Part shown: positions 1-64,000 of the stretch, piece by piece | How the letters are laid out: each line of letters begins with the position of its first letter | Numbering within the stretch: position 1 is the stretch's first letter | Made by a program: the position numbers and the translations under genes | DNA from: Fibrobacterota bacterium | Lineage (GTDB): Bacteria; Fibrobacterota; Fibrobacteria; UBA11236 | Direction of reading: 5' to 3' | DNA length: 64,000 nt | Assembly (NCBI GenBank): GCA_019509785.1 | Contig: JAEKLQ010000028.1 | Location: 1 to 64,000 of the forward strand | Notes under the pieces: model-generated | Seen by the model: only the letters and a program-made list of their open reading frames with translations | What the model was told of the DNA's origin: nothing | Databases searched by the model: none

Positions 1-102
1 CGTAAACAAAAATCCCCCACCAAAGCGCCGAAACCGGCGAATAAAGGCATTAAAAAGCTCAGAAATGGAAAAGACTTTATGCAGCAATGGAAAGGGTCCT
101 GA
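1..102 (+). CDS. Possible 3' end of a gene cut by the window edge
   Basis: Frame 1 is open from the first base to a TGA at 100-102 and encodes 33 residues rich in Lys, Pro and Gln, ending ..QQWKGS. The composition resembles a basic C-terminal tail, but the stretch is short and AT-richer than its surroundings, so an open frame here could be chance. No function can be assigned. The next gene on the same strand starts 46 bases later. Confidence 0.3.
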   Translation, partial: RKQKSPTKAPKPANKGIKKLRNGKDFMQQWKGS

Positions 103-148
103 AGTTATAGGGATCTGAATCGACGCATCGATACTAGGGGGATTGAGT

Positions 149-1639
149 ATGCACTTACGGACGGTATTGGGATTGGCCCTATCCATGGGGCTGGCGGTCA
201 ACGCGCAACAGGTCAACGTTCATGGCAAAGTGACGGATGGCACCGGGAAGGCGGTGACGGGCGCGACGGTTACGCTGGCTCGCCTGAAGCATAGCGCGAC
301 GACCGGGGCCGACGGCTCCTATACATTGAATTTCACCGTGGACGCCATTCGGCAACTATCCGATGCGCAATCCCGCGATATCGTAATGGAAAAAGGGGTG
401 CTCCAGCTTTCCATGGCCGTTCCCGCTCCCGTTAAGATCGAGATCTTCAACGCGAAGGGAAATCTTCTGAAAAGGGAAGCGGTGGAGAAAGCCTCCGCGG
501 GGATTTACCGGATGGACCTCGTCGGGAAGCTTCCCGGGGAAAACCTGTTGATCGTCAAGGCTTCCGTGGGACGGGAATCGCGGACGTTCAAATATTTCCC
601 GATGGACAATGTCGTCGGGCAAATGAAAATCTCGCTGGAGAATACGTCTTCGGCCGGCGCCCGGCTCACGAAGGTCGCGGCCACCGTCGATACCCTCAAG
701 GTTTCCGCCACGGGCTTCGCCGCCAAATCGGTAGAAGTCGCCTCCTACGATGCGACGATGGACGTGACCCTGCAGGCCTCCACCGACATCTGGGGTGGCC
801 TCAAGAACGCCCCGATCAAAAGCCTCGGGTGCGGGAAGGATCTGGGAACCATCATTCCCAAATCCGGGACATACACTATTTCCAGTGCTGGAGGCCGGGG
901 AACCTACATCATCAGTCTCCCGACTAGTTACAACAAAGACACACCCTACCAATTGGTTTTCGGTAATCACTGCATGGGCGGTTCCGCCGCAAGAGTCGCG
1001 GCAACCGATAATGGGGATGATCTGAGCGGATATTATTCTATCAAAACCCTGGCGGACAAGGACAATATCCCAGGCATCTATGTTGCTCTCCAGGGAAATA
1101 GCGACGGTACCTGGAATCTACCCAATGACTCGAAATTCTGGCTGGGTGTACTGACTTTGGTGGAAACCAATTTGTGTGTTGATACCACACGTGTCTTCGT
1201 CACTGGTTTCAGCTTCGGCGCCATGTTCTCGTATGTGCTTTCCATGGAATATCCGGAAAAAATCCGGGCCGTGGCCACCTATGCTCCGGCCAACTATAAT
1301 ATGACTCAGGCAACCAACAGGCATATTCCGATTGCCTATTACCAGACAACCGGTACCACCGATGGTACGTGCCCATGGATCCATAGTGACGCGTCGCAAC
1401 AAGGCGGGAAATATTGCCTCTTGCAGCATATGCAAGACAATGGGTGCACCTCCACGGCTGCGGATATCAAGCTTGCAACCGGTAGCACTCATGTCGTCAA
1501 CGAGTTCACGGGATGCAAAACAGGGTATCCGGTGAAATTCAGTTCATTTGTCGGCGGACACCAGGCCGTATATACGGATCAGGGGACGACTGGAAACTTT
1601 ATCGAAAAAGAAGCCTGGCAGTTTTTCAAGCAATTCTGA
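149..1639 (+). CDS. Secreted alpha/beta-hydrolase, PHB-depolymerase/feruloyl-esterase type
   Basis: Predicted exported ester hydrolase of 496 residues. A signal peptide (about residues 1-20, ending VNAQ) precedes a carboxypeptidase-regulatory-like beta domain (about 22-65). A second beta region resembling the FlgD-like modules of Fibrobacter/Bacteroidota secreted proteins follows, then a catalytic domain from about residue 225. The domain shows the oxyanion-type NHCMGG segment, a nucleophile elbow GFSFGA (Ser about 355) and a likely catalytic His in GGHQAV (about 471). This pattern fits the LpqC/PHB-depolymerase/feruloyl esterase family; the substrate cannot be told from sequence, and plant-cell-wall acetyl or feruloyl esters or polyesters are possible. 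ATG 149 is preferred over the in-frame TTG at 143 because a GGGGGA Shine-Dalgarno ends 7 bases before it. Confidence 0.75.
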   Translation: MHLRTVLGLALSMGLAVNAQQVNVHGKVTDGTGKAVTGATVTLARLKHSATTGADGSYTLNFTVDAIRQLSDAQSRDIVMEKGVLQLSMAVPAPVKIEIFNAKGNLLKREAVEKASAGIYRMDLVGKLPGENLLIVKASVGRESRTFKYFPMDNVVGQMKISLENTSSAGARLTKVAATVDTLKVSATGFAAKSVEVASYDATMDVTLQASTDIWGGLKNAPIKSLGCGKDLGTIIPKSGTYTISSAGGRGTYIISLPTSYNKDTPYQLVFGNHCMGGSAARVAATDNGDDLSGYYSIKTLADKDNIPGIYVALQGNSDGTWNLPNDSKFWLGVLTLVETNLCVDTTRVFVTGFSFGAMFSYVLSMEYPEKIRAVATYAPANYNMTQATNRHIPIAYYQTTGTTDGTCPWIHSDASQQGGKYCLLQHMQDNGCTSTAADIKLATGSTHVVNEFTGCKTGYPVKFSSFVGGHQAVYTDQGTTGNFIEKEAWQFFKQF

Positions 1640-1646
1640 ACGGTTC

Positions 1647-1666
1647 GGCCGTCATGGGTGACGGCC
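1647..1666. terminator. Perfect hairpin after the esterase gene
   Basis: An 8-bp perfect inverted repeat (GGCCGTCA / TGACGGCC, tetraloop TGGG) lies 8 bases after the esterase stop. It has no following T-run, so intrinsic termination would be weak. Confidence 0.4.
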
Positions 1667-1715
1667 ATACCCCGTCTTAATCCCGCGCTCTGCGGAGTGC
1701 TTTGGGTTTGGTTCC

Positions 1716-1743
1716 GACGGCTTCCGGTTTACCGGAAGCCGTC
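1716..1743. terminator. 12-bp hairpin between convergent genes
   Basis: A perfect 12-bp stem (GACGGCTTCCGG / CCGGAAGCCGTC) with a TTTA loop sits 4 bases from the 3' end of the minus-strand lactonase gene and 77 bases from the end of the plus-strand esterase gene. The position suggests a shared bidirectional terminator. The U-tract is poor on both strands. Confidence 0.5.
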
Positions 1744-1746
1744 TTG

Positions 1747-2628
1747 CTATCCGGCGAAATCCGGCGTCGGCAATCCCCGCACGCCGGGTTTGCAGGCGAA
1801 CAAGCTTCCCGCGAGAGGTTGCTTGCGGATATCCGCTTCGCTCATGCCGTAGCGGGCCGTGGTGATGAAAAGCGTATCCAATCCCGCGCCCGCGAAGGTG
1901 CAGGAGGTTACGTTGGGAACCGGCAGTAAAAGGGTCTGTAGGCGTTCTCCCTTGGGGGAAAAGCGCGTCACGCGGCCGCCGCCGAAATGGCAGACCCACA
2001 GGCAATCTTCGGAGTCCACGGTGATGCCGTCCGGGCCGCCCTCGTCGGCGCCTAGTTTCACGAACTCGCGCTTGTTGCGGATTTCGCCGTCGCCGTCGAG
2101 GTCGAAGGCGTAGACCAAGCCCTTCATGGTCTCGTTGTGGTAGAAGGTCTTCTTGTCGACGCTGAAGGCCGGACCGTTGCTGCAGATGTATCCGCTCTCG
2201 ATATTCTGGACGGATAAATCCACGTTAAGGCGATAGAGGCTCCCGGTCGCGTCCCGCCAATTCGCTTCGTCCACGGTGCCGGTCCAGAAGCGGCCCAAGG
2301 CATCCGCCTTGCCGTCATTGAAACGATTGCCCGGTATGTCGGTTTCGAATTCCGCGATGACGCGCGGGGCCACGATATCCGACGAGAAATCGAAAAAGGC
2401 GATGGCATGCCGCGTCGTTCCTACGAAACCCCCGCGTCGGCGCGGGGCCAGGCTGGTCACCTCGGTTGCGAAGGACCAGGTTTTCCGGGCCTTGTCCGCA
2501 AGTCCATATCGGTGGACCTTCTTGCCCACCAGGTCGACCCAGTAGAGGGAATTCTCCCGCTCCACCCACACGGATCCCTCGCCGAGGATGGCCGGTTCTT
2601 CCCAAACGCATTCCGGAGTAATCGACAT
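1747..2628 (-). CDS. SMP-30/gluconolactonase family sugar lactonase
   Basis: Predicted sugar-lactone hydrolase of the SMP-30/LRE/regucalcin beta-propeller family, 293 residues, cytoplasmic. Typical features are the early ILGEGSVW segment containing the metal-ligand Glu, the NRFNDGKADALGRFWTGT motif, the YICSNGPAFS segment (metal-binding Asn) and GGPDGITVDSEDCLW (metal-ligand Asp). ATG 2628 is chosen over the in-frame ATG at 2649 because AAAGGAGCGGGC directly precedes it. It is the last gene of a four-gene minus-strand cluster, 33 bases after the dehydrogenase, and probably opens the aldonolactone made by a sugar dehydrogenase encoded elsewhere. The specific sugar is not determinable. Confidence 0.85.
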   Translation of the reverse strand: MSITPECVWEEPAILGEGSVWVERENSLYWVDLVGKKVHRYGLADKARKTWSFATEVTSLAPRRRGGFVGTTRHAIAFFDFSSDIVAPRVIAEFETDIPGNRFNDGKADALGRFWTGTVDEANWRDATGSLYRLNVDLSVQNIESGYICSNGPAFSVDKKTFYHNETMKGLVYAFDLDGDGEIRNKREFVKLGADEGGPDGITVDSEDCLWVCHFGGGRVTRFSPKGERLQTLLLPVPNVTSCTFAGAGLDTLFITTARYGMSEADIRKQPLAGSLFACKPGVRGLPTPDFAG

Positions 2629-2660
2629 GCCCGCTCCTTTCGGATTCATTCAGCGACGGT

Positions 2661-3626
2661 TCACGCCCGCGATTTCACGCCCGCGCATTCGCAACGAAGC
2701 GTTTGGCCCGTCAACCCGCGCTCCACGTCCTCGGCCGCGAAGCGCTGGAGCCTCACGATGCTGGCCGCGCTGTAGTAAGCGATATGCGGGGTGAGCAAGG
2801 CGTTGCGGCAAGTCCGCAAAGGATGGTCCGCTTCCAAGGGCTCGCGTTCGAACACGTCGATGCCGGCATGGCCGATGGTGCCGGCGTCAAGGGCCTGGGC
2901 CAAGGCTCGGGTATCGATCAGGCCGCCTCGCGAGGTGTTGATGAGGATGGCGTTCTTTTTCATGGCCCGTAAGCGCTCGTCATTGACCAGATGACGGGTT
3001 TCCGGGTTGAAAGGCAAGTGCAGGGACAGGATGTCGGCGCGCGCGAACAGGTCGTCCAGCGAAAGCTTTTCCGCGCCTATGGCCTCCAAGGCGTCCGCGG
3101 GGACGTACGGGTCGTAGGCGCCGAGCTTGAAACCGAAGGCGCGCATGCGCTCCAACGTGGCCCGGCCGATGCGCCCCGCTCCGGCCACGGCGAAGAAAAG
3201 ATCCTTGCAAGAGAGCACCGGCTTCGGAGCGACGGAGGGCCATTCCCCCCGGCGGATGGCGGCGTCGAAAAAGGGAAGTTGCCGCAAGAGCGACAGGGAG
3301 AGGGCGGCGGCGTGATCGGCTACTTCGTCGATGCCGTAATCGGGCACGTTGCAGACGGGTATTCCCCGGACCTTGGCGGCCGCCAAGTCGATATTGTCCA
3401 GGCCGATGCCGTAGCGCACGATCACCTTGCATTTCGGGAGGCTCGCCAGCACCGCGTCCGTGATGGGGACGTATTGCACGAACAGGGCATCCGCGTCCCC
3501 CGCCGCGGCGATCACTTCGACAGGCGTCTTGCATTGGAGAATGGTGAGCGGCCAGCCGTTGCGGTCGCACATGGCCCGCTCCTCGGCGAAGGACTCGAAA
3601 TTGCAGTCGGTGACAACGACCTTCAT
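2661..3626 (-). CDS. D-isomer-specific 2-hydroxyacid dehydrogenase
   Basis: NAD(P)-dependent reductase/dehydrogenase of the phosphoglycerate dehydrogenase/CtBP superfamily, 321 residues. The Rossmann nucleotide-binding motif appears as GAGRIG in the middle of the chain. The catalytic triad is visible as Arg in NTSRGG, Glu in DVFEREP and His in LTPHIAYYS. The N-terminal catalytic domain carries the family segment VRYGIGLDNID. Start ATG overlaps the stop of the upstream aldehyde dehydrogenase (ATGA), so the two are translationally coupled. In this sugar-acid operon it could act as a glyoxylate/hydroxypyruvate or aldonate-type reductase; substrate is inferred only from context. Confidence 0.85.
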   Translation of the reverse strand: MKVVVTDCNFESFAEERAMCDRNGWPLTILQCKTPVEVIAAAGDADALFVQYVPITDAVLASLPKCKVIVRYGIGLDNIDLAAAKVRGIPVCNVPDYGIDEVADHAAALSLSLLRQLPFFDAAIRRGEWPSVAPKPVLSCKDLFFAVAGAGRIGRATLERMRAFGFKLGAYDPYVPADALEAIGAEKLSLDDLFARADILSLHLPFNPETRHLVNDERLRAMKKNAILINTSRGGLIDTRALAQALDAGTIGHAGIDVFEREPLEADHPLRTCRNALLTPHIAYYSAASIVRLQRFAAEDVERGLTGQTLRCECAGVKSRA

Positions 3627-5221
3627 GCCGTCTTCACGGGCTCGCGGGTCAGCTTGCCATTCACCTTGCGGAAAATCCCGTGGGGATTTTCGTCGCGAAG
3701 GGCCTCCGGAAGCAGCGCGTTGGGAACGCCTTGATACGCCACCGGCCGGGCGAAGCGCAGGATGGCATCCTCTCCCACGCTGGTGAAAAAAGCCAGGGAC
3801 GCGGCGGGATATGGGCCGCCATGCTGCATGGAGGGGCAGACTTCAACGCCGGTGGGATAGCCGTTGACGATGACGCGCCCGGCCTTCTGCTCCAGGATCT
3901 CCAGGAGTTCGGCGACCTGGGCCCGATCATCCCCGTCGGCTTGGATGGTGGCGGTGAGATTTCCCGCGAGATTGCGGGCCACTTCCCGCATTTGCCCGGC
4001 ATCGTCGCAAACCACGAGCAGGACGGCGGGCCCGAAGATCTCCTCCGAGAGCTTGCGATTAGACAGGAAGGTTTTCGCGGGGGTCCGCAACACGACATTG
4101 GGCGGCGTCAGAACGCTTACCTCGGGGTCATCCACGAGGGTAAGGACATCCACCCCGGAATGTTGCCCTGCCTCGCCCACGGCTTCCGCGAAAGCCTTGC
4201 CGATGCGGGAATGCAATAGCACGCCGCGCGGCTTTTCCGCGAACTTCTCCCGCAGCCCATTCTCGAACGCAGCGAACGTCGCATTCTTTACGGCCACCAC
4301 CACGCCCGGCGAGGTGCAGAATTGGCCCGTACCCAGGGTCGCCGAGGCGCTTAAGCCGGAAGCGATGGACTCGGCACGGGACTTGAGCGCCCCCGCGCAG
4401 ACGAAGACCGGATTGATGCTGCCCATCTCCGTGAACACGGGAATGGGGACTTCGCGCGCGGCGGCGAGGTCCATGAAGGTGCGCCCGCCTTTGAGGGACC
4501 CCGTAAAGCCCACGGCCTGGGTGAAAGGATGCTTCACCAGGGCGGCGCCCAGTTCGTGGCCGTTGCCTAGCAAAAGGGAAAACACGCCCCGGGGCATACC
4601 GCGGGAGCGGATGGCCTTGTCGACGGCCTGGGCGAAGAGTTCGTTGGTGGCCGGGTGGAAGGAATGCCCTTTCACGACGACCGGGTTGCCGGCGGCCAGC
4701 GCCGAAGCCGTATCGCCGCCCATGGCGCCGAATGCGAAAGGGAAGTTGGACGCGCCGAACACCGCGACGGGGCCGATGGGTCGGAGCATGCGGCGGATAT
4801 CGGGCTTGGGAGCCGGTTGGCGATCGGGCTGGGCGGTATCGATGCTGGCCCCCACCCATTGCCCATCCTCGGCCAATCGTGCGAAGGCGCGGATCTGGCC
4901 GCAGGTGCGGGCGCGCTCGCCGGTCAGGCGCGGTATGCCGAGGCCGGTTTCCCGGTCCGAGGTTTCCAGCAACCCTTCGCCCAGCCTCTCGATTTCATCC
5001 GCGATGGCGCTCAAGAAACCCGCGATGGCCTTTCCGCCGAGGAGCCGATACTCCCCATAGGCTTCGCGGGCCGCGGCCAAGGCCTGCTCCGCTTCCGCCG
5101 CCCCGCTGCTGGCGTAAGTGGCCACGGTTTCGCCCGTGCGCGGGTTCAGGGACGAGAAGCTTTTCCCGTCCGGAGAAACCCATTCCCCGGCGATGTACGA
5201 TTTTTGGTTCAGGGGGATCAT
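3623..5221 (-). CDS. Alpha-ketoglutarate semialdehyde dehydrogenase (2,5-dioxovalerate dehydrogenase)
   Basis: NAD(P)+-dependent aldehyde dehydrogenase, 532 residues, the length of the KGSADH subgroup. Motifs include IGPVAVFGASNFPFAF (substrate/cofactor pocket typical of this subgroup), FTEMGSINP (general base Glu about 264) and GTGQFCTSPG (nucleophile Cys about 302). The expected reaction is 2-oxoglutarate semialdehyde to 2-oxoglutarate, the last step of Weimberg-type pentose and of hexarate oxidation. Pairing with an FAH-family dehydratase directly upstream (12-base gap) supports a pentonate route. No pentose dehydrogenase or pentonate dehydratase gene is present in the window, so the pathway is incomplete here. 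Confidence 0.88.
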   Translation of the reverse strand: MIPLNQKSYIAGEWVSPDGKSFSSLNPRTGETVATYASSGAAEAEQALAAAREAYGEYRLLGGKAIAGFLSAIADEIERLGEGLLETSDRETGLGIPRLTGERARTCGQIRAFARLAEDGQWVGASIDTAQPDRQPAPKPDIRRMLRPIGPVAVFGASNFPFAFGAMGGDTASALAAGNPVVVKGHSFHPATNELFAQAVDKAIRSRGMPRGVFSLLLGNGHELGAALVKHPFTQAVGFTGSLKGGRTFMDLAAAREVPIPVFTEMGSINPVFVCAGALKSRAESIASGLSASATLGTGQFCTSPGVVVAVKNATFAAFENGLREKFAEKPRGVLLHSRIGKAFAEAVGEAGQHSGVDVLTLVDDPEVSVLTPPNVVLRTPAKTFLSNRKLSEEIFGPAVLLVVCDDAGQMREVARNLAGNLTATIQADGDDRAQVAELLEILEQKAGRVIVNGYPTGVEVCPSMQHGGPYPAASLAFFTSVGEDAILRFARPVAYQGVPNALLPEALRDENPHGIFRKVNGKLTREPVKTA

Positions 5222-5233
5222 TCCGGATTCTCC

Positions 5234-6439
5234 TCAGGCTTTCAGCAATCCGCGGCGGTGCAGGTTTTTCATGAGCGCGGAAATCCCGAACTCCCAAGGC
5301 GGCGCCAAATGGCAATGGGTCACCCGGTTTTCCAGGGTGCCCAACTTCTCCGCATGGATGCGCACCACGTCGCCCAACTTATGGGTGAAGCCTTTGCCAT
5401 GCCCGTCGCGATCCTGGGTCGGAGCGAACAGCGTGCCGGTGAACAAGGCGATGCCGTCGGGATACTGATGGTTTTCGCCCAGGGTTTGCGCCACCAAGTC
5501 CAGGAGATCGCGGCTAATCTTCCGCATTTGGCTGGCTTCCTCCAAGCGGAATCCGTCCGGCCCTTCGATGGTCAACCCCACATCCTGACGACGCACATCG
5601 TCCAGGGAAAAGGTCGCGTCGAACAACCGGATGAACGGGCCGATGGCGCAAGAAGCGTTGTTGTCCTTGGCCTTGCCCAACAGCAGGGCGCTACGGCCCT
5701 CGATGTCGCGCAGATTCACGTCGTTGCCCAAGGTCGCCCCGGCCACCCGGCCTTTCGCGTCCACCAGCAACACGGTTTCGGGCTCGGGATTGTTCCATGA
5801 GGAGACGGCCAGGATGCCGATCTCCGCTCCCGGCCCCACGGCGGAGAGCGGCTGCGCCTTGGTAAACACCTCGGCATAAGGCCCGATGCCCACCTCGAGG
5901 TATTGCGACCACATTCCTTGGCTCTTGAGCGCCTGCTTCAATTCCTCCGCTTGCGGTGAGCCCGGCTTCACCCCGGAAAGATCCGCGCCGATGCGGGCCT
6001 GGATGGCCGCGCGGATGCGATCGGCCTCGCGGGCATCGCCGGAAGCGCGTTCTTCGATCACCCGTTCCAGCAGGCTGGCCGCGAAGGTGACGCCGCAGGC
6101 CTTGACCGCCTGGAGATCCACGGGCGCGAGAAAATACGGGAGGGTCGCATCGCGCCCGGTCGCTTTGGAAGCGGCCATGGTGTTGGCCATGATTTCCCCG
6201 AAGCGCCCGATGCTGCGCAATCCGGAAAGGCCGGCGTCTGCTTTGGAAAATCCCCGGTTCAGGAGTTCCGCGCAGGTGGGCGCGAGAGGGGAAAGATCGA
6301 GGACGCCCTGTTCGGTCAAAAGCACCGGTACGGGTCCGCCGATATCCGAGCCGGAAGCGGGGAGCCAGGCCCGGCCGATCAAGGTGCCGGCGAAGCCGTC
6401 TTTGGGGAGGTAGGAGATCGCGTTTCCGGTGGGGGACAT
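5234..6439 (-). CDS. Fumarylacetoacetate hydrolase family protein, XylX-like 2-keto-3-deoxypentonate dehydratase candidate
   Basis: FAH-fold protein of 401 residues. The C-terminal half carries FAH-type metal-site segments (EVGIGPYAEVFTK, GNDVNLRDIEGRSALLLGKAKD and FTGTLFAP). The length and the long N-terminal part match the XylX type of FAH protein that dehydrates 2-keto-3-deoxy-D-xylonate to 2-oxoglutarate semialdehyde in Caulobacter-type Weimberg pathways. The next gene encodes the enzyme for that product, which fits. It is the promoter-proximal gene of the operon. Alternative: another 2-keto-3-deoxy acid dehydratase or acylpyruvase activity. Confidence 0.78.
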   Translation of the reverse strand: MSPTGNAISYLPKDGFAGTLIGRAWLPASGSDIGGPVPVLLTEQGVLDLSPLAPTCAELLNRGFSKADAGLSGLRSIGRFGEIMANTMAASKATGRDATLPYFLAPVDLQAVKACGVTFAASLLERVIEERASGDAREADRIRAAIQARIGADLSGVKPGSPQAEELKQALKSQGMWSQYLEVGIGPYAEVFTKAQPLSAVGPGAEIGILAVSSWNNPEPETVLLVDAKGRVAGATLGNDVNLRDIEGRSALLLGKAKDNNASCAIGPFIRLFDATFSLDDVRRQDVGLTIEGPDGFRLEEASQMRKISRDLLDLVAQTLGENHQYPDGIALFTGTLFAPTQDRDGHGKGFTHKLGDVVRIHAEKLGTLENRVTHCHLAPPWEFGISALMKNLHRRGLLKA

Positions 6440-6505
6440 GGGTCTGCTCCAGGACTAGGAGGATAAAGATACTTCCGGATTATTACTTTCGCCCCGGGCG
6501 GGCTC

Positions 6506-6517
6506 CCTTCGCGAAGG
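6506..6517. promoter_or_regulatory. 12-bp palindrome upstream of the sugar-acid operon
   Basis: CCTTCGCGAAGG is a perfect palindrome 67 bases upstream of the dehydratase start, flanked by two copies of GCTCCCTT (6503-6510 and 6531-6538). A palindrome with a central CG is the style of LacI/GntR-type operators of sugar operons, but no regulator gene of these families is present. The rest of 6440-6713 holds no other feature I can support. Confidence 0.3.
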
Positions 6518-6713
6518 CATGCTCCCTTAGAAACCGTGTCCGCGGAACTACGAGGGAAATGCCGCCAGGTATACCCTGCTCATTGGCTTCGGATGGCTTG
6601 CTTTGAGGCAATCCAGCATCTTTCACCCGTTTACCGAAGTTCCCGGCGTACGAAAAGATCGTACGATTTTTTGCGCCGCCGCCTTATGGATCGCTCAGGG
6701 ATCGGCTACCATT

Positions 6714-7403
6714 ATGCCAATGGAAGCAGCTGCCGTTTCGGTCTTCGCCTATGCGGACTACCGCGTTTTCCTGAAGGATTATTACGAACGGGCCCGGCGG
6801 ATCGACAGGAGGTTTTCCCACCGGTATATATCCTCCAAAATGGGATTCGCGTCGGCCAGTTGGTTCAACGATTTGCTGAAAGGCCGGACCAACCTGGCTG
6901 GCACCCACTTGGTCAAGCTGGCCGGCCTGCTCAAGCTGAAGGATACGGAAGCGGATTACCTGGAAACCCTGATCCAATACAACCAGGCGAATTCAAAAAA
7001 AAAAAAAAACCGTTACTACAAGAAGCTGAACCCCGCTCTGAAAACCTCTCAGGCAAAGGAAGCCATTAGCCTCCTGGAAAAGCTCGGGTTCATCCGCAAA
7101 GATGCTCAAGGCGCCTTCCGTCCCGCGTCCGCCATGCTCAAGAAGGATGCGTCCTTCAAATCCTTATACGCAGCGAATTACCTCAAGGCCAATATGGAAT
7201 TGGGAATGCAGGCCCTGGAAGGATTCCAGAAAGAGGAACGGCATATCTCTGCCATAACGCTTTCCTTTTCCAAACCGGGATTTGACAAGGCTATTTCTGA
7301 AATCGAATCCTTACGGAAGAGGCTGATGGTCTTGATGAAAGAGGATACGCGACCGGATAAGGTTTTCCAATTCAACGTGCAATTTTTTCCGGTAACCAAC
7401 TGA
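6714..7403 (+). CDS. TIGR02147 family protein, internally shortened, with an A14 tract
   Basis: Member of the TIGR02147/DUF4423 family expanded in Fibrobacter, 229 residues. The N-terminal HTH-like part (AYADYRVFLKDYYERA.., FSHRYISSKMGF, GRTNLAG) and the C-terminal part (EAISLLEKLGFIRKD, ISAITLSFSKPGF, FQFNVQFFPVTN) are clear. The family middle segment (aromatic EYYSxWYHSAIRE type, roughly 45-50 residues) is absent, and RYYKKL runs straight into NPALK. The usual length is about 270-290 residues. A run of 14 A (6995-7008) encodes the Lys stretch just before the missing segment. ATG 6714 or 6720 is the start because homology begins there; upstream in-frame codons look non-coding. The lipoprotein gene follows 8 bases later, so the two are likely cotranscribed. 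Confidence 0.8.
   Translation: MPMEAAAVSVFAYADYRVFLKDYYERARRIDRRFSHRYISSKMGFASASWFNDLLKGRTNLAGTHLVKLAGLLKLKDTEADYLETLIQYNQANSKKKKNRYYKKLNPALKTSQAKEAISLLEKLGFIRKDAQGAFRPASAMLKKDASFKSLYAANYLKANMELGMQALEGFQKEERHISAITLSFSKPGFDKAISEIESLRKRLMVLMKEDTRPDKVFQFNVQFFPVTN
6995..7008. repeat. A14 homopolymer inside the TIGR02147 gene
   Basis: Fourteen consecutive A residues in an otherwise GC-rich coding region. The tract encodes SKKKKN. Runs of this length are prone to replication slippage and to transcriptional slippage, either of which would shift the reading frame in the middle of the gene. Confidence 0.95.
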
Positions 7404-7411
7404 GGAATACC

Positions 7412-9847
7412 ATGAAGACTACGAGGATCGGGATATGCGGCGTCATGCTGCTGACGGCTTGCCTGTTCGATGGAAAACAGGCTAACCGGGGTTCGGTGGT
7501 CGACAATGAGCTGGCTGGACAGCTTTTTCTCGGGGACGGCAGTGCCGCCGCGGGAGCCCGCGTTCGGGTGTATCAGGTCAACCACATCCCGGACTCTTCC
7601 GCCGCGGCCTACGTGACCACCACGGACCATGCAGGCCGTTATACCCTCGCTTCCCTGCCGGAGGGAGAATACAACATCCTCGGCGATAGGGATGGTCTCT
7701 ATTCCTACCAGGATTCCGTCTCGGTGGGCGGAACGTCCGACTCCCTTCCTTCCGATACCCTTGAAGTTCCCGGCAGCCTCGCCGGATTCGTCGGGCTTGA
7801 ACCCAACGACAACCCGCGATCCGCGATCGTACAAGTTCTCGGGACCAATAATTTCGTCAACGTCAACGAGGATGGAAGCTTCAGGCTGGAAAACCTTGCG
7901 GCCGGACGGTACCGCTTGAAAGTGGTGACCACTCAACCCAATTACACTCCCCTGTTCGTCCCGCTCTTGGCTCGGACCGGGTACCAGGATACCCTGGCGG
8001 ATACCTTGCGGCTGCCATATACCGGAATACCGGTGGTGACTGGAATGAGGGCTACCTATGATACCTTGAACGGCATAGTCCACCTCACGTGGGATCCGGT
8101 CAAGTACGTCAATCTGTCGCAATATCTGGTGTTCCGCGATTCGTCCGCGACTATCGAGCTTTCCCGGCAATCCATCGGCTTGGCGACGGAAACGGCTTTT
8201 TCCGATACCCTACTCTTGCCTTCCCGCCACGGACTTTTCACGCAGCAGGATACGACCGATCGCCACCTTGAGTACCGTATCAAGGTTCGCAGCAAATCGG
8301 ATACGGTAGGCGCGAACTTCGGCTTCGTGCCCCTATTCGCCGTGGCGCCCGCCAAAGTACGGACCTTCCTAAGCCTGGATGTCGTAAAGGTCACTTGGGA
8401 TTCCGCTATCAACGCGGATTCAACCATCCTGGCTGCGCACCTCAGCAATTTAATCCGGGGTTTGACGGAGATTTCGTGGGCCTTGGGCAGTCCGGATTCG
8501 GTTGTCAAAGTCCGGTCCCTAAACGGGCTCCATACGCTTACCGACTCTCTGGGGTTTAACTGGTCTGCGCAGGGGCCTTATAAGGCGTATGTGAAGGTGA
8601 GAGATTCCCTCGGATTGATTTGGGAGGATAGCCTTTCCATTCACGGAAACAGCGCGCCTAGCATCGGCGGAAATCCGGCTACACGCATACGGGTGGGCCA
8701 GGAATTCCTTTTCACGCCCGCCTTCGCGGACCCGGATAGCGATGCTTTGCGATTTTCCGCTACGGCGCTTCCGTACTGGCTCACGTTGAACTCCGCCACC
8801 GGGCAATTGCGAGGCACGCCCAAAAGCCAGGATAGCGGGACATACTCCGGCGTGACGCTCAAGGTCACCGATGGAAGGCGGGAAGCGTTCTTGCCGCCCT
8901 TCGATCTCAAGGTGAGCGAAAACCCCTGGATCCTGCGCCGAGACGTACCCGCTGTTGGCGCCAGCGGTTTTTATGCGCATTACTTCCTGCCCATAGCCGG
9001 GAAAATCTATGCGGGCGTAACCTATGCAATGCATGATCTCAGCCCAGATACCCTGTTAATCTATGACCCGTCGACGAATAGCTGGTCGGGCCGGAAGCTT
9101 CCCTTTGCGCCTTACAACACATCGCCCCAGGCGCTGAACGGGAGAATCTTCTATCTGGCCCCCGGCAAAGCCATGCGCTCCTATGATCCCATTGCCGATT
9201 CGATGCGAACCTTGACTTCTTCTCCAATCGCCGACCCGGGCATCTACGGCCGATCGGCCGTGTCGGAAGGCAAATACTATTACATGTGCGGCGGCACGGA
9301 TGGCGATTGCGGAAACGGATCCAGTGCGGATGGACTAGCGGTGTATGACCCGGGTTCGAACGCGTGGACGCTTAAATCCCCGCCCCCTTTCAAGTCGAAG
9401 CGGATCCTGCGCCTAGGTACGCCGGTCGGCGTGGGCGGCAAAATCTATCTCGTCGGAAGCTATCCGGCCGACACGGATCCGGCAATCACGAATTTTCCTT
9501 CCAGATCGGTATTGGTTTATGATCCGGCCACGGATGCATGGAGCGATGGTCCGGGTATGGATTGGGCGGTCGCGGGGGGAGGTACATGCGTTGCGGGTAA
9601 TAAGCTATTCGTTGCGGGCGGCGAGTCCGGCGACAATAATTTCGGCCCAGTTCCCACAAGCGGTATGGATGAATTCGATCCCGCAGCCGGAGCCTGGACT
9701 GGGAAGACGGATATGATCGCGAAAATCGGTTCCCCCTTATGCGCGGAAGTCGGAGGGAGATTTTATGTCCTGAACCGCAGGGACGAATCGGTTTCCAATT
9801 CGAATTTCTTATTGCTGGAATATGATCCGAGCAAAGACGGTCCGTGA
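7412..9847 (+). CDS. Lipoprotein with carboxypeptidase-regulatory, Ig-like and kelch modules
   Basis: Surface or periplasmic lipoprotein of 811 residues. The signal peptide has lipobox LLTAC (Cys about 17). A carboxypeptidase-regulatory/SdrD-like domain follows (about 30-95; AGARVRVYQVN..GRYTLASLPEGEYNI) and a second one (about 115-175). A fibronectin-like region comes next, then a putative Ig domain of the He_PIG type around residues 415-505 (DPDSDALRFSATALPYWLTL, ATGQLRGTP). The C-terminal third consists of kelch-like beta-propeller repeats with LIYDPSTNSWSGR, AVYDPGSNAWTLK and LVYDPATDAWSDG signatures. Coupling with a TIGR02147 gene is a pattern consistent with Fibrobacter loci. Likely role: carbohydrate or surface binding; no enzymatic motif is seen. 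Confidence 0.75.
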   Translation: MKTTRIGICGVMLLTACLFDGKQANRGSVVDNELAGQLFLGDGSAAAGARVRVYQVNHIPDSSAAAYVTTTDHAGRYTLASLPEGEYNILGDRDGLYSYQDSVSVGGTSDSLPSDTLEVPGSLAGFVGLEPNDNPRSAIVQVLGTNNFVNVNEDGSFRLENLAAGRYRLKVVTTQPNYTPLFVPLLARTGYQDTLADTLRLPYTGIPVVTGMRATYDTLNGIVHLTWDPVKYVNLSQYLVFRDSSATIELSRQSIGLATETAFSDTLLLPSRHGLFTQQDTTDRHLEYRIKVRSKSDTVGANFGFVPLFAVAPAKVRTFLSLDVVKVTWDSAINADSTILAAHLSNLIRGLTEISWALGSPDSVVKVRSLNGLHTLTDSLGFNWSAQGPYKAYVKVRDSLGLIWEDSLSIHGNSAPSIGGNPATRIRVGQEFLFTPAFADPDSDALRFSATALPYWLTLNSATGQLRGTPKSQDSGTYSGVTLKVTDGRREAFLPPFDLKVSENPWILRRDVPAVGASGFYAHYFLPIAGKIYAGVTYAMHDLSPDTLLIYDPSTNSWSGRKLPFAPYNTSPQALNGRIFYLAPGKAMRSYDPIADSMRTLTSSPIADPGIYGRSAVSEGKYYYMCGGTDGDCGNGSSADGLAVYDPGSNAWTLKSPPPFKSKRILRLGTPVGVGGKIYLVGSYPADTDPAITNFPSRSVLVYDPATDAWSDGPGMDWAVAGGGTCVAGNKLFVAGGESGDNNFGPVPTSGMDEFDPAAGAWTGKTDMIAKIGSPLCAEVGGRFYVLNRRDESVSNSNFLLLEYDPSKDGP

Positions 9848-9912
9848 ATAACGGATCGCCATCCTTCCGGAATGGATGCCAAGGGAAGACCACAGCCGGA
9901 GTATTTGGAAAT

Positions 9913-9940
9913 AAAAAGCCCGGGCCCAGTGACCCCGGGC
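9913..9940 (-). terminator. Distal intrinsic terminator after tRNA-Pro
   Basis: Stem GCCCGGG/CCCGGGC with a 9-base loop, followed on the minus strand by TTTTTATT. It lies downstream of a second terminator, giving a tandem arrangement between the convergent lipoprotein and tRNA genes. Confidence 0.6.
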
Positions 9941-9948
9941 ATATCCCT

Positions 9949-9981
9949 AAAAAGCGAAACCCCCTCGGGAAGGGGGTTTCG
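9949..9981 (-). terminator. Intrinsic terminator after tRNA-Pro
   Basis: On the minus strand, CGAAACCCCCT pairs with AGGGGGTTTCG across a 5-base loop and is followed by CTTTTT. It begins 14 bases after the encoded CCA of the tRNA. Confidence 0.8.
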
Positions 9982-9994
9982 AATCAGAGAGAGT

Positions 9995-10071
9995 TGGTCG
10001 GGATGGCGGGATTTGAACCCACGACCCCTTGCTCCCGAAGCAAGTGCTCTACCAGGCTGAGCCACATCCCG
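9995..10071 (-). tRNA. tRNA-Pro (anticodon CGG)
   Basis: A full cloverleaf can be drawn: acceptor CGGGATG/CATCCCG, D arm with GGCTCAGCCTGGTAGAGC, anticodon arm CTTGC-TTCGGGA-GCAAG giving anticodon CGG, and T arm with GTGGGTTCAAATCCCGC. The 3' CCA is encoded, unlike in the tRNA-Ser and tRNA-Val genes of this window. Confidence 0.95.
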
Positions 10072-10151
10072 TCGACCAAGGGCCACCAAAGTTAGCATAG
10101 GCCCCCGGAACTGCCAACCGCCAGGGCCCTTTGCCCGCGTATTTCTTCCCC

Positions 10152-10197
10152 AAAAAGAAAGACGGGCCCCTCCGATTCGGAAGGACCCGCCTTTTTT
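10152..10197. terminator. Bidirectional terminator after the distal amt gene
   Basis: Imperfect stem around CGGGCCCCTCCG-ATTC-GGAAGGACCCG, followed on the plus strand by CCTTTTTT and on the minus strand by TCTTTCTTTTT. It lies about 120 bases past the stop of the minus-strand ammonium transporter gene, where it would end that transcript. Confidence 0.6.
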
Positions 10198-10318
10198 CGC
10201 ACCGGCCGAAGACCCAGGTCTCCGCGGGGTTCGCCCCTCGGCGGCGTCCAGCCGCCTTAGCCGTTGCTTTTTCCTTCTCAAGTGGAGATACCCTTCGGGA
10301 TGCTCCACCGAGCGGTTA

Positions 10319-11821
10319 TTACTCCTCCGAGTAGTGATACCCGGCTTCGCCGTGGTCGATGAAGTCGAGGCCCTGCAGTTCCTCGTCGTGCGACGGGCGC
10401 AGTCCCACGATCACCTTCACGATGAAGGCCAGCACGGTGGTGCCGATCACGGCCAACGCGATGGTCAGGCCGATGGCCTTGAGCTGTTCGATCCAAAGGG
10501 TGTTGCCCACGATGCCTTTGAGGTTCGTGTTGAGGTTGGCATTCACGTCGGCGGTGGCAAGGAAACCGGTGAGCAAGGCGCCCAAGGTTCCGCCCACGCC
10601 GTGCACGCCGAAGGTATCCAGCGCATCGTCATACTTGAAGATGGCCTTCAACTGGGTCACGGCCAGGAACGGGATCACCGCGGCGAGCACGCCGATGATG
10701 ACCGCGCCCGTGGAGTTCACGAAGCCGGTGGCGGGAGTGATGACGACGAGGCCGGCCACGGCGCCCGAGCAGAAGCCGAGGACGGTGGGCTTGCCCTTGA
10801 AGATCCATTCCATCATGGGCCAGACGGCGCAAGCGACGGCGGTGGCGAGGGTGGTGGTCATGAACGCGTTGGCGGCGACCACGTCCGAGGCGACGGCGGA
10901 ACCGGCGTTGAAGCCATACCAGCCGACCCACAGCATGCCCGTGCCGATGGCGGTGAGCGTAAGGCTATGCGGGGCGAAGTGCTTGTTGCCGAAACCGACG
11001 CGCTTGCCCAGGATGAGGCAGAGCACCAAGGCGGACCAGCCCGAGGACATATGCACCACGGTACCGCCGGCGAAATCGATGGCCTTGATCTTGGCGGCGG
11101 CGTTCCACACGCCGTTCATGAAGCCGTCGGCGCCCCACACCATGTGGGCGAGGGGGAAGTAGACCACCAGCATCCATCCCAGGATGAAAAGCATGATGGC
11201 GCTGTATTTCATGCGCTCGGCGATGGCGCCGATGATCAGGGCCGGGGTGATGATGGCGAACATCAACTGGTACATGGAGAAGACGTTATGCGAGACCCAA
11301 TACGCGTAATCGGTATTGGGCGCGCTGGTGACGCCCTTCAGGAAGGCGAACGACAGGCCGCCCAGGAAAGGCGAGCCATGCGCGAAGGTGAAGCTGTACC
11401 CGAAGGCCCACCACAGAATGGTGATCATGCCCGCGCAGCCGAAGCATTGCGCGATCACGGACAGGACGTTTTTGGTGCGGACCAGGCCGCCGTAGAAGAG
11501 GAAAAGGCCGGGCAAGGTCATGAACAGAACCAAGGCCGCCGAAGCCATCATCCAGGCGTTATGGCCGGGACCCGGAACTCCGGTCAGCTTGGTGGGCGCC
11601 GAGTTCGTGATATAGGCTTCCAGATCCGCGATGCGGACCAGGGTGGCCGAATCCACCGTGGTCGCGGGAGCCGCGGCTGCAGGTGCCGCTGGGGCGGCGG
11701 TCGCCGTGGCCGGGGCGGCGGCGGGGGCAGTGTCGGCGAAGCTTGCCGTTGCGCCTAGCAGGCTTAGGGTAAGCACCCAGCATGCAACGAGCTTGGATCT
11801 TAGGTTCATTGGTATCCTCAT
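10319..11821 (-). CDS. amt: Ammonium transporter Amt (distal copy)
   Basis: Inner-membrane ammonium channel, 500 residues from ATG 11821 (ATG 11809 is an alternative). The protein has a cleavable signal peptide (about 1-30, ..ATASFAD) and an Ala/Pro linker, then eleven expected transmembrane segments. Amt/Rh hallmarks are GLFLFYGGLVRTKNVLS, DFAGGTVVHMSSGWSAL, VGWYGFNAGSA, GLVVITPATGFV and FGVHGVGGTLGALLTG. It closely resembles the neighbouring upstream copy, indicating a tandem duplication. A terminator and a sigma-54-type promoter separate it from that copy, so it can be transcribed alone. SD GAGGAA lies 8 bases before ATG 11821. The longer frame opening at 12004 would start upstream of that promoter and is not used. 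Confidence 0.93.
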   Translation of the reverse strand: MRIPMNLRSKLVACWVLTLSLLGATASFADTAPAAAPATATAAPAAPAAAAPATTVDSATLVRIADLEAYITNSAPTKLTGVPGPGHNAWMMASAALVLFMTLPGLFLFYGGLVRTKNVLSVIAQCFGCAGMITILWWAFGYSFTFAHGSPFLGGLSFAFLKGVTSAPNTDYAYWVSHNVFSMYQLMFAIITPALIIGAIAERMKYSAIMLFILGWMLVVYFPLAHMVWGADGFMNGVWNAAAKIKAIDFAGGTVVHMSSGWSALVLCLILGKRVGFGNKHFAPHSLTLTAIGTGMLWVGWYGFNAGSAVASDVVAANAFMTTTLATAVACAVWPMMEWIFKGKPTVLGFCSGAVAGLVVITPATGFVNSTGAVIIGVLAAVIPFLAVTQLKAIFKYDDALDTFGVHGVGGTLGALLTGFLATADVNANLNTNLKGIVGNTLWIEQLKAIGLTIALAVIGTTVLAFIVKVIVGLRPSHDEELQGLDFIDHGEAGYHYSEE

Positions 11822-11917
11822 CTTGGGTTCCTCGATTAGGGAGTCGTCGTCCTTCCAGCGGCCTCGATCATGGTCTGTCTTCCAGCGGCCTGACCCTGGA
11901 TATGCGAGTAAGGCTTT

Positions 11918-11933
11918 AGCATTGGTCATGCCA
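11918..11933 (-). promoter_or_regulatory. Sigma-54-type promoter of the distal amt gene
   Basis: On the minus strand TGGCAT-GACCA-ATGCT gives the invariant GG-N10-GC spacing of a -24/-12 promoter (consensus TGGCAC-N5-TTGCW). The predicted start near 11907 leaves an 86-base leader to ATG 11821. That leader carries a 13-base direct repeat (AGGCCGCTGGAAG) at 11852-11864 and 11880-11892. Confidence 0.65.
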
Positions 11934-11995
11934 AAGACGTAAATCGGCCTCTTTGGAGGCAAAATGGAAACCGGATTGGGATGGACGGTCAGATA

Positions 11996-12056
11996 TGTCA
12001 TCAATTGTCAATTCATATTGTCAATTGCGGGAATTGTAAATCCAGATTGTGACAAT
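11996..12056 (-). promoter_or_regulatory. ATTGTCA motif array (putative enhancer) upstream of amt
   Basis: Clustered copies: TGTCA at 11996-12000, ATTGTCAATT at 12004-12013 and again at 12017-12026 (13-base period), ATTGTAAAT at 12033-12041, and the palindrome ATTGT-G-ACAAT at 12046-12056. The array sits 63-123 bases upstream of the sigma-54-type site, the usual position for enhancer-binding-protein sites. Confidence 0.55.
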
Positions 12057-12072
12057 TCTGGTTTTATTGGGG

Positions 12073-12097
12073 AAAAGCCGGCCCAAAAAGGCCGGCT
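12073..12097 (-). terminator. Intrinsic terminator between the two amt genes
   Basis: On the minus strand AGCCGGCC-TTTTTG-GGCCGGCT is followed by TTTCC. It lies 30 bases after the stop of the upstream amt copy and would end the urt-amt transcript. Confidence 0.75.
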
Positions 12098-12126
12098 CGG
12101 GAATCAGCTGAACAATACCCCGAAAA

Positions 12127-13680
12127 TCAGGCGAATGTCTTCTCGTTGGCGGGAGACGAATGGCCCATGGCTTCTTCGTAATGATATCCGGCTTCGCCAT
12201 GCTCGGACAAGTCCAGTCCCTGGAACTCGGATTCGGCAGAGGGACGCAGACCGACCACGGCCTTGATGATATAGGCCAGGACGGCGGTGCCCACCATGGC
12301 CAGAAGCATGGTAATCCCGATGGCTTTGAGCTGTTCGATCCACAGGGTATGCCCGACTATGTCCTTGAGGTTGGTGGGGAGGTTGCCGTTCACGTCGGCG
12401 GTGGCCAGGATGCCGGTGAGGAAGGCGCCCATGGTGCCGCCCACGCCATGCACGCCGAAGGTATCGAGCGCATCATCGTACTTGAAGATGTTCTTGAGCC
12501 AGCTGCAGGCCAGGAAGGGCACGATGCCGGCGGCGATGCCGATGATGACCGCGCCGTTGGAGTTCACGAAGCCGGTGGCCGGGGTGATGACGACGAGGCC
12601 GGCCACGGCGCCCGAGCAGAAGCCGAGCACGGTGGGCTTGCCCTTGAAGATCCATTCCATCATCGGCCAAACGAAGGACGCGACGGCGGTGGCGAGGGTG
12701 GTGGTCATGAACGCGTTGGCGGCGATGCCGTCGGCGGCGACGGCGGACCCGGCGTTGAATCCGTACCAGCCGACCCACAGCATGCCCGTTCCGACCATGG
12801 TGAGGACCACGCTATGCGGCGCGAAGCTGCGTTGCCCGAAGCCCATGCGTTTCCCGAGGATGAGGCAGAGCACCAAGGCGGACCAGCCCGAGGACATATG
12901 CACCACGGTACCGCCGGCGAAATCGATGGCCTTGATCTTGGCGGCGGCGTTCCAAACGCCGTTCATCAGGCCGTCGGCGCCCCACACCATATGGGCCAGC
13001 GGGAAATAGACCACCAGCATCCAGCCGGTGCAGAACAGCATGATGGCGCTGTATTTCATGCGCTCGGCGACTGCGCCCACGATCAAGGCCGGGGTGATGA
13101 TGGCGAACATCAATTGGTACATCGAGAAAACGTTCTGCGAGACCCAATACGAATAATTGGTGTTGGGAACGCTGGTAACGCCTTTCAGGAAAGCGAAGTG
13201 CAGTCCGCCGACTATGGGGGACCCGCTATCGAAGGTGAGGCTGTACCCGAAGGCCCACCAGAGCAAGGTGACCATTCCGGTGATCCCCAGGCATTGGGCG
13301 AGCACGGAAAGCACGTTCTTCGTCCTCACCAGACCACCATAAAACAGGGCCAGGCCCGGCAAGGTCATGAACAGGACCAGGGCGGAGCATATCATCATGA
13401 ATCCGTTGTGGCCGGGGCCGGCGACGCCGGTCAGCTTCACGGGAGCCGCGTTGTTCATATAGGCGGCGAAATCCGGATCGGTGGGGGCCGAAGGCGCGGC
13501 GGTTGCCGGGGCAGCAGCCACCGGGGCCGCGGCCGGGGCGCTGGCGGAAGCCGATGCGGAGGCAGGGGGCGGTGTCGCCGCGGCGGGCTGATCGGCGAAG
13601 GCCGCGGCGGCGGCGGAAAGGCCCAGGGCGAGGGCCCAAGCGGCCAGGGTTTTCGGGTTGAGTAGCCTGAACGTTACCAT
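12127..13680 (-). CDS. amt: Ammonium transporter Amt (urt-linked copy)
   Basis: Ammonium channel of 517 residues with the same plan as the downstream copy: signal peptide (about 1-29), a longer Ala/Pro/Ser linker, and the Amt core (ALFYGGLVRTKNVLS, DFAGGTVVHMSSG, FGVHGVGGTMGAFLTG). The C-terminal tail is longer than in the other copy. It starts 34 bases after urtE, so it is probably the last gene of the urtABCDE transcript, linking urea and ammonium uptake. SD AAGGA lies about 8 bases before the ATG. Why two near-identical copies are kept under separate promoters is not evident from sequence. Confidence 0.93.
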   Translation of the reverse strand: MVTFRLLNPKTLAAWALALGLSAAAAAFADQPAAATPPPASASASASAPAAAPVAAAPATAAPSAPTDPDFAAYMNNAAPVKLTGVAGPGHNGFMMICSALVLFMTLPGLALFYGGLVRTKNVLSVLAQCLGITGMVTLLWWAFGYSLTFDSGSPIVGGLHFAFLKGVTSVPNTNYSYWVSQNVFSMYQLMFAIITPALIVGAVAERMKYSAIMLFCTGWMLVVYFPLAHMVWGADGLMNGVWNAAAKIKAIDFAGGTVVHMSSGWSALVLCLILGKRMGFGQRSFAPHSVVLTMVGTGMLWVGWYGFNAGSAVAADGIAANAFMTTTLATAVASFVWPMMEWIFKGKPTVLGFCSGAVAGLVVITPATGFVNSNGAVIIGIAAGIVPFLACSWLKNIFKYDDALDTFGVHGVGGTMGAFLTGILATADVNGNLPTNLKDIVGHTLWIEQLKAIGITMLLAMVGTAVLAYIIKAVVGLRPSAESEFQGLDLSEHGEAGYHYEEAMGHSSPANEKTFA

Positions 13681-13714
13681 ACGGACTTCCTTGTTGGAGG
13701 TGGACGGACGGGAT

Positions 13715-14476
13715 TCAGAAAGCCAGATGCTTTTTAACGCTGGCCTCGGTGAGGCCGGCGGTATCTCCTTCGAGCACGACGGTGCCCCGTTCCATGATGG
13801 AATAGCGATCGCCCAGGCGCCGCGCGAATTCCAGGTATTGTTCCACGAGCAGGATGGCGATCCCGCCTTTGGCCTTGAGGCCCATGAGCACGCGTTCGAT
13901 GTCGTCGATGATGGAAGGCTGGATGCCCTCGGTGGGTTCGTCGAGCAAGAGCACCTTGGGTTTGCCCAGCAGGGCGCGGGCGATGGCCAGTTGCTGCTGC
14001 TGGCCGCCGGAGAGGTTTCCGCCCAGGCGCTTGCGCATGTCCTTGAGGAACGGGAACAACCCGTAGGCTTCGTCCTCGGGCAGGGATTTGCGCCCGTCGG
14101 GCCGGGCCTGCAGGCCCAGGAACAGATTCTCTTCGATGCTGAGCTTGGGGAATATTTCGCGGCCTTGCGGCACGTAAGCGACGCCGGACCGGGCCCGTTT
14201 CTCGGGCGGCAGCTTGTTCAGCGTCTTGCCTTCGAAGCGGATCTCGCCGCGGCGGGCGGGCAAAAGGCCCATGATGGCCTTCAGCAAGGTCGTCTTGCCG
14301 ACCCCGTTGCGGCCCATCAGCGCGGTGATGGTGCCCGGGCGGAGAGACAGGTTCACTTCGCGTAGGACTTGGCTTTCGCCATAAAAAACGTCCAGGCCTT
14401 TCACCTCCAGGGCGGTGGTGGCTGATCTGGATGCGATGGCCGGCGCGGTAGCCGGGAGCAGGGCGGAGTCAGGCAT
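13715..14476 (-). CDS. urtE: Urea ABC transporter ATP-binding protein UrtE
   Basis: ABC ATPase of the LivF-like branch, 253 residues. Walker A is GRNGVGKTTLLK, the signature is LSGGQQQQLAIARAL, Walker B is VLLLDEPTEGIQPSII and the switch His-equivalent region is LLVEQYLEF. The segment EGIQPSII is typical of UrtE. The first 20 residues (Ala/Pro-rich) are poorly conserved, so a later start is possible. Its start overlaps the urtD stop by 8 bases. It would pair with UrtD to energise urea import through UrtB and UrtC. Confidence 0.92.
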   Translation of the reverse strand: MPDSALLPATAPAIASRSATTALEVKGLDVFYGESQVLREVNLSLRPGTITALMGRNGVGKTTLLKAIMGLLPARRGEIRFEGKTLNKLPPEKRARSGVAYVPQGREIFPKLSIEENLFLGLQARPDGRKSLPEDEAYGLFPFLKDMRKRLGGNLSGGQQQQLAIARALLGKPKVLLLDEPTEGIQPSIIDDIERVLMGLKAKGGIAILLVEQYLEFARRLGDRYSIMERGTVVLEGDTAGLTEASVKKHLAF

Positions 14477-15293
14477 GGGCCCCTCCCGTGACGGAACCTG
14501 CTCCTGCCATGGCGGCGTTCACCGGTTTAGCCGCGCGCTCGTTGCGGGTTCCGTGGGACCGGCCCAGATAACGTTCGATCACCTGCGGATCCTCCTGCAC
14601 CTTCTCGATGGGCCCTTCCGTCAGGATCTTCCCTTCGCAGAGCACGGTCACCTGGCGGGCCAATTGCTTCACGAACTCCATGTCATGCTCGATGACGATG
14701 ATGGAATGCTTCTCGGCCAACTCCGTCAGGAGGCGCCCCGTCTTCGCGGTCTCCTCGTCGGTCATGCCCGCAGCAGGCTCGTCGATGAGCAGCAGCTTGG
14801 GATCCTGCAGGATGAGCATGCCGATTTCCAGCCATTGCTTTTGCCCGTGGGAGAGGAAGGAGGCGTCCATTCCCAGGCAGTCGGCCAGGCCCACGGTCTC
14901 GGCCACTTCCTCGATGCGGTCATTCCCCTGCGGCGAGAGCTTGTAGAACAAGGAGCGCCAGACGCGGCGATCGGTCTTGAGGGCCAAGAGCAGATTGTCG
15001 AACACGGATAGGCTGCCGAATACGGAAGGCGTCTGGAACTTGCGGCCCACGCCCAGCTCCACGATCTGCTGTTCGTTGAGCTTGGTCAGATCCTTCCCGT
15101 CCATCTCGGCGCTACCGGATTGGGGTTTGGTCTTTCCGCAGAGCACGTCCATGAAGGTGGTTTTGCCCGCCCCGTTGGGCCCGATCACGACCCGCAATTC
15201 CTTTTCCTGTAGTTCGAAATAGGCGATGTCGAGGGCCTTGAATCCGTCGAAGGAGACCATTAAGTCTTCGACTTGCAGGATGCGCTTGCTCAT
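14469..15293 (-). CDS. urtD: Urea ABC transporter ATP-binding protein UrtD
   Basis: ABC ATPase of the LivG-like branch, 274 residues. Walker A is GPNGAGKTTFMD; Walker B is KLLLIDEPAAGMTDEE and is followed by IIVIEHDMEFV. The signature region reads LSHGQKQWLEIGM, the form seen in UrtD proteins. ATG 15293 overlaps the urtC stop (ATGA); the longer open frame to 15698 runs through urtC in another frame and is not used. The C-terminal 30 residues after RYLGRS form a variable tail. Confidence 0.92.
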   Translation of the reverse strand: MSKRILQVEDLMVSFDGFKALDIAYFELQEKELRVVIGPNGAGKTTFMDVLCGKTKPQSGSAEMDGKDLTKLNEQQIVELGVGRKFQTPSVFGSLSVFDNLLLALKTDRRVWRSLFYKLSPQGNDRIEEVAETVGLADCLGMDASFLSHGQKQWLEIGMLILQDPKLLLIDEPAAGMTDEETAKTGRLLTELAEKHSIIVIEHDMEFVKQLARQVTVLCEGKILTEGPIEKVQEDPQVIERYLGRSHGTRNERAAKPVNAAMAGAGSVTGGAHA

Positions 15294-16453
15294 CGGCCCT
15301 CCTGCGCCGCCGCGGCGATGGCGGTTTCCGATTCCGCCTCCGGGGCATGCGCGACCGATTTCCCGTTCGCGACTGCCGACGGCTTCCGTGCGGCGCGGGG
15401 AAAGCGCAGCTTGGCCAAGGCTCCCATGGCGCCTTGCGGGAAGAACAGCACCACGGTGATGAATAGGAATCCCAGGAAGTACAGCCAGGTGCCGGGGAAC
15501 TTGCTGGTCAGCCAGGTGTAAGCGAGGCTGGTGCCGATGGCCCCCAGGATAGGGCCTCCCAAGGTTCCGCGTCCGCCCACGGCGACCCAAACGATCATTT
15601 CCAGGGAGCTTTTCACGTCCATGCGCCCCGGGGTGATGATGCCGGTTTGCGGCACGTAAAGGATGCCGCCGATTGCGGCCAAGAGCGCGGCCATGCAAAA
15701 GGCGAAGAGCTTATAGCGCGTAACCGGAAAGCCCGTGAAGCGTAGGCGATGCTCGCTGTCCCGGATGGCGACCAGCACCTTGCCGGCCTTGGAAGAGACC
15801 AGGTAGCGCGCCGCGAAGTAGGAGACGATCAGGGCCGCCGCGGTCAGCATGTATAGACCGCGCTTTACGCCGGGGCGCGCCAGTTCCAAACCCAGCAAGG
15901 TCTTGAAATCGGTGAGGCCGTTGGTGCCGCCCAGCATGGTTTCGTTGCGCAGGAAGATGAGCCACATGGCCAAGGCGAGGGCCTGGGTGATGATGGAGAG
16001 GTACACGCCCTTGATGCGGCTGCGGAAGGCGAAGAAGCCGAACAGCAGGGCGAAAAGCACCGGGACAGCCAAGGCCAGGGCCAAGGCGACCGGAAAGTGG
16101 CGGAAGGGTTCCCAGAAGAGCGGTAGCGATTTCACCTGGTTCCAGACCATGAAATCGGGTAGGGCGCTGCCGTACACGCTCTGGGTCCCGGTCTTGAGCA
16201 GCATATGCATGCCGATGCAATAACCCCCCAGGCAGAAGAAGAGGGCCTGGCAAAGCGAGAGAATGCCGGTATAGCCCCAAATCAGATCGATTCCGAGGGC
16301 GGCCAAGGCGAAACAAAAGTACCGGCCCAAGAGGTTGAGGTTGTTGTCGGAAACGATCCCCAAGGCGTTCAAGGACGGAACGGCGATCACGGCCAACGCC
16401 GACAATACCAAGGCCGTCCTCTCCCTTCGGAAGAAGGACTCAGAGGTCTTCAT
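15290..16453 (-). CDS. urtC: Urea ABC transporter permease UrtC
   Basis: Branched-chain-amino-acid-type permease of 387 residues with about ten hydrophobic segments. Typical LivM/UrtC segments are DLIWGYTGILSLCQALFFCLGGY near the N-terminus and GGRGTLGGPILGAIGTSL toward the C-terminus (the coupling region to the ATPase). The last 35 residues (RAARKPSAVANGKS..) are a soluble tail. It overlaps urtB by 14 bases and urtD by 4, so translation is coupled across the operon. Confidence 0.92.
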   Translation of the reverse strand: MKTSESFFRRERTALVLSALAVIAVPSLNALGIVSDNNLNLLGRYFCFALAALGIDLIWGYTGILSLCQALFFCLGGYCIGMHMLLKTGTQSVYGSALPDFMVWNQVKSLPLFWEPFRHFPVALALALAVPVLFALLFGFFAFRSRIKGVYLSIITQALALAMWLIFLRNETMLGGTNGLTDFKTLLGLELARPGVKRGLYMLTAAALIVSYFAARYLVSSKAGKVLVAIRDSEHRLRFTGFPVTRYKLFAFCMAALLAAIGGILYVPQTGIITPGRMDVKSSLEMIVWVAVGGRGTLGGPILGAIGTSLAYTWLTSKFPGTWLYFLGFLFITVVLFFPQGAMGALAKLRFPRAARKPSAVANGKSVAHAPEAESETAIAAAAQEGR

Positions 16454-18296
16454 TGCGGCCTTTCGCGGGGAAGAGGCCCGAAGGGCGGTTCTGCAGGAAG
16501 AAAATCACGAGGCCCAGAAGCACGACCTTGGCGTATACGCTTTGCAGGAAAGGCTCCAGGAATTTGTTGAGCGATCCGATCCCGAGGCCGGCGATGACCG
16601 TGCCCGCCAGCTTGCCCACGCCGCCGGTGACCACCACCATGAAGGAGTCCACGATGTAATTCTGGCCCATGCCCGGATCCACGTTGCCGATCTGGGTCAG
16701 GGCGCAACCGGCCACGCCGGCGATCCCGGTCCCCACGCCGAAGGTGAGCATGTCCACCCGGCGGGTCGCGATCCCCAGGCATGCGCTCATGGATCGGTTC
16801 TGGGTCACCGCCCGGATCTTGGTCCCGAGGCTGGTTCGATAGAAAGCCCAACTGACCGCGCCTACGATGGCGATGGTCAGGAACATGATGAAGATGCGGT
16901 TGAAAGGCAGCACCACTTGCGGAAAGATTTCCCAACCCTTCGAGAGCAGCTTGGGCGTGGAAACCGCGGTGAGATCGCCGAACAGGCTGCGGGCCGACTG
17001 TACCAAGAGAAGGCTCAGGCCCCAAGTGGCCAAAAGGGTTTCCAAGGGGCGCCCATAGAGGCGCTTGATGATGGTGGCCTCCACGAACATCCCGATGCCG
17101 CCCGCAGCCAGGAAGGAAAGCGGCAAGGAGACCAGCAGGAACCAATCGAAAAAGGAAGGGGGAAGCCATTTCGCGAAGGCGTTCTGGATCAGATAGGTGG
17201 CGTACGCCCCGATCATCATGAACTCGCCATGGGCCATGTTGATGACTCCCATCAGGCCGAAAATGATGGCCAGGCCCAGGGCCATGAGGATGAGGATGGA
17301 GCCCAGGCTCAAACCGGTGAACAGATTCTGGACCACGCCGGTGAAGCTCTGGAAGGATTCGATGGCATGGATGGCCTTCTCCGCGGCCGCGCGCACGGAC
17401 GGATCGGTTTCACTGCCGGGCAAGGCCGCGGCGCCCGCGGGTTCGGTCGACCCGGATCCGGCCGTCGGGGAGCTGGAAGCCACGGAGCCGCTCGCCGCTT
17501 CCGGAGCGGCTTGCACCAGGGCCTTCAATTCGGGCAGCACGTTGACGGAATGGATCTCGCCCAGCTTGGCCGCCGCGGCCGCGCGCACGGTCGCTTCCGG
17601 GGAATGCAGCCGGAGGCGCGCCAAGGCTTCTTCCATCAGATGGCGGACGCTTTGATTGGACTCGGCCAACAAGGCTTTTTCCAGAAGGCCAGCTTGCCCC
17701 GGATCCCCGGACTCGCCGATGGTCAAGGCCGCGGCCCTACGCTTAACCGCATCGCGGCTCTTAAGATCCATGGCGGTCAGCACGGGTTGGATGAGGTTGC
17801 GTACCTCGCGGTCGGTTTCGACCTCGGCCAGATCGGCCAACTTCGCGTAAACTGGCTTACCGTCGCCGCCTTGCAAGGAGACGGCGGGGTACGGCTTGAT
17901 TAGGGGTACCCAGGTTTCCCCTTCGCGTTGCTCTTCGGCCCCGGCCATGACCAAGAGCGTATCGGAAGAGCCTGCGGCGGTGTAAGCGTAGACGTTACCC
18001 TTGAAGAGGTTTTGGAAAAGGGGCTGCAATCCCTCGTCGCCGACCGCCAGCAGGGCCTTGACGGTTTCGGTCCGGCGTTCGGTGTTGCGCAATAAGGTAT
18101 CGAGAAGGGCAGGCACGGAGGCGTTAGCGGAGGATGGCTTAACGTCACCCGTTGACGCGCTTCGCAGGTCAACTTGGGCCGCGGCCGGCAGAGCCGCCGG
18201 CTCGGCGGGATTCCCAGGTGCTTCCGCCCGCGCACGGAGCGGGGCGGAAGCGAGAAGGACCGCTCCCAGCACGGGGAGCAGAGACGTGCGAAGCAT
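16440..18296 (-). CDS. urtB: Urea ABC transporter permease UrtB with long extracytoplasmic N-terminus
   Basis: Permease of 618 residues. A signal peptide (about 1-25) is followed by roughly 290 residues of helical-repeat-like sequence (repeated LLDTLLRNTERRTETVKALLAVGDEGLQPLF-type units), then the LivH-like membrane domain from about residue 325 (NLFTGLSLGSILILMALGLAIIFGLMGVINMAHGE) to the end (VVTGGVGKLAGTVIAGLGIGSLNK). UrtB proteins of proteobacteria also carry a large N-terminal domain, so the fusion is typical, although this one is on the long side. Two predicted HEAT-like stretches flank a Pro/Ser/Gly-rich segment (about 260-290). Confidence 0.9.
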   Translation of the reverse strand: MLRTSLLPVLGAVLLASAPLRARAEAPGNPAEPAALPAAAQVDLRSASTGDVKPSSANASVPALLDTLLRNTERRTETVKALLAVGDEGLQPLFQNLFKGNVYAYTAAGSSDTLLVMAGAEEQREGETWVPLIKPYPAVSLQGGDGKPVYAKLADLAEVETDREVRNLIQPVLTAMDLKSRDAVKRRAAALTIGESGDPGQAGLLEKALLAESNQSVRHLMEEALARLRLHSPEATVRAAAAAKLGEIHSVNVLPELKALVQAAPEAASGSVASSSPTAGSGSTEPAGAAALPGSETDPSVRAAAEKAIHAIESFQSFTGVVQNLFTGLSLGSILILMALGLAIIFGLMGVINMAHGEFMMIGAYATYLIQNAFAKWLPPSFFDWFLLVSLPLSFLAAGGIGMFVEATIIKRLYGRPLETLLATWGLSLLLVQSARSLFGDLTAVSTPKLLSKGWEIFPQVVLPFNRIFIMFLTIAIVGAVSWAFYRTSLGTKIRAVTQNRSMSACLGIATRRVDMLTFGVGTGIAGVAGCALTQIGNVDPGMGQNYIVDSFMVVVTGGVGKLAGTVIAGLGIGSLNKFLEPFLQSVYAKVVLLGLVIFFLQNRPSGLFPAKGRNEDL

Positions 18297-18310
18297 TCGG
18301 TTCCCTTGCG

Positions 18311-18331
18311 CCCCGCCGGAAGCCGGCGGGG
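18311..18331 (-). terminator. Hairpin in the urtA-urtB gap
   Basis: A perfect 9-bp stem (CCCCGCCGG/CCGGCGGGG, 3-base loop) lies 15 bases upstream of the urtB start with no T-run. In binding-protein operons such a structure commonly stabilises the upstream mRNA or attenuates the downstream genes, so that urtA is made in excess. Confidence 0.5.
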
Positions 18332-18388
18332 TACGGTTGAATGGGCCGGCCGCCGTTCGCGGCCCGCCCGGTTAGCGTAACTCCTAGG

Positions 18389-19696
18389 TTACTTGGGGGC
18401 CTTCACGTCGGCTTTGGTATAGGTGCCGTCGTGATCCACGTGATCGCAACCCTTATCCGGGCTGGTGTAGATGGACCAGGGCTCGGGGGCGACCAGGCCT
18501 TTCGACTTCCACACCACCTTGAACTGGCCGTCCTTCTTGATCTCGCCGATCAGGACGGGCTTGTGCAGATGGTGGTTGCGTTCGTCCATCTTGACCAAGC
18601 CGCCGGGGGCCTGGAAGGTCATCCCGTAAGCGGCCTTGCGGACGGCGTCCGGGGCGAAGGACTTGGCCTTGGCGGCGGCCTGGGCCCAGATGTTGACGCT
18701 GATGTAAGCGGCTTCCATCGGGTCGTCGGTCACGCGCTTGTCGCCGCCGGGCAGCTTATTCTTGACGGCGAAGGCCTTGAAGTTCTTCACGAAGGTCTGG
18801 TTCGAAGGCACCTTGACCGATTCGTAATAATTCCAGGCGGCCAAATGGCCGACGAGGTACTGGGTATCCATGGCGCGCAGTTCATCTTCGGCTACCGAGA
18901 AGGCCATGATGGGGCACATGGCCGAAGTCAGGCCCTGGTTGGCGAATTCCTTGTAGAAGGGCACGTTGGAATCGCCGTTGATGGTGGAGAGCACGGCGGC
19001 CTTACCGCCGGCGGCGAACTTCTTGATCTTGCCCACGATGGTCTGGTAATCCTGGTGATGGAACGGGGTGTATTCCTCCTCGATGTTGGCTGCGGGGACG
19101 CCCTTGGCCAGAAGGAAGGCGCGCAGGATCTTGTTGGCCGTACGCGGGAACACGTAATCGGTTCCGAGCAGGTAGAACTTCTTGTACTCTCCGCCGTCCT
19201 TGCTCATCAGATATTCGGCGGCGGGGATCAATTGCTGATTGGGGGTCGCGCCGGTGTAGAACACCGACTTGGAGCATTCCTCGCCTTCGTACTGGACGGG
19301 GTAGAACAGCAAAGCGTCATTGCTCTCGAACACCGGCAGCACCGACTTGCGCGAGACCGAGGTCCAGCAACCGAAGGTCACGGCCACCTTGTCCACGTTC
19401 ACCAGCTGCTTGGCCTTTTCGGCGAACAAATCCCAGTCCGAGGCCGGATCCACGATCACCGGCTCGATCTTCTTTCCGTTCACGCCGCCCTTGGCGTTGA
19501 TCTCATCGATGGCCATCATCACGACGTCCTTCAGGGACACTTCCGAGATGGCCATGGTGCCGCTGAGCGAGTGAAGGATGCCGACCTTGACGGTCTCATC
19601 CGCGGCGGACGCGTGGGTGAAGGCCGCCAGGCCTAGGGCCATCGCGGCGGCGCCGGCCTTTAGGGCGGTGAGAACAGGCTGCTTGGATCGATGCAT
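18389..19696 (-). CDS. urtA: Urea ABC transporter substrate-binding protein UrtA
   Basis: Periplasmic binding protein of 435 residues, first gene of urtABCDE. Signal peptide about residues 1-32 (..FTHASAADE). Mature sequence starts VKVGILHSLSGTMAISE, the conserved UrtA/Peripla_BP_5 opening, and continues with KDVVMMAIDEINAKGG and GCWTSVSRKSVLPVFE. Further UrtA-like segments are FYLLGTDYVFPRTAN and SVNIWAQAAAKAKS. ATG 19696 is chosen because GAGGAG lies 8 bases before it and the signal peptide begins there; the frame is open up to 19816 without such support. A sigma-54-type promoter lies 47-62 bases upstream. Confidence 0.94.
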   Translation of the reverse strand: MHRSKQPVLTALKAGAAAMALGLAAFTHASAADETVKVGILHSLSGTMAISEVSLKDVVMMAIDEINAKGGVNGKKIEPVIVDPASDWDLFAEKAKQLVNVDKVAVTFGCWTSVSRKSVLPVFESNDALLFYPVQYEGEECSKSVFYTGATPNQQLIPAAEYLMSKDGGEYKKFYLLGTDYVFPRTANKILRAFLLAKGVPAANIEEEYTPFHHQDYQTIVGKIKKFAAGGKAAVLSTINGDSNVPFYKEFANQGLTSAMCPIMAFSVAEDELRAMDTQYLVGHLAAWNYYESVKVPSNQTFVKNFKAFAVKNKLPGGDKRVTDDPMEAAYISVNIWAQAAAKAKSFAPDAVRKAAYGMTFQAPGGLVKMDERNHHLHKPVLIGEIKKDGQFKVVWKSKGLVAPEPWSIYTSPDKGCDHVDHDGTYTKADVKAPK

Positions 19697-19742
19697 GTTG
19701 GGATCTCCTCTCCGAGGGTGGTTGGAACGGGAGAATGCAAAA

Positions 19743-19758
19743 AGCAATTCAAATGCCA
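19743..19758 (-). promoter_or_regulatory. Sigma-54-type promoter of urtABCDE
   Basis: The minus strand reads TGGCAT-TTGAA-TTGCT, matching TGGCAC-N5-TTGCW with exact GG-N10-GC spacing. The predicted start near 19732 gives a leader of about 36 bases that contains the urtA Shine-Dalgarno. Confidence 0.72.
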
Positions 19759-19820
19759 TGGGTTGAGAAGGCCCGGGATTAATCCGATTCGCCAAGCGGA
19801 CGCTATTCCGAAGCATTATT

Positions 19821-19884
19821 TGACAATTTTGGGCGCAGTCCCGGACAGATCCTTACAATTAGAATGGTTGTTATGAAATTGTCC
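19821..19884. promoter_or_regulatory. ATTGTCA-type motifs in the urtA/ureD intergenic region
   Basis: TGACAAT at 19821-19827 and ATTGTCC at 19878-19884 form an inverted pair (TTTGACAATTT / AAATTGTCCAAA), with TTACAATTA between them. They lie 63 and 120 bases upstream of the urtA sigma-54-type site and could also serve the divergent urease operon. Confidence 0.45.
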
Positions 19885-19924
19885 AAAAAACAGCTGGAAG
19901 CGAAATTGCTTGAGGCGAATGGCA

Positions 19925-20755
19925 ATGGTGGGCACGGAAACCGACTGGAACGTAATCGAAGTGGCAAATTCGGGAGGGGCTTCGCAGCTCAGCCGTTGCC
20001 TCGGATTGCCTCCGATCAAGTTCATCAATCCGCGGCCGCAAGGCGGTAGCTGTCAGGTCTATGTTTCCAACTACGGGGGCGGCCTGGTGGATGGCGATGC
20101 CATCCGCATGCGTGTGAAATGCAGCGAAGGCACCCGCCTCTACCTGGGAACCCAGGCGAGCACCAAGGTATATAAAGGCGCCCTTCGTGAAGGCAGCTCG
20201 CAAGAGACCCTAGGTACGGTGCATGCGAACGCCTTGGCCGTGGTCTGTCCCGATCCGGTGGTGCCCTTCGCGGACAGCCGATACCGCCAGACCCAGAGCT
20301 GGCAAGTCCATCCTCTCGGCGAGTTGATCGTGTTGGATTGGCTGCAACCGGGACGTTCCGCCCGCGGCGAGGTCTTCGCATACAGCTCTGTGCGCAGCGA
20401 ACTCAGGATTACGCGGCCCGGAGGCGCGCCGGTCCTGGTCGAGCGCTTCTCCCTCGAACCGGACTCCCAAGATCCATTCCGGTGCGGCCGCTTCGGCGTA
20501 TTCCGCTCCTTCCTGACCGCGGCCTTCATCGGCCCGCGGGCGACGGCCTTGGCCGATCGGCTGGAAGGCCCGTTGCTCGCCTTGAATCGGCCGGGTAAGG
20601 CTTGGATAGGCCTCGGCCGTAGGGAAGGCGTGGGCTGGTTGCTACGTGGGTTGGGGGCCGACCGGCGCGATCTGCAACCGGTCCAGGATCTCATATTCGC
20701 CGTCCTCGCGGAGGCGGCCTGGTTGGGCTTCAATCCTTGGCTAAGGAGGCATTAA
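19925..20755 (+). CDS. ureD: Urease accessory protein UreD (UreH)
   Basis: Urease maturation chaperone that scaffolds UreF and UreG on the apo-urease, 276 residues. Diagnostic segments are FINPRPQGGSCQVYVSNYGGGLVDGDAIR and LGTQASTKVYKG early on, and LVVLDWLQPGRSARGE-like sequence (LIVLDWLQPGRSARGE) in the middle. The start is uncertain: ATG 19925 has GAGG 9 bases upstream, while ATG 19919 and TTG 19910 are in frame without good spacing. It is the first gene of the urease operon, divergent from urtA, and its stop abuts the GTG of ureAB. Confidence 0.88.
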   Translation: MVGTETDWNVIEVANSGGASQLSRCLGLPPIKFINPRPQGGSCQVYVSNYGGGLVDGDAIRMRVKCSEGTRLYLGTQASTKVYKGALREGSSQETLGTVHANALAVVCPDPVVPFADSRYRQTQSWQVHPLGELIVLDWLQPGRSARGEVFAYSSVRSELRITRPGGAPVLVERFSLEPDSQDPFRCGRFGVFRSFLTAAFIGPRATALADRLEGPLLALNRPGKAWIGLGRREGVGWLLRGLGADRRDLQPVQDLIFAVLAEAAWLGFNPWLRRH

Positions 20756-21541
20756 GTGCGGCTATCGCCGAAAGACATCGAGAAGCTGGCCTTGCATGGC
20801 GCCGGTTTCCTGGCCCAGAAGCGCTTATGGCGCGGTCTGCGGCTGAATTATCCCGAAGCGGTCGCCCTCATCGCCACGCAATTGCTGGAATTCATCCGCG
20901 ATGGGGAGACGGTGGCAGGGCTGATGGACAAGGGCAAGCAAATCCTGGGAACGACCCAGGTGTTGCCTCCCGTGCCCGGCATGATCGACGAGGTGCAAGT
21001 GGAAGGAACCTTTCCCGACGGCGTGAAGTTGGTAACCGTGCATCATCCCATCTGCACTCCCATAGGCGAATGGGCTTTATACGGTTCGGGATTGGAAGGC
21101 TTGCCGCCACCGAAGCAAGGCCCGATCGATCCGGGACATCCCGGGCACCATCCTCCGGTAAGCGAAGCCGCGCCGGGAGAATACCTTCTCGGCGAGGGGC
21201 ACATCCCTCTCAATGCCGATCGCGAGGCGGTCGAGCTCGAAGTTACCAACCTCGGCGATCGCCCCATCCAGGTCGGGTCGCATTACCCCTTCTTCGAAAC
21301 CAACGCCTCCTTGCGCTTCGATCGCGCCCGCGCGGTGGACCTGCGCCTGGACATCCCCAGCGGCACCGCTGTCCGCTTCGAGCCTGGTGAAACCAAGGTG
21401 GTGCGCCTGGTGCCATTGTCCGGAGAGCGCATCGTGTACGGGGGCAACGCCCTCATTTCCGGCTCGTTGGACGGGCCGAATCGCGACGCCGCCATCGCGC
21501 GCGCGCGGGACCTCGGTTTCGCGTCCCAGGAGGGAACATGA
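20756..21541 (+). CDS. ureAB: Urease gamma-beta fusion subunit
   Basis: A single 261-residue chain carrying both small urease subunits. Residues 1-100 are UreA (gamma): [44 protein letters not shown] and the [19 protein letters not shown] end. From about residue 140, after a Pro/Gly/His-rich linker, comes UreB (beta): [43 protein letters not shown] and [15 protein letters not shown]. The same fusion occurs in Helicobacter UreA and some other lineages, while most bacteria encode the subunits separately. GTG start directly after the ureD stop; the end overlaps ureC by 4 bases. Confidence 0.95.
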
Positions 21542-23253
21542 GCTTATCCGTTTCTCGTCGCGCCTACTCGGACATGTACGGGCCCACCGTGGGCGATCGC
21601 GTGCGCCTGGGCGATACCTCGCTGCTGATCGAAGTGGAAAAGGACTTCACCGTCTACGGCGAAGAGTGCAAGTTCGGCGGCGGGAAGACCCTGCGCGATG
21701 GCCAGGGCCAAGCCGCGGGCGTTCCCCAGGCGATCGCCCTGGACACCGTCATCACCAACGCCCTCATCCTCGATTACACCGGCGTCTATAAGGCGGATAT
21801 CGGCCTCAAGGACGGGCGCATCAGGGCCATCGGAAAGGCCGGAAACCCGCATGTCATGCCCGGCGTGCATCCCGATCTCATCGTGGGGCCCACCACGGAA
21901 GTGATCGCGGGCGAAGGCATGATCGCCACCGCGGGCGGCATCGATTCGCATATCCATTTCATTTGCCCGCAGCAGATCGGCGAAGCCTTGGCTTCCGGAA
22001 TCACCACCATGTTGGGCGGGGGCACGGGGCCTGCCACGGGAACCTGCGCGACCACGTGTACGCCTGGCGCGGCCTACCTGGAAATGATGTTGCGAGCCAC
22101 AGATGCCTATCCCTTGAACTTCGGCTTCCTGGGCAAGGGAAATTCCTCGCTGCCCGCGGGGCTGGTCGAGCAGATCGAAGGCGGCGCCATCGGCCTCAAG
22201 CTCCATGAAGATTGGGGCACGACCCCGGCGACCATCGACGCCTGCCTGGCCATCGCCGATGAGCATGATATCCAAGTGGCGATCCATACCGATACCCTCA
22301 ACGAATCCGGTTTCGTGGAAGCGACCATCGCCGCGTTCAAGGGGCGCGTCATCCATAGTTTCCATACCGAAGGCGCGGGCGGCGGGCACGCGCCGGACAT
22401 CATCAAGGTCTGTAGTTTGCCCAACGTCCTGCCCAGCTCGACCAATCCCACCCGCCCCTTCACGGTCAACACCTTGGCCGAACATCTGGACATGCTGATG
22501 GTTTGCCACCATCTGGACAAGAACATCCCCGAGGACGTGGCCTTCGCCGAAAGCCGCATCCGGGGCGAAACCATCGCCGCCGAGGATATCCTCCATGATC
22601 TGGGGGCCATCTCCATGATGTCGTCGGATTCGCAGGCCATGGGCCGCGTGGGCGAAGTCATCACCCGGACCTGGCAGACCGCCCACAAGATGAAGACCCA
22701 ACGCGGGGCCTTGCCCGGAGAGACGCTGGCGGGGGCCGACAATCTGAGGGCGCGTCGTTACATCGCCAAGTACACCATCAATCCCGCGGTGGCCCACGGC
22801 ATTTCCGAAGAGGTCGGCTCCCTGGAGATCGGCAAGCTGGCGGACATCGTACTCTGGAAACCCGCCTTCTTCGGATCGCGTCCGGAAATGGTGATCAAGG
22901 GAGGCTATATCGCCCAAGCCCAGATGGGCGATCCCAACGCCTCCATCCCCACGCCCCAGCCCTACCACTCACGCCCCATGTTCGGGGCCATGGGAGGCGC
23001 GGTGGGCCTGACCTCCCTCGCTTTCGTCTCGCAGGCATCTTTGCGCCGCGTGCGCGATACCTACGGCCTGTCCAAGAACGTGGTCGCGGTGAAGGGTTGC
23101 CGGAACATTTCCAAGGCGGATATGCGCCTTAACTCCGCCACGCCCCGTATCGAGGTCGATCCCGAGACCTACGTTGTCGAAGCGGACGGCGAGATCCTGG
23201 CTTGCGAGCCCGCGAAGTCCCTCCCCCTGGCGCAACTCTATTCCTTTTTCTAA
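21538..23253 (+). CDS. ureC: Urease alpha subunit UreC
   Basis: Catalytic subunit of the nickel urease (urea to ammonia and carbamate), 571 residues, the normal length. Active-site elements are intact: [14 protein letters not shown] (Ni-ligand His pair), the carbamylated Lys in [10 protein letters not shown] (about 221), [26 protein letters not shown], and the mobile flap [22 protein letters not shown] (Cys about 323 and adjacent His). Translationally coupled to ureAB by an ATGA overlap. It is followed after 4 bases by ureF. Confidence 0.98.
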
Positions 23254-23257
23254 AACC

Positions 23258-23986
23258 ATGTCCCTGCTCGATCTGCTGCAACTGTCCGACTCCAGCTTCC
23301 CCGCGGGAGGCTTCGCCTTCAGCGGAGGGCTGGAGAGCATGGCAAAGATGGGGTATCTGAAGACCTGGGAGGATTTCCGGGAGTACCTCGGGTGCTGCCT
23401 GGAGCAACTCATCTCCGCGGAAATGCCGTTCCTGTTTTCCGCCTTCGCCAGCGCAGCTCCGCCGGGCGCTACCGCAACCCAGCCGTACCGACCCGGGACG
23501 GAAATCGCTGCGGAAGACTTCGCCGCGGTCGCGCGCGAATGGGACGCCTGGGTTTTCCTTCCCGCCTCCCGCCGGGCCAGCCTTTCCCAGGGACAAGCCT
23601 GGACGCGCGCCATGGAAGCCGCCTATGACCTTCCCGGAATGATCGCCATCCGCCCTTGGTTCGACGCGCGCGGCATCCCCTTGCATTTCCTGATGGCCTT
23701 CGCTGCGGCGTTGCGCGTCGCCCGCTTCACCCTATCCGAGGCCCGGTCCCTGCTTCTGCACATGGCCCTACGCGATCAATTGGGCGCCGCGGTGCGCCTT
23801 GGCCTGGTCGGATCCCTGCAAGCCCAGCGTCTTCACCGCGAACATATTTCCATAGGCGAATCCTTGTTGGCCGCCCGCTCCGCCCGTATCCAGGACGGTT
23901 ATGCCCGCGCCGAGAGGACCGCGCCGATGATCGAATTGGCCCAGGCCAGCCATCCCCGCTTATACTCGAAACTATTCCAAAGTTGA
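23258..23986 (+). CDS. ureF: Urease accessory protein UreF
   Basis: UreF forms the complex with UreD and UreG that delivers nickel, 242 residues. The start MSLLDLLQLSDSSFPAGGFAFSGGLE is the conserved N-terminus of the family; DQLGAAVRLGLVGSLQAQ near the C-terminus is also typical. A Pro/Ala-rich stretch at about 65-80 replaces part of the usual helical core. ATG 23258 lies 4 bases after ureC; the open frame extends back to 23174 only inside ureC. Order here is ureD-AB-C-F-G with no ureE. Confidence 0.9.
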   Translation: MSLLDLLQLSDSSFPAGGFAFSGGLESMAKMGYLKTWEDFREYLGCCLEQLISAEMPFLFSAFASAAPPGATATQPYRPGTEIAAEDFAAVAREWDAWVFLPASRRASLSQGQAWTRAMEAAYDLPGMIAIRPWFDARGIPLHFLMAFAAALRVARFTLSEARSLLLHMALRDQLGAAVRLGLVGSLQAQRLHREHISIGESLLAARSARIQDGYARAERTAPMIELAQASHPRLYSKLFQS

Positions 23987-24006
23987 CGTAAGCCGAAGGA
24001 GTCCGC

Positions 24007-24816
24007 ATGAAGATACTGCGCGTTCACGATGGGCTCGGGCATGGCCCCGAGGGTCATACGCACGGGCCCGGCGCCCATACCCATGAGCCAGGCTCTCATG
24101 GACATAGCCATGAGCCATTCGAGTCCCCGGGAGAATACCGCCTACGCGAACTGGCCCTTCCCGATCGCGACTACAAGCGGCGCAGCTTCACGATCGGCAT
24201 CGGGGGGCCGGTAGGCTCCGGAAAGACCGCCCTTACCCTGGCCCTGTGCCGCCACCTGCGCGAAACCTATAGCCTCGGTGTGGTAACCAACGACATATTC
24301 ACCCGGGAGGACGGCGAGTTCCTGATCCGCAACCAGGCGCTTCCCCAGGAACGCATCCTGGCCGTGGAAACCGGGGGATGCCCGCACGCGGCCATACGCG
24401 AGGACGTTTCCTTGAACGTGGCCGCCCTGGAGCAGTTGATGGATCGCTTCCAAGGCGGGATCGATCTGCTTTTCGTGGAAAGCGGCGGCGACAACCTGGC
24501 GGCCCATTTCGGCCGCGAGCTGGCCGATTACACCATCTATGTGATCGACGTATCGGGAGGAGATAAGATTCCGCGCAAAGGCGGGCCTGGCATCACCCAG
24601 AGCGATTTGCTGGTAATCAACAAGACCGATCTGGCCACCCAGGTGGGAGCCGATCTCGAGATCATGCGCCGGGATTCCCTGAAAATGCGGGGCGATGGAC
24701 CCTTCCTATTCGCCCAAGTGAAGAACGGCCAAGCCGTGGCCGAGATAGCGGATCATATCCTGCGCGCCTGGAAAGGCGCGGTTACCCAACCCAATCACAA
24801 GGAGGCTCATTCATGA
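24007..24816 (+). CDS. ureG: Urease accessory GTPase UreG with His-rich N-terminal extension
   Basis: SIMIBI GTPase powering nickel insertion, 269 residues versus about 205 in standalone UreG. The extra N-terminal 60 residues include a cluster of HG/HTH/HSH repeats (about 9-40) likely to bind Ni2+. GTPase motifs are [11 protein letters not shown] (P-loop, about 66-76), the [21 protein letters not shown] region and NKTDLA (guanine specificity). The metal-site CPH of the family is present as [11 protein letters not shown]. Such His-rich UreG forms occur in plants and actinobacteria. With no ureE in the cluster, this extension may take over nickel storage (inference). Confidence 0.95.
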
Positions 24817-25007
24817 AGAGGATTCTTAAAATCGGAATTTCCGTTCTCGCCTTGGCGGCGGCTTGCTCTGCCCATCCCGGGCATGACTGGCAGACGTACG
24901 GCTTGTTTTGGAAACATCCTGGCCAAGTCCATCAAGACGTCGCAGCGGACAACCAGATTTGGCGATACGCTTTCGTCTCCGTTTATTCATGGACGGGATC
25001 CCGATAG
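24813..25007 (+). CDS. Small secreted peptide with mature HPGH N-terminus
   Basis: A 64-residue ORF, coupled to ureG by ATGA and preceded by AAGGAGG 8 bases upstream, so translation is likely. Residues 1-21 form a signal peptide ([20 protein letters not shown]). Signal peptidase I cleavage after CSA would expose HPGHDW at the N-terminus, while Cys19 leaves a weak lipobox as the alternative. The signal peptide followed by HPGH resembles the beginning of HupE/UreJ nickel permeases, but no transmembrane segments follow. It may be a truncated UreJ remnant or a small periplasmic metal-binding peptide. No further homology recognised. Confidence 0.55.
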
Positions 25008-25048
25008 TCCGGGCATGGAAATTCATAGTTACTGATTACTGCCTTAGA

Positions 25049-25170
25049 TGACAAAATGGATCCTATCTATCGTTCCGAATGTATTCATGACAATAATCTC
25101 GGAGAGAAAGCTTTTCTGTCATCAACTGGGAAACAGGAGTTAGTTTTGTTAGGAATTGATAACGATGTCA
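25049..25170. promoter_or_regulatory. TGTCA/TGACA motif cluster upstream of the porin gene
   Basis: Copies at 25049-25053 (TGACA), 25088-25094 (TGACAAT, exact inverse of ATTGTCA), 25117-25121 (TGTCA) and 25166-25170 (TGTCA), within an AT-rich 300-base stretch that holds no gene. They lie about 68-189 bases upstream of the candidate sigma-54-type site at 25238. Confidence 0.4.
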
Positions 25171-25237
25171 GATCCCGGAACGGCATTTCATGCTCGTTTC
25201 AGAGGGAACGGGCCATATACGGCCTGTTTCCTGGTTC

Positions 25238-25253
25238 TGGCATAGAGATTGAT
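25238..25253 (+). promoter_or_regulatory. Candidate sigma-54-type promoter of the porin gene
   Basis: TGGCAT-AGAGA-TTGAT has a perfect -24 element, but GA replaces the near-invariant GC at -12. The predicted start near 25264 would leave a 43-base leader with the AGAGGAG ribosome-binding site. Confidence 0.4.
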
Positions 25254-25306
25254 TAACGATTGTAATGTCCTCCTTCCGGTCCGGGAAGGAATAAAGAGGA
25301 GTAAGA

Positions 25307-26317
25307 ATGATTGAGAGTAAGAAACTTCCGCTCGCCTTGACGGTTCTCGGCTTCGGGGCCATGGTGGCGTCGGCCGATATCAAGGTCAACGACAACTTTT
25401 CCCTGAGCGGATTCGTCGACATGTCCGCCAACGGCGCGAAGTTGAGTTCCGTCAATGGCAATGATGTTACCGGCAGCGCGGGTGATGCAACCTTGAACGG
25501 AAGCCTGGATCAATACGAAATGGACTTCTTCTACAAGTTCGGGTTCTTCTCGGCCCGCGCGGATATCAACAGCCTCTCCGGCGGCGCCAGCGGCATTTTC
25601 ACCGAGCAAGCTTTCATCACGGCGACCTTGACCCAGGAATTGAGCCTGGGCATGGGCCGTTTCCTCAGCACCTCGGGATTCGAAGCCGCCGAGCCGACCG
25701 GACTCTATCAATACTCGACCTCCAAGCAGACCGGCGGCATTTATGGCGGCTATCAGAACGGCATCAACATCGCCTACACCACGCCGAAGTTCGGCCTGTA
25801 TGGCGCCGTGGTTTCGGATGTCTGGAATCCCAGTGAAACCGAACTCCTGAATTCCCCCGGCTTCGAGGGCCAGATTTCGGTGATGCCCGTGGCAGGCGTG
25901 ACCATCAAGGCCACCCAGCTCTGGCAGATGCGCGACAAGGACGCCGCCACCACTCTTGGTGATGACGGCCAGGGCCTGACAAACATCTGGGCCTCCTATG
26001 CCGTGGGCAAGTTGACGGCCGCGGCCGAATTCAACCTGCTCGAGAGCTGGCTCGTTGGTACGCAGAACGATTTGTCCGGCATGGGTTGGCTCGCCATGGT
26101 GAACTTCAAGGCGACCGATAAGGTGGGCTTGACCCTGCGCTACAGCGCCCTTACCATCGATGACAAGAACTCCGCTACCGACGACATGGGCAGCGAAGTC
26201 ACCTTCAGCCCCAGCTTCCAGGTCAGCCCCAATTGGCTGGTCTTGGCTGAAATCCGCGAAGACTTCGGCAACCTCGAAGCTACCAGCTACGCGGCCGAAT
26301 CCACCTTCTCCTTCTGA
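25307..26317 (+). CDS. Putative outer-membrane porin-like beta-barrel
   Basis: Predicted outer-membrane protein of 336 residues with a signal peptide (about 1-23, ..AMVASAD). The remainder alternates amphipathic beta-strands (FSLSGFVDMSA, FFYKFGFFSARADINS, TKFGLYGAVVSDVW, VGLTLRYSALTID) and ends in Phe (ESTFSF), a typical barrel-insertion signal. It resembles the porins described in general terms as OmpL/BBP-type; no precise family could be fixed. Position between urease and glnB, with similar upstream motifs, suggests a nitrogen-limitation-induced channel for urea or other N compounds (inference). SD AGAGGAG lies 7 bases before the ATG. Confidence 0.7.
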   Translation: MIESKKLPLALTVLGFGAMVASADIKVNDNFSLSGFVDMSANGAKLSSVNGNDVTGSAGDATLNGSLDQYEMDFFYKFGFFSARADINSLSGGASGIFTEQAFITATLTQELSLGMGRFLSTSGFEAAEPTGLYQYSTSKQTGGIYGGYQNGINIAYTTPKFGLYGAVVSDVWNPSETELLNSPGFEGQISVMPVAGVTIKATQLWQMRDKDAATTLGDDGQGLTNIWASYAVGKLTAAAEFNLLESWLVGTQNDLSGMGWLAMVNFKATDKVGLTLRYSALTIDDKNSATDDMGSEVTFSPSFQVSPNWLVLAEIREDFGNLEATSYAAESTFSF

Positions 26318-26323
26318 TGACAT

Positions 26324-26353
26324 TTCGGCCTCCGGTTAACACCGGGGGCCGAA
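26324..26353 (+). terminator. Hairpin after the porin gene
   Basis: TTCGGCCTCCGG pairs with CCGGGGGCCGAA across a TTAACA loop (12 bp, one wobble), 7 bases after the stop. There is no T-run. Confidence 0.5.
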
Positions 26354-26365
26354 TCGCATCTTAAG

Positions 26366-26400
26366 TGTCAACTATTGTCACCTGTTCCGATTGAATTGTC
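26366..26400 (+). promoter_or_regulatory. ATTGTCA motif array upstream of glnB
   Basis: TGTCA at 26366-26370, ATTGTCA at 26374-26380 and AATTGTC at 26394-26400, 102-136 bases upstream of the glnB sigma-54-type site. Confidence 0.5.
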
Positions 26401-26501
26401 TTAAAACACAAGTACACTGATGGCTCTGTCGAACAAAAAACTGCAAACTCGAGGGATTTTGACCAACTCGCAATCAATGTGTTAACTGGCACAGGGATTG
26501 A

Positions 26502-26517
26502 TGGGAACTAGATTGCT
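26502..26517 (+). promoter_or_regulatory. Sigma-54-type promoter of glnB
   Basis: TGGGAA-CTAGA-TTGCT has exact GG-N10-GC spacing and a consensus -12 element. The start near 26528 gives a leader of about 23 bases including AAGGAG. An overlapping alternative TGGCAC-AGGGA-TTGAT at 26487-26502 has a better -24 but a poor -12. Confidence 0.62.
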
Positions 26518-26538
26518 ATTCGTCCATCGGAGGCATAA

Positions 26539-26889
<351 letters not shown>

Positions 26890-26914
26890 CCCGCATCCCT
26901 TAGCCTCCAGATGC

Positions 26915-26942
26915 GTTCCCCTCGGCCCGGTCCGGGGGGAAC
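26915..26942. terminator. Hairpin between convergent glnB and DUF4416 genes
   Basis: GTTCCCC pairs with GGGGGAAC with an inner GGCC/GGTCC region, 26 bases past the glnB stop and 6 bases from the 3' end of the facing gene. Weak T-tract (TCTTCCTC). Confidence 0.4.
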
Positions 26943-26948
26943 TCTTCC

Positions 26949-27548
26949 TCAACCCGGATCTGAACCGCTAATCCCTTCCCCGTTTCCGTCGTCGTAGGCC
27001 TTCCTCGCTGAATAGGGCCGCCCCTCATGATGCATTTGATAGGCCAGCTTGGCGCGGGCTCGTAGGAAGTATCCTAGGTACTCTTGGCTCCGGTAATCTC
27101 GGTAGGTCCATGCGAACGGTTGGAAAAGGCCGTTCTCGAAGAAGAGCGTGGGCTCTACAAAGATTCCATCCCGCACGTACACGCGATGCCGTTGGTCCTT
27201 GGTGGTCGCCAGGAAGAATTGCCCTAATGTCATGTACCCGGGGTCGAGGTTTACGCGACGCATGGCGCCCACCGCGGTTTCCGATTCCGCTTCATTCGTC
27301 CATCGCTTGATCGCGACGATGTCTTCGCGAGGAATCAACTTCTCATAGGACACGAATGCGCGCCAGGGATTCGCCCCAAGCTCATCTTCATAATAACGGG
27401 TCCAAACGAATGGGATGGGGGATAGGACCTCCTCTTCCGGTCCAAAGCGCTGGACCAGCTTTGCCCGCATAGATGTCAGAATGCCGGTTTCGCCGGCTAA
27501 AAGCCCAATTACCAATTTCACGGGGAGCGGCGGCTTATAGGAACCCAT
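26949..27548 (-). CDS. DUF4416 family protein
   Basis: A 199-residue cytoplasmic protein matching the DUF4416 pattern: LVIGLLAGETGILTSMRAKLVQRFGPEEEVLSPIPFVWTRYYEDELG, then RRVNLDPGYMTLGQFFLATTKDQRHRVYVRDGIF and FAWTYRDYRSQEYLGYF. The family is widespread in Deltaproteobacteria, Nitrospirae and relatives and has no established function. It is transcribed toward glnB and away from the STAS gene. SD GGAG lies just before the ATG. Confidence 0.85.
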   Translation of the reverse strand: MGSYKPPLPVKLVIGLLAGETGILTSMRAKLVQRFGPEEEVLSPIPFVWTRYYEDELGANPWRAFVSYEKLIPREDIVAIKRWTNEAESETAVGAMRRVNLDPGYMTLGQFFLATTKDQRHRVYVRDGIFVEPTLFFENGLFQPFAWTYRDYRSQEYLGYFLRARAKLAYQMHHEGRPYSARKAYDDGNGEGISGSDPG

Positions 27549-27690
27549 AGCCGCTCCGTGGGTTGGGGAAATCCGCCCAATTATGATAAATTTGCAAATC
27601 CATACCGGAATATTTATTCTGGGGGCCGGCGCCGGGGCGGCGCGTGATCAGGTAAAGGTAGAAAGCTGGGGGCGGAAGATCCGGATTGGC

Positions 27691-28035
27691 ATGGCCAGGA
27701 ACGTTTTCTCGTGCAGGAATTTCGTGAAGAAGGGGCACTCGGTGGTCGAAATCACCGGTGATCTGACTTTCGAAACCGTGGATGCCCTGCGCAACGAGTT
27801 CGCCAATCTTCGTATGCAAAAACCGGACAAGGTCATCCTCGATTGCACGAGCGTAACCATGCTCTCCAGCGTCGGATTGGGAGAGTTCTCGAAGCTCATC
27901 AAGTGGGGTCTGGACAACCAATGCCAATTCAAGATAGTTTGCCAGGCGGGCCATGTGGTCGAGGTCCTGGAGATCGCCGGCATCACGGATATGATCCCTC
28001 TCCTCCCTACCATCGACATCGCCCTGAACCGCTGA
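27691..28035 (+). CDS. STAS-domain protein (anti-anti-sigma type)
   Basis: Single STAS domain of 114 residues: HSVVEITGDLTFETVDALRNEF, VILDCTSVTMLSSVGLGEFSKLI and the C-terminal VVEVLEIAGITDMIPL. The Ser-Ser in MLSSVGLGE aligns with the phosphorylatable Ser of SpoIIAA-type antagonists, so partner-switching with a HPK-like anti-sigma kinase is plausible. No such kinase lies nearby. ATG 27691 is chosen because homology begins there; the frame stays open back to 27583 with a less conserved leader. The PfkB gene follows after 75 bases. Confidence 0.82.
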   Translation: MARNVFSCRNFVKKGHSVVEITGDLTFETVDALRNEFANLRMQKPDKVILDCTSVTMLSSVGLGEFSKLIKWGLDNQCQFKIVCQAGHVVEVLEIAGITDMIPLLPTIDIALNR

Positions 28036-28110
28036 ACACCCGGCTATAACTAACGACGAAAATTCCCATGCGAATGGGAGCGGCGCTCGCTTCGAAAGGC
28101 GGAAGGCATA

Positions 28111-29238
28111 GTGACGAACAAGACCATCATCCAGGCAGCCGAGGCCATCGCGGAACGCAAGGCCGCCATCGCGGGGAAGAAATTCCTGGTGGGTTTCGAC
28201 GGCTTCGTGGACGAGATCATCCATCCGGTAGCAACCCGCCAGAACAAGGTCGAATTCAAGCGCATCGCGACCATCGCCGAATTCGCCGAGCGCATCGCTT
28301 CGGCCGCGGGCAAGTCCGCCAATATCGAGCTGGTCCCGATGGTCGAGAAGGCCGGCGGCAACGGCCCCCTGATGGCTATGGCCGCCGCGGGCATGGGCGC
28401 CCAGGTGACCTGTATCGGGATGCTGGGCTATCCCGACCTGCATCCGGTATTCAAGCCTTTGCAAAATATCTGCACCAAGGTGATTTCGGTGGGCATCCCC
28501 GGCCATACCGATGCCTTGGAATTCAATGACGGCAAACTGATGTTCGGGAAGCTGCACACCATCAAGGACATGTGCTGGTCGCGCCTGTTGGAAGTGGTCG
28601 GGGACGCGCCTTTGCGCGAGCTCCTCTTCAATTCGGATATGGTGGCCTGCACGAACTGGACCATGCTCACCGAGATGGGCGAGATCCTCGACAACATCAT
28701 CCGCCTGGTGCCGAAGGGCTGCCAGGTGAAATTCTTTTTCGACCTGGCCGATCCGGAGAAGCGTTCCCGCGGGGACATGGAGAGGGTGCTGGGGCAGATT
28801 TCGACCTTGGCCGGGAAGACCGGGGTTATCCTGGGGCTGAACCAGCGTGAAGCCGAACAGGTAAGCGATGTGCTGGGCCTGAAGGAGAAGCCCGAGGAGT
28901 CGCCGCTCGGAAACGAAGCCGCGGCGCGGCGCATTCGCGAGCGCATGGGCTTGCACGGCGTGGTGGTGCACGCGGTCCGCTACGCGGGGGCGGCGGTGGG
29001 CGGACTCTCGGCCGGCATCGAGGGGCCTTATTGCCCCAGCCCGAAACTTTCGACGGGAGCGGGCGATCATTTCAACGGCGGATTCTGCGCCGGCATCATG
29101 GCCGATCTTCCCGTTGCGCAAGCGCTCTACAGCGGCGTCGGCGCTTCGGGCTGGTACGTGCGGAACGCCAAGAGCCCTGGCTTGGACGACGTGGTCGGGC
29201 TCTTGAAGCAATGGGGCGAGGGCGTCCTTAAGGATTAA
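28111..29238 (+). CDS. PfkB-family carbohydrate kinase
   Basis: Ribokinase/PfkB-fold sugar kinase of 375 residues. N-terminal FLVGFDGFVDEIIHPV replaces the usual substrate-binding GE..D motif, GGNGPLMAMAAAGMGAQVTCIGMLGYPD is the family glycine-rich lid region, and the C-terminal STGAGDHFNGGF carries the catalytic-base Asp and anion hole. GTG start with GGCGGAAGG upstream. It is about 60 residues longer than ribokinase. Specific sugar substrate unknown. Confidence 0.82.
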   Translation: MTNKTIIQAAEAIAERKAAIAGKKFLVGFDGFVDEIIHPVATRQNKVEFKRIATIAEFAERIASAAGKSANIELVPMVEKAGGNGPLMAMAAAGMGAQVTCIGMLGYPDLHPVFKPLQNICTKVISVGIPGHTDALEFNDGKLMFGKLHTIKDMCWSRLLEVVGDAPLRELLFNSDMVACTNWTMLTEMGEILDNIIRLVPKGCQVKFFFDLADPEKRSRGDMERVLGQISTLAGKTGVILGLNQREAEQVSDVLGLKEKPEESPLGNEAAARRIRERMGLHGVVVHAVRYAGAAVGGLSAGIEGPYCPSPKLSTGAGDHFNGGFCAGIMADLPVAQALYSGVGASGWYVRNAKSPGLDDVVGLLKQWGEGVLKD

Positions 29239-29273
29239 GGCGAGCCTACCGCGCCCGGGAGCGGAGCTGGGCC

Positions 29274-29561
29274 TTATCGCGGTAAAGAGGTAGCCAGCCG
29301 CCCGGAAATGTCGCGGCAGCCCGAGCCTTCCGAAGAAATGAAAATCCCTCTCGAAGAGAGCTCCAACCCCTTCCAGGACCCCATTTTTCCCGCACGGACA
29401 GGGAGTCGGGCCACGCACCCGAGGCCCGCCGCATTTTCTGCCAGAACACGATCGCCGGAGTTCAACGCCGTTTTTCCGGCCGAATCCGAATAAAGATTTG
29501 TTCCCGGAAATCCGTAGCTCGGGCCTCCCAGGATTTTCAAGCGCATAGTGTTCGAGGACAA
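29274..29561 (-). pseudogene. Decayed paralogue of the two neighbouring secreted proteins
   Basis: The 95-residue minus-strand frame matches the C-terminal part of the adjacent 312- and 318-residue proteins. MRLKILGGPS..TNLYSDSAGK aligns with their TRLKIFGAPQ..RNLYTDSVLK and TRLKYFGAP..NNLYVDSAGN. AGLGCVARL aligns with their PGLGLVRM, and GSGCRDISGRLATSLPR aligns with AGIRDLIGRQIRSFP. The N-terminal two thirds are missing (an in-frame TGA lies about 13 codons upstream of ATG 29546) and the segment between the two blocks is shortened. It fills most of the 400-base gap after the kinase gene. Confidence 0.65.
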
Positions 29562-29639
29562 AGGGAATTCATTCGCATACGTTCAATACATTGCGCGCTC
29601 CCGCGAAACGATTGTCTATTTGCGTTGGGGGATCTTGGT

Positions 29640-30578
29640 TTAAGGGAGCCCTTGGCTCGGGAATGATCGGATTTGGCGCCCGATCAGGTCTCTGATTCCG
29701 GCGCTTCCCATGCTAAGGAAAGAAGGTCCGTTGCGGGTGAGGCGAACGATGTCCGGGATTTCCAGATTTTCCGGGGTCTTAAGGCGGAGCGCGACTGGCA
29801 TGATGAAGACTGAGTCCGGATAAACCGTACCCACCGTAACGCCGCCCCGCGAATATCCCTGCAATTGGTATTCGATTTGGGATTCGAAAACCATCGCTGT
29901 CATCCGCACCAGTCCCAATCCGGGCGCATAGACGGCCCATTCCTGACCGGAGCTGGCGACTTTCAAGACGGAATCCGTATAAAGGTTCCTAGTAGCGGCC
30001 CCTTGCGGGGCTCCGAAGATTTTCAGTCGCGTAGCGCTATCCGCGAGAGGAAAGGATCCCCGATCCCCGACGGTTATCCGTACGCGGGTGAACTCGTTAT
30101 TTCCGGATAAGCCTGAATATTGGCCGTCCGTACCGGCAAATTGGGACCCTGAGGTGGGAAGCTTGGCGACCCGATCCTTGCAGGTGTTCAACGCCCTTCG
30201 CGCGGTGCTATCCGTGATTTCCCAAATCCCGTTGATATTGCCGTATCCCGTTGAGGTAATGGCGGGCCCACCATATGGGGAAGCGGAGTAATAAGATACC
30301 CGGGTCCGTTCTTCAATACCATATCGGAATCCGCCTGCGATCGCCTCTCGGGAAACGATCCGGTATTTCTCCTCAGTGGCGGTTGACGATGAGCCATTGC
30401 CGTTAGAACCGTGCATCTCCGTGACTTGGAAAACGTCATCAACCTGGAAATCGTAAATCTCGAGGAAGGTCGGGCCGCAGGAGTCCGTAACGCCGGACGA
30501 CGGGGACCCGGCGACCGCTACCGAGGCGAGCATGGAGATGGATGCGAACAGCCGGAAAACCAAATATTGGATTTTCAT
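29640..30578 (-). CDS. Secreted protein of a local paralogous family (copy 2)
   Basis: Exported protein of 312 residues with signal peptide about 1-23 (..ASVAVAGS). Mature N-terminus DSCGPTFLEIYDFQVDDVFQ is shared with the upstream paralogue (DSCGPSYLDIYDFQVGDVFQ). A TRLKIFGAP block, an APGLGLVRM block and a C-terminal IRDLIGRQIRSFP tail also match. The short tail resembles C-terminal segments seen in Fibrobacter secreted proteins. No known domain recognised. It begins 8 bases after the paralogue, so the pair is an operon. Confidence 0.7.
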   Translation of the reverse strand: MKIQYLVFRLFASISMLASVAVAGSPSSGVTDSCGPTFLEIYDFQVDDVFQVTEMHGSNGNGSSSTATEEKYRIVSREAIAGGFRYGIEERTRVSYYSASPYGGPAITSTGYGNINGIWEITDSTARRALNTCKDRVAKLPTSGSQFAGTDGQYSGLSGNNEFTRVRITVGDRGSFPLADSATRLKIFGAPQGAATRNLYTDSVLKVASSGQEWAVYAPGLGLVRMTAMVFESQIEYQLQGYSRGGVTVGTVYPDSVFIMPVALRLKTPENLEIPDIVRLTRNGPSFLSMGSAGIRDLIGRQIRSFPSQGLP

Positions 30579-30586
30579 GATCGCCC

Positions 30587-31543
30587 CTATCGGAAAGATG
30601 CAACCTTATACGATGAACGGATCGGGAAGGATTGGGCTCGGCGTCCGAGCGGATCGCGTAATCCGGATTTCCCGGCGGAAAATAGGAACGGGTCGATTTC
30701 GCTAGGGCGGTAAGGATCCGGGTGGGTCATTCCTTCTGGACTCGGCGCGCGAATAGCAACCGTCACACCGAACGCGCTATCCGATTCGACCTTTCCATGG
30801 GTCACGCCGTTCCGGATGTAACCCGTCATGCTCATCTTGGGGCTGCTTTCGAATTCGGCATTCTCCGAGTGGACTATCCCCAGCCCGGCGGCGTATACCT
30901 CTAGGTAGGTTAAGGGCCCATTCTCGATCGGTCCTTGTTCACCGAGCAGGATATTACCGGCTGAATCAACATAGAGGTTATTGTTCGGGTATTGGCTGGT
31001 TATCGGGGCCCCGAAATATTTCAAGCGCGTGGTGTCGGTTAGAAAGCGGATATCGAAGGTATCCCCGATCGCGATATGGACCCGGGTATAGTAACCGGTG
31101 GCCCGCGGGGGGCCTGGCGGAAATGAACCGTAAAGCATCTTGGCGACCTGATCTTCGCATGCATTCAAGCTGGGCTTAGCGAGGCTATCCGTGAAGAGCC
31201 AGGTTCCGTTGAACGAACCGAATTGCTGGTTGTTAGCGGGGGTAAACGACCAGGACCTGATCAGACCCCTGACCTGATAACGATATCCATCGGGATGGGC
31301 ATCTTTGGAGAGGATGGTATACTTCCTATCGTCACCTGCGTATTGGCCATTTCCACCTCCTGCATCCCAACGGGATCTGGAATACTGGAAGACATCCCCG
31401 ACCTGAAAGTCATAGATGTCGAGATAGGACGGGCCGCAGGAATCCGCGGCGGCAGACAGGGCATTCGGACCAGCCGCGTTAGCCATCGGCGCGATGGAAC
31501 CGATGCCGATGAGCAAGGCCGGGATCAGATTCGCTAGGCGCAT
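30587..31543 (-). CDS. Secreted protein of a local paralogous family (copy 1)
   Basis: Exported protein of 318 residues. ATG 31543 is chosen because AGGAGAAACCC precedes it and a signal peptide starts there (MRLANLIPALLIGIGSIAP..ANAAG); the open frame extends back to 31606. Two Cys residues (DSCGP and NACED) are conserved with copy 2, suggesting a disulfide in the mature protein. Shared blocks are IYDFQVGDVFQ, TRLKYFGAP, AAGLGIVHSE and GLRDPLGRRAQSFP. Function unknown; probably extracellular. Confidence 0.7.
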   Translation of the reverse strand: MRLANLIPALLIGIGSIAPMANAAGPNALSAAADSCGPSYLDIYDFQVGDVFQYSRSRWDAGGGNGQYAGDDRKYTILSKDAHPDGYRYQVRGLIRSWSFTPANNQQFGSFNGTWLFTDSLAKPSLNACEDQVAKMLYGSFPPGPPRATGYYTRVHIAIGDTFDIRFLTDTTRLKYFGAPITSQYPNNNLYVDSAGNILLGEQGPIENGPLTYLEVYAAGLGIVHSENAEFESSPKMSMTGYIRNGVTHGKVESDSAFGVTVAIRAPSPEGMTHPDPYRPSEIDPFLFSAGKSGLRDPLGRRAQSFPIRSSYKVASFR

Positions 31544-31762
31544 GGGTTTCTCCTGTCCCACCTGGAATCCGGATAAAATTAGCAAGCGGCATGCCTGCGA
31601 ATGCAAAGCGGAAACCGGTCGGATTTCCGCGGTTTCTTCTAGCTGGGGTAATTACGCGAGGCTTTTAACGGTCAGTTCAGGACCAGCGCCGTTTTTCCGC
31701 TTGGAAGATGAGGACCATGCCAAGGGATCCGATGCGTAAGCAAAGGCCGTTAAAGCCCGCTT

Positions 31763-32836
31763 TTAGGCGCGCGGATCCACCTCCGCCAACGCACGACGTA
31801 ACCTCTCCGCTACCTCTTTCCGCAGGCTATCCGGTTTCATCGGCACCAGGTCCGGGGCCAGCGACAGGACCCAGTTCACGAAATCGGGCTTAACCACAAG
31901 CTTGACCTCGAAGAAGGATTCGTTGCCCTTCGAGAATACCTTCCCCGGCGGATTGAAATGGCTTTCGGACAAATACTTTTCCAGCCACTTGGCCTTCAGC
32001 GCCAACAATACGACATCGGGCGTTTCATTCGGTTGGCGGGCCCATTGGCCGAAGGTGTATTTGTATTGCTCGGCGGGATCGAATGCGGCGCGGACGAAAG
32101 ATTCCTGGGTGGCCACGCAGCGGCGGATGCGCTTGACCGAGAGGCTTTTGAAGGGGCCTTTGTTCCCGTCCTGCCTGCCGACCAGGTAGAGGGTGCCCAC
32201 GCGCAGCGATAGCACATACGGGTAGAACAGGAAGCCGTCCTTATCGGCGGCGTATCCGGAATAGGTGAGCTTCACCGCCTTGCGATCCGCGATGGCCGCT
32301 TCCAGGCTTTTCAAGATATTCGGGAGGGGATTGGCCTCGGCGAAGGGGCCGTGATCGATATGATAGATGCCCTCGGCGGGTTGGGCGGCTTCGGCTCGCG
32401 GGCTTTCGCGATCCTCCAGCCATGCGGTCACCTGGCGGATCAAGGGCGCGTGCTTGGGATTGCCGCCGGCATGCAATTCGGCGGAAAGCTTTTTCAAAGC
32501 GGGGATGAGATGGATGGGCGTTTTGTCGTTGGATGGGATGCGGTAGAGGCTGCGGCGGCCGGCGCCGCCCTTTTCCTGTTCCAGGGCATAACCCATGCGG
32601 CGCAGATCCGAGAGGTAGCGCTTGACGGTGCGCAGGTCCACGCCCAGCGCGGCGGAGATCTGATCGACGTGCATGCCCCCCGCATGCCCGCGCAGCAATT
32701 CGACGAGATGGTGGACCTTGGCGGTCTTATGGGTGGGGGGCGGAAGCGGCGCCCTTCGGAGCGGGTGCGGCTCCCGGGGCGGCAGCGGTTCCCGCCTAGG
32801 CGGGAGCTTACCGGCGGAAGAAGGGGAGGCTCGCAT
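31763..32836 (-). CDS. HTH-WYL domain transcriptional regulator
   Basis: DNA-binding regulator of 357 residues. A Pro/Arg-rich leader (1-35) precedes an HTH_11-type domain (about 38-95: LVELLRGHAGGMHVDQISAALGVDLRTVKRYLSDLRRMGY). The WYL ligand-sensing domain follows (about 180-260: KAVKLTYSGY..FLFYPYVLSLRVGTLYLVGRQDG) with a C-terminal WCX-like extension. SD AGGAGG is optimally placed. It lies 19 bases after gltX, so it is probably cotranscribed. WYL proteins sense nucleic acids or small ligands in phage defence and DNA damage; nothing of that kind is adjacent here. Confidence 0.85.
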   Translation of the reverse strand: MRASPSSAGKLPPRREPLPPREPHPLRRAPLPPPTHKTAKVHHLVELLRGHAGGMHVDQISAALGVDLRTVKRYLSDLRRMGYALEQEKGGAGRRSLYRIPSNDKTPIHLIPALKKLSAELHAGGNPKHAPLIRQVTAWLEDRESPRAEAAQPAEGIYHIDHGPFAEANPLPNILKSLEAAIADRKAVKLTYSGYAADKDGFLFYPYVLSLRVGTLYLVGRQDGNKGPFKSLSVKRIRRCVATQESFVRAAFDPAEQYKYTFGQWARQPNETPDVVLLALKAKWLEKYLSESHFNPPGKVFSKGNESFFEVKLVVKPDFVNWVLSLAPDLVPMKPDSLRKEVAERLRRALAEVDPRA

Positions 32837-32855
32837 TCGTGTCCTCCTGTTCTCC

Positions 32856-34343
32856 TCAGGCCACGGTTACCGTCTGGACCCGGCCCGAGCGGATGGCTTC
32901 GGCGGCGGCCTGCATGCGCCGCAGCACGGCATCCTTGCCGAGGGCGGCCATCAGCTCGAACAGTCCGGGCCCGAAGGGAAGGCCCGAGATGGCCAAGCGG
33001 GTGGGGTGGATGAGATCGCCGCCCTTCTTGCCCAGCTTATCCGCCGTTTCCTTATACAAGCCTTCCAAGGCGGCAGTCGAGAACTCGGGCAGGCCTGCGA
33101 CGCCGGTTCGCAGCGTGTCGAGCAAAGCGTCCGAGCCGGGGCCGAATTGCTTCTTGGCCGCCTTCTCCTCGTAGGCTTCCGGTTCCTTGAAGAAATACAT
33201 GCCATAGGCCACGAAGTCGGGGATGCGCTTGGAGCGATCCTTGAGCAGGCCGATGGCAGTGCGGAAATAGCTTTCCGGCCAGGCGTTGGGATCCACTCCC
33301 GCCTTGGCCCATTCCGCCATCACGATGGGCAGGAAGAAATCCACGTCCCGCCTGAGGAAGTATTGCCCGTTGAGCCACTCCAACTTCTTCTCGTCGAAGA
33401 CGGCGCTCTTGGGATTGATCTTCTCCAAGGTGAAGAGTTCGACGAGACGCGCGCGTTCCATGAACTCCTCGTCGCCACCCGGGTTCCAGCCGAGCAGGGA
33501 AAGGAAGTTGACCAGGGTCTCGGGCAGATAACCGAGATCGCGGTAATCGCCCACCGAGGCCGCGCCCTTGCGTTTGCTGAGCTTGCCGCCGTCCGGCCCG
33601 AGGATCACGGGCAAGTGCACGAAGGTTGGGGGCTCCCATCCGAAGGCTTGGTACAAAAGCACGTGCCGCGGCGTGCTCGGGATCCATTCATCCCCGCGGA
33701 GAACGTGGGTGATCTGCATAAAGTGATCATCCACCACGTTGGCGAGATGGTAGGTGGGGAACCGATCGGTTTTAAGCAGAACCAGATCATCCAGGATGCG
33801 GTTCTGATAGGTAATGGTCCCGCGCAGGAAATCCTTGAACACCGTATCCCCATGGAAAGGGACCTTGAGGCGCACGGTATGTTTCTCGCCCGCGGCCACG
33901 CGCTGTTTCGCAGTCTCCGCCGGGATGTTCCGGCATAGGCGGTCGTAGCTGGTGGGCAGGTTGTTGCGCTTCTGGGTTTCGCGCAGTTCGTCCAAGCGCT
34001 CGGTGGTGCAGAAGCAGGGATAGGCATTCCCGGTGTCCATCAGCTTCTGGGCGTGTTCCTGATAGAGCGGAAGGCGTTGGGACTGGAAGTATGGGGCATG
34101 CGGGCCGCCCACTTCGGGGCCTTCGTCCCATTGCAGGCCCAGCCACTTCAGGTCGGCGATGAGATCGACCAGCGCCTTGGCATCGTACCGGGTCTGGTCG
34201 GTGTCTTCGATGCGCAGCAGGAAATCCCCGCCCACGTGCTTGGCGAAAAGCCAATTGAAAAGCGCGGTGCGGGCGCCGCCGACGTGGAGGTAGCCGGTGG
34301 GGCTGGGGGCGAAGCGGACGCGGGCGCGGGGCTGGGAGGACAT
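32856..34343 (-). CDS. gltX: Glutamyl-tRNA synthetase
   Basis: Class I aminoacyl-tRNA synthetase of 495 residues charging tRNA-Glu. HIGH motif as PSPTGYLHVGGARTALFNW (residues 13-31), the family insert with CFCT (Cys residues of the Zn-binding type partly retained), and the KMSKS equivalent KLSKRKG at about 253. The C-terminal anticodon-binding region (LEWLNGQYF, LPFGPGLFELMAALG) is complete. Whether it is discriminating or not cannot be read from sequence. Confidence 0.96.
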   Translation of the reverse strand: MSSQPRARVRFAPSPTGYLHVGGARTALFNWLFAKHVGGDFLLRIEDTDQTRYDAKALVDLIADLKWLGLQWDEGPEVGGPHAPYFQSQRLPLYQEHAQKLMDTGNAYPCFCTTERLDELRETQKRNNLPTSYDRLCRNIPAETAKQRVAAGEKHTVRLKVPFHGDTVFKDFLRGTITYQNRILDDLVLLKTDRFPTYHLANVVDDHFMQITHVLRGDEWIPSTPRHVLLYQAFGWEPPTFVHLPVILGPDGGKLSKRKGAASVGDYRDLGYLPETLVNFLSLLGWNPGGDEEFMERARLVELFTLEKINPKSAVFDEKKLEWLNGQYFLRRDVDFFLPIVMAEWAKAGVDPNAWPESYFRTAIGLLKDRSKRIPDFVAYGMYFFKEPEAYEEKAAKKQFGPGSDALLDTLRTGVAGLPEFSTAALEGLYKETADKLGKKGGDLIHPTRLAISGLPFGPGLFELMAALGKDAVLRRMQAAAEAIRSGRVQTVTVA

Positions 34344-34385
34344 GATCGGTTCCGTCTGCGAAGAGGTTGAGTGGGGGGAAATTAA

Positions 34386-34412
34386 GAAAAAAGCATACTG
34401 CCCAACAGGGCA
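34386..34412 (-). terminator. Intrinsic terminator after the lipoprotein gene
   Basis: Minus strand TGCCC-TGTT-GGGCA followed by GTATGCTTTTTTCTT, 35 bases past the stop of the 34447-35148 gene. Confidence 0.5.
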
Positions 34413-34446
34413 TTATTGGGGACGGGCCTTGCGGAATTTCCGGGGA

Positions 34447-35148
34447 TCAGTGGAGGTCCGCTCCGATCAAGGTCAAATAGTCGTCTCTGCTGGTTGGGCT
34501 GGTAAGTGAACCCAAGATCACGGAGTAATGATAGCTGATAACGCCCAAGCCCCTGGCCAAGCGAAAGTCAGTGAATTGCCCTGGCCCGGGTCTAAATAGG
34601 AAGTGGTCTTGTGGGTAATCGCGTGTTGACGGTGAGTAATGCAGAGTGTCCGTAGTCGTTACGATCCATGTGCTCTTTCCAAGGATATCCATTTTCACAA
34701 AGCGATCCGATATGGAGTCATTGTAAAAGACATCGTGATACAAGAGCGGAGAACAGCCCAATGCCGGCGTTGCACCCGTCAGCGCGCTGATGTTGTAAAA
34801 GGCATTTCCCTTTTCGAAGCAGAATGAGGAGTCTTGACTTCCCGCGCTCAATCGGAAAAAGGTCGTATCATTCCTGTCAAAAATATCTTGGATAACCACG
34901 GCAATTGACTCGACGGTTGCTGTGCAGCTGAGCAAACCCGGACAGGTCACTATCGAATCCCGATAGGTCCAGGAGTTGCCGATCCGGAAGGGCGCGAAGT
35001 CGCCAAATGCCTTGCCCGGAACAGGAATCGAATCCAGCTGGGTGTTCTGCGGGAGGTCGGTGCCATTGGGCGAGGTCACGACGGGGGCGTTGCAGGAAAG
35101 GATGCAAAGGGAAAGTCCGAAACAATATACCGGGAACCCTATCTTCAC
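34447..35148 (-). CDS. Hypothetical lipoprotein
   Basis: A 233-residue lipoprotein with lipobox CILSC (Cys about 19). The mature part starts with a Pro/Thr/Asn linker, then FAPFRIGNSWTYRDSIVTC and beta-rich sequence including two further Cys pairs (CPGLLSC, SSFCF..LGCSP). The FRIGNSWTYRDS segment resembles domains in other Fibrobacterota and Bacteroidota lipoproteins that start with a GN-W-Y motif. No function recognised. Confidence 0.65.
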   Translation of the reverse strand: MKIGFPVYCFGLSLCILSCNAPVVTSPNGTDLPQNTQLDSIPVPGKAFGDFAPFRIGNSWTYRDSIVTCPGLLSCTATVESIAVVIQDIFDRNDTTFFRLSAGSQDSSFCFEKGNAFYNISALTGATPALGCSPLLYHDVFYNDSISDRFVKMDILGKSTWIVTTTDTLHYSPSTRDYPQDHFLFRPGPGQFTDFRLARGLGVISYHYSVILGSLTSPTSRDDYLTLIGADLH

Positions 35149-35338
35149 GCTGCGCGTCCTCCAAGGTTCAATCTACCCTCTGGCATCGTAATTTGCGTAC
35201 CCCTACCGGTAACGGAGTTCGACCCAAGTCAGGGCCGATTAAGATTTTCGAGCGTTCAGGCTTTGACCAGGTCCGTGGTCAGTCCGGGCAGCTGAAGGCA
35301 GCGGAGGTGATGCGGGAAAACGGATTACCCTGCCACGG

Positions 35339-35425
35339 CGGAGAAGGGGGGATTCGAACCCCCGGTACCTGTAACAGTACAACGATTTAGCAAACCGTCG
35401 CCTTAAGCCACTCGGCCACCTCTCC
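35339..35425 (-). tRNA. tRNA-Ser (anticodon GCT)
   Basis: Acceptor GGAGAGG pairs with CTTCTCC (one mismatch/wobble). The D arm holds GGCCGAGTGGCTTAAGGC, and the anticodon loop TTTGCTAAA gives GCT. A long variable arm (TGTACTGTTACAGGTACC) marks class II, and the T arm is GGGGGTTCGAATCCCCC. CCA is not encoded. Confidence 0.95.
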
Positions 35426-35602
35426 GTGGAGCTTCCTCGGCCCGTTGCCGGGCGCGGCGGAAGCCCACAAGGGCCGTAGCAGGGAGCGGGGAATTATAGT
35501 TAATCGGAAACCCGGCTTAAAGCCGAACGGCCATGGTCCCGGGCCCCACTCCCGAGTAACGTCTAACCGCCGATGAGGGTGGGCCAACGACTGTGAATTG
35601 GG

Positions 35603-35608
35603 TATAAA
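35603..35608 (+). promoter_or_regulatory. Possible -10 element of the PBP gene
   Basis: TATAAA preceded by GGG lies 20 bases before the PBP start codon. No convincing -35 element is seen, and the implied leader is only about 13 bases. Confidence 0.3.
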
Positions 35609-35627
35609 CTACCTTTCCAGGGATCGC

Positions 35628-38600
35628 ATGAAGATTTCGCCTCGCTTGAAATGGACGATCCTGGGGACCGTCTTAGCCGCTTTGTTGCTCTCCTTAGGGG
35701 CGGTCGGCGCCTTCGCCCTTTCCGTTCGCCGCGATCCGGACCACCAGTTCACCCGCGAAGCCATCATGCAGATCCTTTCCAAGGAAAGCACCGTCTACTA
35801 TTCGGACGGGAAGACCAAGGTAGGGACCTTTTTCGAAGGCCAGCACCGGGATTACGTCCCTTTTGATTCCATCCCCAAGGCCATCATCAACGCCCTGGTG
35901 GCGGCGGAGGATCATAATTACTGGAACCATGGCGGGGTGGATCCCAAGGGCTTGGCCTATGCCATGCTGGACAACCTCAAGTCCTTCAGCCTCAAGCGGG
36001 GCGGCAGCACGCTCACCCAGCAGACCGCCAAGAACCTGTTCAAGCGCCCGCGCACCATCCTAGGGAAGGTAAAGGAATTGGTCAACGCCTTCCGTCTGGA
36101 AAGGCATTTCACCAAGCAGGAAATCCTCGAGTTCTACCTGAACCAGTTCTACGTCTCGGGCAACGGGCACGGGGTGCGCATCGCGGCGCGGTATTTCTTC
36201 AACAAGGATCTCGCGGATCTGAACCTGTTGGAATGCGCCTTCATCGCCGGGTCGGTGAAAGGGCCGAACCAGTACAATCCCTTCATGCAGGATACGCCGG
36301 AGAGGAAAGAGCTGGCCTTGAGGCGCGGGCAATACCGCGTAGCTTACGTGCTGAAGCAAATGTACCGGGACGGGAAGATCACCAAGGATCAATACGCCGC
36401 GGCCTCGCACCAGAAGCTGGAGTTCCGGCGCGGGGCTTTCCGCTTCACCTTATCGACGAACATGGTCAAGGTGAAGCGCCTCCTGGAAACGGCTCCCATG
36501 CAGGCCCTGCTGGACAAGAACGACGTAACCGATTTCATGACCGATGGCCTGCAAATCTATACGACCCTCGACGCCGATCTGCAGAGGGCGGCGGAGTACT
36601 CCACCTACGCGAACCTGTCGCGCTTGGATTTGCTGCTGCGCGGTTATCATGCGCCCAAGGATTCGGGTATCTCCCTGGTGAGCGCCTTCCAGCCGGGAGG
36701 TTTCTACCAGGGCCGCATCGTTACGTCTCCGCCTCCGGCCAAGGGCGGCGTACTACAGCCCATCGAGGTGGCCTTCGGGACGGCGCGCGCGACCATCCAT
36801 CCGGAGGCCATCGAGCGTTGGTTGCGTACGTGGAACCTGCACGAAACCGGGATCGCCGATTTGCCCGGCGCGGCCGCGCGCGTGGAAATCCTGCGTAAGC
36901 ATTTGGCGGCGGGGATGCAGATCTACTGCGGCGTGCCGTGGAAATACCAACGGCCTTCGCCCGATGGCAAGCCGGTGGCCGAACTCGAGCCCGATCTCGA
37001 GATCATGCAACGGCCGGAGATCCAGGGCGGGGCGCAAATCCTGAGGGAAGGCCGCGTGCTCGCCAACGTGGGCGGCTTCGGCAATACCGGATACGACCGG
37101 GTGAACCAGGCGCGTCGCCAATTCGGATCCGGATTCAAGCCCATCGTCTATGCCGCCGCCCTGGAGCTGGGTTGGAAGCCGCTGGACCCCTTGCTCAACT
37201 TCCGCCAGATGTTCCGCTTGGGCAACGTCTTCTACTTCCCCAAGCCCGATCATCCGCCCGAAGACACGGTCAGCATGGTATGGGCCGGCCGGCGTTCGGA
37301 GAACATCGCCAGCATCTATTTGCTTTACCACCTGTTCGACAAGACCCCATTCGCGCGCTTCTGGGAAATCGCCAAGGACATCGGCATGGCCCCGGAAAAC
37401 TTCAACATGCAGGGCGAGTTCGAGATCTTCGTGCGGGACTCGCTGGGCCTGGTGCTGAATGTGGACCGCGCCCGCGAACTGCTCTACCAGAAGGAGGCGG
37501 GTGATCTCGCCATCGATCTCACTTTCGAAGGAAAGGTTGGCGAGGCGGAGGCGCTGAAGTCGCTGCCCTTCGGCCTGGGCTTCACCAAGGAGCAGCAGAA
37601 GTACGCCGGCTCCGGGGACAAGGAGGACGTGCTCCGCTACCGCATCCTAGGCCGCGATTTCCTCGCCTACTTGCAAGAGGCGCGCGCCTGGGAAGCGCGC
37701 GCGACCGGCGGCCAGCGCTTCACCTTGGCGCGGCATAACACCGGCGGCCAAGTAGGCATCTTCGCGGGCCGGCCCGACAGCGCGTGGACCCCCATCGGCG
37801 ATCCCGACTCTTGGCTCTCCGACGATTCGGTCCTGGTGGAAGGCGAAATCGGCGTGGGCAGCTTGAAACGCCTTTCGGCCAAGCTGGATGCGCGCGGCGG
37901 CGATCAGCCCCTCGGCTACTCCAAGGAAAACCTGTACGCTTCGCAGGACTTCCGCGCGCTGGCGGGCTTGCGCTATATCGTCGCATTCAGCCGCAAGCTC
38001 GGCCTCACGTCCCCCTTGGACCCGGTCATTTCCTATCCCTTGGGCGTCAACGTCATCACCCTGGGCGAAGCCGTGAACGCGTATCAGGCCCTCAAGGACG
38101 GCTATACCTACAAGACCAAGTTCGGCGAGCCGCAGTTGTACATCGAGAAAATCTGCCTGCACGACGGAACGGTCATCTTCGAGGATTACCTGGATCGCGA
38201 ACGGGTGATCACCGAGAAGACGCGCGCCGGCATCGAAGGGATCCTGTCCGCGGTGGTCAAGGGCGGCACCGGGCAGCAAATCGGCCGCGAACTGAAAATC
38301 CCCATGGCCCCTTCGCCGGCCACGGCGGATAAACCGACTCCCGAGCTGCCCTTGCCGGCTTTCGGCAAGACGGGAACCACCAACGACTACCGGAACGGCG
38401 CTTTCCTGGGCTTCATCGCGGCGCCCAACGGCCAGAACAAGGGTTTCGACGCGGCCAGCGGCTACGCCATCGGGGTATACACCGGCTTCGACGACAACGT
38501 GTCCATGCTCCGCAAGGGTTTCAAGGGAACCGGCAGCGCGGTGGCCATTCCGGCCTGGATCCCCATCGCCCGGGCCGTGGCCGAGGTGGATGCCTTCTCG

Positions 38601-38840
38601 GATCGCATCGATTTGCTCGACCTGGACATCCAGGCCACCGGGCAGGCGCCCCTCTTCAACCAGGATAAGTACCAGAAATATGTGGTTTCCAAGCGGACCG
38701 GGCTGCCCTTGCCCGCGACCGACGAACGGGTCTTGCAGAACCAGGGCACTTATACGGAAGATTTGTCGGACGAGCTTTCGGGCGGCGAAGGGTCCGCCGA
38801 TGCGGCGGCCTACACCACGATCCTTATCCGCGAGGAGTGA
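35628..38840 (+). CDS. Class A penicillin-binding protein (bifunctional peptidoglycan synthase)
   Basis: Inner-membrane peptidoglycan glycosyltransferase-transpeptidase of 1070 residues. A single N-terminal membrane anchor (about 10-33) precedes the GT51 domain with AAEDHNYWNHGGVDPKG (catalytic Glu about 94) and GGSTLTQQTAKNLF (about 125), and LEFYLNQFYVSGNGHGV. The transpeptidase domain carries SGFK (nucleophile Ser about 501), SEN (about 557) and KTGTT (Lys about 914). The gap of about 357 residues between SxN and KTG is much longer than usual and contains an extra region (about 600-790). ATG 35628 is used because homology and the membrane anchor start there. A downstream lipoprotein gene begins 8 bases after the stop. 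Confidence 0.92.
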   Translation: MKISPRLKWTILGTVLAALLLSLGAVGAFALSVRRDPDHQFTREAIMQILSKESTVYYSDGKTKVGTFFEGQHRDYVPFDSIPKAIINALVAAEDHNYWNHGGVDPKGLAYAMLDNLKSFSLKRGGSTLTQQTAKNLFKRPRTILGKVKELVNAFRLERHFTKQEILEFYLNQFYVSGNGHGVRIAARYFFNKDLADLNLLECAFIAGSVKGPNQYNPFMQDTPERKELALRRGQYRVAYVLKQMYRDGKITKDQYAAASHQKLEFRRGAFRFTLSTNMVKVKRLLETAPMQALLDKNDVTDFMTDGLQIYTTLDADLQRAAEYSTYANLSRLDLLLRGYHAPKDSGISLVSAFQPGGFYQGRIVTSPPPAKGGVLQPIEVAFGTARATIHPEAIERWLRTWNLHETGIADLPGAAARVEILRKHLAAGMQIYCGVPWKYQRPSPDGKPVAELEPDLEIMQRPEIQGGAQILREGRVLANVGGFGNTGYDRVNQARRQFGSGFKPIVYAAALELGWKPLDPLLNFRQMFRLGNVFYFPKPDHPPEDTVSMVWAGRRSENIASIYLLYHLFDKTPFARFWEIAKDIGMAPENFNMQGEFEIFVRDSLGLVLNVDRARELLYQKEAGDLAIDLTFEGKVGEAEALKSLPFGLGFTKEQQKYAGSGDKEDVLRYRILGRDFLAYLQEARAWEARATGGQRFTLARHNTGGQVGIFAGRPDSAWTPIGDPDSWLSDDSVLVEGEIGVGSLKRLSAKLDARGGDQPLGYSKENLYASQDFRALAGLRYIVAFSRKLGLTSPLDPVISYPLGVNVITLGEAVNAYQALKDGYTYKTKFGEPQLYIEKICLHDGTVIFEDYLDRERVITEKTRAGIEGILSAVVKGGTGQQIGRELKIPMAPSPATADKPTPELPLPAFGKTGTTNDYRNGAFLGFIAAPNGQNKGFDAASGYAIGVYTGFDDNVSMLRKGFKGTGSAVAIPAWIPIARAVAEVDAFSDRIDLLDLDIQATGQAPLFNQDKYQKYVVSKRTGLPLPATDERVLQNQGTYTEDLSDELSGGEGSADAAAYTTILIREE

Positions 38841-38848
38841 GAGGCGAC

Positions 38849-40087
38849 ATGCTAGGTAAACGGGAAGGTTACGGGATCTTGGGTGTTACCCTGGCGGCGG
38901 CGTGGCTGGCGGGTTGCGCCGGTCCGTCCAATAAGGGGAAACCGGCCCCCTCGGCCTCCGGGACCGCCACCGTGCGCGTCGAAGAGGGGGGCGATCTTTC
39001 CGAGTTGGAGAAGGTCGTGAAGACGCCGGAGGATCGCCTGGTCCTCGATATGATGCTCGGCTATCGGATGTTGCTGTTGCGCGAGCCGGACGCCAAATCC
39101 CTGGATAAGGAAACCCTGAAGCGCAGCCGGGACGCATATGATCGCCTGGAAACCATCCTGCGGCATGGGGGAGTGAAGGCCCAGGACAAGGGCGAGCGCG
39201 TGTTCACGGTATCGGACGGGGATAAGCTCTCGTTGCAAGAGGTGATCTTGTCCGCCGCGCAGGCCGCCGACAAGGCCGCCCGCGAAGGCGATTGGGACCG
39301 GGCGCGCGAGCGCTGGAAGGAAATCGTCCAGAGCAAGACCGCCGTGGCATTCACCATGGAAGAAGCGCAATGGGGCCTGACCCTGAGCGAGGCCTTGCAA
39401 TCGGCCGCCCTGCCGGATTCGATCAAGAAGCGCCTCAAGGACGTGAACGAAAGCTACCTGGCCGATGCCGGGCAGGAGGAAGTGGGCAAGCAGGTAAAGG
39501 CTTTGCTTGAAATCGTGACGGACATTAAACTGCAACGCGAGCTGAAGAAGCTGGCCAACCGCGCCTGGGAGAGGGATAAGCGGGCCGGCCGGATCAGCCC
39601 GCAAGCCCAAGCGGGGCAGACCGCCCTGGCCGGCGCGACCGGTTCCCCGGCCGATACGGCCAAGGCCCCATCATCGTCGGCCTCGCCGCCGAGCTCGCCG
39701 GAATCCGCCGGGACGGCCGCGCAGGGCCCGGGCGCGGATGCCGCCGCAACCAACGCCGCCATCGCGGCCGAAGCCGATTCCCTGGCGGCCAAGGGTAAGT
39801 ACATCGCGGCCCTCAAGTCATTGGAACGAGGCGGCACCGGCCAATCCTGGGTCAAGGATAAGAAAGCCCAGATCGGCGATCGTTTCTGCGAAGACAAGCG
39901 CCGCACGGCCGCCAACGCTTTCAAGGACTATAAGAAAGCGGGCTCGGATGCGGCCAAGAAGAACCTCCTGGCCAAGACCGCATCCGAATTGGACAGCTGC
40001 CTGTTCTACTTCCCCGAACTTCCCATCAGCGCCAAGGTGCGGAAGAACCGGGAAATGGTGGATGGGGAGATGAAGAAGCTGAAGTGA
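38849..40087 (+). CDS. Lipoprotein with helical repeats, linked to the PBP
   Basis: A 412-residue lipoprotein; lipobox LAGC with Cys about 23. The rest is largely alpha-helical and charged, with TPR-like stretches (LSAAQAADKAAREGDWDRARERWKEIVQ; EADSLAAKGKYIAALKSLERG) separated by a low-complexity Ala/Ser/Pro/Gly linker at about 255-300. By analogy with LpoA/LpoB, outer-membrane lipoprotein activators of class A PBPs, it could regulate the upstream PBP, but the homology is not demonstrated. ATG 38849 has GAGAGG upstream; an in-frame GTG lies at 38837. Confidence 0.65.
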   Translation: MLGKREGYGILGVTLAAAWLAGCAGPSNKGKPAPSASGTATVRVEEGGDLSELEKVVKTPEDRLVLDMMLGYRMLLLREPDAKSLDKETLKRSRDAYDRLETILRHGGVKAQDKGERVFTVSDGDKLSLQEVILSAAQAADKAAREGDWDRARERWKEIVQSKTAVAFTMEEAQWGLTLSEALQSAALPDSIKKRLKDVNESYLADAGQEEVGKQVKALLEIVTDIKLQRELKKLANRAWERDKRAGRISPQAQAGQTALAGATGSPADTAKAPSSSASPPSSPESAGTAAQGPGADAAATNAAIAAEADSLAAKGKYIAALKSLERGGTGQSWVKDKKAQIGDRFCEDKRRTAANAFKDYKKAGSDAAKKNLLAKTASELDSCLFYFPELPISAKVRKNREMVDGEMKKLK

Positions 40088-40542
40088 TGGTTTTCCGCCC
40101 CCACCGGAAGCGCCATTTCTCCCGGTACCTCATGGGTTACGTGTTCCTCGCTTGCGGATTGCTGTTGGGAACGCAGAATCTCCTCGCGGGCGCGGTCCTG
40201 TTCTTGCCCGGGGCGATCATCCTTTATTATGCGCCCCGTTGGGAATTGCGCATCGAGCTGAACGAGCGGTTCATCCGTTTCTCCGAGAACGTGGTCGAGG
40301 TCCACCCCGTGGAGATCCCCCTCGAGGACTTGGCCGAGATCCGGCGCGTGGAAGAACGCGCGGAACGGAAGGGATTCCTGAGCACCTATTCCGAATTCTA
40401 TCCCTTCGTGGAATTCAGCACCCGCGCGGGGCGCACCTACCGGATGCACGACATCTTCGACGCCGATTTCGACGCCGAAATGGAGCGCTTGGCCGCCCAA
40501 GGCGGAATCGGGCTGAGCGGCTTCTCCGAACCGGAAGCTTGA
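40087..40542 (+). CDS. Small membrane protein, PH-like domain
   Basis: A 151-residue protein: a basic N-terminus, two hydrophobic segments (about 15-48, LMGYVFLACGLLLGTQNLLAGAVLFLPGAIILYYAP), then a soluble beta-rich C-terminal half (WELRIELNERFIRFSENVVEVHPVEIPLEDLAEIRRVEE..) that resembles bacterial PH/YcxB-type domains. Its ATG overlaps the stop of the upstream lipoprotein (TGATG). Function unknown. Confidence 0.65.
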   Translation: MVFRPHRKRHFSRYLMGYVFLACGLLLGTQNLLAGAVLFLPGAIILYYAPRWELRIELNERFIRFSENVVEVHPVEIPLEDLAEIRRVEERAERKGFLSTYSEFYPFVEFSTRAGRTYRMHDIFDADFDAEMERLAAQGGIGLSGFSEPEA

Positions 40543-40607
40543 GCATCCGCCGGGCGACTTCCTCCGCCCGGTGACCTCCCGGTCGCGGTTTTTTTACCTT
40601 AAGGCCC

Positions 40608-41492
40608 ATGCCCGAAACCCATGCCGGCACTTTGCCGGCCTTCCCGGCCGAAGCGTTCGATAGGCTCCTCTCCCTGGCTTTCGCCGAGGACGTGGGCGAT
40701 GGCGACATCACCACCCTGGCCACCATTCCCGCCGATGCCGCCGGCCATGCCCGGCTCTTGTGCAAACAGGCCGGGGTGATCGCGGGGCTGCCCTCGATCG
40801 AAAGGGTCTTCCGCAATCGCGGCGCCCATCCCGACATCAAGCTCATGGCCGCGGAAGGCGCCCGCATCGGGGCCGGAACGGTGGTAGCCGAATTGCGGGG
40901 CTCCTTGCGGGCTTTGCTGACCTGCGAGCGCGTCCTGCTCAACTTCCTGCAGCGCTTTTCGGGCATCGCCACCGCCGCGCGGGAATATGCCGACGCCTTG
41001 GCGGGGGCGCCCACGCGCTTGCTCGACACGCGTAAGACCCCGGCCGGCTACCGGGGATTGGACAAGTACGCGGTCGCCATCGGCGGGGGGACCAACCACC
41101 GCATGGGGCTGTACGATATGGTGCTGGTGAAGGACAACCATGCGGAAGCCTGCGGATCGGTGCGCGCGGCGGTGGAAAAGGTCCACGCCCTCTACGGCGG
41201 CAAGTATACCGTGGAAGCCGAGGTCCGCACCCTGGCGGAACTGGAAAGCCTGCTGGACGCTCCGGTCGACATCGTGCTGCTCGATAACATGGATGACGCC
41301 ATGCTGCGCGAGGCCATCGGCAGGGTCCGGGCCCGCGCGCCGCGCCTTAAGCTGGAGGCCAGCGGCAATATGGACTTGGAACGCGCCAAGCGGATCCGCG
41401 AGTTCGGCTTGGATTTCATCTCGGTGGGCGCGTTGACGCATAGCGCTAAGGCGCTGGATATCTCGCTGGATATCGAAAGGGAAAGCCGTTGA
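40608..41492 (+). CDS. nadC: Nicotinate-nucleotide pyrophosphorylase (carboxylating)
   Basis: Quinolinate phosphoribosyltransferase of NAD biosynthesis, 294 residues: quinolinate plus PRPP to nicotinate mononucleotide, CO2 and PPi. Typical segments are AFAEDVGDGDITT at the N-terminus, ERVLLNFLQRFSGIATAA, LLDTRKTPAGYR (PRPP/quinolinate-binding), GGGTNHRMGLYDMVLVKDNH and LEASGNMDLERA. Followed by coaX with a TGATG overlap. No nadA or nadB in the window. Confidence 0.95.
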   Translation: MPETHAGTLPAFPAEAFDRLLSLAFAEDVGDGDITTLATIPADAAGHARLLCKQAGVIAGLPSIERVFRNRGAHPDIKLMAAEGARIGAGTVVAELRGSLRALLTCERVLLNFLQRFSGIATAAREYADALAGAPTRLLDTRKTPAGYRGLDKYAVAIGGGTNHRMGLYDMVLVKDNHAEACGSVRAAVEKVHALYGGKYTVEAEVRTLAELESLLDAPVDIVLLDNMDDAMLREAIGRVRARAPRLKLEASGNMDLERAKRIREFGLDFISVGALTHSAKALDISLDIERESR

Positions 41493-42291
41493 TGGCCGTC
41501 CCTCCCTTGGATCTCCGCTTGGCCGTCGACGTGGGCAACACGAACACCGTCATCGGCCTTTTCGACGGCAAGCGCATCGTCCGCCACTGGCGCTTGCCCA
41601 CGCGCAAGGACGCCACCGTGGACGAGATCGCCCTTTGGCTGCGCGGTTTGCTGCGTCCCGAGGCTGAGCTTGCCGGCATCCGCGCATCCGCGATGGCTTC
41701 GGTGGTGCCGATGCTGGACGAAAGCTGGGCGCAAGCCCTGGAGGACGTGTTGGGCGCCGCCCCGGAAATCCTGGATTGGTCCAATTGCCTGGGACTCCGC
41801 CTCGAGTACGAGATTCCCCGGCAGATCGGCGCCGACCGGCTCGCCAACGTGCTGGGCGCCCACGCGCTCGGCCATAAGCAGGGTGTGGTCATCGACCTGG
41901 GCACCGCCACCACTTACGACGTTTTCGGGCCGGACTGCTACTTCGGCGGCATCATCTGCCCCGGCATCCAGAGCTCCCTGCGGGGCTTGGCGCAGACGGC
42001 GTCCAAGCTTTCCGAGGTGGAGCTCAAGTGGATCGATAAGGCCGTGGGAACCACCACCGATGACGCGTTGCGCATCGGGATGCTGCAAGGCACGGTGGGC
42101 CAAGTGGAATACCTGCTTAAGGCGATCTTCGCCGATAAGAAGATGCGCTCGCCTTCGGTGATCGCCACCGGCGGCCTGGCGCCTTTGCTGGGAGGACGCT
42201 CCCGCGCCATCCATGTCATCGAACCGGATCTCACCTTGATCGGGATCAATCACCTGATCGACGGACGCTCCAAGAAAAGGAAAAGGAAGAA

Positions 42292-42295
<4 letters not shown>
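41492..42295 (+). CDS. coaX: Type III pantothenate kinase
   Basis: CoA-pathway kinase of the acetate/sugar kinase-Hsp70-actin fold, 267 residues. Conserved motifs: [14 protein letters not shown] (phosphate 1), [35 protein letters not shown] and [27 protein letters not shown]. The Lys-rich C-terminal tail (SKKRKRKK) is unusual. The ATG overlaps the nadC stop and the gene end overlaps the decarboxylase start (ATGA), so nadC-coaX-uxs is one transcription unit. Confidence 0.95.
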
Positions 42296-43266
<971 letters not shown>

Positions 43267-43288
43267 GGCGCGCGCCGGCAGGAACGGC

Positions 43289-44083
43289 TCAACCCGGCTT
43301 CCGGAAGGCCGCGTACCAAGGCGCCCACGTCGCGGCCACCCCGCGCTCGCGGGGGTAACGTTCCTGATACCTTCTGAGAAGCAACTCCAGCCGCGAACGG
43401 GTCATCGGGGAACCCTCGCGGGGCCGTCTGGCCGCGCCCAGCGCCCGGATGCCTTCCAGGAAAGCGCGGGGGGAAGGGTATACCGTTTCCCGGCGTTCGC
43501 TTTCCAACATCGCTAATTCCAGCCCCGCTTCCGCCGCCAGGCCCCCCAGATCGGAGGCGGGATGGCCCGGGAAATCCGCGTAGCCGAAGGGCGCCTCGCC
43601 CAAGATGGAATTGAGCTCCGGGAAGTTGGACCGATCGAATCCGGAAGCGAGATAGCACCCGCCCGGGGCCAATAACCCCGAGACACAGCGGAGGTGGCGG
43701 ACCAAATCGGGGAACCATTGCACCAAGGCATTGCTGGCCGCCAAGCGATAGGGCCCGTACCCGGCGATGGGACCGGGGGCAGGGACGGCGCCCGATGCGT
43801 CGCAGATCGCGAAGCGAAGGCCCGCGCGCTTTCCCAATGATCGCTCGGCTTGACCCAGCATTCGCGGTGCCGCATCGGTGGCGAGCAGATCGGCGTCCGG
43901 GAACCGGCGCGAAAGCAGGGCGGTAAGATGGCCCGTGCCGCATCCGAATTCGATGAGCGGTCCGGCGGCCGGCAGGTCGTTGGGCAATCCGGAGAGCAAG
44001 CGTTCGGCCATGCCGGCTTGGAAATCGGCGTGGGCCGCGTAGCTCCCGGCGGCGCGGTCGAATCGACGCGTATGGAAATTCAT
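43289..44083 (-). CDS. bioC: Malonyl-ACP O-methyltransferase BioC
   Basis: SAM-dependent methyltransferase of 264 residues. SAM motif I is PLIEFGCGTGHLTALL and motif II is LLATDAAPRML; the start FDRAAGSYAAHADFQ matches the BioC N-terminus. It methylates malonyl-ACP to let the fatty-acid synthase build pimeloyl-ACP. Last gene of the bio cluster; its ATG overlaps the esterase stop (ATGA). Its 3' end faces uxs with a 22-base gap. Confidence 0.85.
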   Translation of the reverse strand: MNFHTRRFDRAAGSYAAHADFQAGMAERLLSGLPNDLPAAGPLIEFGCGTGHLTALLSRRFPDADLLATDAAPRMLGQAERSLGKRAGLRFAICDASGAVPAPGPIAGYGPYRLAASNALVQWFPDLVRHLRCVSGLLAPGGCYLASGFDRSNFPELNSILGEAPFGYADFPGHPASDLGGLAAEAGLELAMLESERRETVYPSPRAFLEGIRALGAARRPREGSPMTRSRLELLLRRYQERYPRERGVAATWAPWYAAFRKPG

Positions 44084-44751
44084 GCGGCCTTTTCCGGAGC
44101 CGGCAGCAAGGGCGCGACGAGGCCGGGAAAGTCGAGGAACGGGAGATGGCCGCCCGGGTAGGAACGCCAGCGGGGATCCGCGCCCGGCGCGGCGGGGGAG
44201 AGCGGGTCTTCCGGGCTGGCCAGGAAAACCAGTCCGGGGACGGAAGGAAGCCGGGCCTTTTCCAAATGCGCCTCGGCCAAGGTCCGAAGGCCAAGCACGA
44301 GGGAATCATCCGAGTAGGATCGAACCCGGGCATCCCAGGCTTCGGCCCATTCCCCCGGCACTTGGGACTGGCCCCAGGCCGCCGAACGGAACTCGGCGAG
44401 GACCTTATCCCGCTCGCTCGGCAGGCGGCGGGCCATGCGCAAGACGGCCGCTTGGGGCCAACGTCCGCCGGCGCGGCAGAAATCGAAGATGGGCGAGAGC
44501 GAGAGGATGCGGCACGACGGGCGCCATCCCTCCATAAGGGCCTGATGCATGAGCAAGCTACCTAGAGACCAGGCGGCCAGGCATCCGCCCGGAGGCAGGC
44601 GGGCGGCTTCGGCTCGGAGATCCGCGGCGCCGTCGAGGAGGGCATGGGCATCCAGGAAGCGATGTGTACGGCCCGGGTATAGAGCATCCAAGGCGCCGTG
44701 CCAGCATGCGAGGTCGGAAGCCCACCCGCCGATCCAAAGGACTTCAGCCAT
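44080..44751 (-). CDS. Pimeloyl-ACP methyl ester esterase, BioG/BioH-like
   Basis: Small alpha/beta-hydrolase-like protein of 223 residues. LWIGGWASDLACW at the N-terminus resembles the BioG/DUF452 opening, the nucleophile elbow reads AWSLGS, and acid and base are probably Asp in SPEDPLSP and His in PGGHLPF. Location between bioF and bioC supports the role of cutting the methyl ester from pimeloyl-ACP methyl ester. The BioG versus BioH type cannot be settled by eye. ATG 44751 overlaps the bioF stop by 8 bases; the longer frame to 44910 lies inside bioF. Confidence 0.72.
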   Translation of the reverse strand: MAEVLWIGGWASDLACWHGALDALYPGRTHRFLDAHALLDGAADLRAEAARLPPGGCLAAWSLGSLLMHQALMEGWRPSCRILSLSPIFDFCRAGGRWPQAAVLRMARRLPSERDKVLAEFRSAAWGQSQVPGEWAEAWDARVRSYSDDSLVLGLRTLAEAHLEKARLPSVPGLVFLASPEDPLSPAAPGADPRWRSYPGGHLPFLDFPGLVAPLLPAPEKAA

Positions 44752-45934
44752 CGCCCGCCTCGTTGGCGCTTTCGTCCAGGGCCCCCGAAATCTCGTCGGC
44801 CAAGGCGTCGATCTCCTTCTCTTCGATTTCGCAGGTGAGATTGATGCGCAGACGGGCCGTGCCTTCGGGAACCGTGGGCGGCCGTACGGCCGGGGCATGG
44901 TAACCGGCATGGTACAGGGTCTCGGAAAGGCGCAAGGCGGCCCGATCGCTCCCGGCGATCACCGGGACGATATGGCTTTCGCTGCTCCCGATATCGAAGC
45001 CGCGGCTACGGAACAGGCCGCGCGTATAGGCGGCTATCGCGGCCAAGCGCTCGCGGCGCCAAGGCTCTTCTTCCGCCACCCTTATCGCTTCCAGTGCGGC
45101 GCCCGCTACCGCCGGGGGCAGGGCGGTGCTGAAGATGAAGCTGCGGGCCGCGTTGGCCAGCCAATCGATGGCTTCGGCGGGCCCGGCGATGTAGGCCCCG
45201 AAACCGCCGTAGGCTTTTCCGAAAGTACCCATGATCAGGATGCGACCGGTCTTCCGCGCCTGCGCCAACGCGGGCGCGACGGCTTCCGGCAGGCAGCCGG
45301 TGGAATGGGCTTCGTCGAGGAAAAGCCAGAACCCGTAACGCGCCTGTAACCGTAGTAGTCCCTCCACGTCCGCCTTGTCCCCGTCCATGCTGAACAGGGT
45401 TTCGCTACAGACCAGGCCCGGTCCCTCCCTTTTGCCCGCGGCCAGCAGGCTTTCCAAATGCCCCAGGTCCCGATGGCGGTAGCGATGGAAGCCGCGGGGC
45501 AAGGCGCGCATGGCCTCGGACATGCTGGCATGGTTCAGCTTATCGCTGAATATCGGTCCCAGAACCTGGGACAAGGCCGGCAGAGCTCCCGCATTGGCCA
45601 TGAATCCGGTATTGAACAACAAGGCCTTGCCCAAGGGCCGCAGGGCCGCCACCGCCGTTTCCAATTCGCGATGGATGGGCAGGCCGCCGCCCAAAAGGCG
45701 CGATCCTCCCGCGCCTGTCCCCAAGGAAAGCGCCGCCTCCGCCGCCGCCCGACGCAAGCGGGGATGCGCCGAGAGGCCCAGATAATCATTGGAACTGAGA
45801 TTGAGGCAGCGCCGGCCATCCCGCTCGAGGTACTTGCCGGGCAGGCCAGGCCAACCCGAGACCGTACGCATGCGATCGCGCGCGCGCAGATCGTCCAGGC
45901 GGGCTTGGAAAGGATTCTGATCTTCGGAATTCAC
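44744..45934 (-). CDS. bioF: 8-amino-7-oxononanoate synthase
   Basis: PLP-dependent alpha-oxoamine synthase of 396 residues: pimeloyl-ACP/CoA plus L-alanine to 8-amino-7-oxononanoate. Motifs are CLNLSSNDYLGLSAHPRL, GAGGSRLLGGGLPIHRELE, SDKLNHASM, FLDEAHSTGCLP and the PLP Lys in GTFGKAYGGFGAY (about 240). GTG start with GAGG 6 bases upstream; bioD lies 108 bases upstream beyond a terminator-like structure. Confidence 0.94.
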   Translation of the reverse strand: MNSEDQNPFQARLDDLRARDRMRTVSGWPGLPGKYLERDGRRCLNLSSNDYLGLSAHPRLRRAAAEAALSLGTGAGGSRLLGGGLPIHRELETAVAALRPLGKALLFNTGFMANAGALPALSQVLGPIFSDKLNHASMSEAMRALPRGFHRYRHRDLGHLESLLAAGKREGPGLVCSETLFSMDGDKADVEGLLRLQARYGFWLFLDEAHSTGCLPEAVAPALAQARKTGRILIMGTFGKAYGGFGAYIAGPAEAIDWLANAARSFIFSTALPPAVAGAALEAIRVAEEEPWRRERLAAIAAYTRGLFRSRGFDIGSSESHIVPVIAGSDRAALRLSETLYHAGYHAPAVRPPTVPEGTARLRINLTCEIEEKEIDALADEISGALDESANEAGDG

Positions 45935-45988
45935 GTGTCCTCGCCGGAAGGTCTTGGGCCTATCCGCGGACGCGGAGGGGCAAGCGGG

Positions 45989-46034
45989 AAAAAATAAAAA
46001 TATCCCGGGACCGTTTTTCGGCTCCGACCGGGTT
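45989..46034 (-). terminator. Terminator-like element between bioD and bioF
   Basis: The minus strand has CCCGG and CCGGG arms 19 bases apart, followed by ATATTTTTATTTTTT. It lies 9 bases after the bioD stop. It would separate bioD from bioF-bioG/H-bioC unless read through. Confidence 0.5.
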
Positions 46035-46042
46035 GCGAACGC

Positions 46043-46768
46043 TCAGCCCGATGCGCCGGCGAACCAATTCTCCAGCGAAGCGGCCAGCGGAGCGCAGAAG
46101 CTGGCCCCGTCCTCGGGCCCCAACGGCCTGCCTTGGGAGAGGGCCGTAGAAAAAGGAAGGGTTCCGAAAAAAGGCAGCCGGAGGAGTTCGCCCAAGGTGC
46201 GTCGGTTGTCCTCCTCCAGCGGATCTTCTTCCGGTGCGCGGCGGCAGAAGGAGAATCCCGCCAAGCCCACACCCGCTTGCCGCAACCAGGCGACCGTGGC
46301 CGAAGTATGATGCAAGGTGCCGAGGCCGGGGGCGCAGGCGACGAGGGCGGGCGCCCCCAGGTCCCGGGCCAGGCCGGCCAAGCTGGATCCCCGGCGATCC
46401 AGGGGCACGGCGGCGCCGCCCGCGCCTTCCAGGATCAGGAGATCGCGGCCGGCGGCATGGGATTCCGCTTCGCCGCGCAATAGGTCCGGATCGATCGTGA
46501 TGCCTTCGCGCTCGGCCGCCAGGTGGGGAGAGGCCGCCAGGGGTAACACGCAGGTGACGTAAGCCGGCATGCCTCCCGACAACGTCCCGATCCAATCCGC
46601 GTCGCCCCCTTCCCGCGGGGGACTGCCGAAGGGATAACTTCCGCATTGGACCGGTTTCAGGTAGGCCGCATTCAGTCCCCGCTGCTTGGCCCATAAGAGG
46701 ACGGCCAGGGAGAGGGCGGTTTTGCCGACATCGGTGCCGGTGCCGGTGATGAAGAGGATGCGGCCCAT
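46043..46768 (-). CDS. bioD: Dethiobiotin synthetase
   Basis: ATP-dependent dethiobiotin synthase of 241 residues (diaminopelargonate plus CO2 to dethiobiotin). P-loop FITGTGTDVGKTALS at the N-terminus, AYLKPVQCGS, LLILEGAGGAAVPLD and GLGTLHHTSATVAWLR are family signatures. It is the first bio gene on this strand. bioA and bioB are not in the window, so the pathway is split across the genome. Confidence 0.93.
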   Translation of the reverse strand: MGRILFITGTGTDVGKTALSLAVLLWAKQRGLNAAYLKPVQCGSYPFGSPPREGGDADWIGTLSGGMPAYVTCVLPLAASPHLAAEREGITIDPDLLRGEAESHAAGRDLLILEGAGGAAVPLDRRGSSLAGLARDLGAPALVACAPGLGTLHHTSATVAWLRQAGVGLAGFSFCRRAPEEDPLEEDNRRTLGELLRLPFFGTLPFSTALSQGRPLGPEDGASFCAPLAASLENWFAGASG

Positions 46769-46801
46769 AGGCGGAAATCTAAAAACCGGCCCGGGGTTCG
46801 A

Positions 46802-46830
46802 TTGACAAACCCGCGGGGCCCGACTAGCTT
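46802..46830 (+). promoter_or_regulatory. Sigma-70-type promoter candidate for tRNA-Val
   Basis: Consensus TTGACA, 17-base spacer, TAGCTT as a moderate -10, about 80 bases before the tRNA. Confidence 0.5.
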
Positions 46831-46911
46831 TCCCAATCCTTATCCGCCCGGGTCTTCACGATTCGACGGGTATGGCCTCGGCTTTGTCACCCGGGGTTCT
46901 GCGACGTACCA

Positions 46912-46985
46912 GGACGATTAGCTCAGCTGGTTAGAGTATTACCTTGACATGGTAGGGGTCACTGGTTCGAGTCCAGTATCGTCCA
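46912..46985 (+). tRNA. tRNA-Val (anticodon GAC)
   Basis: Acceptor GGACGAT/ATCGTCC, D arm AGCTCAGCTGGTTAGAGT, anticodon arm TTACC-TTGACAT-GGTAG giving GAC, and T arm CTGGTTCGAGTCCAG. Discriminator A; CCA not encoded. Confidence 0.95.
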
Positions 46986-47007
46986 GGTTCGCTCTCCTCT
47001 TCTTCCC

Positions 47008-50000
47008 TCATCTCCACACCAGCTTTTTCCTCTGGACCCCTTCGGGCCCGGACAAGCGGTACAGGTAAATCCCCGGCGGCACCGCGCGTCCGTGTCCATC
47101 GCGGCCGTCCCACTTCAACAGGTAACGCCCCGGATTGAAAGTGCCGGTAGCCAAGGTGCGCACTTCGGCCCCGCGCATGTCCCACAGCGTCAATGTTATC
47201 GGCCCACGCCGCGTGAGACCGAAGGGGACCCAGGTTTGGCCCACGGCGGGATTGGGGTAATTCTGCCCCAGCTCGAAGCGATCCGGCAGCCCCCGTAGCA
47301 GGGCCACCGGTCCGGACGAGGAGGCGCGTTGGGTCATGGGCATCATGTCCACGCCGCCGGCCAGGCCGTAGACCAGGACCAGGTAATCGCCGAACAGGAC
47401 GTTATCGAGCTTTACTTCAGCGGAAAAGCTGCCGTCTTTGGCGCGGACGAGGGGCGCATACTGGAACGGATCGGCGGCGGCTTTGGGATCGAAATCGGGC
47501 TTTAGCACGGTGTACCAAGCGGTATCGACGGGGATAGGTCCCTCGGGAACGGCTACGATGGAGAGGGTCCGCGTATCGGGATCGAGACGGGTGCGGACTT
47601 CCTTCCAATCCGCTTCCGGGCTTTGGTTCTGTTGCGATCCGCCGACATAGACTTCGGAAAGGCGCGCCAGATCGACGGTCTCATTGGGAGTATCGTCGAG
47701 ATCGGCATTGGCCTGGGGATTGGCCAGCACCCGTCCCGAGATGGCATTCGCATCCGACCAGACTTTTCCCGCCGCCCAGGCTTGCGCGAGGTTGCCGCCC
47801 TTGGCGATCTGCTTGAAGAAGGCGTAGCTGAAGCTTTGCCCTAACTGGAAATAGGCTTGGCGATCCGCCGCCGCCGAAGTGATCACGATCCGGTTCTGGG
47901 TCGCGGAACGCAGCTTGGGGATGAAGGTACCCGCGTAGCAGAAATCCAATACCAGCACGATGGGCGTGCGCAGGCTGTCGCCCTTGCCCGAGTCGTAGGT
48001 ATCCAGCCAGGCATCCAGGGAATCGGGGGTCACGAACTCCGTGGGGCTCAGGAAGAATTTCCCGTTCTGCACCTCGGCATGGCCGCCATGGCCGATCAAG
48101 GTGATCAGCAAGGGTACGCCGTTGCGCACCCGATCCCGGTAGCCCAGGATGCGATCGCGCAGCAAGGCCGGCGTCATGCGCGTTTCGTCCACGATATTGC
48201 TGTTGGCGTGGTAATCCAACCCGATGCTTTGCCATCCCACCGGATTGAAATAGGTGATGAGCGAATCGGTGAAGCCGCGCTGGCGCAGTTTGGCATAAGC
48301 CCAATTACAGGCCGGCGCGATGTTCTGGTAGAAATACAGGTTGTCGTTGAAATCCGTGCCCGCCGCGATCAGGGCCAGCCCCACGCCCGCTTGCACGGGG
48401 ACCCAGGAGGTGTCCGACCAGGAGGTATCGCCTTCGTCGTCCACGGCCATGGCGTAGAAGCCGTGCAGACCTAGGGCCAGGGCGGAGGAATCGAGCGTGG
48501 TGTCCTTCGCGCCCGAAATCCTTCCCTGCAAGGTGGAATACAGGGCGAAGGTATGCAGGCTATCATGGATCGGATCGGCGCCTTCGTCCAGATCGTAGGC
48601 GGTGCAATGGAACCGGGGGCGATCCGCGCCCCGGAGGATAAGGCCGCGCGGGGAGATGGAATCGATGCGGACCAGGGGTTTACGGCTGCGCACCGACACG
48701 GTGGCATGTGCGGCCGCGGACGTATCCCCTTCGTTGTCCACCACGCGCAGGGTGATATCGTGCGCGCCGATGCCGAGGGCGCTGGGTTTCAGGGTGAAGC
48801 CCGAGGCGCTGGCGCCGATGGGCCCGGCCAGGTTAGAGGACCAGAGGTAGGCGGTGATGCGATCGCCTTCGCCGGCGTTGTCCGAATCGTTGGCCGTGGC
48901 CAGGAGGGATATGGACGAAGCCGTGTCCCACGGCAGGTCGGCGGGGGTAACCTTGTCGATACGGCACCAGGGCGGGGCCGCCGCGGTCCCGGAAAGGTCG
49001 ATCTCCAATGGGAGCGGGGCGCCGCCGTAATAGAGCTTGAGCACGCCGGTAAAGTCGCCGCCCGCGGGCTTGCCCGGCGCGAAGCGCACCGTCAAGGTCG
49101 TATCCGCGTTGGCGGGCAGGGAAGAGGGCAGGGCGGGGAGGAGGAAGGCGTCGTTCACGACCCGGGCCGAATCCACCGGCACGCGCAACCCGCTCCCGTT
49201 GGTGATCTTGAGGGTGGCTTCCTGGGCCGCTCCCAGATGGATCTTGCCGAAGGCGATGGCCGGAACGGCGGGGGTGAGAAGATAAGCGGGGATCGCGACG
49301 GCTTCCGGCGAGAATCCGCTATGGTTCCCCACGCGGTCGGACGCGACGATGAGGAAGGCGTAAGGCGTTCCGTTCTTGAGCCCGGACACCACCTTGCCGG
49401 TCGCATGGATGTCGGTGATGGAATCGATGCGGGCGACCGGGCCGGAAGCATTCCGCTGGTAGATCAGATAGCAGAGGAAATCGCTTTCCGTGGCGGCGGG
49501 CCAATTCAAGGTGACCGAGCGATCGCCCGGCGAAGCCGTGAAAGGCGCGGGGATGGCGGGCGGCGTGCCGTCCGGGGTCGCGGTGAGTTCATTCGAATAG
49601 GAAGAAGGGTTTCCGCCCGCGTCCTCGGCCGAGAGGCGGAAATGGTAGGTTGTTCCGTCAGTCAACTCCTTGACGATCAGAACGGTATCGCCAGCGTGGA
49701 TCACCGAATCCATGCGCGCTTCCGGCGCGGCCGACGTCCCGTAATGCACCAGGTAACGCTGGAATTGCGTTTGCGGCAGCTTATGCCAACGCAGGGTGAC
49801 CGCGCCGGGCCCGGGACCGGATTCCGCGCCCAAGAGTTCCGGAGCCGGCAGTCCCAGGCTGAAACTCTGTTCCGAAGGGAAGGGCGATCCGGCCAATTGC
49901 TGATCGAACCCCTGGGCGCTCCAGTAGTAGGTTCCCGGAGCCAACCCATTGAGGGTGGCCGTGCGGATCTGCCCGGCATTCCCCGGGCTCGGGGTTAAGC

Positions 50001-52593
50001 GGAAACCCGTAAGGGCGGAGAGCGGCGACAACACGTCGGCGCCGCCGGGCGATGTGCCTACCCGTAGGTTGTATTGCATGCCGTCGGGAGTCGTCTCCGC
50101 ATCGTTGGACGCGCCCCAGGAGAGATGGACCGAATTCCGGCCCAGGGCGGATGAGAGACCGCCCGGCGCCGAAGGCGCGGCATTGGGGACGATGAGCGAA
50201 TTCCGGAAGACCTTCAGGCGATAACCGCTTACGGCGAAATCCTGATCGCCGTCCCCATCGAAGTCGGCGACCGCCACGCCCCCCAGGATGAATGCGTTAT
50301 CGGGCCAAAGGGTGGTCCATTTGGTCCCATCGTTGCGGAAGAGCAAGGTGAGGCTGTAAGTGACGTTTTGGTAGATGTAGGTGCCGGAACCGATGAGATC
50401 CAAATCGCCGTCATTATCGAAATCGACCCAGGCCAGGTCGCCCCCTATTTGCATGTCGGGGCGTGCGGATTCTTGGAAGCGCCCGCTTACGAACCTGTAA
50501 ATGAGGGTGGTGGGGTCGCCCCTCATACCGGTAACCAGGTGGGAAAGGGGGTTTGTTCCGCTGACGGCGAAATCGAGGTCGCCATCGCCGTCGAAATCCC
50601 CCCATGCGACTTTCGCATCGGTAAGGCCCAGGAATTGATCGGCGGTCCGCTGGAAGGTACCCCCCACGTTACGGTAAATCGCAGTGATCGGGGAGCCGGA
50701 TCCCCAGCTCAAGGTATCTCCGGCGATAAGGAGGTCCGGTTTCCCGTCGCGATCGAAATCCCCCCATGCCATATCCCCGTTGGTAAGCCCCGGGAGGTCG
50801 CCTTTAGGCGCAGGGACGAAGGCCCCCTTGCCAAGGTTGCGGAATATAGAGGACCAGGAATGTTGGTTGGTTGCGGCGTCGGAGGCGTCGATCCCCCAGG
50901 CCGCAAGGTCGGGCTTCCCGTCCCCGTCGAAATCCGCCACCCGGACATGCTGGATGTTCGCGACCAGGGAGGAATCCATATTCAGGGTCGCTTCCGCGAA
51001 TCCCGATGACGTTCCCCGGAACCACCGCAACCCGCCGGTGTAAAAGGTCTTTCCCGCCAGAAGCACGTCCAACCAGCCGTCCCCGTCCAAGTCGCACAAT
51101 TCGGGATCACCCTTGATCCCGTCCAAGGCCGAAGCCTGGGGTACCATGGTCTTGCCGTCGTTGTGGTACAGTTTGCAAGAGGCTCCATTCGCGGCATCGC
51201 CCGTCGGGCAGACCAGGAGGTCCAAGCGCCCGTCATGATCGAAGTCGCCCCAAAGCGGCCTGCCGGGCGGGAGCGAATCGATGGCGGGGGCCTCATGGAA
51301 ATCGCCGCGGATGTTCCGGTAAAACACGGTGGAGAGCGAGCGCCGTCCCTGCGCGTCGTTGGTCGTGCCGGAAAGCATCAAATCCACGTTGCCGTCGCCG
51401 TCGAAATCGGCCAAGGATCCGGTCGCCAACGAGAAGGGTTGCAAAGGAACGCCCAGATCATCGAAAAAGCCGTCGTCGTTCACCAGCACCTTGGTGAAGT
51501 ACTGGCCGGGATAATCGGTATTCGCGCCGCTTACCACCAGGTCCGGATACCCGTCCCCGTTGATGTCACCGAACGAGACCACTCCCAAGTCCGCGTCCGC
51601 TTTCAACGAGCCGGAGAGCGCCGCCGTATCCAACAGGAAACCCGATCCGGTGTTATTGTACAGCCTCGTGGTAGCGATTCTGCCGCCGCTAAGCACGAGG
51701 TCGGGGAGTCCGTCGCCGTCGTAATCCCCCCAATCGGCGGAGACCACCGAGATCCCGGCGGCAAGCGATGCGTATCGGGAGAAGCCGGATCCCGTATACC
51801 TATAAACGGTGGCGACGCTAACGGCGTTCGTATCATTTCCCGCCAGGAAGAGATCCGTCTTACCGTCTTGATCGAAGTCCCCGAAGGCGACCACGGCATT
51901 ATAGACGGGCTGCAATCCGGGCATCGCCGTGAAGGACAGGCCGGGACCGATCTTGTAGACGGCCGTTACGGCATGATCGGGCGTGTAATCGCCGCGCGCG
52001 GGGCGGATTTGGGCGGATACGAAGAATTCAGGGATTCCATCTTGGTCCAGATCGCGGAACCGGAATACGGGCGAAGCGGAATACAACAAAGGAGGAACCA
52101 GGTTCGGCGGGGTGGCCTTCACTTCGAAACGATTCGTGCCAGGGTTGTAACCGTAGATGCGGACGCAGCCGCTATCATATCCGCCATCCGGATCGGTGAC
52201 ATGATGATGGACCCAGACCGCCAATTCGAAGTATCCGTCGTGGTCGAGATCGGCCCAGGCGGCGGAGGAAGCCAGCGAATCCCCTAAGGCATGGAAGTCC
52301 TCGAACTTGGAATATTTGCCGCCGCCGTTATTCCGCCAGACCTCCACTGTGTGGATGAAGCCATAGACCGAGGTGGGGTTGGATTTACCGAAAACGAGGA
52401 CGTCCGGTTTGCCGTCATGATCGAAATCGCCAACGGAGATCCCGGCATCGTTGACGTCATCCGAGCCCGGTCCCGACCCCGTCCCCACGCCGGTAATGCC
52501 TACGCCGATATTCCGGAATTCCTGTGCCGCACCGGAACGGGGCAGGCACAGGGCCAGAAGCATAGCCACGAGGAAGGCGAAGAAAAATCGCAT
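47008..52593 (-). CDS. Giant surface protein: two FG-GAP propellers, FnIII domains, clan-CD peptidase, sorting domain
   Basis: Exported protein of 1861 residues with signal peptide (1-24). Residues about 45-790 hold fourteen Asp-rich FG-GAP/VCBS repeats (for example GDFDHDGKPDVLVFG, GDYDGDGLPDLVL, ADFDGDGDQDFAVSG), enough for two Ca2+-binding seven-bladed propellers. Three FnIII-like domains follow (about 800-1090), then an ASPM/DUF1573-like beta domain and two Ig-like domains. A peptidase domain at about 1430-1650 shows the clan-CD His-Cys pair as LITLIGHGGH (about 1501) and VLVLDFCYAG (about 1551), nearest to C13/gingipain-like enzymes. The last 80 residues (FELGQNYPNPAVGQ..WDGRDGHGRAVPPGIYLYRL) are a FlgD-like/Por-type C-terminal sorting domain. 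It is the last gene of the ECF-caspase operon, 36 bases after the lipoprotein gene. Confidence 0.85.
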   Translation of the reverse strand: MRFFFAFLVAMLLALCLPRSGAAQEFRNIGVGITGVGTGSGPGSDDVNDAGISVGDFDHDGKPDVLVFGKSNPTSVYGFIHTVEVWRNNGGGKYSKFEDFHALGDSLASSAAWADLDHDGYFELAVWVHHHVTDPDGGYDSGCVRIYGYNPGTNRFEVKATPPNLVPPLLYSASPVFRFRDLDQDGIPEFFVSAQIRPARGDYTPDHAVTAVYKIGPGLSFTAMPGLQPVYNAVVAFGDFDQDGKTDLFLAGNDTNAVSVATVYRYTGSGFSRYASLAAGISVVSADWGDYDGDGLPDLVLSGGRIATTRLYNNTGSGFLLDTAALSGSLKADADLGVVSFGDINGDGYPDLVVSGANTDYPGQYFTKVLVNDDGFFDDLGVPLQPFSLATGSLADFDGDGNVDLMLSGTTNDAQGRRSLSTVFYRNIRGDFHEAPAIDSLPPGRPLWGDFDHDGRLDLLVCPTGDAANGASCKLYHNDGKTMVPQASALDGIKGDPELCDLDGDGWLDVLLAGKTFYTGGLRWFRGTSSGFAEATLNMDSSLVANIQHVRVADFDGDGKPDLAAWGIDASDAATNQHSWSSIFRNLGKGAFVPAPKGDLPGLTNGDMAWGDFDRDGKPDLLIAGDTLSWGSGSPITAIYRNVGGTFQRTADQFLGLTDAKVAWGDFDGDGDLDFAVSGTNPLSHLVTGMRGDPTTLIYRFVSGRFQESARPDMQIGGDLAWVDFDNDGDLDLIGSGTYIYQNVTYSLTLLFRNDGTKWTTLWPDNAFILGGVAVADFDGDGDQDFAVSGYRLKVFRNSLIVPNAAPSAPGGLSSALGRNSVHLSWGASNDAETTPDGMQYNLRVGTSPGGADVLSPLSALTGFRLTPSPGNAGQIRTATLNGLAPGTYYWSAQGFDQQLAGSPFPSEQSFSLGLPAPELLGAESGPGPGAVTLRWHKLPQTQFQRYLVHYGTSAAPEARMDSVIHAGDTVLIVKELTDGTTYHFRLSAEDAGGNPSSYSNELTATPDGTPPAIPAPFTASPGDRSVTLNWPAATESDFLCYLIYQRNASGPVARIDSITDIHATGKVVSGLKNGTPYAFLIVASDRVGNHSGFSPEAVAIPAYLLTPAVPAIAFGKIHLGAAQEATLKITNGSGLRVPVDSARVVNDAFLLPALPSSLPANADTTLTVRFAPGKPAGGDFTGVLKLYYGGAPLPLEIDLSGTAAAPPWCRIDKVTPADLPWDTASSISLLATANDSDNAGEGDRITAYLWSSNLAGPIGASASGFTLKPSALGIGAHDITLRVVDNEGDTSAAAHATVSVRSRKPLVRIDSISPRGLILRGADRPRFHCTAYDLDEGADPIHDSLHTFALYSTLQGRISGAKDTTLDSSALALGLHGFYAMAVDDEGDTSWSDTSWVPVQAGVGLALIAAGTDFNDNLYFYQNIAPACNWAYAKLRQRGFTDSLITYFNPVGWQSIGLDYHANSNIVDETRMTPALLRDRILGYRDRVRNGVPLLITLIGHGGHAEVQNGKFFLSPTEFVTPDSLDAWLDTYDSGKGDSLRTPIVLVLDFCYAGTFIPKLRSATQNRIVITSAAADRQAYFQLGQSFSYAFFKQIAKGGNLAQAWAAGKVWSDANAISGRVLANPQANADLDDTPNETVDLARLSEVYVGGSQQNQSPEADWKEVRTRLDPDTRTLSIVAVPEGPIPVDTAWYTVLKPDFDPKAAADPFQYAPLVRAKDGSFSAEVKLDNVLFGDYLVLVYGLAGGVDMMPMTQRASSSGPVALLRGLPDRFELGQNYPNPAVGQTWVPFGLTRRGPITLTLWDMRGAEVRTLATGTFNPGRYLLKWDGRDGHGRAVPPGIYLYRLSGPEGVQRKKLVWR

Positions 52594-52629
52594 CGGGAAG
52601 CCTTTCAGTAGAGGCGGATACGGATCCGA

Positions 52630-54597
52630 TCAGAAAGAAGAGAAACGCAAAGCATCGCCATCGGAGACCAGTACGGTCCGCGATGCCGGATCCAAGGCGA
52701 TGGATCGCCCCGGCCTCGCGCCCGGCACCGGAAGACGTCCGAGGGTCTCCCGGGAGAAGGGGGCGAATACCAGCAAGGAATCGTTTTCGGCGGAAGTCGC
52801 GAAAGCATATCCCCCGAAGAGCCCGCTGGCATCGGCGGCGAGGCGATCAATGGGCGTCGCGGCATCGATGGAATCCGCCGGGCTTAAGTCCGCGTGGAAT
52901 CCCCGTAGCCACCGCGATCCCGGCGACGACCCTCCGACATAGAGCAGGCCGCCCACCCATGCCAGATCGTCCACTTCGCCTTCGGAAAGATCCCGCGCCG
53001 CTTTCACCTTACCGTCCGCTTTCCCGATCAGCAACACATGCCCCCGCACGTTCGGCGCGTTCCCCTCCACCGCGTAATACCCGCCGGGCCCGGAGACCAG
53101 TTTGGGCGATCGACTCTCCGGCTGCGCCCCGTCCCATCCGTAACCTTTCAAGGTATCGATCTCCAACAGGGAGAGATCGGCGGCGAGGAAGCGGGCGAGG
53201 GCCAAGGTTCCATCGCTTAGACGACCTAAGGTAAGCAAGTGGGCCCCATCACGCAAGAGACCGCCCGGTTGCAGTGTGACGGGCACCACACTCTGGACCG
53301 GCGAAGTCCTCCACGCGGCGATGCGGCCGATGCGGTTGGCATCCGGATACGAAATATACAGCGCGTCGCTATCAGCCAGCATTTCTCCGGCATCGAAATA
53401 TTCGGCAGTTAGGGAATCGCCATCATTATTGGCCAAGTCGATCGTTTTTTCGAGAACGGGAGGTCGGGTATCCATCCGGACAAGGTACGCCTTGCCCGCC
53501 TGGTTGAACGGGGTCGACATTACGACGGCGTAGCCGGCCGCTACCGCGACGGAACGGATCTCGCGCTTATCGCCCAAATCGATGGTCCGGAAGGACCCGA
53601 CGGGGGGAATCGCGGTCACGAAGCGGCTTACCGGGCCGGACACGAGGCGAAGCGTGTCCAGCTTCCCGATGCGATCCACCCCTGAAAAGCGCGCGTAGTA
53701 GGCAGCCGGAAGGGCTTCATTCACGGCGATGGCATAACTCCCGTCCTCGCCGGTGAAGCCGGTATAGCCTTTTCCGAAATCCATCGGCTGGGTCGCCAGT
53801 TCCACCCGGATTGCGATTTGCGGAGCTCCCTCGCCCCAATCCACGACCTTACCGCGTAAGAACCGGGGACCTATCGTCAAGAGCACCCGTAGGCTGTCCA
53901 GCGGCGAACCGGCCGAATCCAGGACGACATATGCCGTGTCATGTCCCACGGGAAGGCTCCAGGTTCGGCATACGACCCGCAGGACCGAATCGCGGCCGGG
54001 CGCGGCGGAATCGCCCCCGGAAGATTCCCATGCGGCTTGGATCCAGTCTTCCGAGGTTCTGGCGGTGATTCGGAAAGCCGGCATGTCGCTAACGCGCATC
54101 GAGCCGGGGATGCTGTCCACCACATCCAAATCCCGGCCTTGGAAATGGGGACGCACGTAGGGAGGTGGCGGGTGCAGCGTGTCGGGTGGGGGCGGCGGAG
54201 GTTTCGTCGTATCCTTCGCCACGCAGGTGTCCGTCACCACCCCCATCGTCTCGCCGCCGCGCGACTTCCGCTCGACGAAACAGTTGCCCCGATCGCGCCG
54301 ATAGCCGCGTACGACGTACACGAGGTTGCGACTGCCGTCCGCCGCGCCCACGCCCAGGCTTTCCGGCGATGCCAACGGCCCTTTCCATAAAAGGACCACC
54401 AGGCGGGAGTCCTCCGCGTCTTCGAGCCAGACCTCAACGGAATCGAAGCGCTCCAGCGAATCCCCCCGAAGGGCGGCACGCGCATCGTAGGCATCTTCGG
54501 GGCGGACCAAGGGCTGCTGCAGAAGGCAACCCCATAGCGCGGCCCCGGCGGCGGCGAACATGAGAATGCGGATCCCGGCCCGGATGGCTGCCTTCAT
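52630..54597 (-). CDS. Lipoprotein with beta-propeller-like C-terminus, caspase operon
   Basis: A 655-residue lipoprotein; ATG 54597 overlaps the caspase gene stop (ATGA) and opens a signal peptide with lipobox ALWGC (Cys about 24). Features in order: an N-terminal beta region (about 40-135) with two Cys (NCF, DTC), a Pro-rich linker PPPPPPDTLHPPPPY, and a region with a carboxypeptidase-regulatory-like insert (LRGKVVDWGEGAPQIAIRVELA..GEDGSYAIAV, about 265-320). The last about 320 residues are propeller-like repeats (SVAVAAGYAVVMSTPF, DALYISYPDANRIG, LAWVGGLLYVGG). No enzymatic motif. It may display or tether a partner at the outer membrane. Confidence 0.72.
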   Translation of the reverse strand: MKAAIRAGIRILMFAAAGAALWGCLLQQPLVRPEDAYDARAALRGDSLERFDSVEVWLEDAEDSRLVVLLWKGPLASPESLGVGAADGSRNLVYVVRGYRRDRGNCFVERKSRGGETMGVVTDTCVAKDTTKPPPPPPDTLHPPPPYVRPHFQGRDLDVVDSIPGSMRVSDMPAFRITARTSEDWIQAAWESSGGDSAAPGRDSVLRVVCRTWSLPVGHDTAYVVLDSAGSPLDSLRVLLTIGPRFLRGKVVDWGEGAPQIAIRVELATQPMDFGKGYTGFTGEDGSYAIAVNEALPAAYYARFSGVDRIGKLDTLRLVSGPVSRFVTAIPPVGSFRTIDLGDKREIRSVAVAAGYAVVMSTPFNQAGKAYLVRMDTRPPVLEKTIDLANNDGDSLTAEYFDAGEMLADSDALYISYPDANRIGRIAAWRTSPVQSVVPVTLQPGGLLRDGAHLLTLGRLSDGTLALARFLAADLSLLEIDTLKGYGWDGAQPESRSPKLVSGPGGYYAVEGNAPNVRGHVLLIGKADGKVKAARDLSEGEVDDLAWVGGLLYVGGSSPGSRWLRGFHADLSPADSIDAATPIDRLAADASGLFGGYAFATSAENDSLLVFAPFSRETLGRLPVPGARPGRSIALDPASRTVLVSDGDALRFSSF

Positions 54598-56138
54598 GGC
54601 CCGAACCTTAAGGAAAAGGATACCGGGAAGGCGGCGACGCGATCCAATCCGCCTCCCGCCGTGCGGCTGAAGAACCATCCCGCCCCGGCGGAGACCGTGG
54701 CCGCGAATCCGGATCCCAGGGCGCGCTCCAGCCCTAAGGCCGCGAAACTACCCAGCAGATCCGCGCGCGGCAACTCCGACCCGTTCACCTCCTGCCCGAT
54801 GGACCAGTATTCCGCCCGCGGGCCGAGGAAGATCGATCCCGCCCTGGAGTAACTCCAATAATACCGTACCTCGCCCGATACCCCCAGCCCGCCCTGCTCC
54901 AGGCGGCCGCCCTCGCCCATGGCGGCGGACTTCGCGAGGTACAGGCCCGCCAAGCCCGCTCCCCAAGGCCCGACGTTCCCCATCAGCCCGGCCTCCAGGG
55001 CCAAAGCCGATCGCCCGCGCCCCGGAAAGGCCGGATACCACCGGGGCTGGGCCGCGATCTGCATGGGATCCCGCGAGGCGAAGGCCTGCGGATAGCTCCG
55101 GAAGCCGCCCTTGGCCCCCGGTTGCTCCCGTCCTGCCGGCCGGAAATCCTCCGGGCCCAAGGCGGCGCTCTTGCCGCGGCGGAGATCGGCGAATCCCACT
55201 TCGCTCCGTCCCCGGTAGATGAGGTAGGCCGAACGCGGCAGCGCCAGCTTAACCCCTTCCGGATCCGAAAGGCGGAACTCGGCGACCTGGGTCCCGTCTT
55301 CGGCTTGCAGGATCCGGTATTCGTCCGCGGGCATCCCCTGCAAGGTCAGGAAGGCTTGGCCCAGTTCCAGGCGCGTAAGCACTACGTTGTCCGAGCCGCG
55401 CGCTTGCACGTCGAATCCGGGCGTTTGCACCGTCCCCTTGTCCCCGGCCAAGCGCCGCCGCAAGGAGGCTTGCGTGAAGGCGTACGCTTCCCACAAGGTG
55501 ATTTTCCCGTCGCGATCGAAATCGGCCGCGCCGCGCAATGCGGTGACGAAGAAATGCGTGAACAACGATCCCTGCAACTCTTTGCTTTCCTGGGACAGCT
55601 CCCCGGCGGAACTGGAGGTCAGGATGGCGGACCCGTTTACGCTCAGTTCGTCCCGGTAGCGGATGGGAACGGGATCGGCCAGGCCCGCGCCCTTGGCTTG
55701 GATCAGGGATCCGCTGAAACAGGCATCGGCGACCAGGAGCTTGAAGTCCGCTTCCAGGCCGGCGAAATACTCGCGGACTTCCGAGAGAGGCAGGCTCGCG
55801 CCTTCCATATGCAAGGCCTCGTCCGATCCATGGCCGGAAAAGTAGAGGAGGATCTGGCACTTGCGGCCTTGGCCTTTCAGGGCCTTCACCCGCTCGCGGA
55901 TGGACTTCAAGGCCAGCCGGACCTTGTCCACGTCCGCATCGAGCAACAGGGTTCCGGAGCCCTTGTCCAAGCCTCCCAATTGCGATAGCGCGGAAAAGAC
56001 CTGCTCCGCATCCCGGGTGGCGTAGCTCAGGGTCTTTTCATCGGAAAGCCCCTGGTTATCGCCGACCACCAGGGCCAGCCGATCGAGGCCGCAGGCGGGC
56101 AAGCTGAGTCCCAGGACCCCGGCTGCCAACCACTTCAT
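54594..56138 (-). CDS. Caspase-family (C14-like) lipoprotein with EF-hand and beta-rich C-terminus
   Basis: A 514-residue exported protein with a short signal peptide ending in lipobox LPAC (Cys about 16). The caspase-like domain spans about 20-250: RLALVVGDNQG, catalytic His in LLYFSGHGSDE (about 101) and Cys in LLVADACFSGSL (about 142). An EF-hand/dockerin-like loop FDRDGKITLWEAY follows at about 208. Then comes a DUF-like beta region (about 275-330). The last about 130 residues look like membrane beta-strands (SGEVRYYWSYSRAGSIFLGPRAEYW, FPVSFSLRFGP), ending in a hydrophobic barrel-like signature. ATG 56138 overlaps the anti-sigma stop. The active-site pair is intact, so it is probably a live protease. 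Confidence 0.82.
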   Translation of the reverse strand: MKWLAAGVLGLSLPACGLDRLALVVGDNQGLSDEKTLSYATRDAEQVFSALSQLGGLDKGSGTLLLDADVDKVRLALKSIRERVKALKGQGRKCQILLYFSGHGSDEALHMEGASLPLSEVREYFAGLEADFKLLVADACFSGSLIQAKGAGLADPVPIRYRDELSVNGSAILTSSSAGELSQESKELQGSLFTHFFVTALRGAADFDRDGKITLWEAYAFTQASLRRRLAGDKGTVQTPGFDVQARGSDNVVLTRLELGQAFLTLQGMPADEYRILQAEDGTQVAEFRLSDPEGVKLALPRSAYLIYRGRSEVGFADLRRGKSAALGPEDFRPAGREQPGAKGGFRSYPQAFASRDPMQIAAQPRWYPAFPGRGRSALALEAGLMGNVGPWGAGLAGLYLAKSAAMGEGGRLEQGGLGVSGEVRYYWSYSRAGSIFLGPRAEYWSIGQEVNGSELPRADLLGSFAALGLERALGSGFAATVSAGAGWFFSRTAGGGLDRVAAFPVSFSLRFGP

Positions 56139-56872
56139 GGGGAATTCAAAAGCAAGAAGGGACGCATATGCAATCCGGCGACGGCTTTGCCTTCGGCCTG
56201 CGCCCGCGCGGCTCGGGAATCGAAGGTTCCGTAAGACCATATGCAATAGAGACGTTCGCGTTGCCACCCACGTTCCAAAATAAGGCTATGGGGCAGGTTT
56301 TCGCCTCGGGGGTTTCCTAGCGGCCGGCCTTGGCCTTCGTCCATATAGGTTTGCAAGGCGCCTTCGTCGTCGCGGTAGAGGACGGCGAAATGGACCGGTC
56401 TATCCGCGATTATGCCCAATTGCAGGGTGTCTCCCGGCTTGCAGGCCACGCTATCGCCGGAGGCCCGGCCGTTCACGAACAAATGGAATTCGGCCGAGCC
56501 CTTGGCCGACAAATCCGAGGGCGAAGGGGTCCAGGGAACGCGTAGGGCCACGATGGCCAGGATCAGGAGGGCGGCGATTGCGATGGCGGGCCGGGGGGAG
56601 AGCGAATCCCAAAACGCCCGCAATGCGCTTTTCGCGGGGGCCCTGGCCGACCGGGCCCGGCGCGTGGCCGAGAAGTATTCCCAGCTCGGGTATTTCGCCG
56701 CGAAAGCATCCCGCGCGGCCGTCGCTTCGCGCAACTTCGCGGCGCAGTCCGGACAGGCTTGCACGTGGCTTTCCAAGGCGGACCGATCCGCCGGCGAGGC
56801 TTCCCCGGCCAGGAATTCCGCCAGGGCGAGGCGCGACGGATGCGGTCCCGTGGATGCGTGGATAGGCTTCAC
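56135..56872 (-). CDS. Membrane anti-sigma factor with extracytoplasmic DUF4384-like domain
   Basis: Single-pass protein of 245 residues. The N-terminal zinc-finger anti-sigma domain has the H-x3-C-x2-C motif HVQACPDC (about 32-39). A transmembrane helix lies at about 94-112 (PAIAIAALLILAIVALRV). The C-terminal periplasmic part reads ACKPGDTLQLGIIADRPVHFAVLYRDDEGALQTYMD and resembles DUF4384 domains found in anti-sigma proteins next to caspase genes in myxobacteria. It overlaps the sigma gene by ATGA, the usual cognate-pair arrangement. Confidence 0.85.
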   Translation of the reverse strand: MKPIHASTGPHPSRLALAEFLAGEASPADRSALESHVQACPDCAAKLREATAARDAFAAKYPSWEYFSATRRARSARAPAKSALRAFWDSLSPRPAIAIAALLILAIVALRVPWTPSPSDLSAKGSAEFHLFVNGRASGDSVACKPGDTLQLGIIADRPVHFAVLYRDDEGALQTYMDEGQGRPLGNPRGENLPHSLILERGWQRERLYCIWSYGTFDSRAARAQAEGKAVAGLHMRPFLLLNSP

Positions 56873-57507
56873 CGGTAGCGCTCCATCTTCGCCTTGAAGG
56901 CGGTCACCTTGCGATGGATGGTCGTGCGCGAGATGCCGAGCTTCTCAACCACCTCTTCCTGCGTCAACCCTTCCAAGTAGAGCAGGAAAACGATTTCCAC
57001 GGTTTCCCGATCGGCTTCCCGGGTGATGCGCTCCACCAAAAGGCATGCGTCCATATGTTCTTCCGGGGAAGCGTGCAGCATCTCCTCGAAATCCGGGACG
57101 CCGGCCCCGTCCACCTCGAATTTCCGTTTGCGGAACAATTGGATGCATTCGTTCACGGCGATACGGTAGATCCAGGAGTAGATGCGGCTTTGTCCCTTGA
57201 ACCCGGCGAGGTTTTGCTGGACCTTGATGAACACCTGGTTGACCATGTCCTCCGCGTCTTCCTTATTGCGGACGTACTTCATGCAAACCCAATAGATCGA
57301 CGCGGCGTATTTGCGATATAACGCGCCTATCTCGACGCTGGCTTCCGGCTCCTCGGGGGACTCCGCCGCCCGCATGGCCGGAAGGGATTCGTCTTTATGT
57401 CCGGGCGTTTCGGGACCGATGGAAAAGGCATGCAAAAGCCGGCGGGACAAGCGCAGAAGCTTGCCTATGGCCTTGCCCTGTCCACCGATCCAGACGGCGC
57501 TTATCAT
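56869..57507 (-). CDS. ECF-type RNA polymerase sigma factor
   Basis: Sigma-70 family protein of 212 residues. Region 2 is LYRKYAASIYWVCMKYVRNKEDAEDMVNQVFIKVQQNLAGF..RIYSWIYRIAVNECIQLFRKRK, and region 4 is VFLLYLEGLTQEEVVEKLGISRTTIHRKVTAFKAKM with its HTH. The first about 55 residues are an extra variable leader. It heads the sigma/anti-sigma/caspase/lipoprotein/giant-protein operon. A thrS gene is divergent across 174 bases. No convincing ECF-type promoter could be read upstream, so autoregulation is unproven. Confidence 0.9.
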   Translation of the reverse strand: MISAVWIGGQGKAIGKLLRLSRRLLHAFSIGPETPGHKDESLPAMRAAESPEEPEASVEIGALYRKYAASIYWVCMKYVRNKEDAEDMVNQVFIKVQQNLAGFKGQSRIYSWIYRIAVNECIQLFRKRKFEVDGAGVPDFEEMLHASPEEHMDACLLVERITREADRETVEIVFLLYLEGLTQEEVVEKLGISRTTIHRKVTAFKAKMERYR

Positions 57508-57681
57508 TTGGATGCGCTAGCTCCCGGGATTGTTCCGCGCTTGCGCAAAAGGCCCGCGGCGGATGCGCCAAAGCTACTTAAAATCGGGGGGCGAACCGCA
57601 TTCCGTCGTAGAGCGCCATTTGAGCCCGGTCCCCATTCTTTTTAATTTCCGAGGTTTCGGCCAACCCGGGAGTTAGACGCC

Positions 57682-59613
57682 GTGCCCAACATCAAGGTCA
57701 CCCTGCCCAACGATTCCGTCCTCGAAGTCGAGGCCGGATCTACCATCCTCGACGTGGTCAAGAAAATCGGCCCCGGTCTGGCCAAGAGCGCTATCGCCGC
57801 CATTTACAATGGTAAGGAAATGGATTTGTCCCGCACCCTCCATGAGGACGGGTCCTTGCGCGTGCTTACCACCCAGAATCCCGAGGCCCTGGAGATCATC
57901 CGCCATTCCACCGCGCATCTCATGGCCATGGCGGTTACCGAATTGTTCCCCGGCACCATGCTGACCATCGGGCCGGTGATCGAGAACGGCTTCTACTACG
58001 ATTTCGATTCGCCCCACAAGTTCAGCCCGGAGGATTTCCCCGTCATCGAGGAGAAGATGCGGGAATTGGCCAAGAAGGATTTCCCGGTGGTCCGTTCCGT
58101 CAAGCCCCGCTCCGAGGCCATCGCCTATTACAAGGACCCCGCCCATCGCGAGCCCTACAAGGTCGAGATGATGGAAGAGTGGACGGACGATACCGTTTCC
58201 TTCTACCAGCAGGGCCCCTTCGGCGACTTGTGCCGCGGTCCGCACGTGCCCTCGACCGGCAAGCTTGGCCATTTCAAGCTGCTCTCGGTGGCCGGCGCCT
58301 ATTGGCGCGGCGATGAGAAGCGCCCCATGCTGCAGCGTATCTACGCAACCGCTTTCACCAACAAGGAAGACCTGGAAAAGCATCTCTTCATGCTTGACGA
58401 GGCCAAAAAGCGCGATCACCGCAAGCTGGGCCGGGAGTTGAACTATTTCCATCTCGAGGAAGGTTCGCCCGGGATGGTCTTCTGGCATGCGCGCGGCTGG
58501 CGCCTTTACGTGAAGCTCATGGATTACATCCGCGCCAAGCTGAATCGCAAGGGCTATGTCGAAGTGCGGACCCCCGAGATCGTGGACAAGCAGATCTTCG
58601 TGAAGAGCGGGCACGTGGCGAATTATTCGCATAATATGTTCTTCACCGAGAGCGAGAACCGCGAGTACGCCATTAAGCCCATGAACTGCCCCTGCCACGT
58701 GGAAGTATTCAAGCAAGGCATGAAGTCGTTCCGCGATTTGCCCATCCGCATGGCCGAGTTCGGCAAATGCCATCGCAACGAACTGGCCGGCACCATGCAC
58801 GGCCTCATGCGCGTGCGCGGCTTCACCCAGGACGATGCGCACATCTTCTGCACCAAGGATCAGATCGCGTCCGAGGTCGCCGACTTCTGCGGGCTCCTGC
58901 ACGAGGTCTACGCCGATTTCGGATTCTCGGATATCATCGTCAAGCTGGCCGATCGTCCCACGCCGGACAAGCGCGTCGGGACCGACGCCGACTGGGACAT
59001 GGCGGAAGAAGCCTTGCGCGAAGCTTGCCGACGGGCCAAGCTGGAGTTCGTGATGAACCCGGGCGACGGCGCCTTCTATGGGCCCAAGCTCGAGTTCACC
59101 CTGAAGGATTCCTTGGGCCGCCATTGGCAATGCGGAACCATCCAGGTGGACTTCAATACCGCCGAACGCTTGGGCGGCGAATACGTGGGTTCGGACGGGG
59201 GCAAGCAGGCTCCCGTCATGCTGCATCGGGCCGTGTTCGGATCCTTGGAACGCTTCATCGCCATCCTGATGGAAAATTTCGCCGGCGATTTGCCCTTATG
59301 GATAAATCCCCAACAAATCCGTATCCTGCCGGTCTCGGAAAAGTTCCTGGACTATAGCCGGATGATTAACGAGCGCTTCCTGGATGCCGGAATGATATCG
59401 GAAGTGGACGAGCGGAACGACAAAATCGGGTTCAAGATCCGGGAAGGTGAACGGGAAAAGGTCCCTTACCTGGTGATTTTGGGGGAAAAAGAGCAGCAAT
59501 CCGGCAAAATCACCCTGCGGAAGCGGAAAATCGGGGACTTGGGCGCCTTTTCCTTAGACGAAGCCTTGGAAAAAATTAAATTGGAAGTTTCCTCTAAAGG
59601 GGTGGAGCCTTAA
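57682..59613 (+). CDS. thrS: Threonyl-tRNA synthetase
   Basis: Class II synthetase of 643 residues. TGS domain (1-60: PNIKVTLPNDSVLEVEAGSTILDVVKKIG), second-additional/editing domain with HSTAHLMAMAV and the CRGPHVPSTG segment, catalytic core with the Zn ligand in MNCPCHVEVFK (Cys about 336), RMAEFGKCHRNEL, GFTQDDAHIFC and GDGAFYGPKLEF, then the anticodon-binding domain. GTG start with GGGAG upstream. It heads the thrS-infC-rpmI-rplT cluster. Confidence 0.97.
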   Translation: MPNIKVTLPNDSVLEVEAGSTILDVVKKIGPGLAKSAIAAIYNGKEMDLSRTLHEDGSLRVLTTQNPEALEIIRHSTAHLMAMAVTELFPGTMLTIGPVIENGFYYDFDSPHKFSPEDFPVIEEKMRELAKKDFPVVRSVKPRSEAIAYYKDPAHREPYKVEMMEEWTDDTVSFYQQGPFGDLCRGPHVPSTGKLGHFKLLSVAGAYWRGDEKRPMLQRIYATAFTNKEDLEKHLFMLDEAKKRDHRKLGRELNYFHLEEGSPGMVFWHARGWRLYVKLMDYIRAKLNRKGYVEVRTPEIVDKQIFVKSGHVANYSHNMFFTESENREYAIKPMNCPCHVEVFKQGMKSFRDLPIRMAEFGKCHRNELAGTMHGLMRVRGFTQDDAHIFCTKDQIASEVADFCGLLHEVYADFGFSDIIVKLADRPTPDKRVGTDADWDMAEEALREACRRAKLEFVMNPGDGAFYGPKLEFTLKDSLGRHWQCGTIQVDFNTAERLGGEYVGSDGGKQAPVMLHRAVFGSLERFIAILMENFAGDLPLWINPQQIRILPVSEKFLDYSRMINERFLDAGMISEVDERNDKIGFKIREGEREKVPYLVILGEKEQQSGKITLRKRKIGDLGAFSLDEALEKIKLEVSSKGVEP

Positions 59614-59732
59614 AACGGTTCGACTTCCCGGGAATGGGACCGGCAGGGAATTCTATCCGCCAGGTCCCCGCCTCCCTAAAAGAGTCCCAAGGGTTCTTAA
59701 GAGGCGAAGTTAGGTTCAGCGAAAGGTAAAGA

Positions 59733-60434
59733 TTGCAGAGACGACCGTTTTTCAGCGCCCCCAAAGAAACCATCCGCATCAACGAACATATCCGCACCTA
59801 TGAGGTGCGAGTCATCGACGCCGATGGGAAACAGCTCGGGGTGCTCACGGTTCCGGCCGCCTTGGAAAGAGCCAAGGAGCGGGGCCTCGACCTGGTTGAA
59901 GTGAGCCCTACCGCCCAGCCTCCGGTTTGCCGGATCATGGATTTCGGCAAGTACAAATACGAAATCTCCAAAAAGGCAAAGGCATCCAAGGCCAAGCAGC
60001 ACGTCATCAAGGTCAAGGAGATCAAGTTCCATCCCAAGACGGGAGAAAATGACTATAATTACCGCCTCGTTCAGGCGAAAGAATTCCTGGAAAAGGGATT
60101 CAAGGTCAAGGCTACGGTGGTTTTCCGTGGCCGCGAAATGGCCCACATCGAATTCGGGGCCCGCTGGCTCAAGAAGATGACGGTGGATCTGAACGGGATC
60201 GGTCAGGCGGAAACGGGCTCCATCCAGGAAGGCCGTAACGTCACGACGATTTTCGCGCCGGTGAAGCACCATGTGCAGCCTGTCGCCAAGCCTAAGGTTC
60301 CCGGAGTACCGGGAGCCGCTCCCGCGCCTGCGGGGGCTAAGCCTGCGGCGGAAGCGGATGGGGTTGCGGCGCCAGAGGTTGCCAAACCCGCTCCCGGCGA
60401 AAGCAAGGCAGCGGCTCCGGCCAACCAGGCCTGA
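59733..60434 (+). CDS. infC: Translation initiation factor IF-3 with Ala/Pro tail, TTG start
   Basis: IF-3 of 233 residues: N-terminal domain INEHIRTYEVRVIDADGKQLGVL, linker, and C-terminal domain VKEIKFHPKTGENDYNYRLVQAKEFLEKGFKVKATVVFRGREMAH. An additional about 50-residue Ala/Pro/Lys-rich tail follows KHHVQPVAKPK. No ATG or GTG precedes the conserved N-terminus; TTG 59733 with AAAGG upstream is the best start. Rare start codons in infC are known from enterobacteria (AUU), where IF-3 represses its own translation. Confidence 0.93.
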   Translation: MQRRPFFSAPKETIRINEHIRTYEVRVIDADGKQLGVLTVPAALERAKERGLDLVEVSPTAQPPVCRIMDFGKYKYEISKKAKASKAKQHVIKVKEIKFHPKTGENDYNYRLVQAKEFLEKGFKVKATVVFRGREMAHIEFGARWLKKMTVDLNGIGQAETGSIQEGRNVTTIFAPVKHHVQPVAKPKVPGVPGAAPAPAGAKPAAEADGVAAPEVAKPAPGESKAAAPANQA

Positions 60435-60464
60435 GACTAGAGAATTTCGAAGGAGAGGTATCCA

Positions 60465-60665
60465 GTGCCGAAGATGAAGACCCACAGCGGAGCCAAGAAG
60501 CGGTTCAAAGTCACCGCCACCGGCAAGCTGAAGCGCAAGGGCGCGAACAAGAACCACATCATGGGCAAGAAGAAGCCCGAGATGAAGCGCCGCCAGGGCG
60601 GCGCCTTTTACGTGGGCCCCACCGAAGCGCCGCGCATGAAGCGCCTGCTCGCCATCGGCGGCTGA
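60465..60665 (+). CDS. rpmI: Ribosomal protein L35
   Basis: A 66-residue basic protein with [31 protein letters not shown], the bL35 signature. GTG start with AGGAGAGG upstream; 30 bases after infC and 25 before rplT. Confidence 0.97.
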
Positions 60666-60690
60666 GCGCATAGAGTTTTAGGAGTAAGCC

Positions 60691-61041
60691 ATGCCCAGAA
60701 GTAAACCAAGTGTAGCCTCACGCGCGCGTCGCAAGAAAATCCTCAAGCGCGCCAAGGGTTTCTACGGACGCCGCAAGTCCAATCTCAAGCTCGCGAAGGA
60801 AGCGGTCGACAAGTCCCGCAAATTCGCGACCGAACATCGTCACGATAAGAAGTCGGCTTACCGCAGCCTGTGGACCGTGCGCATCAACGCCGCGGCCCGC
60901 GAGCTCGGGACCACTTACTCGCGTCTGATCTCGGGCCTCAAGAAGGCCGCCATCAGCCTCGATCGCAAGATCCTGGCCGACCTGGCCCTGTCCGATTCCT
61001 CCGCCTTCGCCAAGGTGGTGGAAGCCGCGAAGGCCAAGTAA
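60691..61041 (+). CDS. rplT: Ribosomal protein L20
   Basis: A 116-residue bL20: ARRKKILKRAKGFYGRRKSNLKLAKEAVDKSRKFATEHRHDKKSAYRSLWTVRINAAARELG. SD TAGGAG lies 6 bases upstream of the ATG. In E. coli bL20 represses rpmI-rplT through an upstream pseudoknot; whether the infC/rpmI leader here does the same was not resolved. Confidence 0.97.
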   Translation: MPRSKPSVASRARRKKILKRAKGFYGRRKSNLKLAKEAVDKSRKFATEHRHDKKSAYRSLWTVRINAAARELGTTYSRLISGLKKAAISLDRKILADLALSDSSAFAKVVEAAKAK

Positions 61042-61062
61042 GCGGAGCATCCATCGCTTTGG

Positions 61063-61094
61063 AAAGCCGGGGTCCCTAAAGGATCCCGGCTTTT
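61063..61094 (+). terminator. Intrinsic terminator after rplT
   Basis: AAAGCCGGGGTCC-CTAAA-GGATCCCGGCTTTT, a near-perfect 12-bp stem followed by TTTTCGTTTA, 22 bases after the rplT stop. Confidence 0.85.
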
Positions 61095-61097
61095 CGT

Positions 61098-62255
61098 TTA
61101 TCCGGCCATGCGCATGTTGACGGCCGCAGCCCCCGCGGCGCAAGCCCCGGCCAAGGCAACCCCGTAGCCGGGGAACATGAACAGGACGCCCGCGATGCCC
61201 AGATATCCCGCGGCCAGCATCCCCTGGGCCCCCTCGCCGCGGCCGCGCACGTAGCCGTCGTTCACGATCAGGCATGCGAAGGCGAAGGCGGATAAAGCCA
61301 TCTGCCAAACCGATTGGGAACGCAGCGCCGCGCCGGCGCCCGAAAGCGATACGGCGCAACCGGCGTAATAGATAGGGAAGGGCGCGGCCAGAAGCAGCGC
61401 AAGCGCCCAGTCGCAACGGAAAAGGAAACGCCGCGGCGGGAACAGGTAGGCATGGGCGGCCGCGAAGGCATCGCAGGCGCCGCCCAAGCGGCGCGCCAGG
61501 CAGAGCGAAGCCATGCATCCGGCAAGGGCGAAGAAGCCGCACAGGAATAAATCCCCCGAGGCGCGGAAGGCCGCCGCGGCTCCCAGCACCAAGGCCGAGA
61601 GCAGGGCGGGAGCGAGGGGATCTTCGCGGATCACGTGAAGGGCCTTGCGCCCGAAGAGCCATCCGTAGGGCGCGGGAAGCCGGGAGGCCGCCTTGCGGGC
61701 AAGCGCGCCGGAAACGGAAAGCCAGGCGGATCCCGCTTTTCGCGTCCAGCGTTTTCCGTCGTCGGCGCGGCCATGGAAGGCGGCCCGCGAAGGCGGGAAC
61801 CATCCGCGCGACACCGCCAGCCGGAAGGCCGCCCGCATCAGGAATGCTTCCAGGGCGATTCCGGCCAGGCCGGCGACGACGAAGACGGGCCGGCCCAAAT
61901 GCGGGACCAGAATCGTTAGACCCGCCAACAGGGCGGCCATTCCCGATTGCGAGGCGATGCGATCGGCGGCCGATAATGCGAGCCTCTCGCGTTGGGAATA
62001 GCTGGCGCCCGCGACGAGATAGGCGTCGGGAAGCCGCGGCCGCCGCAACAGCCCGGCATAGCGGGAGTATTCGAAGCATTGCGCCCCGGCCGAGCCGATC
62101 AGGAGGAGCGCCAAAGCCAATATGCCGTGCCCATACCCATGGATACGTCCGTTGCCCCAATAGAAATCCATAGCGGTGAGAAATAATCCCAAACCAATGG
62201 CCGCAGCGGCCATCCGCAACCGTTCCTTCCCTTGCGGTAGCCGGGCCGTTTTCAT
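61098..62255 (-). CDS. ABC exporter membrane subunit
   Basis: Integral membrane protein of 385 residues with about ten hydrophobic segments (for example MAAAAIGLGLFLTAMDF, GMAALLAGLTILVPHL, LFLCGFFALAGCMASLCL, LGIAGVLFMFPGYGVALAGACAAGAAAV). No specific family is recognised; it is judged an ABC-2-type permease because its ATG overlaps the ATPase stop (ATGA). The longer frame to 63038 is read-through of the ATPase in another frame. Substrate unknown. Confidence 0.75.
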   Translation of the reverse strand: MKTARLPQGKERLRMAAAAIGLGLFLTAMDFYWGNGRIHGYGHGILALALLLIGSAGAQCFEYSRYAGLLRRPRLPDAYLVAGASYSQRERLALSAADRIASQSGMAALLAGLTILVPHLGRPVFVVAGLAGIALEAFLMRAAFRLAVSRGWFPPSRAAFHGRADDGKRWTRKAGSAWLSVSGALARKAASRLPAPYGWLFGRKALHVIREDPLAPALLSALVLGAAAAFRASGDLFLCGFFALAGCMASLCLARRLGGACDAFAAAHAYLFPPRRFLFRCDWALALLLAAPFPIYYAGCAVSLSGAGAALRSQSVWQMALSAFAFACLIVNDGYVRGRGEGAQGMLAAGYLGIAGVLFMFPGYGVALAGACAAGAAAVNMRMAG

Positions 62256-62995
62256 AGGGCGAGACTGCGCATATAGAACGCCTCCAGGCCCCCGGCTCCG
62301 TTTTGCGAAGCGCGTAACGATTCCATCTCGCCTGCGAAGGCGATTTCGCCGGCCCGCATCAGGACCACGTCGTCGGCGACCTTTTCGGCGGCGTCCAAGG
62401 CATGCGACGAGACGAGGGCGCCCCTGCCTTCGGCCCGGCAGGCTTCCAACAAGCGCCTCAGATTGAGGACCGCGAGAGGATCCAGTCCGTCGAAGGGTTC
62501 GTCCAGGATGTGGAATGCCGGATCGCCTATGAAGGCCATTGCCAAGGAAACCTTCTTCGCCATGCCTTTGGAATATTCCGAACAGGTCCGGTCTTCCAGC
62601 CAAGATCCCAATTCGAAGCGATCGCGCAAGGGCGCCAAGGCCTCGCGGAAGCGGGCTTCGGGAAGCCCGCGGAATCCGGCCGCCATGCGGATCATCTCTT
62701 CGCCGGTAAGATGGGTTTCCAGGGCCGGCGCGTCGGGCATATACCCGATCCGGTTCTTGTGGAGGATCTCCCCGCGCGCCGGAAGCTGGCTTTCCCCGTC
62801 GATGCGGTATTCGCCGGCATAGCCCAGCAACTGCCCCGTGAGCAGGCGGATGAGCGTGCTCTTTCCCGCGCCGTTCTGGCCCATCAAGACGGTGATGCGG
62901 CCCGCGTCCATGGCCAGGTCGCATCCCCGCAGCGCCTCGGCCGCGCCGGGGGCGTAGCGGAAATGGATTCCGGATAAGCGTATCTGGGTCGTCAT
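62252..62995 (-). CDS. ABC exporter ATP-binding subunit
   Basis: ATPase of 247 residues, CcmA/NatA-like. Walker A is GQNGAGKSTLIR, the signature reads CSEYSKGMAKKVSLAMAF (degenerate LSGGQ as YSKGM, common in exporters of this type), Walker B is AFHILDEPFDGLDPLAV, and the switch His is in LVSSHALD. ATG 62995 has GGAG 8 bases upstream; TTG 63007 is in frame. The pair lies on the opposite strand between rplT and pheS. Confidence 0.9.
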   Translation of the reverse strand: MTTQIRLSGIHFRYAPGAAEALRGCDLAMDAGRITVLMGQNGAGKSTLIRLLTGQLLGYAGEYRIDGESQLPARGEILHKNRIGYMPDAPALETHLTGEEMIRMAAGFRGLPEARFREALAPLRDRFELGSWLEDRTCSEYSKGMAKKVSLAMAFIGDPAFHILDEPFDGLDPLAVLNLRRLLEACRAEGRGALVSSHALDAAEKVADDVVLMRAGEIAFAGEMESLRASQNGAGGLEAFYMRSLAL

Positions 62996-63176
62996 CGGTT
63001 TCTCCAAAGCGGGACGCCTTTTCGTATGCTGAAATCAAGCGTCCCGTCCGCGTCGGGTAATAGGTACAAAAACCCTTTGCGACGTTCCCGGCAGAAAACC
63101 CGGGGCTGACGCTTTCCCCGCGGCGCCTCCGCCCTTTTTATATTTCCGCAGGTTCAGCCGGGAGCCCCTCCGAATC

Positions 63177-64000
63177 ATGCAACCCATACAAGACATCCGC
63201 GCCCGCCTGGACGCGGACTTGAACGCCTTGGAATCCCAGCTCGCCGCCGGCGGAAAAGGCTTAGCCAAGGCCTTCGAGGACGTGAAGGTCAAATACCAGG
63301 GGAAGAAAGGCGATATCTCCGGCCTGTTGCGCTCCATGGGCGCCTTGCCCGCCGAGCAGCGCCCCGGGTTCGGCAAGCTCGTCAACGACCTGCGCGATTA
63401 TTCCGAGGAACGTTTTTCGGCCTTGCAGGCCCGTATCAAAGAAGCGGACATCGCCGGCAGCTTGGCCGGATCGACCTTGGATGCGACCCTGCCGGGCTAT
63501 CGCGTGCCGCAGGGATCGTTGCATCCCATGTCCCAGGTGCGCGAGGAAATCATCGGCTTCTTCCAAGGCTTGGGATTCGAATTGGCGGGCGGCCCCGAAG
63601 TCGATAACGACTGGTACAACTTCGAAGCCCTGAACATTCCGCAGGATCATCCCTCGCGGGACATGCACGATACCTTCTACGTGGACGATCAGGTGGTCCT
63701 GCGCACGCATACCTCCAACGTGCAAGCGCATTACATGGAAACGCATCGGGAACCGCCCATCCGCATCATCGCCCCGGGCTTCGTCTACCGCGTGGACAAC
63801 GACGCCACCCATTCGCCGATGTTCCAGCAGGTGGAATGCCTGGTGGTGGACAAGGGGATTTCCTTCGCCCACCTGAAGGGGACCCTCTTCCTTTGGGCCC
63901 GCCACATGTTCGGCGAGAAGACGACTATGCGGTTCAGGCCCAGCTATTTCCCTTTCACCGAGCCCTCGGCGGAGATGGACGTCTCCTGCTACTTCTGCGG
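63177..64000 (+). CDS. pheS: Phenylalanyl-tRNA synthetase alpha subunit (5' part)
   Basis: Runs off the window end; 274 codons are present. The N-terminal coiled-coil (IQDIRARLDADLNALESQL), GKKGDISGLLRSMGALPAEQRPGFGKLVNDLR, HPMSQVREEIIGFFQGLGFELAGGPEVDNDWYNFEALNIPQDHPSRDMHDTFYV, and LRTHTSNVQAHYM (class II motif 2 region) are typical of PheS. The sequence ends in the FRPSYFPFTEPSAEMDV segment. pheT is expected immediately downstream. Confidence 0.95.
   Translation, partial: MQPIQDIRARLDADLNALESQLAAGGKGLAKAFEDVKVKYQGKKGDISGLLRSMGALPAEQRPGFGKLVNDLRDYSEERFSALQARIKEADIAGSLAGSTLDATLPGYRVPQGSLHPMSQVREEIIGFFQGLGFELAGGPEVDNDWYNFEALNIPQDHPSRDMHDTFYVDDQVVLRTHTSNVQAHYMETHREPPIRIIAPGFVYRVDNDATHSPMFQQVECLVVDKGISFAHLKGTLFLWARHMFGEKTTMRFRPSYFPFTEPSAEMDVSCYFC

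Follow-up and report, generated by a model that had tools for sequence, protein, structure and literature searches.

To our knowledge, most bacterial caspase homologues have no established physiological substrate or role, and they are usually assumed to act in programmed cell death. In the RseA-DegS-RseP pathway of sigmaE, and likewise for RsiW, a membrane anti-sigma factor is cut first outside the membrane or in the periplasm and then within the membrane, which frees the ECF sigma factor. Operons joining a sigma-70 factor and a metacaspase were noted in 2012 by Asplund-Samuelsson et al. in Myxococcus, Anaeromyxobacter, Haliangium, Sorangium, Ralstonia and Fibrobacter (PMC3501461). These operons represent the same gene association as the one described here, but that text names no anti-sigma factor, promoter, processing site or mechanism. 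In the type III-E CRISPR CASP system (Csx29-Csx30-CASP-sigma), a caspase-related CHAT peptidase cuts the inhibitor of an ECF-like sigma factor (PMC10028731). The CASP system is cytoplasmic, activated by target RNA and CRISPR-linked, whereas the genes presented here are envelope-linked and their caspase is secreted; the likeness is one of principle only, and no type III-E CRISPR effector was found among the neighbours in our sequence or in the other neighbourhoods read. Outside this CRISPR case, a literature search covering few subscription papers found no caspase that cuts a membrane anti-sigma factor and no secreted caspase serving as a dedicated site-1 protease of the envelope. The metacaspases AtMC4 and TbMCA2 share with our caspase a Ser/Asp pocket for Lys/Arg and, as predicted below, self-processing after Lys; however, they are eukaryotic and intracellular, whereas our caspase has a signal peptide, a putative barrel or surface-repeat tail and its Lys at Cys+9. 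Similarly, the FecI-FecR-FecA system combines an ECF sigma factor, a membrane regulator and an outer-membrane component, and in Fibrobacter a TonB-type receptor indeed stands under the sigma promoter described below, but the outer-membrane component of our system would be a protease and not the receptor itself.

The window, i.e. the whole stretch of 64,000 nucleotides analyzed here (contig JAEKLQ010000028.1 of the Fibrobacterota assembly GCA_019509785.1), carries five minus-strand genes in the order sigma, anti-sigma, caspase, lipoprotein and giant FG-GAP protein. All five are present at the places and on the strand given in the original prediction. It had also described three ATGA overlaps and a 36-base gap: the gap, between the lipoprotein and the giant gene, and the overlaps anti-sigma/caspase and caspase/lipoprotein are as described, whereas sigma and anti-sigma overlap by GTGA, since the latter gene begins at GTG. 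Upstream of the operon lies a divergent thrS gene, and a tRNA-Val gene and a biotin cluster follow downstream. For the sigma gene, the upstream ATG at 57507 is taken as the start; the start may also be a second ATG in the same frame, at about 57378. The features are as follows:

57510..57536, minus strand: weak candidate promoter GGAACA-N16-CATCC, directly 5' of the sigma ATG
56869..57507, minus strand: ECF sigma gene (Pfam Sigma70_r2 E = 1.1e-14; TIGR02937 E = 4.1e-23)
56135..56872, minus strand: membrane anti-sigma gene with GTG start, kept beside the caspase (Pfam zf-HC2 E = 6.9e-7)
56741..56827, minus strand: zf-HC2 anti-sigma domain, residues 16-44 (Pfam)
56543..56596, minus strand: anti-sigma transmembrane helix, residues 93-110 (AlphaFold model and hydrophobic sequence)
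56498..56503, minus strand: anti-sigma Lys124-Gly125, proposed site-1 cleavage site in the periplasmic linker (conservation in 61 diverse anti-sigma factors)
56138..56497, minus strand: anti-sigma periplasmic beta-sandwich (DUF4384-like), residues 126-245 (AlphaFold strands; DUF4384 in relatives; Foldseek Ig-like folds)
54594..56138, minus strand: secreted caspase (peptidase C14) gene (PF00656 E = 3.8e-11)
55830..55832, minus strand: caspase catalytic His103 (YFSGHG), invariant
55719..55727, minus strand: caspase catalytic Cys140 and S1-pocket Asp138 (DACFSG), invariant
55689..55694, minus strand: caspase Lys149-Gly150 (Cys+9, +10), proposed self-processing site (150/150 triad caspases; disordered loop 142-160)
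54597..55106, minus strand: caspase C-terminal region, probable outer-membrane beta-barrel, residues 345-514 (strand pattern; C-terminal aromatics in relatives)
52630..54597, minus strand: lipoprotein gene (lipid Cys24), accessory envelope lipoprotein (ATGA overlap; same-genus N-terminal homologues)
47008..52593, minus strand: 1861-residue FG-GAP/fn3 protein with His1502/Cys1552 and a T9SS tail, probably an incidental T9SS cargo gene

Judging from gene order across genomes, only three of the five genes form the real conserved unit, namely the first three (sigma, anti-sigma, caspase; hereafter the triad). The arrangement of these three is far beyond chance, which does not hold for the fifth gene. 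A search of the phylum detected the caspase in 121/151 Fibrobacterota genomes. In all 20 Fibrobacterota neighbourhoods fetched, an ECF sigma and an anti-sigma gene stand directly upstream of the caspase, and in most of them the genes touch or nearly touch; at class level, the relatives that carry this triad are species of Fibrobacter. Scanning GTDB species genomes yielded 80 independent loci, and about 70 of them show the order sigma, anti-sigma, caspase. They come from six phyla, namely Fibrobacterota, Myxococcota (including Enhygromyxa, Anaeromyxobacter and Polyangia), Spirochaetota, Acidobacteriota, Eisenbacteria and Fermentibacteria. The remaining loci are mostly contig-end breaks, divergent layouts or members of a lineage with an unlinked caspase.

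In addition, caspase and anti-sigma go together: both occur in 26/31 relatives and neither in 5/31, so that the two probes are concordant in 31/31. Since the five relatives lacking both fall in different genera, the two genes have probably been lost jointly several times. Full-length anti-sigma factors of the triad type adjoin caspases almost without exception in the search of these 31 relatives, and the anti-sigma matches without a caspase neighbour cover the N-terminal anti-sigma domain only. In three fragmented Fibrimonas-type MAGs with a caspase, the anti-sigma factor was looked for and not found.

The two downstream genes behave differently from the triad. Conservation in the same order had been predicted for all five families; it holds for the first three across the six phyla but fails for the giant protein and, at sequence level, for the lipoprotein. 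The latter had been called a propeller lipoprotein. It has a lipid Cys24; the propeller is unproven, as the protein has no Pfam or NCBIfam match; its sequence matches are confined to same-genus genomes (N-terminal homologues in syntenic loci). The position of the lipoprotein shifts: it lies 3' of the caspase in one same-genus locus (L034) and between anti-sigma and caspase in another genome (G079). In other triads, a lipoprotein stands directly before the sigma gene, and several of these are related to each other. Because lipoproteins recur beside other triads at varying places, an envelope lipoprotein is a partner of the triad that recurs but varies. In the giant protein, the predicted His1502/Cys1552 pair is present, but its assignment to clan CD is weak (Pfam C13 E = 0.057, below the cut-off; no PDB relative of the peptidase domain was found). 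In 30/30 close genomes this domain has no relative, and in the 151 genomes of the phylum it has a single further carrier. The protein ends in a type A sorting tail (TIGR04183, 29.0 bits, cut-off 23), and the genome encodes SprA (SprA_N match E = 7.1e-25), the T9SS translocon; probably, the giant gene is a T9SS cargo gene and an incidental neighbour of the triad. A self-contained operon of five genes, in which the released sigma factor produces two surface proteases, the caspase and the giant protein, would fit the tight overlaps and the 36-base gap of the window genome. Yet this circuit is very improbable given the distribution of the peptidase domain and the order in L034, where the caspase is followed by a short lipoprotein and then bioD, with no giant gene. 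As a conserved unit, the five-gene operon was ruled out, the giant being missing in relatives and the lipoprotein limited to the genus.

The caspase of the window matches PF00656 with 43.5 bits (cut-off 21.4), and 19/19 relatives also match C14. Loss of conservation or of catalytic residues had been named in the original prediction as refuting it; for the core, neither was found, and the His103-Cys140 dyad is invariant among the relatives. By profile, the nearest PDB relative is Arabidopsis metacaspase-4 (AtMC4), whose P1 lysine pocket uses Ser84 and Asp137. Ser101 and Asp138 of the caspase align with these two residues and are both invariant; Asp138 (Cys-2) corresponds also to Asp211 of TbMCA2, and the invariant Asp43 to its Asp95. 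The invariant Ser101, Asp138 and Asp43 thus represent an acidic S1 pocket of the metacaspase (C14B) type, for which a basic P1 residue (Lys/Arg) is predicted. A lysine at exactly Cys+9, followed by glycine, is found in 150/150 triad caspases scored, compared with 0/11 other C14 caspases of the same genomes that have no sigma neighbours. The surrounding loop (residues 142-160) is disordered in the AlphaFold model (pLDDT < 50), which fits a processing loop; its context is [T]RxKGG in most lineages and QAKGA in the window group.

The window protein has Cys16 near the end of its signal peptide (..LPAC) and had been described as a caspase-like lipoprotein. This assignment was rejected on the evidence of the homologues, in which a Cys at the signal-peptide end is not kept and most of which resemble signal peptidase I substrates; the signal peptide is probably not of the lipoprotein type. 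The tail of the caspase in the window clade is a probable small outer-membrane beta-barrel, as suggested by a beta-strand pattern, C-terminal aromatic residues in relatives and weak Pfam barrel matches in single relatives, with an AlphaFold model of low confidence. Elsewhere, the tail consists of LA_2272-type surface repeats. Tails of the surface-repeat or barrel type speak for a reading in which the caspase is an output of the sigma factor acting on other envelope or surface proteins, while a DegS-like protease cuts the anti-sigma factor and Lys-Gly is the structural start of its periplasmic domain. We consider this reading, the main rival of the one proposed below, possible but less likely in view of the features of the anti-sigma factor.

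This protein consists of an N-terminal anti-sigma domain, a single transmembrane helix (residues 93-110), a linker and a periplasmic beta domain. In the window protein zf-HC2 scores over the cut-off; its zinc ligands are kept in only some relatives and lost in most. The nearest PDB chain, a weak match, is the ChrR anti-sigma factor. The earlier description as DUF4384-like holds through the relatives, 9/16 of which match PF14326 at E <= 1 (best 4.9e-5), but not for the window protein itself, which has no DUF4384 match over the curated cut-off; Foldseek retrieved only generic Ig-like sandwiches for the periplasmic domain. Among 61 diverse anti-sigma factors at < 60% identity, Lys124 is kept in 61/61 and Gly125 in 60/61, which makes this the most conserved position of the whole protein, and the linker before it is hypervariable in length and sequence. 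Lys124 follows the transmembrane helix by 14 residues and precedes the first strand of the folded domain by three; in the AlphaFold model the strands begin at residue 128 and Lys-Gly falls in a low-confidence linker. Its context, [T]R[I/L]KG in most lineages and xxAKG in the window group, resembles that of the caspase loop. Lys-Gly could be structural in the anti-sigma factor or the caspase. If the caspase were only an output of the sigma factor, three observations would be left unexplained: that the top-conserved position of the anti-sigma factor lies in such a linker, that the same Lys-Gly occurs in the caspase loop, and that caspase and anti-sigma vanish together. Covariation of the P3 Arg between the two proteins was considered as proof of enzyme-substrate co-evolution and rejected: a Fisher test on loci gives P = 4e-5, but on the tree there is one joint change (P = 0.28). 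The P3 likeness represents a single shared split and is therefore not independent evidence, a point in favor of the output reading.

The sigma factor shows a region 2 match, a region 4 signal just under the Pfam cut-off (E = 1.1e-5) and a TIGR02937 match over the cut-off; by these matches it is of the ECF type, with regions 2 and 4 only. In Fibrobacter and relatives, the motif GTRACAC-N15-GTGTTW lies 5' of the sigma gene and usually ends 7 bases before the start codon. Its component dyads occur in 14-17 of 21 non-redundant loci, compared with <= 2 in shuffled sets. Exact copies precede the sigma gene in Enhygromyxa, a Polyangia MAG, a spirochaete and a Fermentibacteria MAG, and near copies in Acidobacteriota and Eisenbacteria; the promoter weight matrix was trained partly on those loci, whereas the exact 13-position matches are independent of it. 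The motif also follows the caspase where this gene is relocated. In divergent myxobacterial loci (L106, L133), the sigma/anti-sigma side and the caspase side each have their own, correctly oriented copy, and a further locus (L123) has a copy before the caspase. In the Fibrimonas lineage, the caspase is mostly on another contig than the anti-sigma gene and bears a copy of its own, in most cases with 7 bases between the motif and the caspase ATG. Whole genomes contain about one to five matches. In Fibrobacter, these belong to a TonB-receptor-like protein, a DUF4249-like lipoprotein, a DUF3450 gene followed by ExbB-like genes, and FMN reductases, and in a spirochaete and another genome (G131) to ExbB/TolQ-type genes. 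With promoters before the sigma gene, the caspase and a few envelope genes, the sigma factor very likely controls this set, including its own operon. This evidence speaks directly for sigma control of the caspase, as the output reading holds.

The same targets bear on the idea of a caspase that serves programmed death or fratricide and is controlled by an envelope-stress sigma factor. The caspase fold itself and the speculation of Asplund-Samuelsson et al. on cell death for extracellular homologues (PMC3501461) point in this direction. However, the promoter targets in relatives comprise TonB-type receptors, lipoproteins, ExbB-type proteins and FMN reductases and no lysis genes, the neighbours of the triads read include no toxic effector or death-associated domain, and the caspase is single-copy in nearly all class-level relatives; we regard a role in cell death as improbable. 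GTRACAC-N15-GTGTTW is absent from the window genome, whose clade does not use this motif, and a de novo dyad search for a common promoter of the clade found nothing above shuffles. A weak candidate, GGWACA-N16-CATCC-AAATG, is common to three same-genus loci only (the window, L034 and L035) and is unlike the motif of the other lineages.

Altogether, we propose, with a probability of roughly 0.55, that the triad is a conserved envelope switch in which the caspase acts as the site-1 protease, cutting the anti-sigma factor after Lys124 with positive feedback. At rest, the ECF sigma factor would be bound by the membrane anti-sigma factor on the cytoplasmic side of the inner membrane. In response to an envelope signal, the secreted, probably outer-membrane-tethered caspase would become active, process itself after Lys149 in the post-cysteine loop and cut the anti-sigma factor after Lys124, within the periplasmic linker and close to the membrane. 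Release would be completed by a site-2 protease, for which the genome encodes an RseP homologue, and free sigma would transcribe its own operon including the caspase, hence the positive feedback, together with a small set of envelope genes. If bound to the outer membrane, the caspase would have to reach the inner-membrane anti-sigma factor across the periplasm. We prefer the caspase as site-1 protease over the caspase as output because the Lys-Gly sites and the joint losses favor the former. The core of the circuit suggested originally, in which the caspase may cut the anti-sigma factor and sigma drives the caspase, thus has strong comparative support, owing to the synteny across phyla, the joint loss, the invariant Lys-Gly and the promoter that follows the relocated caspase; its extension to a five-gene unit has not. 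The logic would be the same two-step logic as for RseA and RsiW, but the proposed site-1 enzyme is an operon-encoded cysteine peptidase of the caspase fold and not a DegS-type serine protease. The candidate site K124-G125 and the RseP homologue are compatible with RseA/RsiW-type proteolysis, and only compatible. That at least six phyla share a secreted, metacaspase-like, dedicated site-1 protease, which would cleave itself at Lys-Gly, make an invariant juxtamembrane cut in the anti-sigma factor and be transcribed by the sigma factor it frees, i.e. a caspase-based positive-feedback switch, has in our estimate about even odds.

Compared with the operons noted in 2012 (PMC3501461), the triad is defined here, extended to further phyla and provided with testable sites. 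New are the Lys-Gly of the anti-sigma factor, the Lys-Gly at Cys+9 of the caspase, its invariant S1-pocket Asp and the conserved sigma promoter in relatives, all read from genome sequences. The residues to mutate are now defined, namely K124 of the anti-sigma factor and C140 and K149 of the caspase, which makes a long-open question directly testable. Culturable relatives with intact triads include Fibrobacter intestinalis and Anaeromyxobacter, and for Fibrobacter the promoter is defined as well. If the proposed switch is true, a large and ancient group of bacterial caspases would be signal-transducing proteases with one defined substrate bond, nearer to DegS than to an executioner.

Besides the triad in the window, the same genome (G000) holds two additional complete sets of sigma factor, anti-sigma factor and caspase genes, which carry the Lys-Gly motif context TRxKG as in other lineages:

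G000:C69:76007-76996 (L051), complete triad, TRxKG type
G000:C21:83744-84982 (L052), complete triad, TRxKG type

Because of these extra copies, more than one such pathway runs in parallel, side by side within one cell. A triad was also present on a contig titled as a Klebsiella pneumoniae MAG (CAMAXZ010000018.1, L097), an assembly that is probably mislabelled or contaminated.

Relatives of the clan-CD-like domain of the giant FG-GAP protein (window 47008-52593), 45–47% identical, were found only in one distant Fibrobacterota genome, G060, in three copies:

G060:C14, domain relative
G060:C177, domain relative
G060:C301, domain relative

This restricted distribution suggests that T9SS peptidase cargo has spread horizontally.

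In Fibrobacter (L228, L229, L230, L231-L235), sigma-type promoters precede genes for a TonB-receptor-like protein, a DUF4249-like lipoprotein, a DUF3450/ExbB-type set and NADPH-dependent FMN reductases. Together, these genes represent a candidate regulon, for which we found no earlier description. In G131, a sigma promoter precedes a stand-alone secreted protein (L237:1599-2588) similar to the caspase's C-terminal surface-repeat tail and ending in PGFELGVRIGR. Near two divergent myxobacterial triads, proline/alanine-rich secreted proteins of 424–447 residues have promoter-like sites:

L106, minus strand, reverse-complement position 7611
L133, minus strand, reverse-complement position 7520

In termite-gut Fibrimonas-type genomes, the caspase has mostly become separated from the sigma/anti-sigma genes and retains the promoter (L022, L028, L127, L243-L249), providing a helpful natural separation of the triad's parts.
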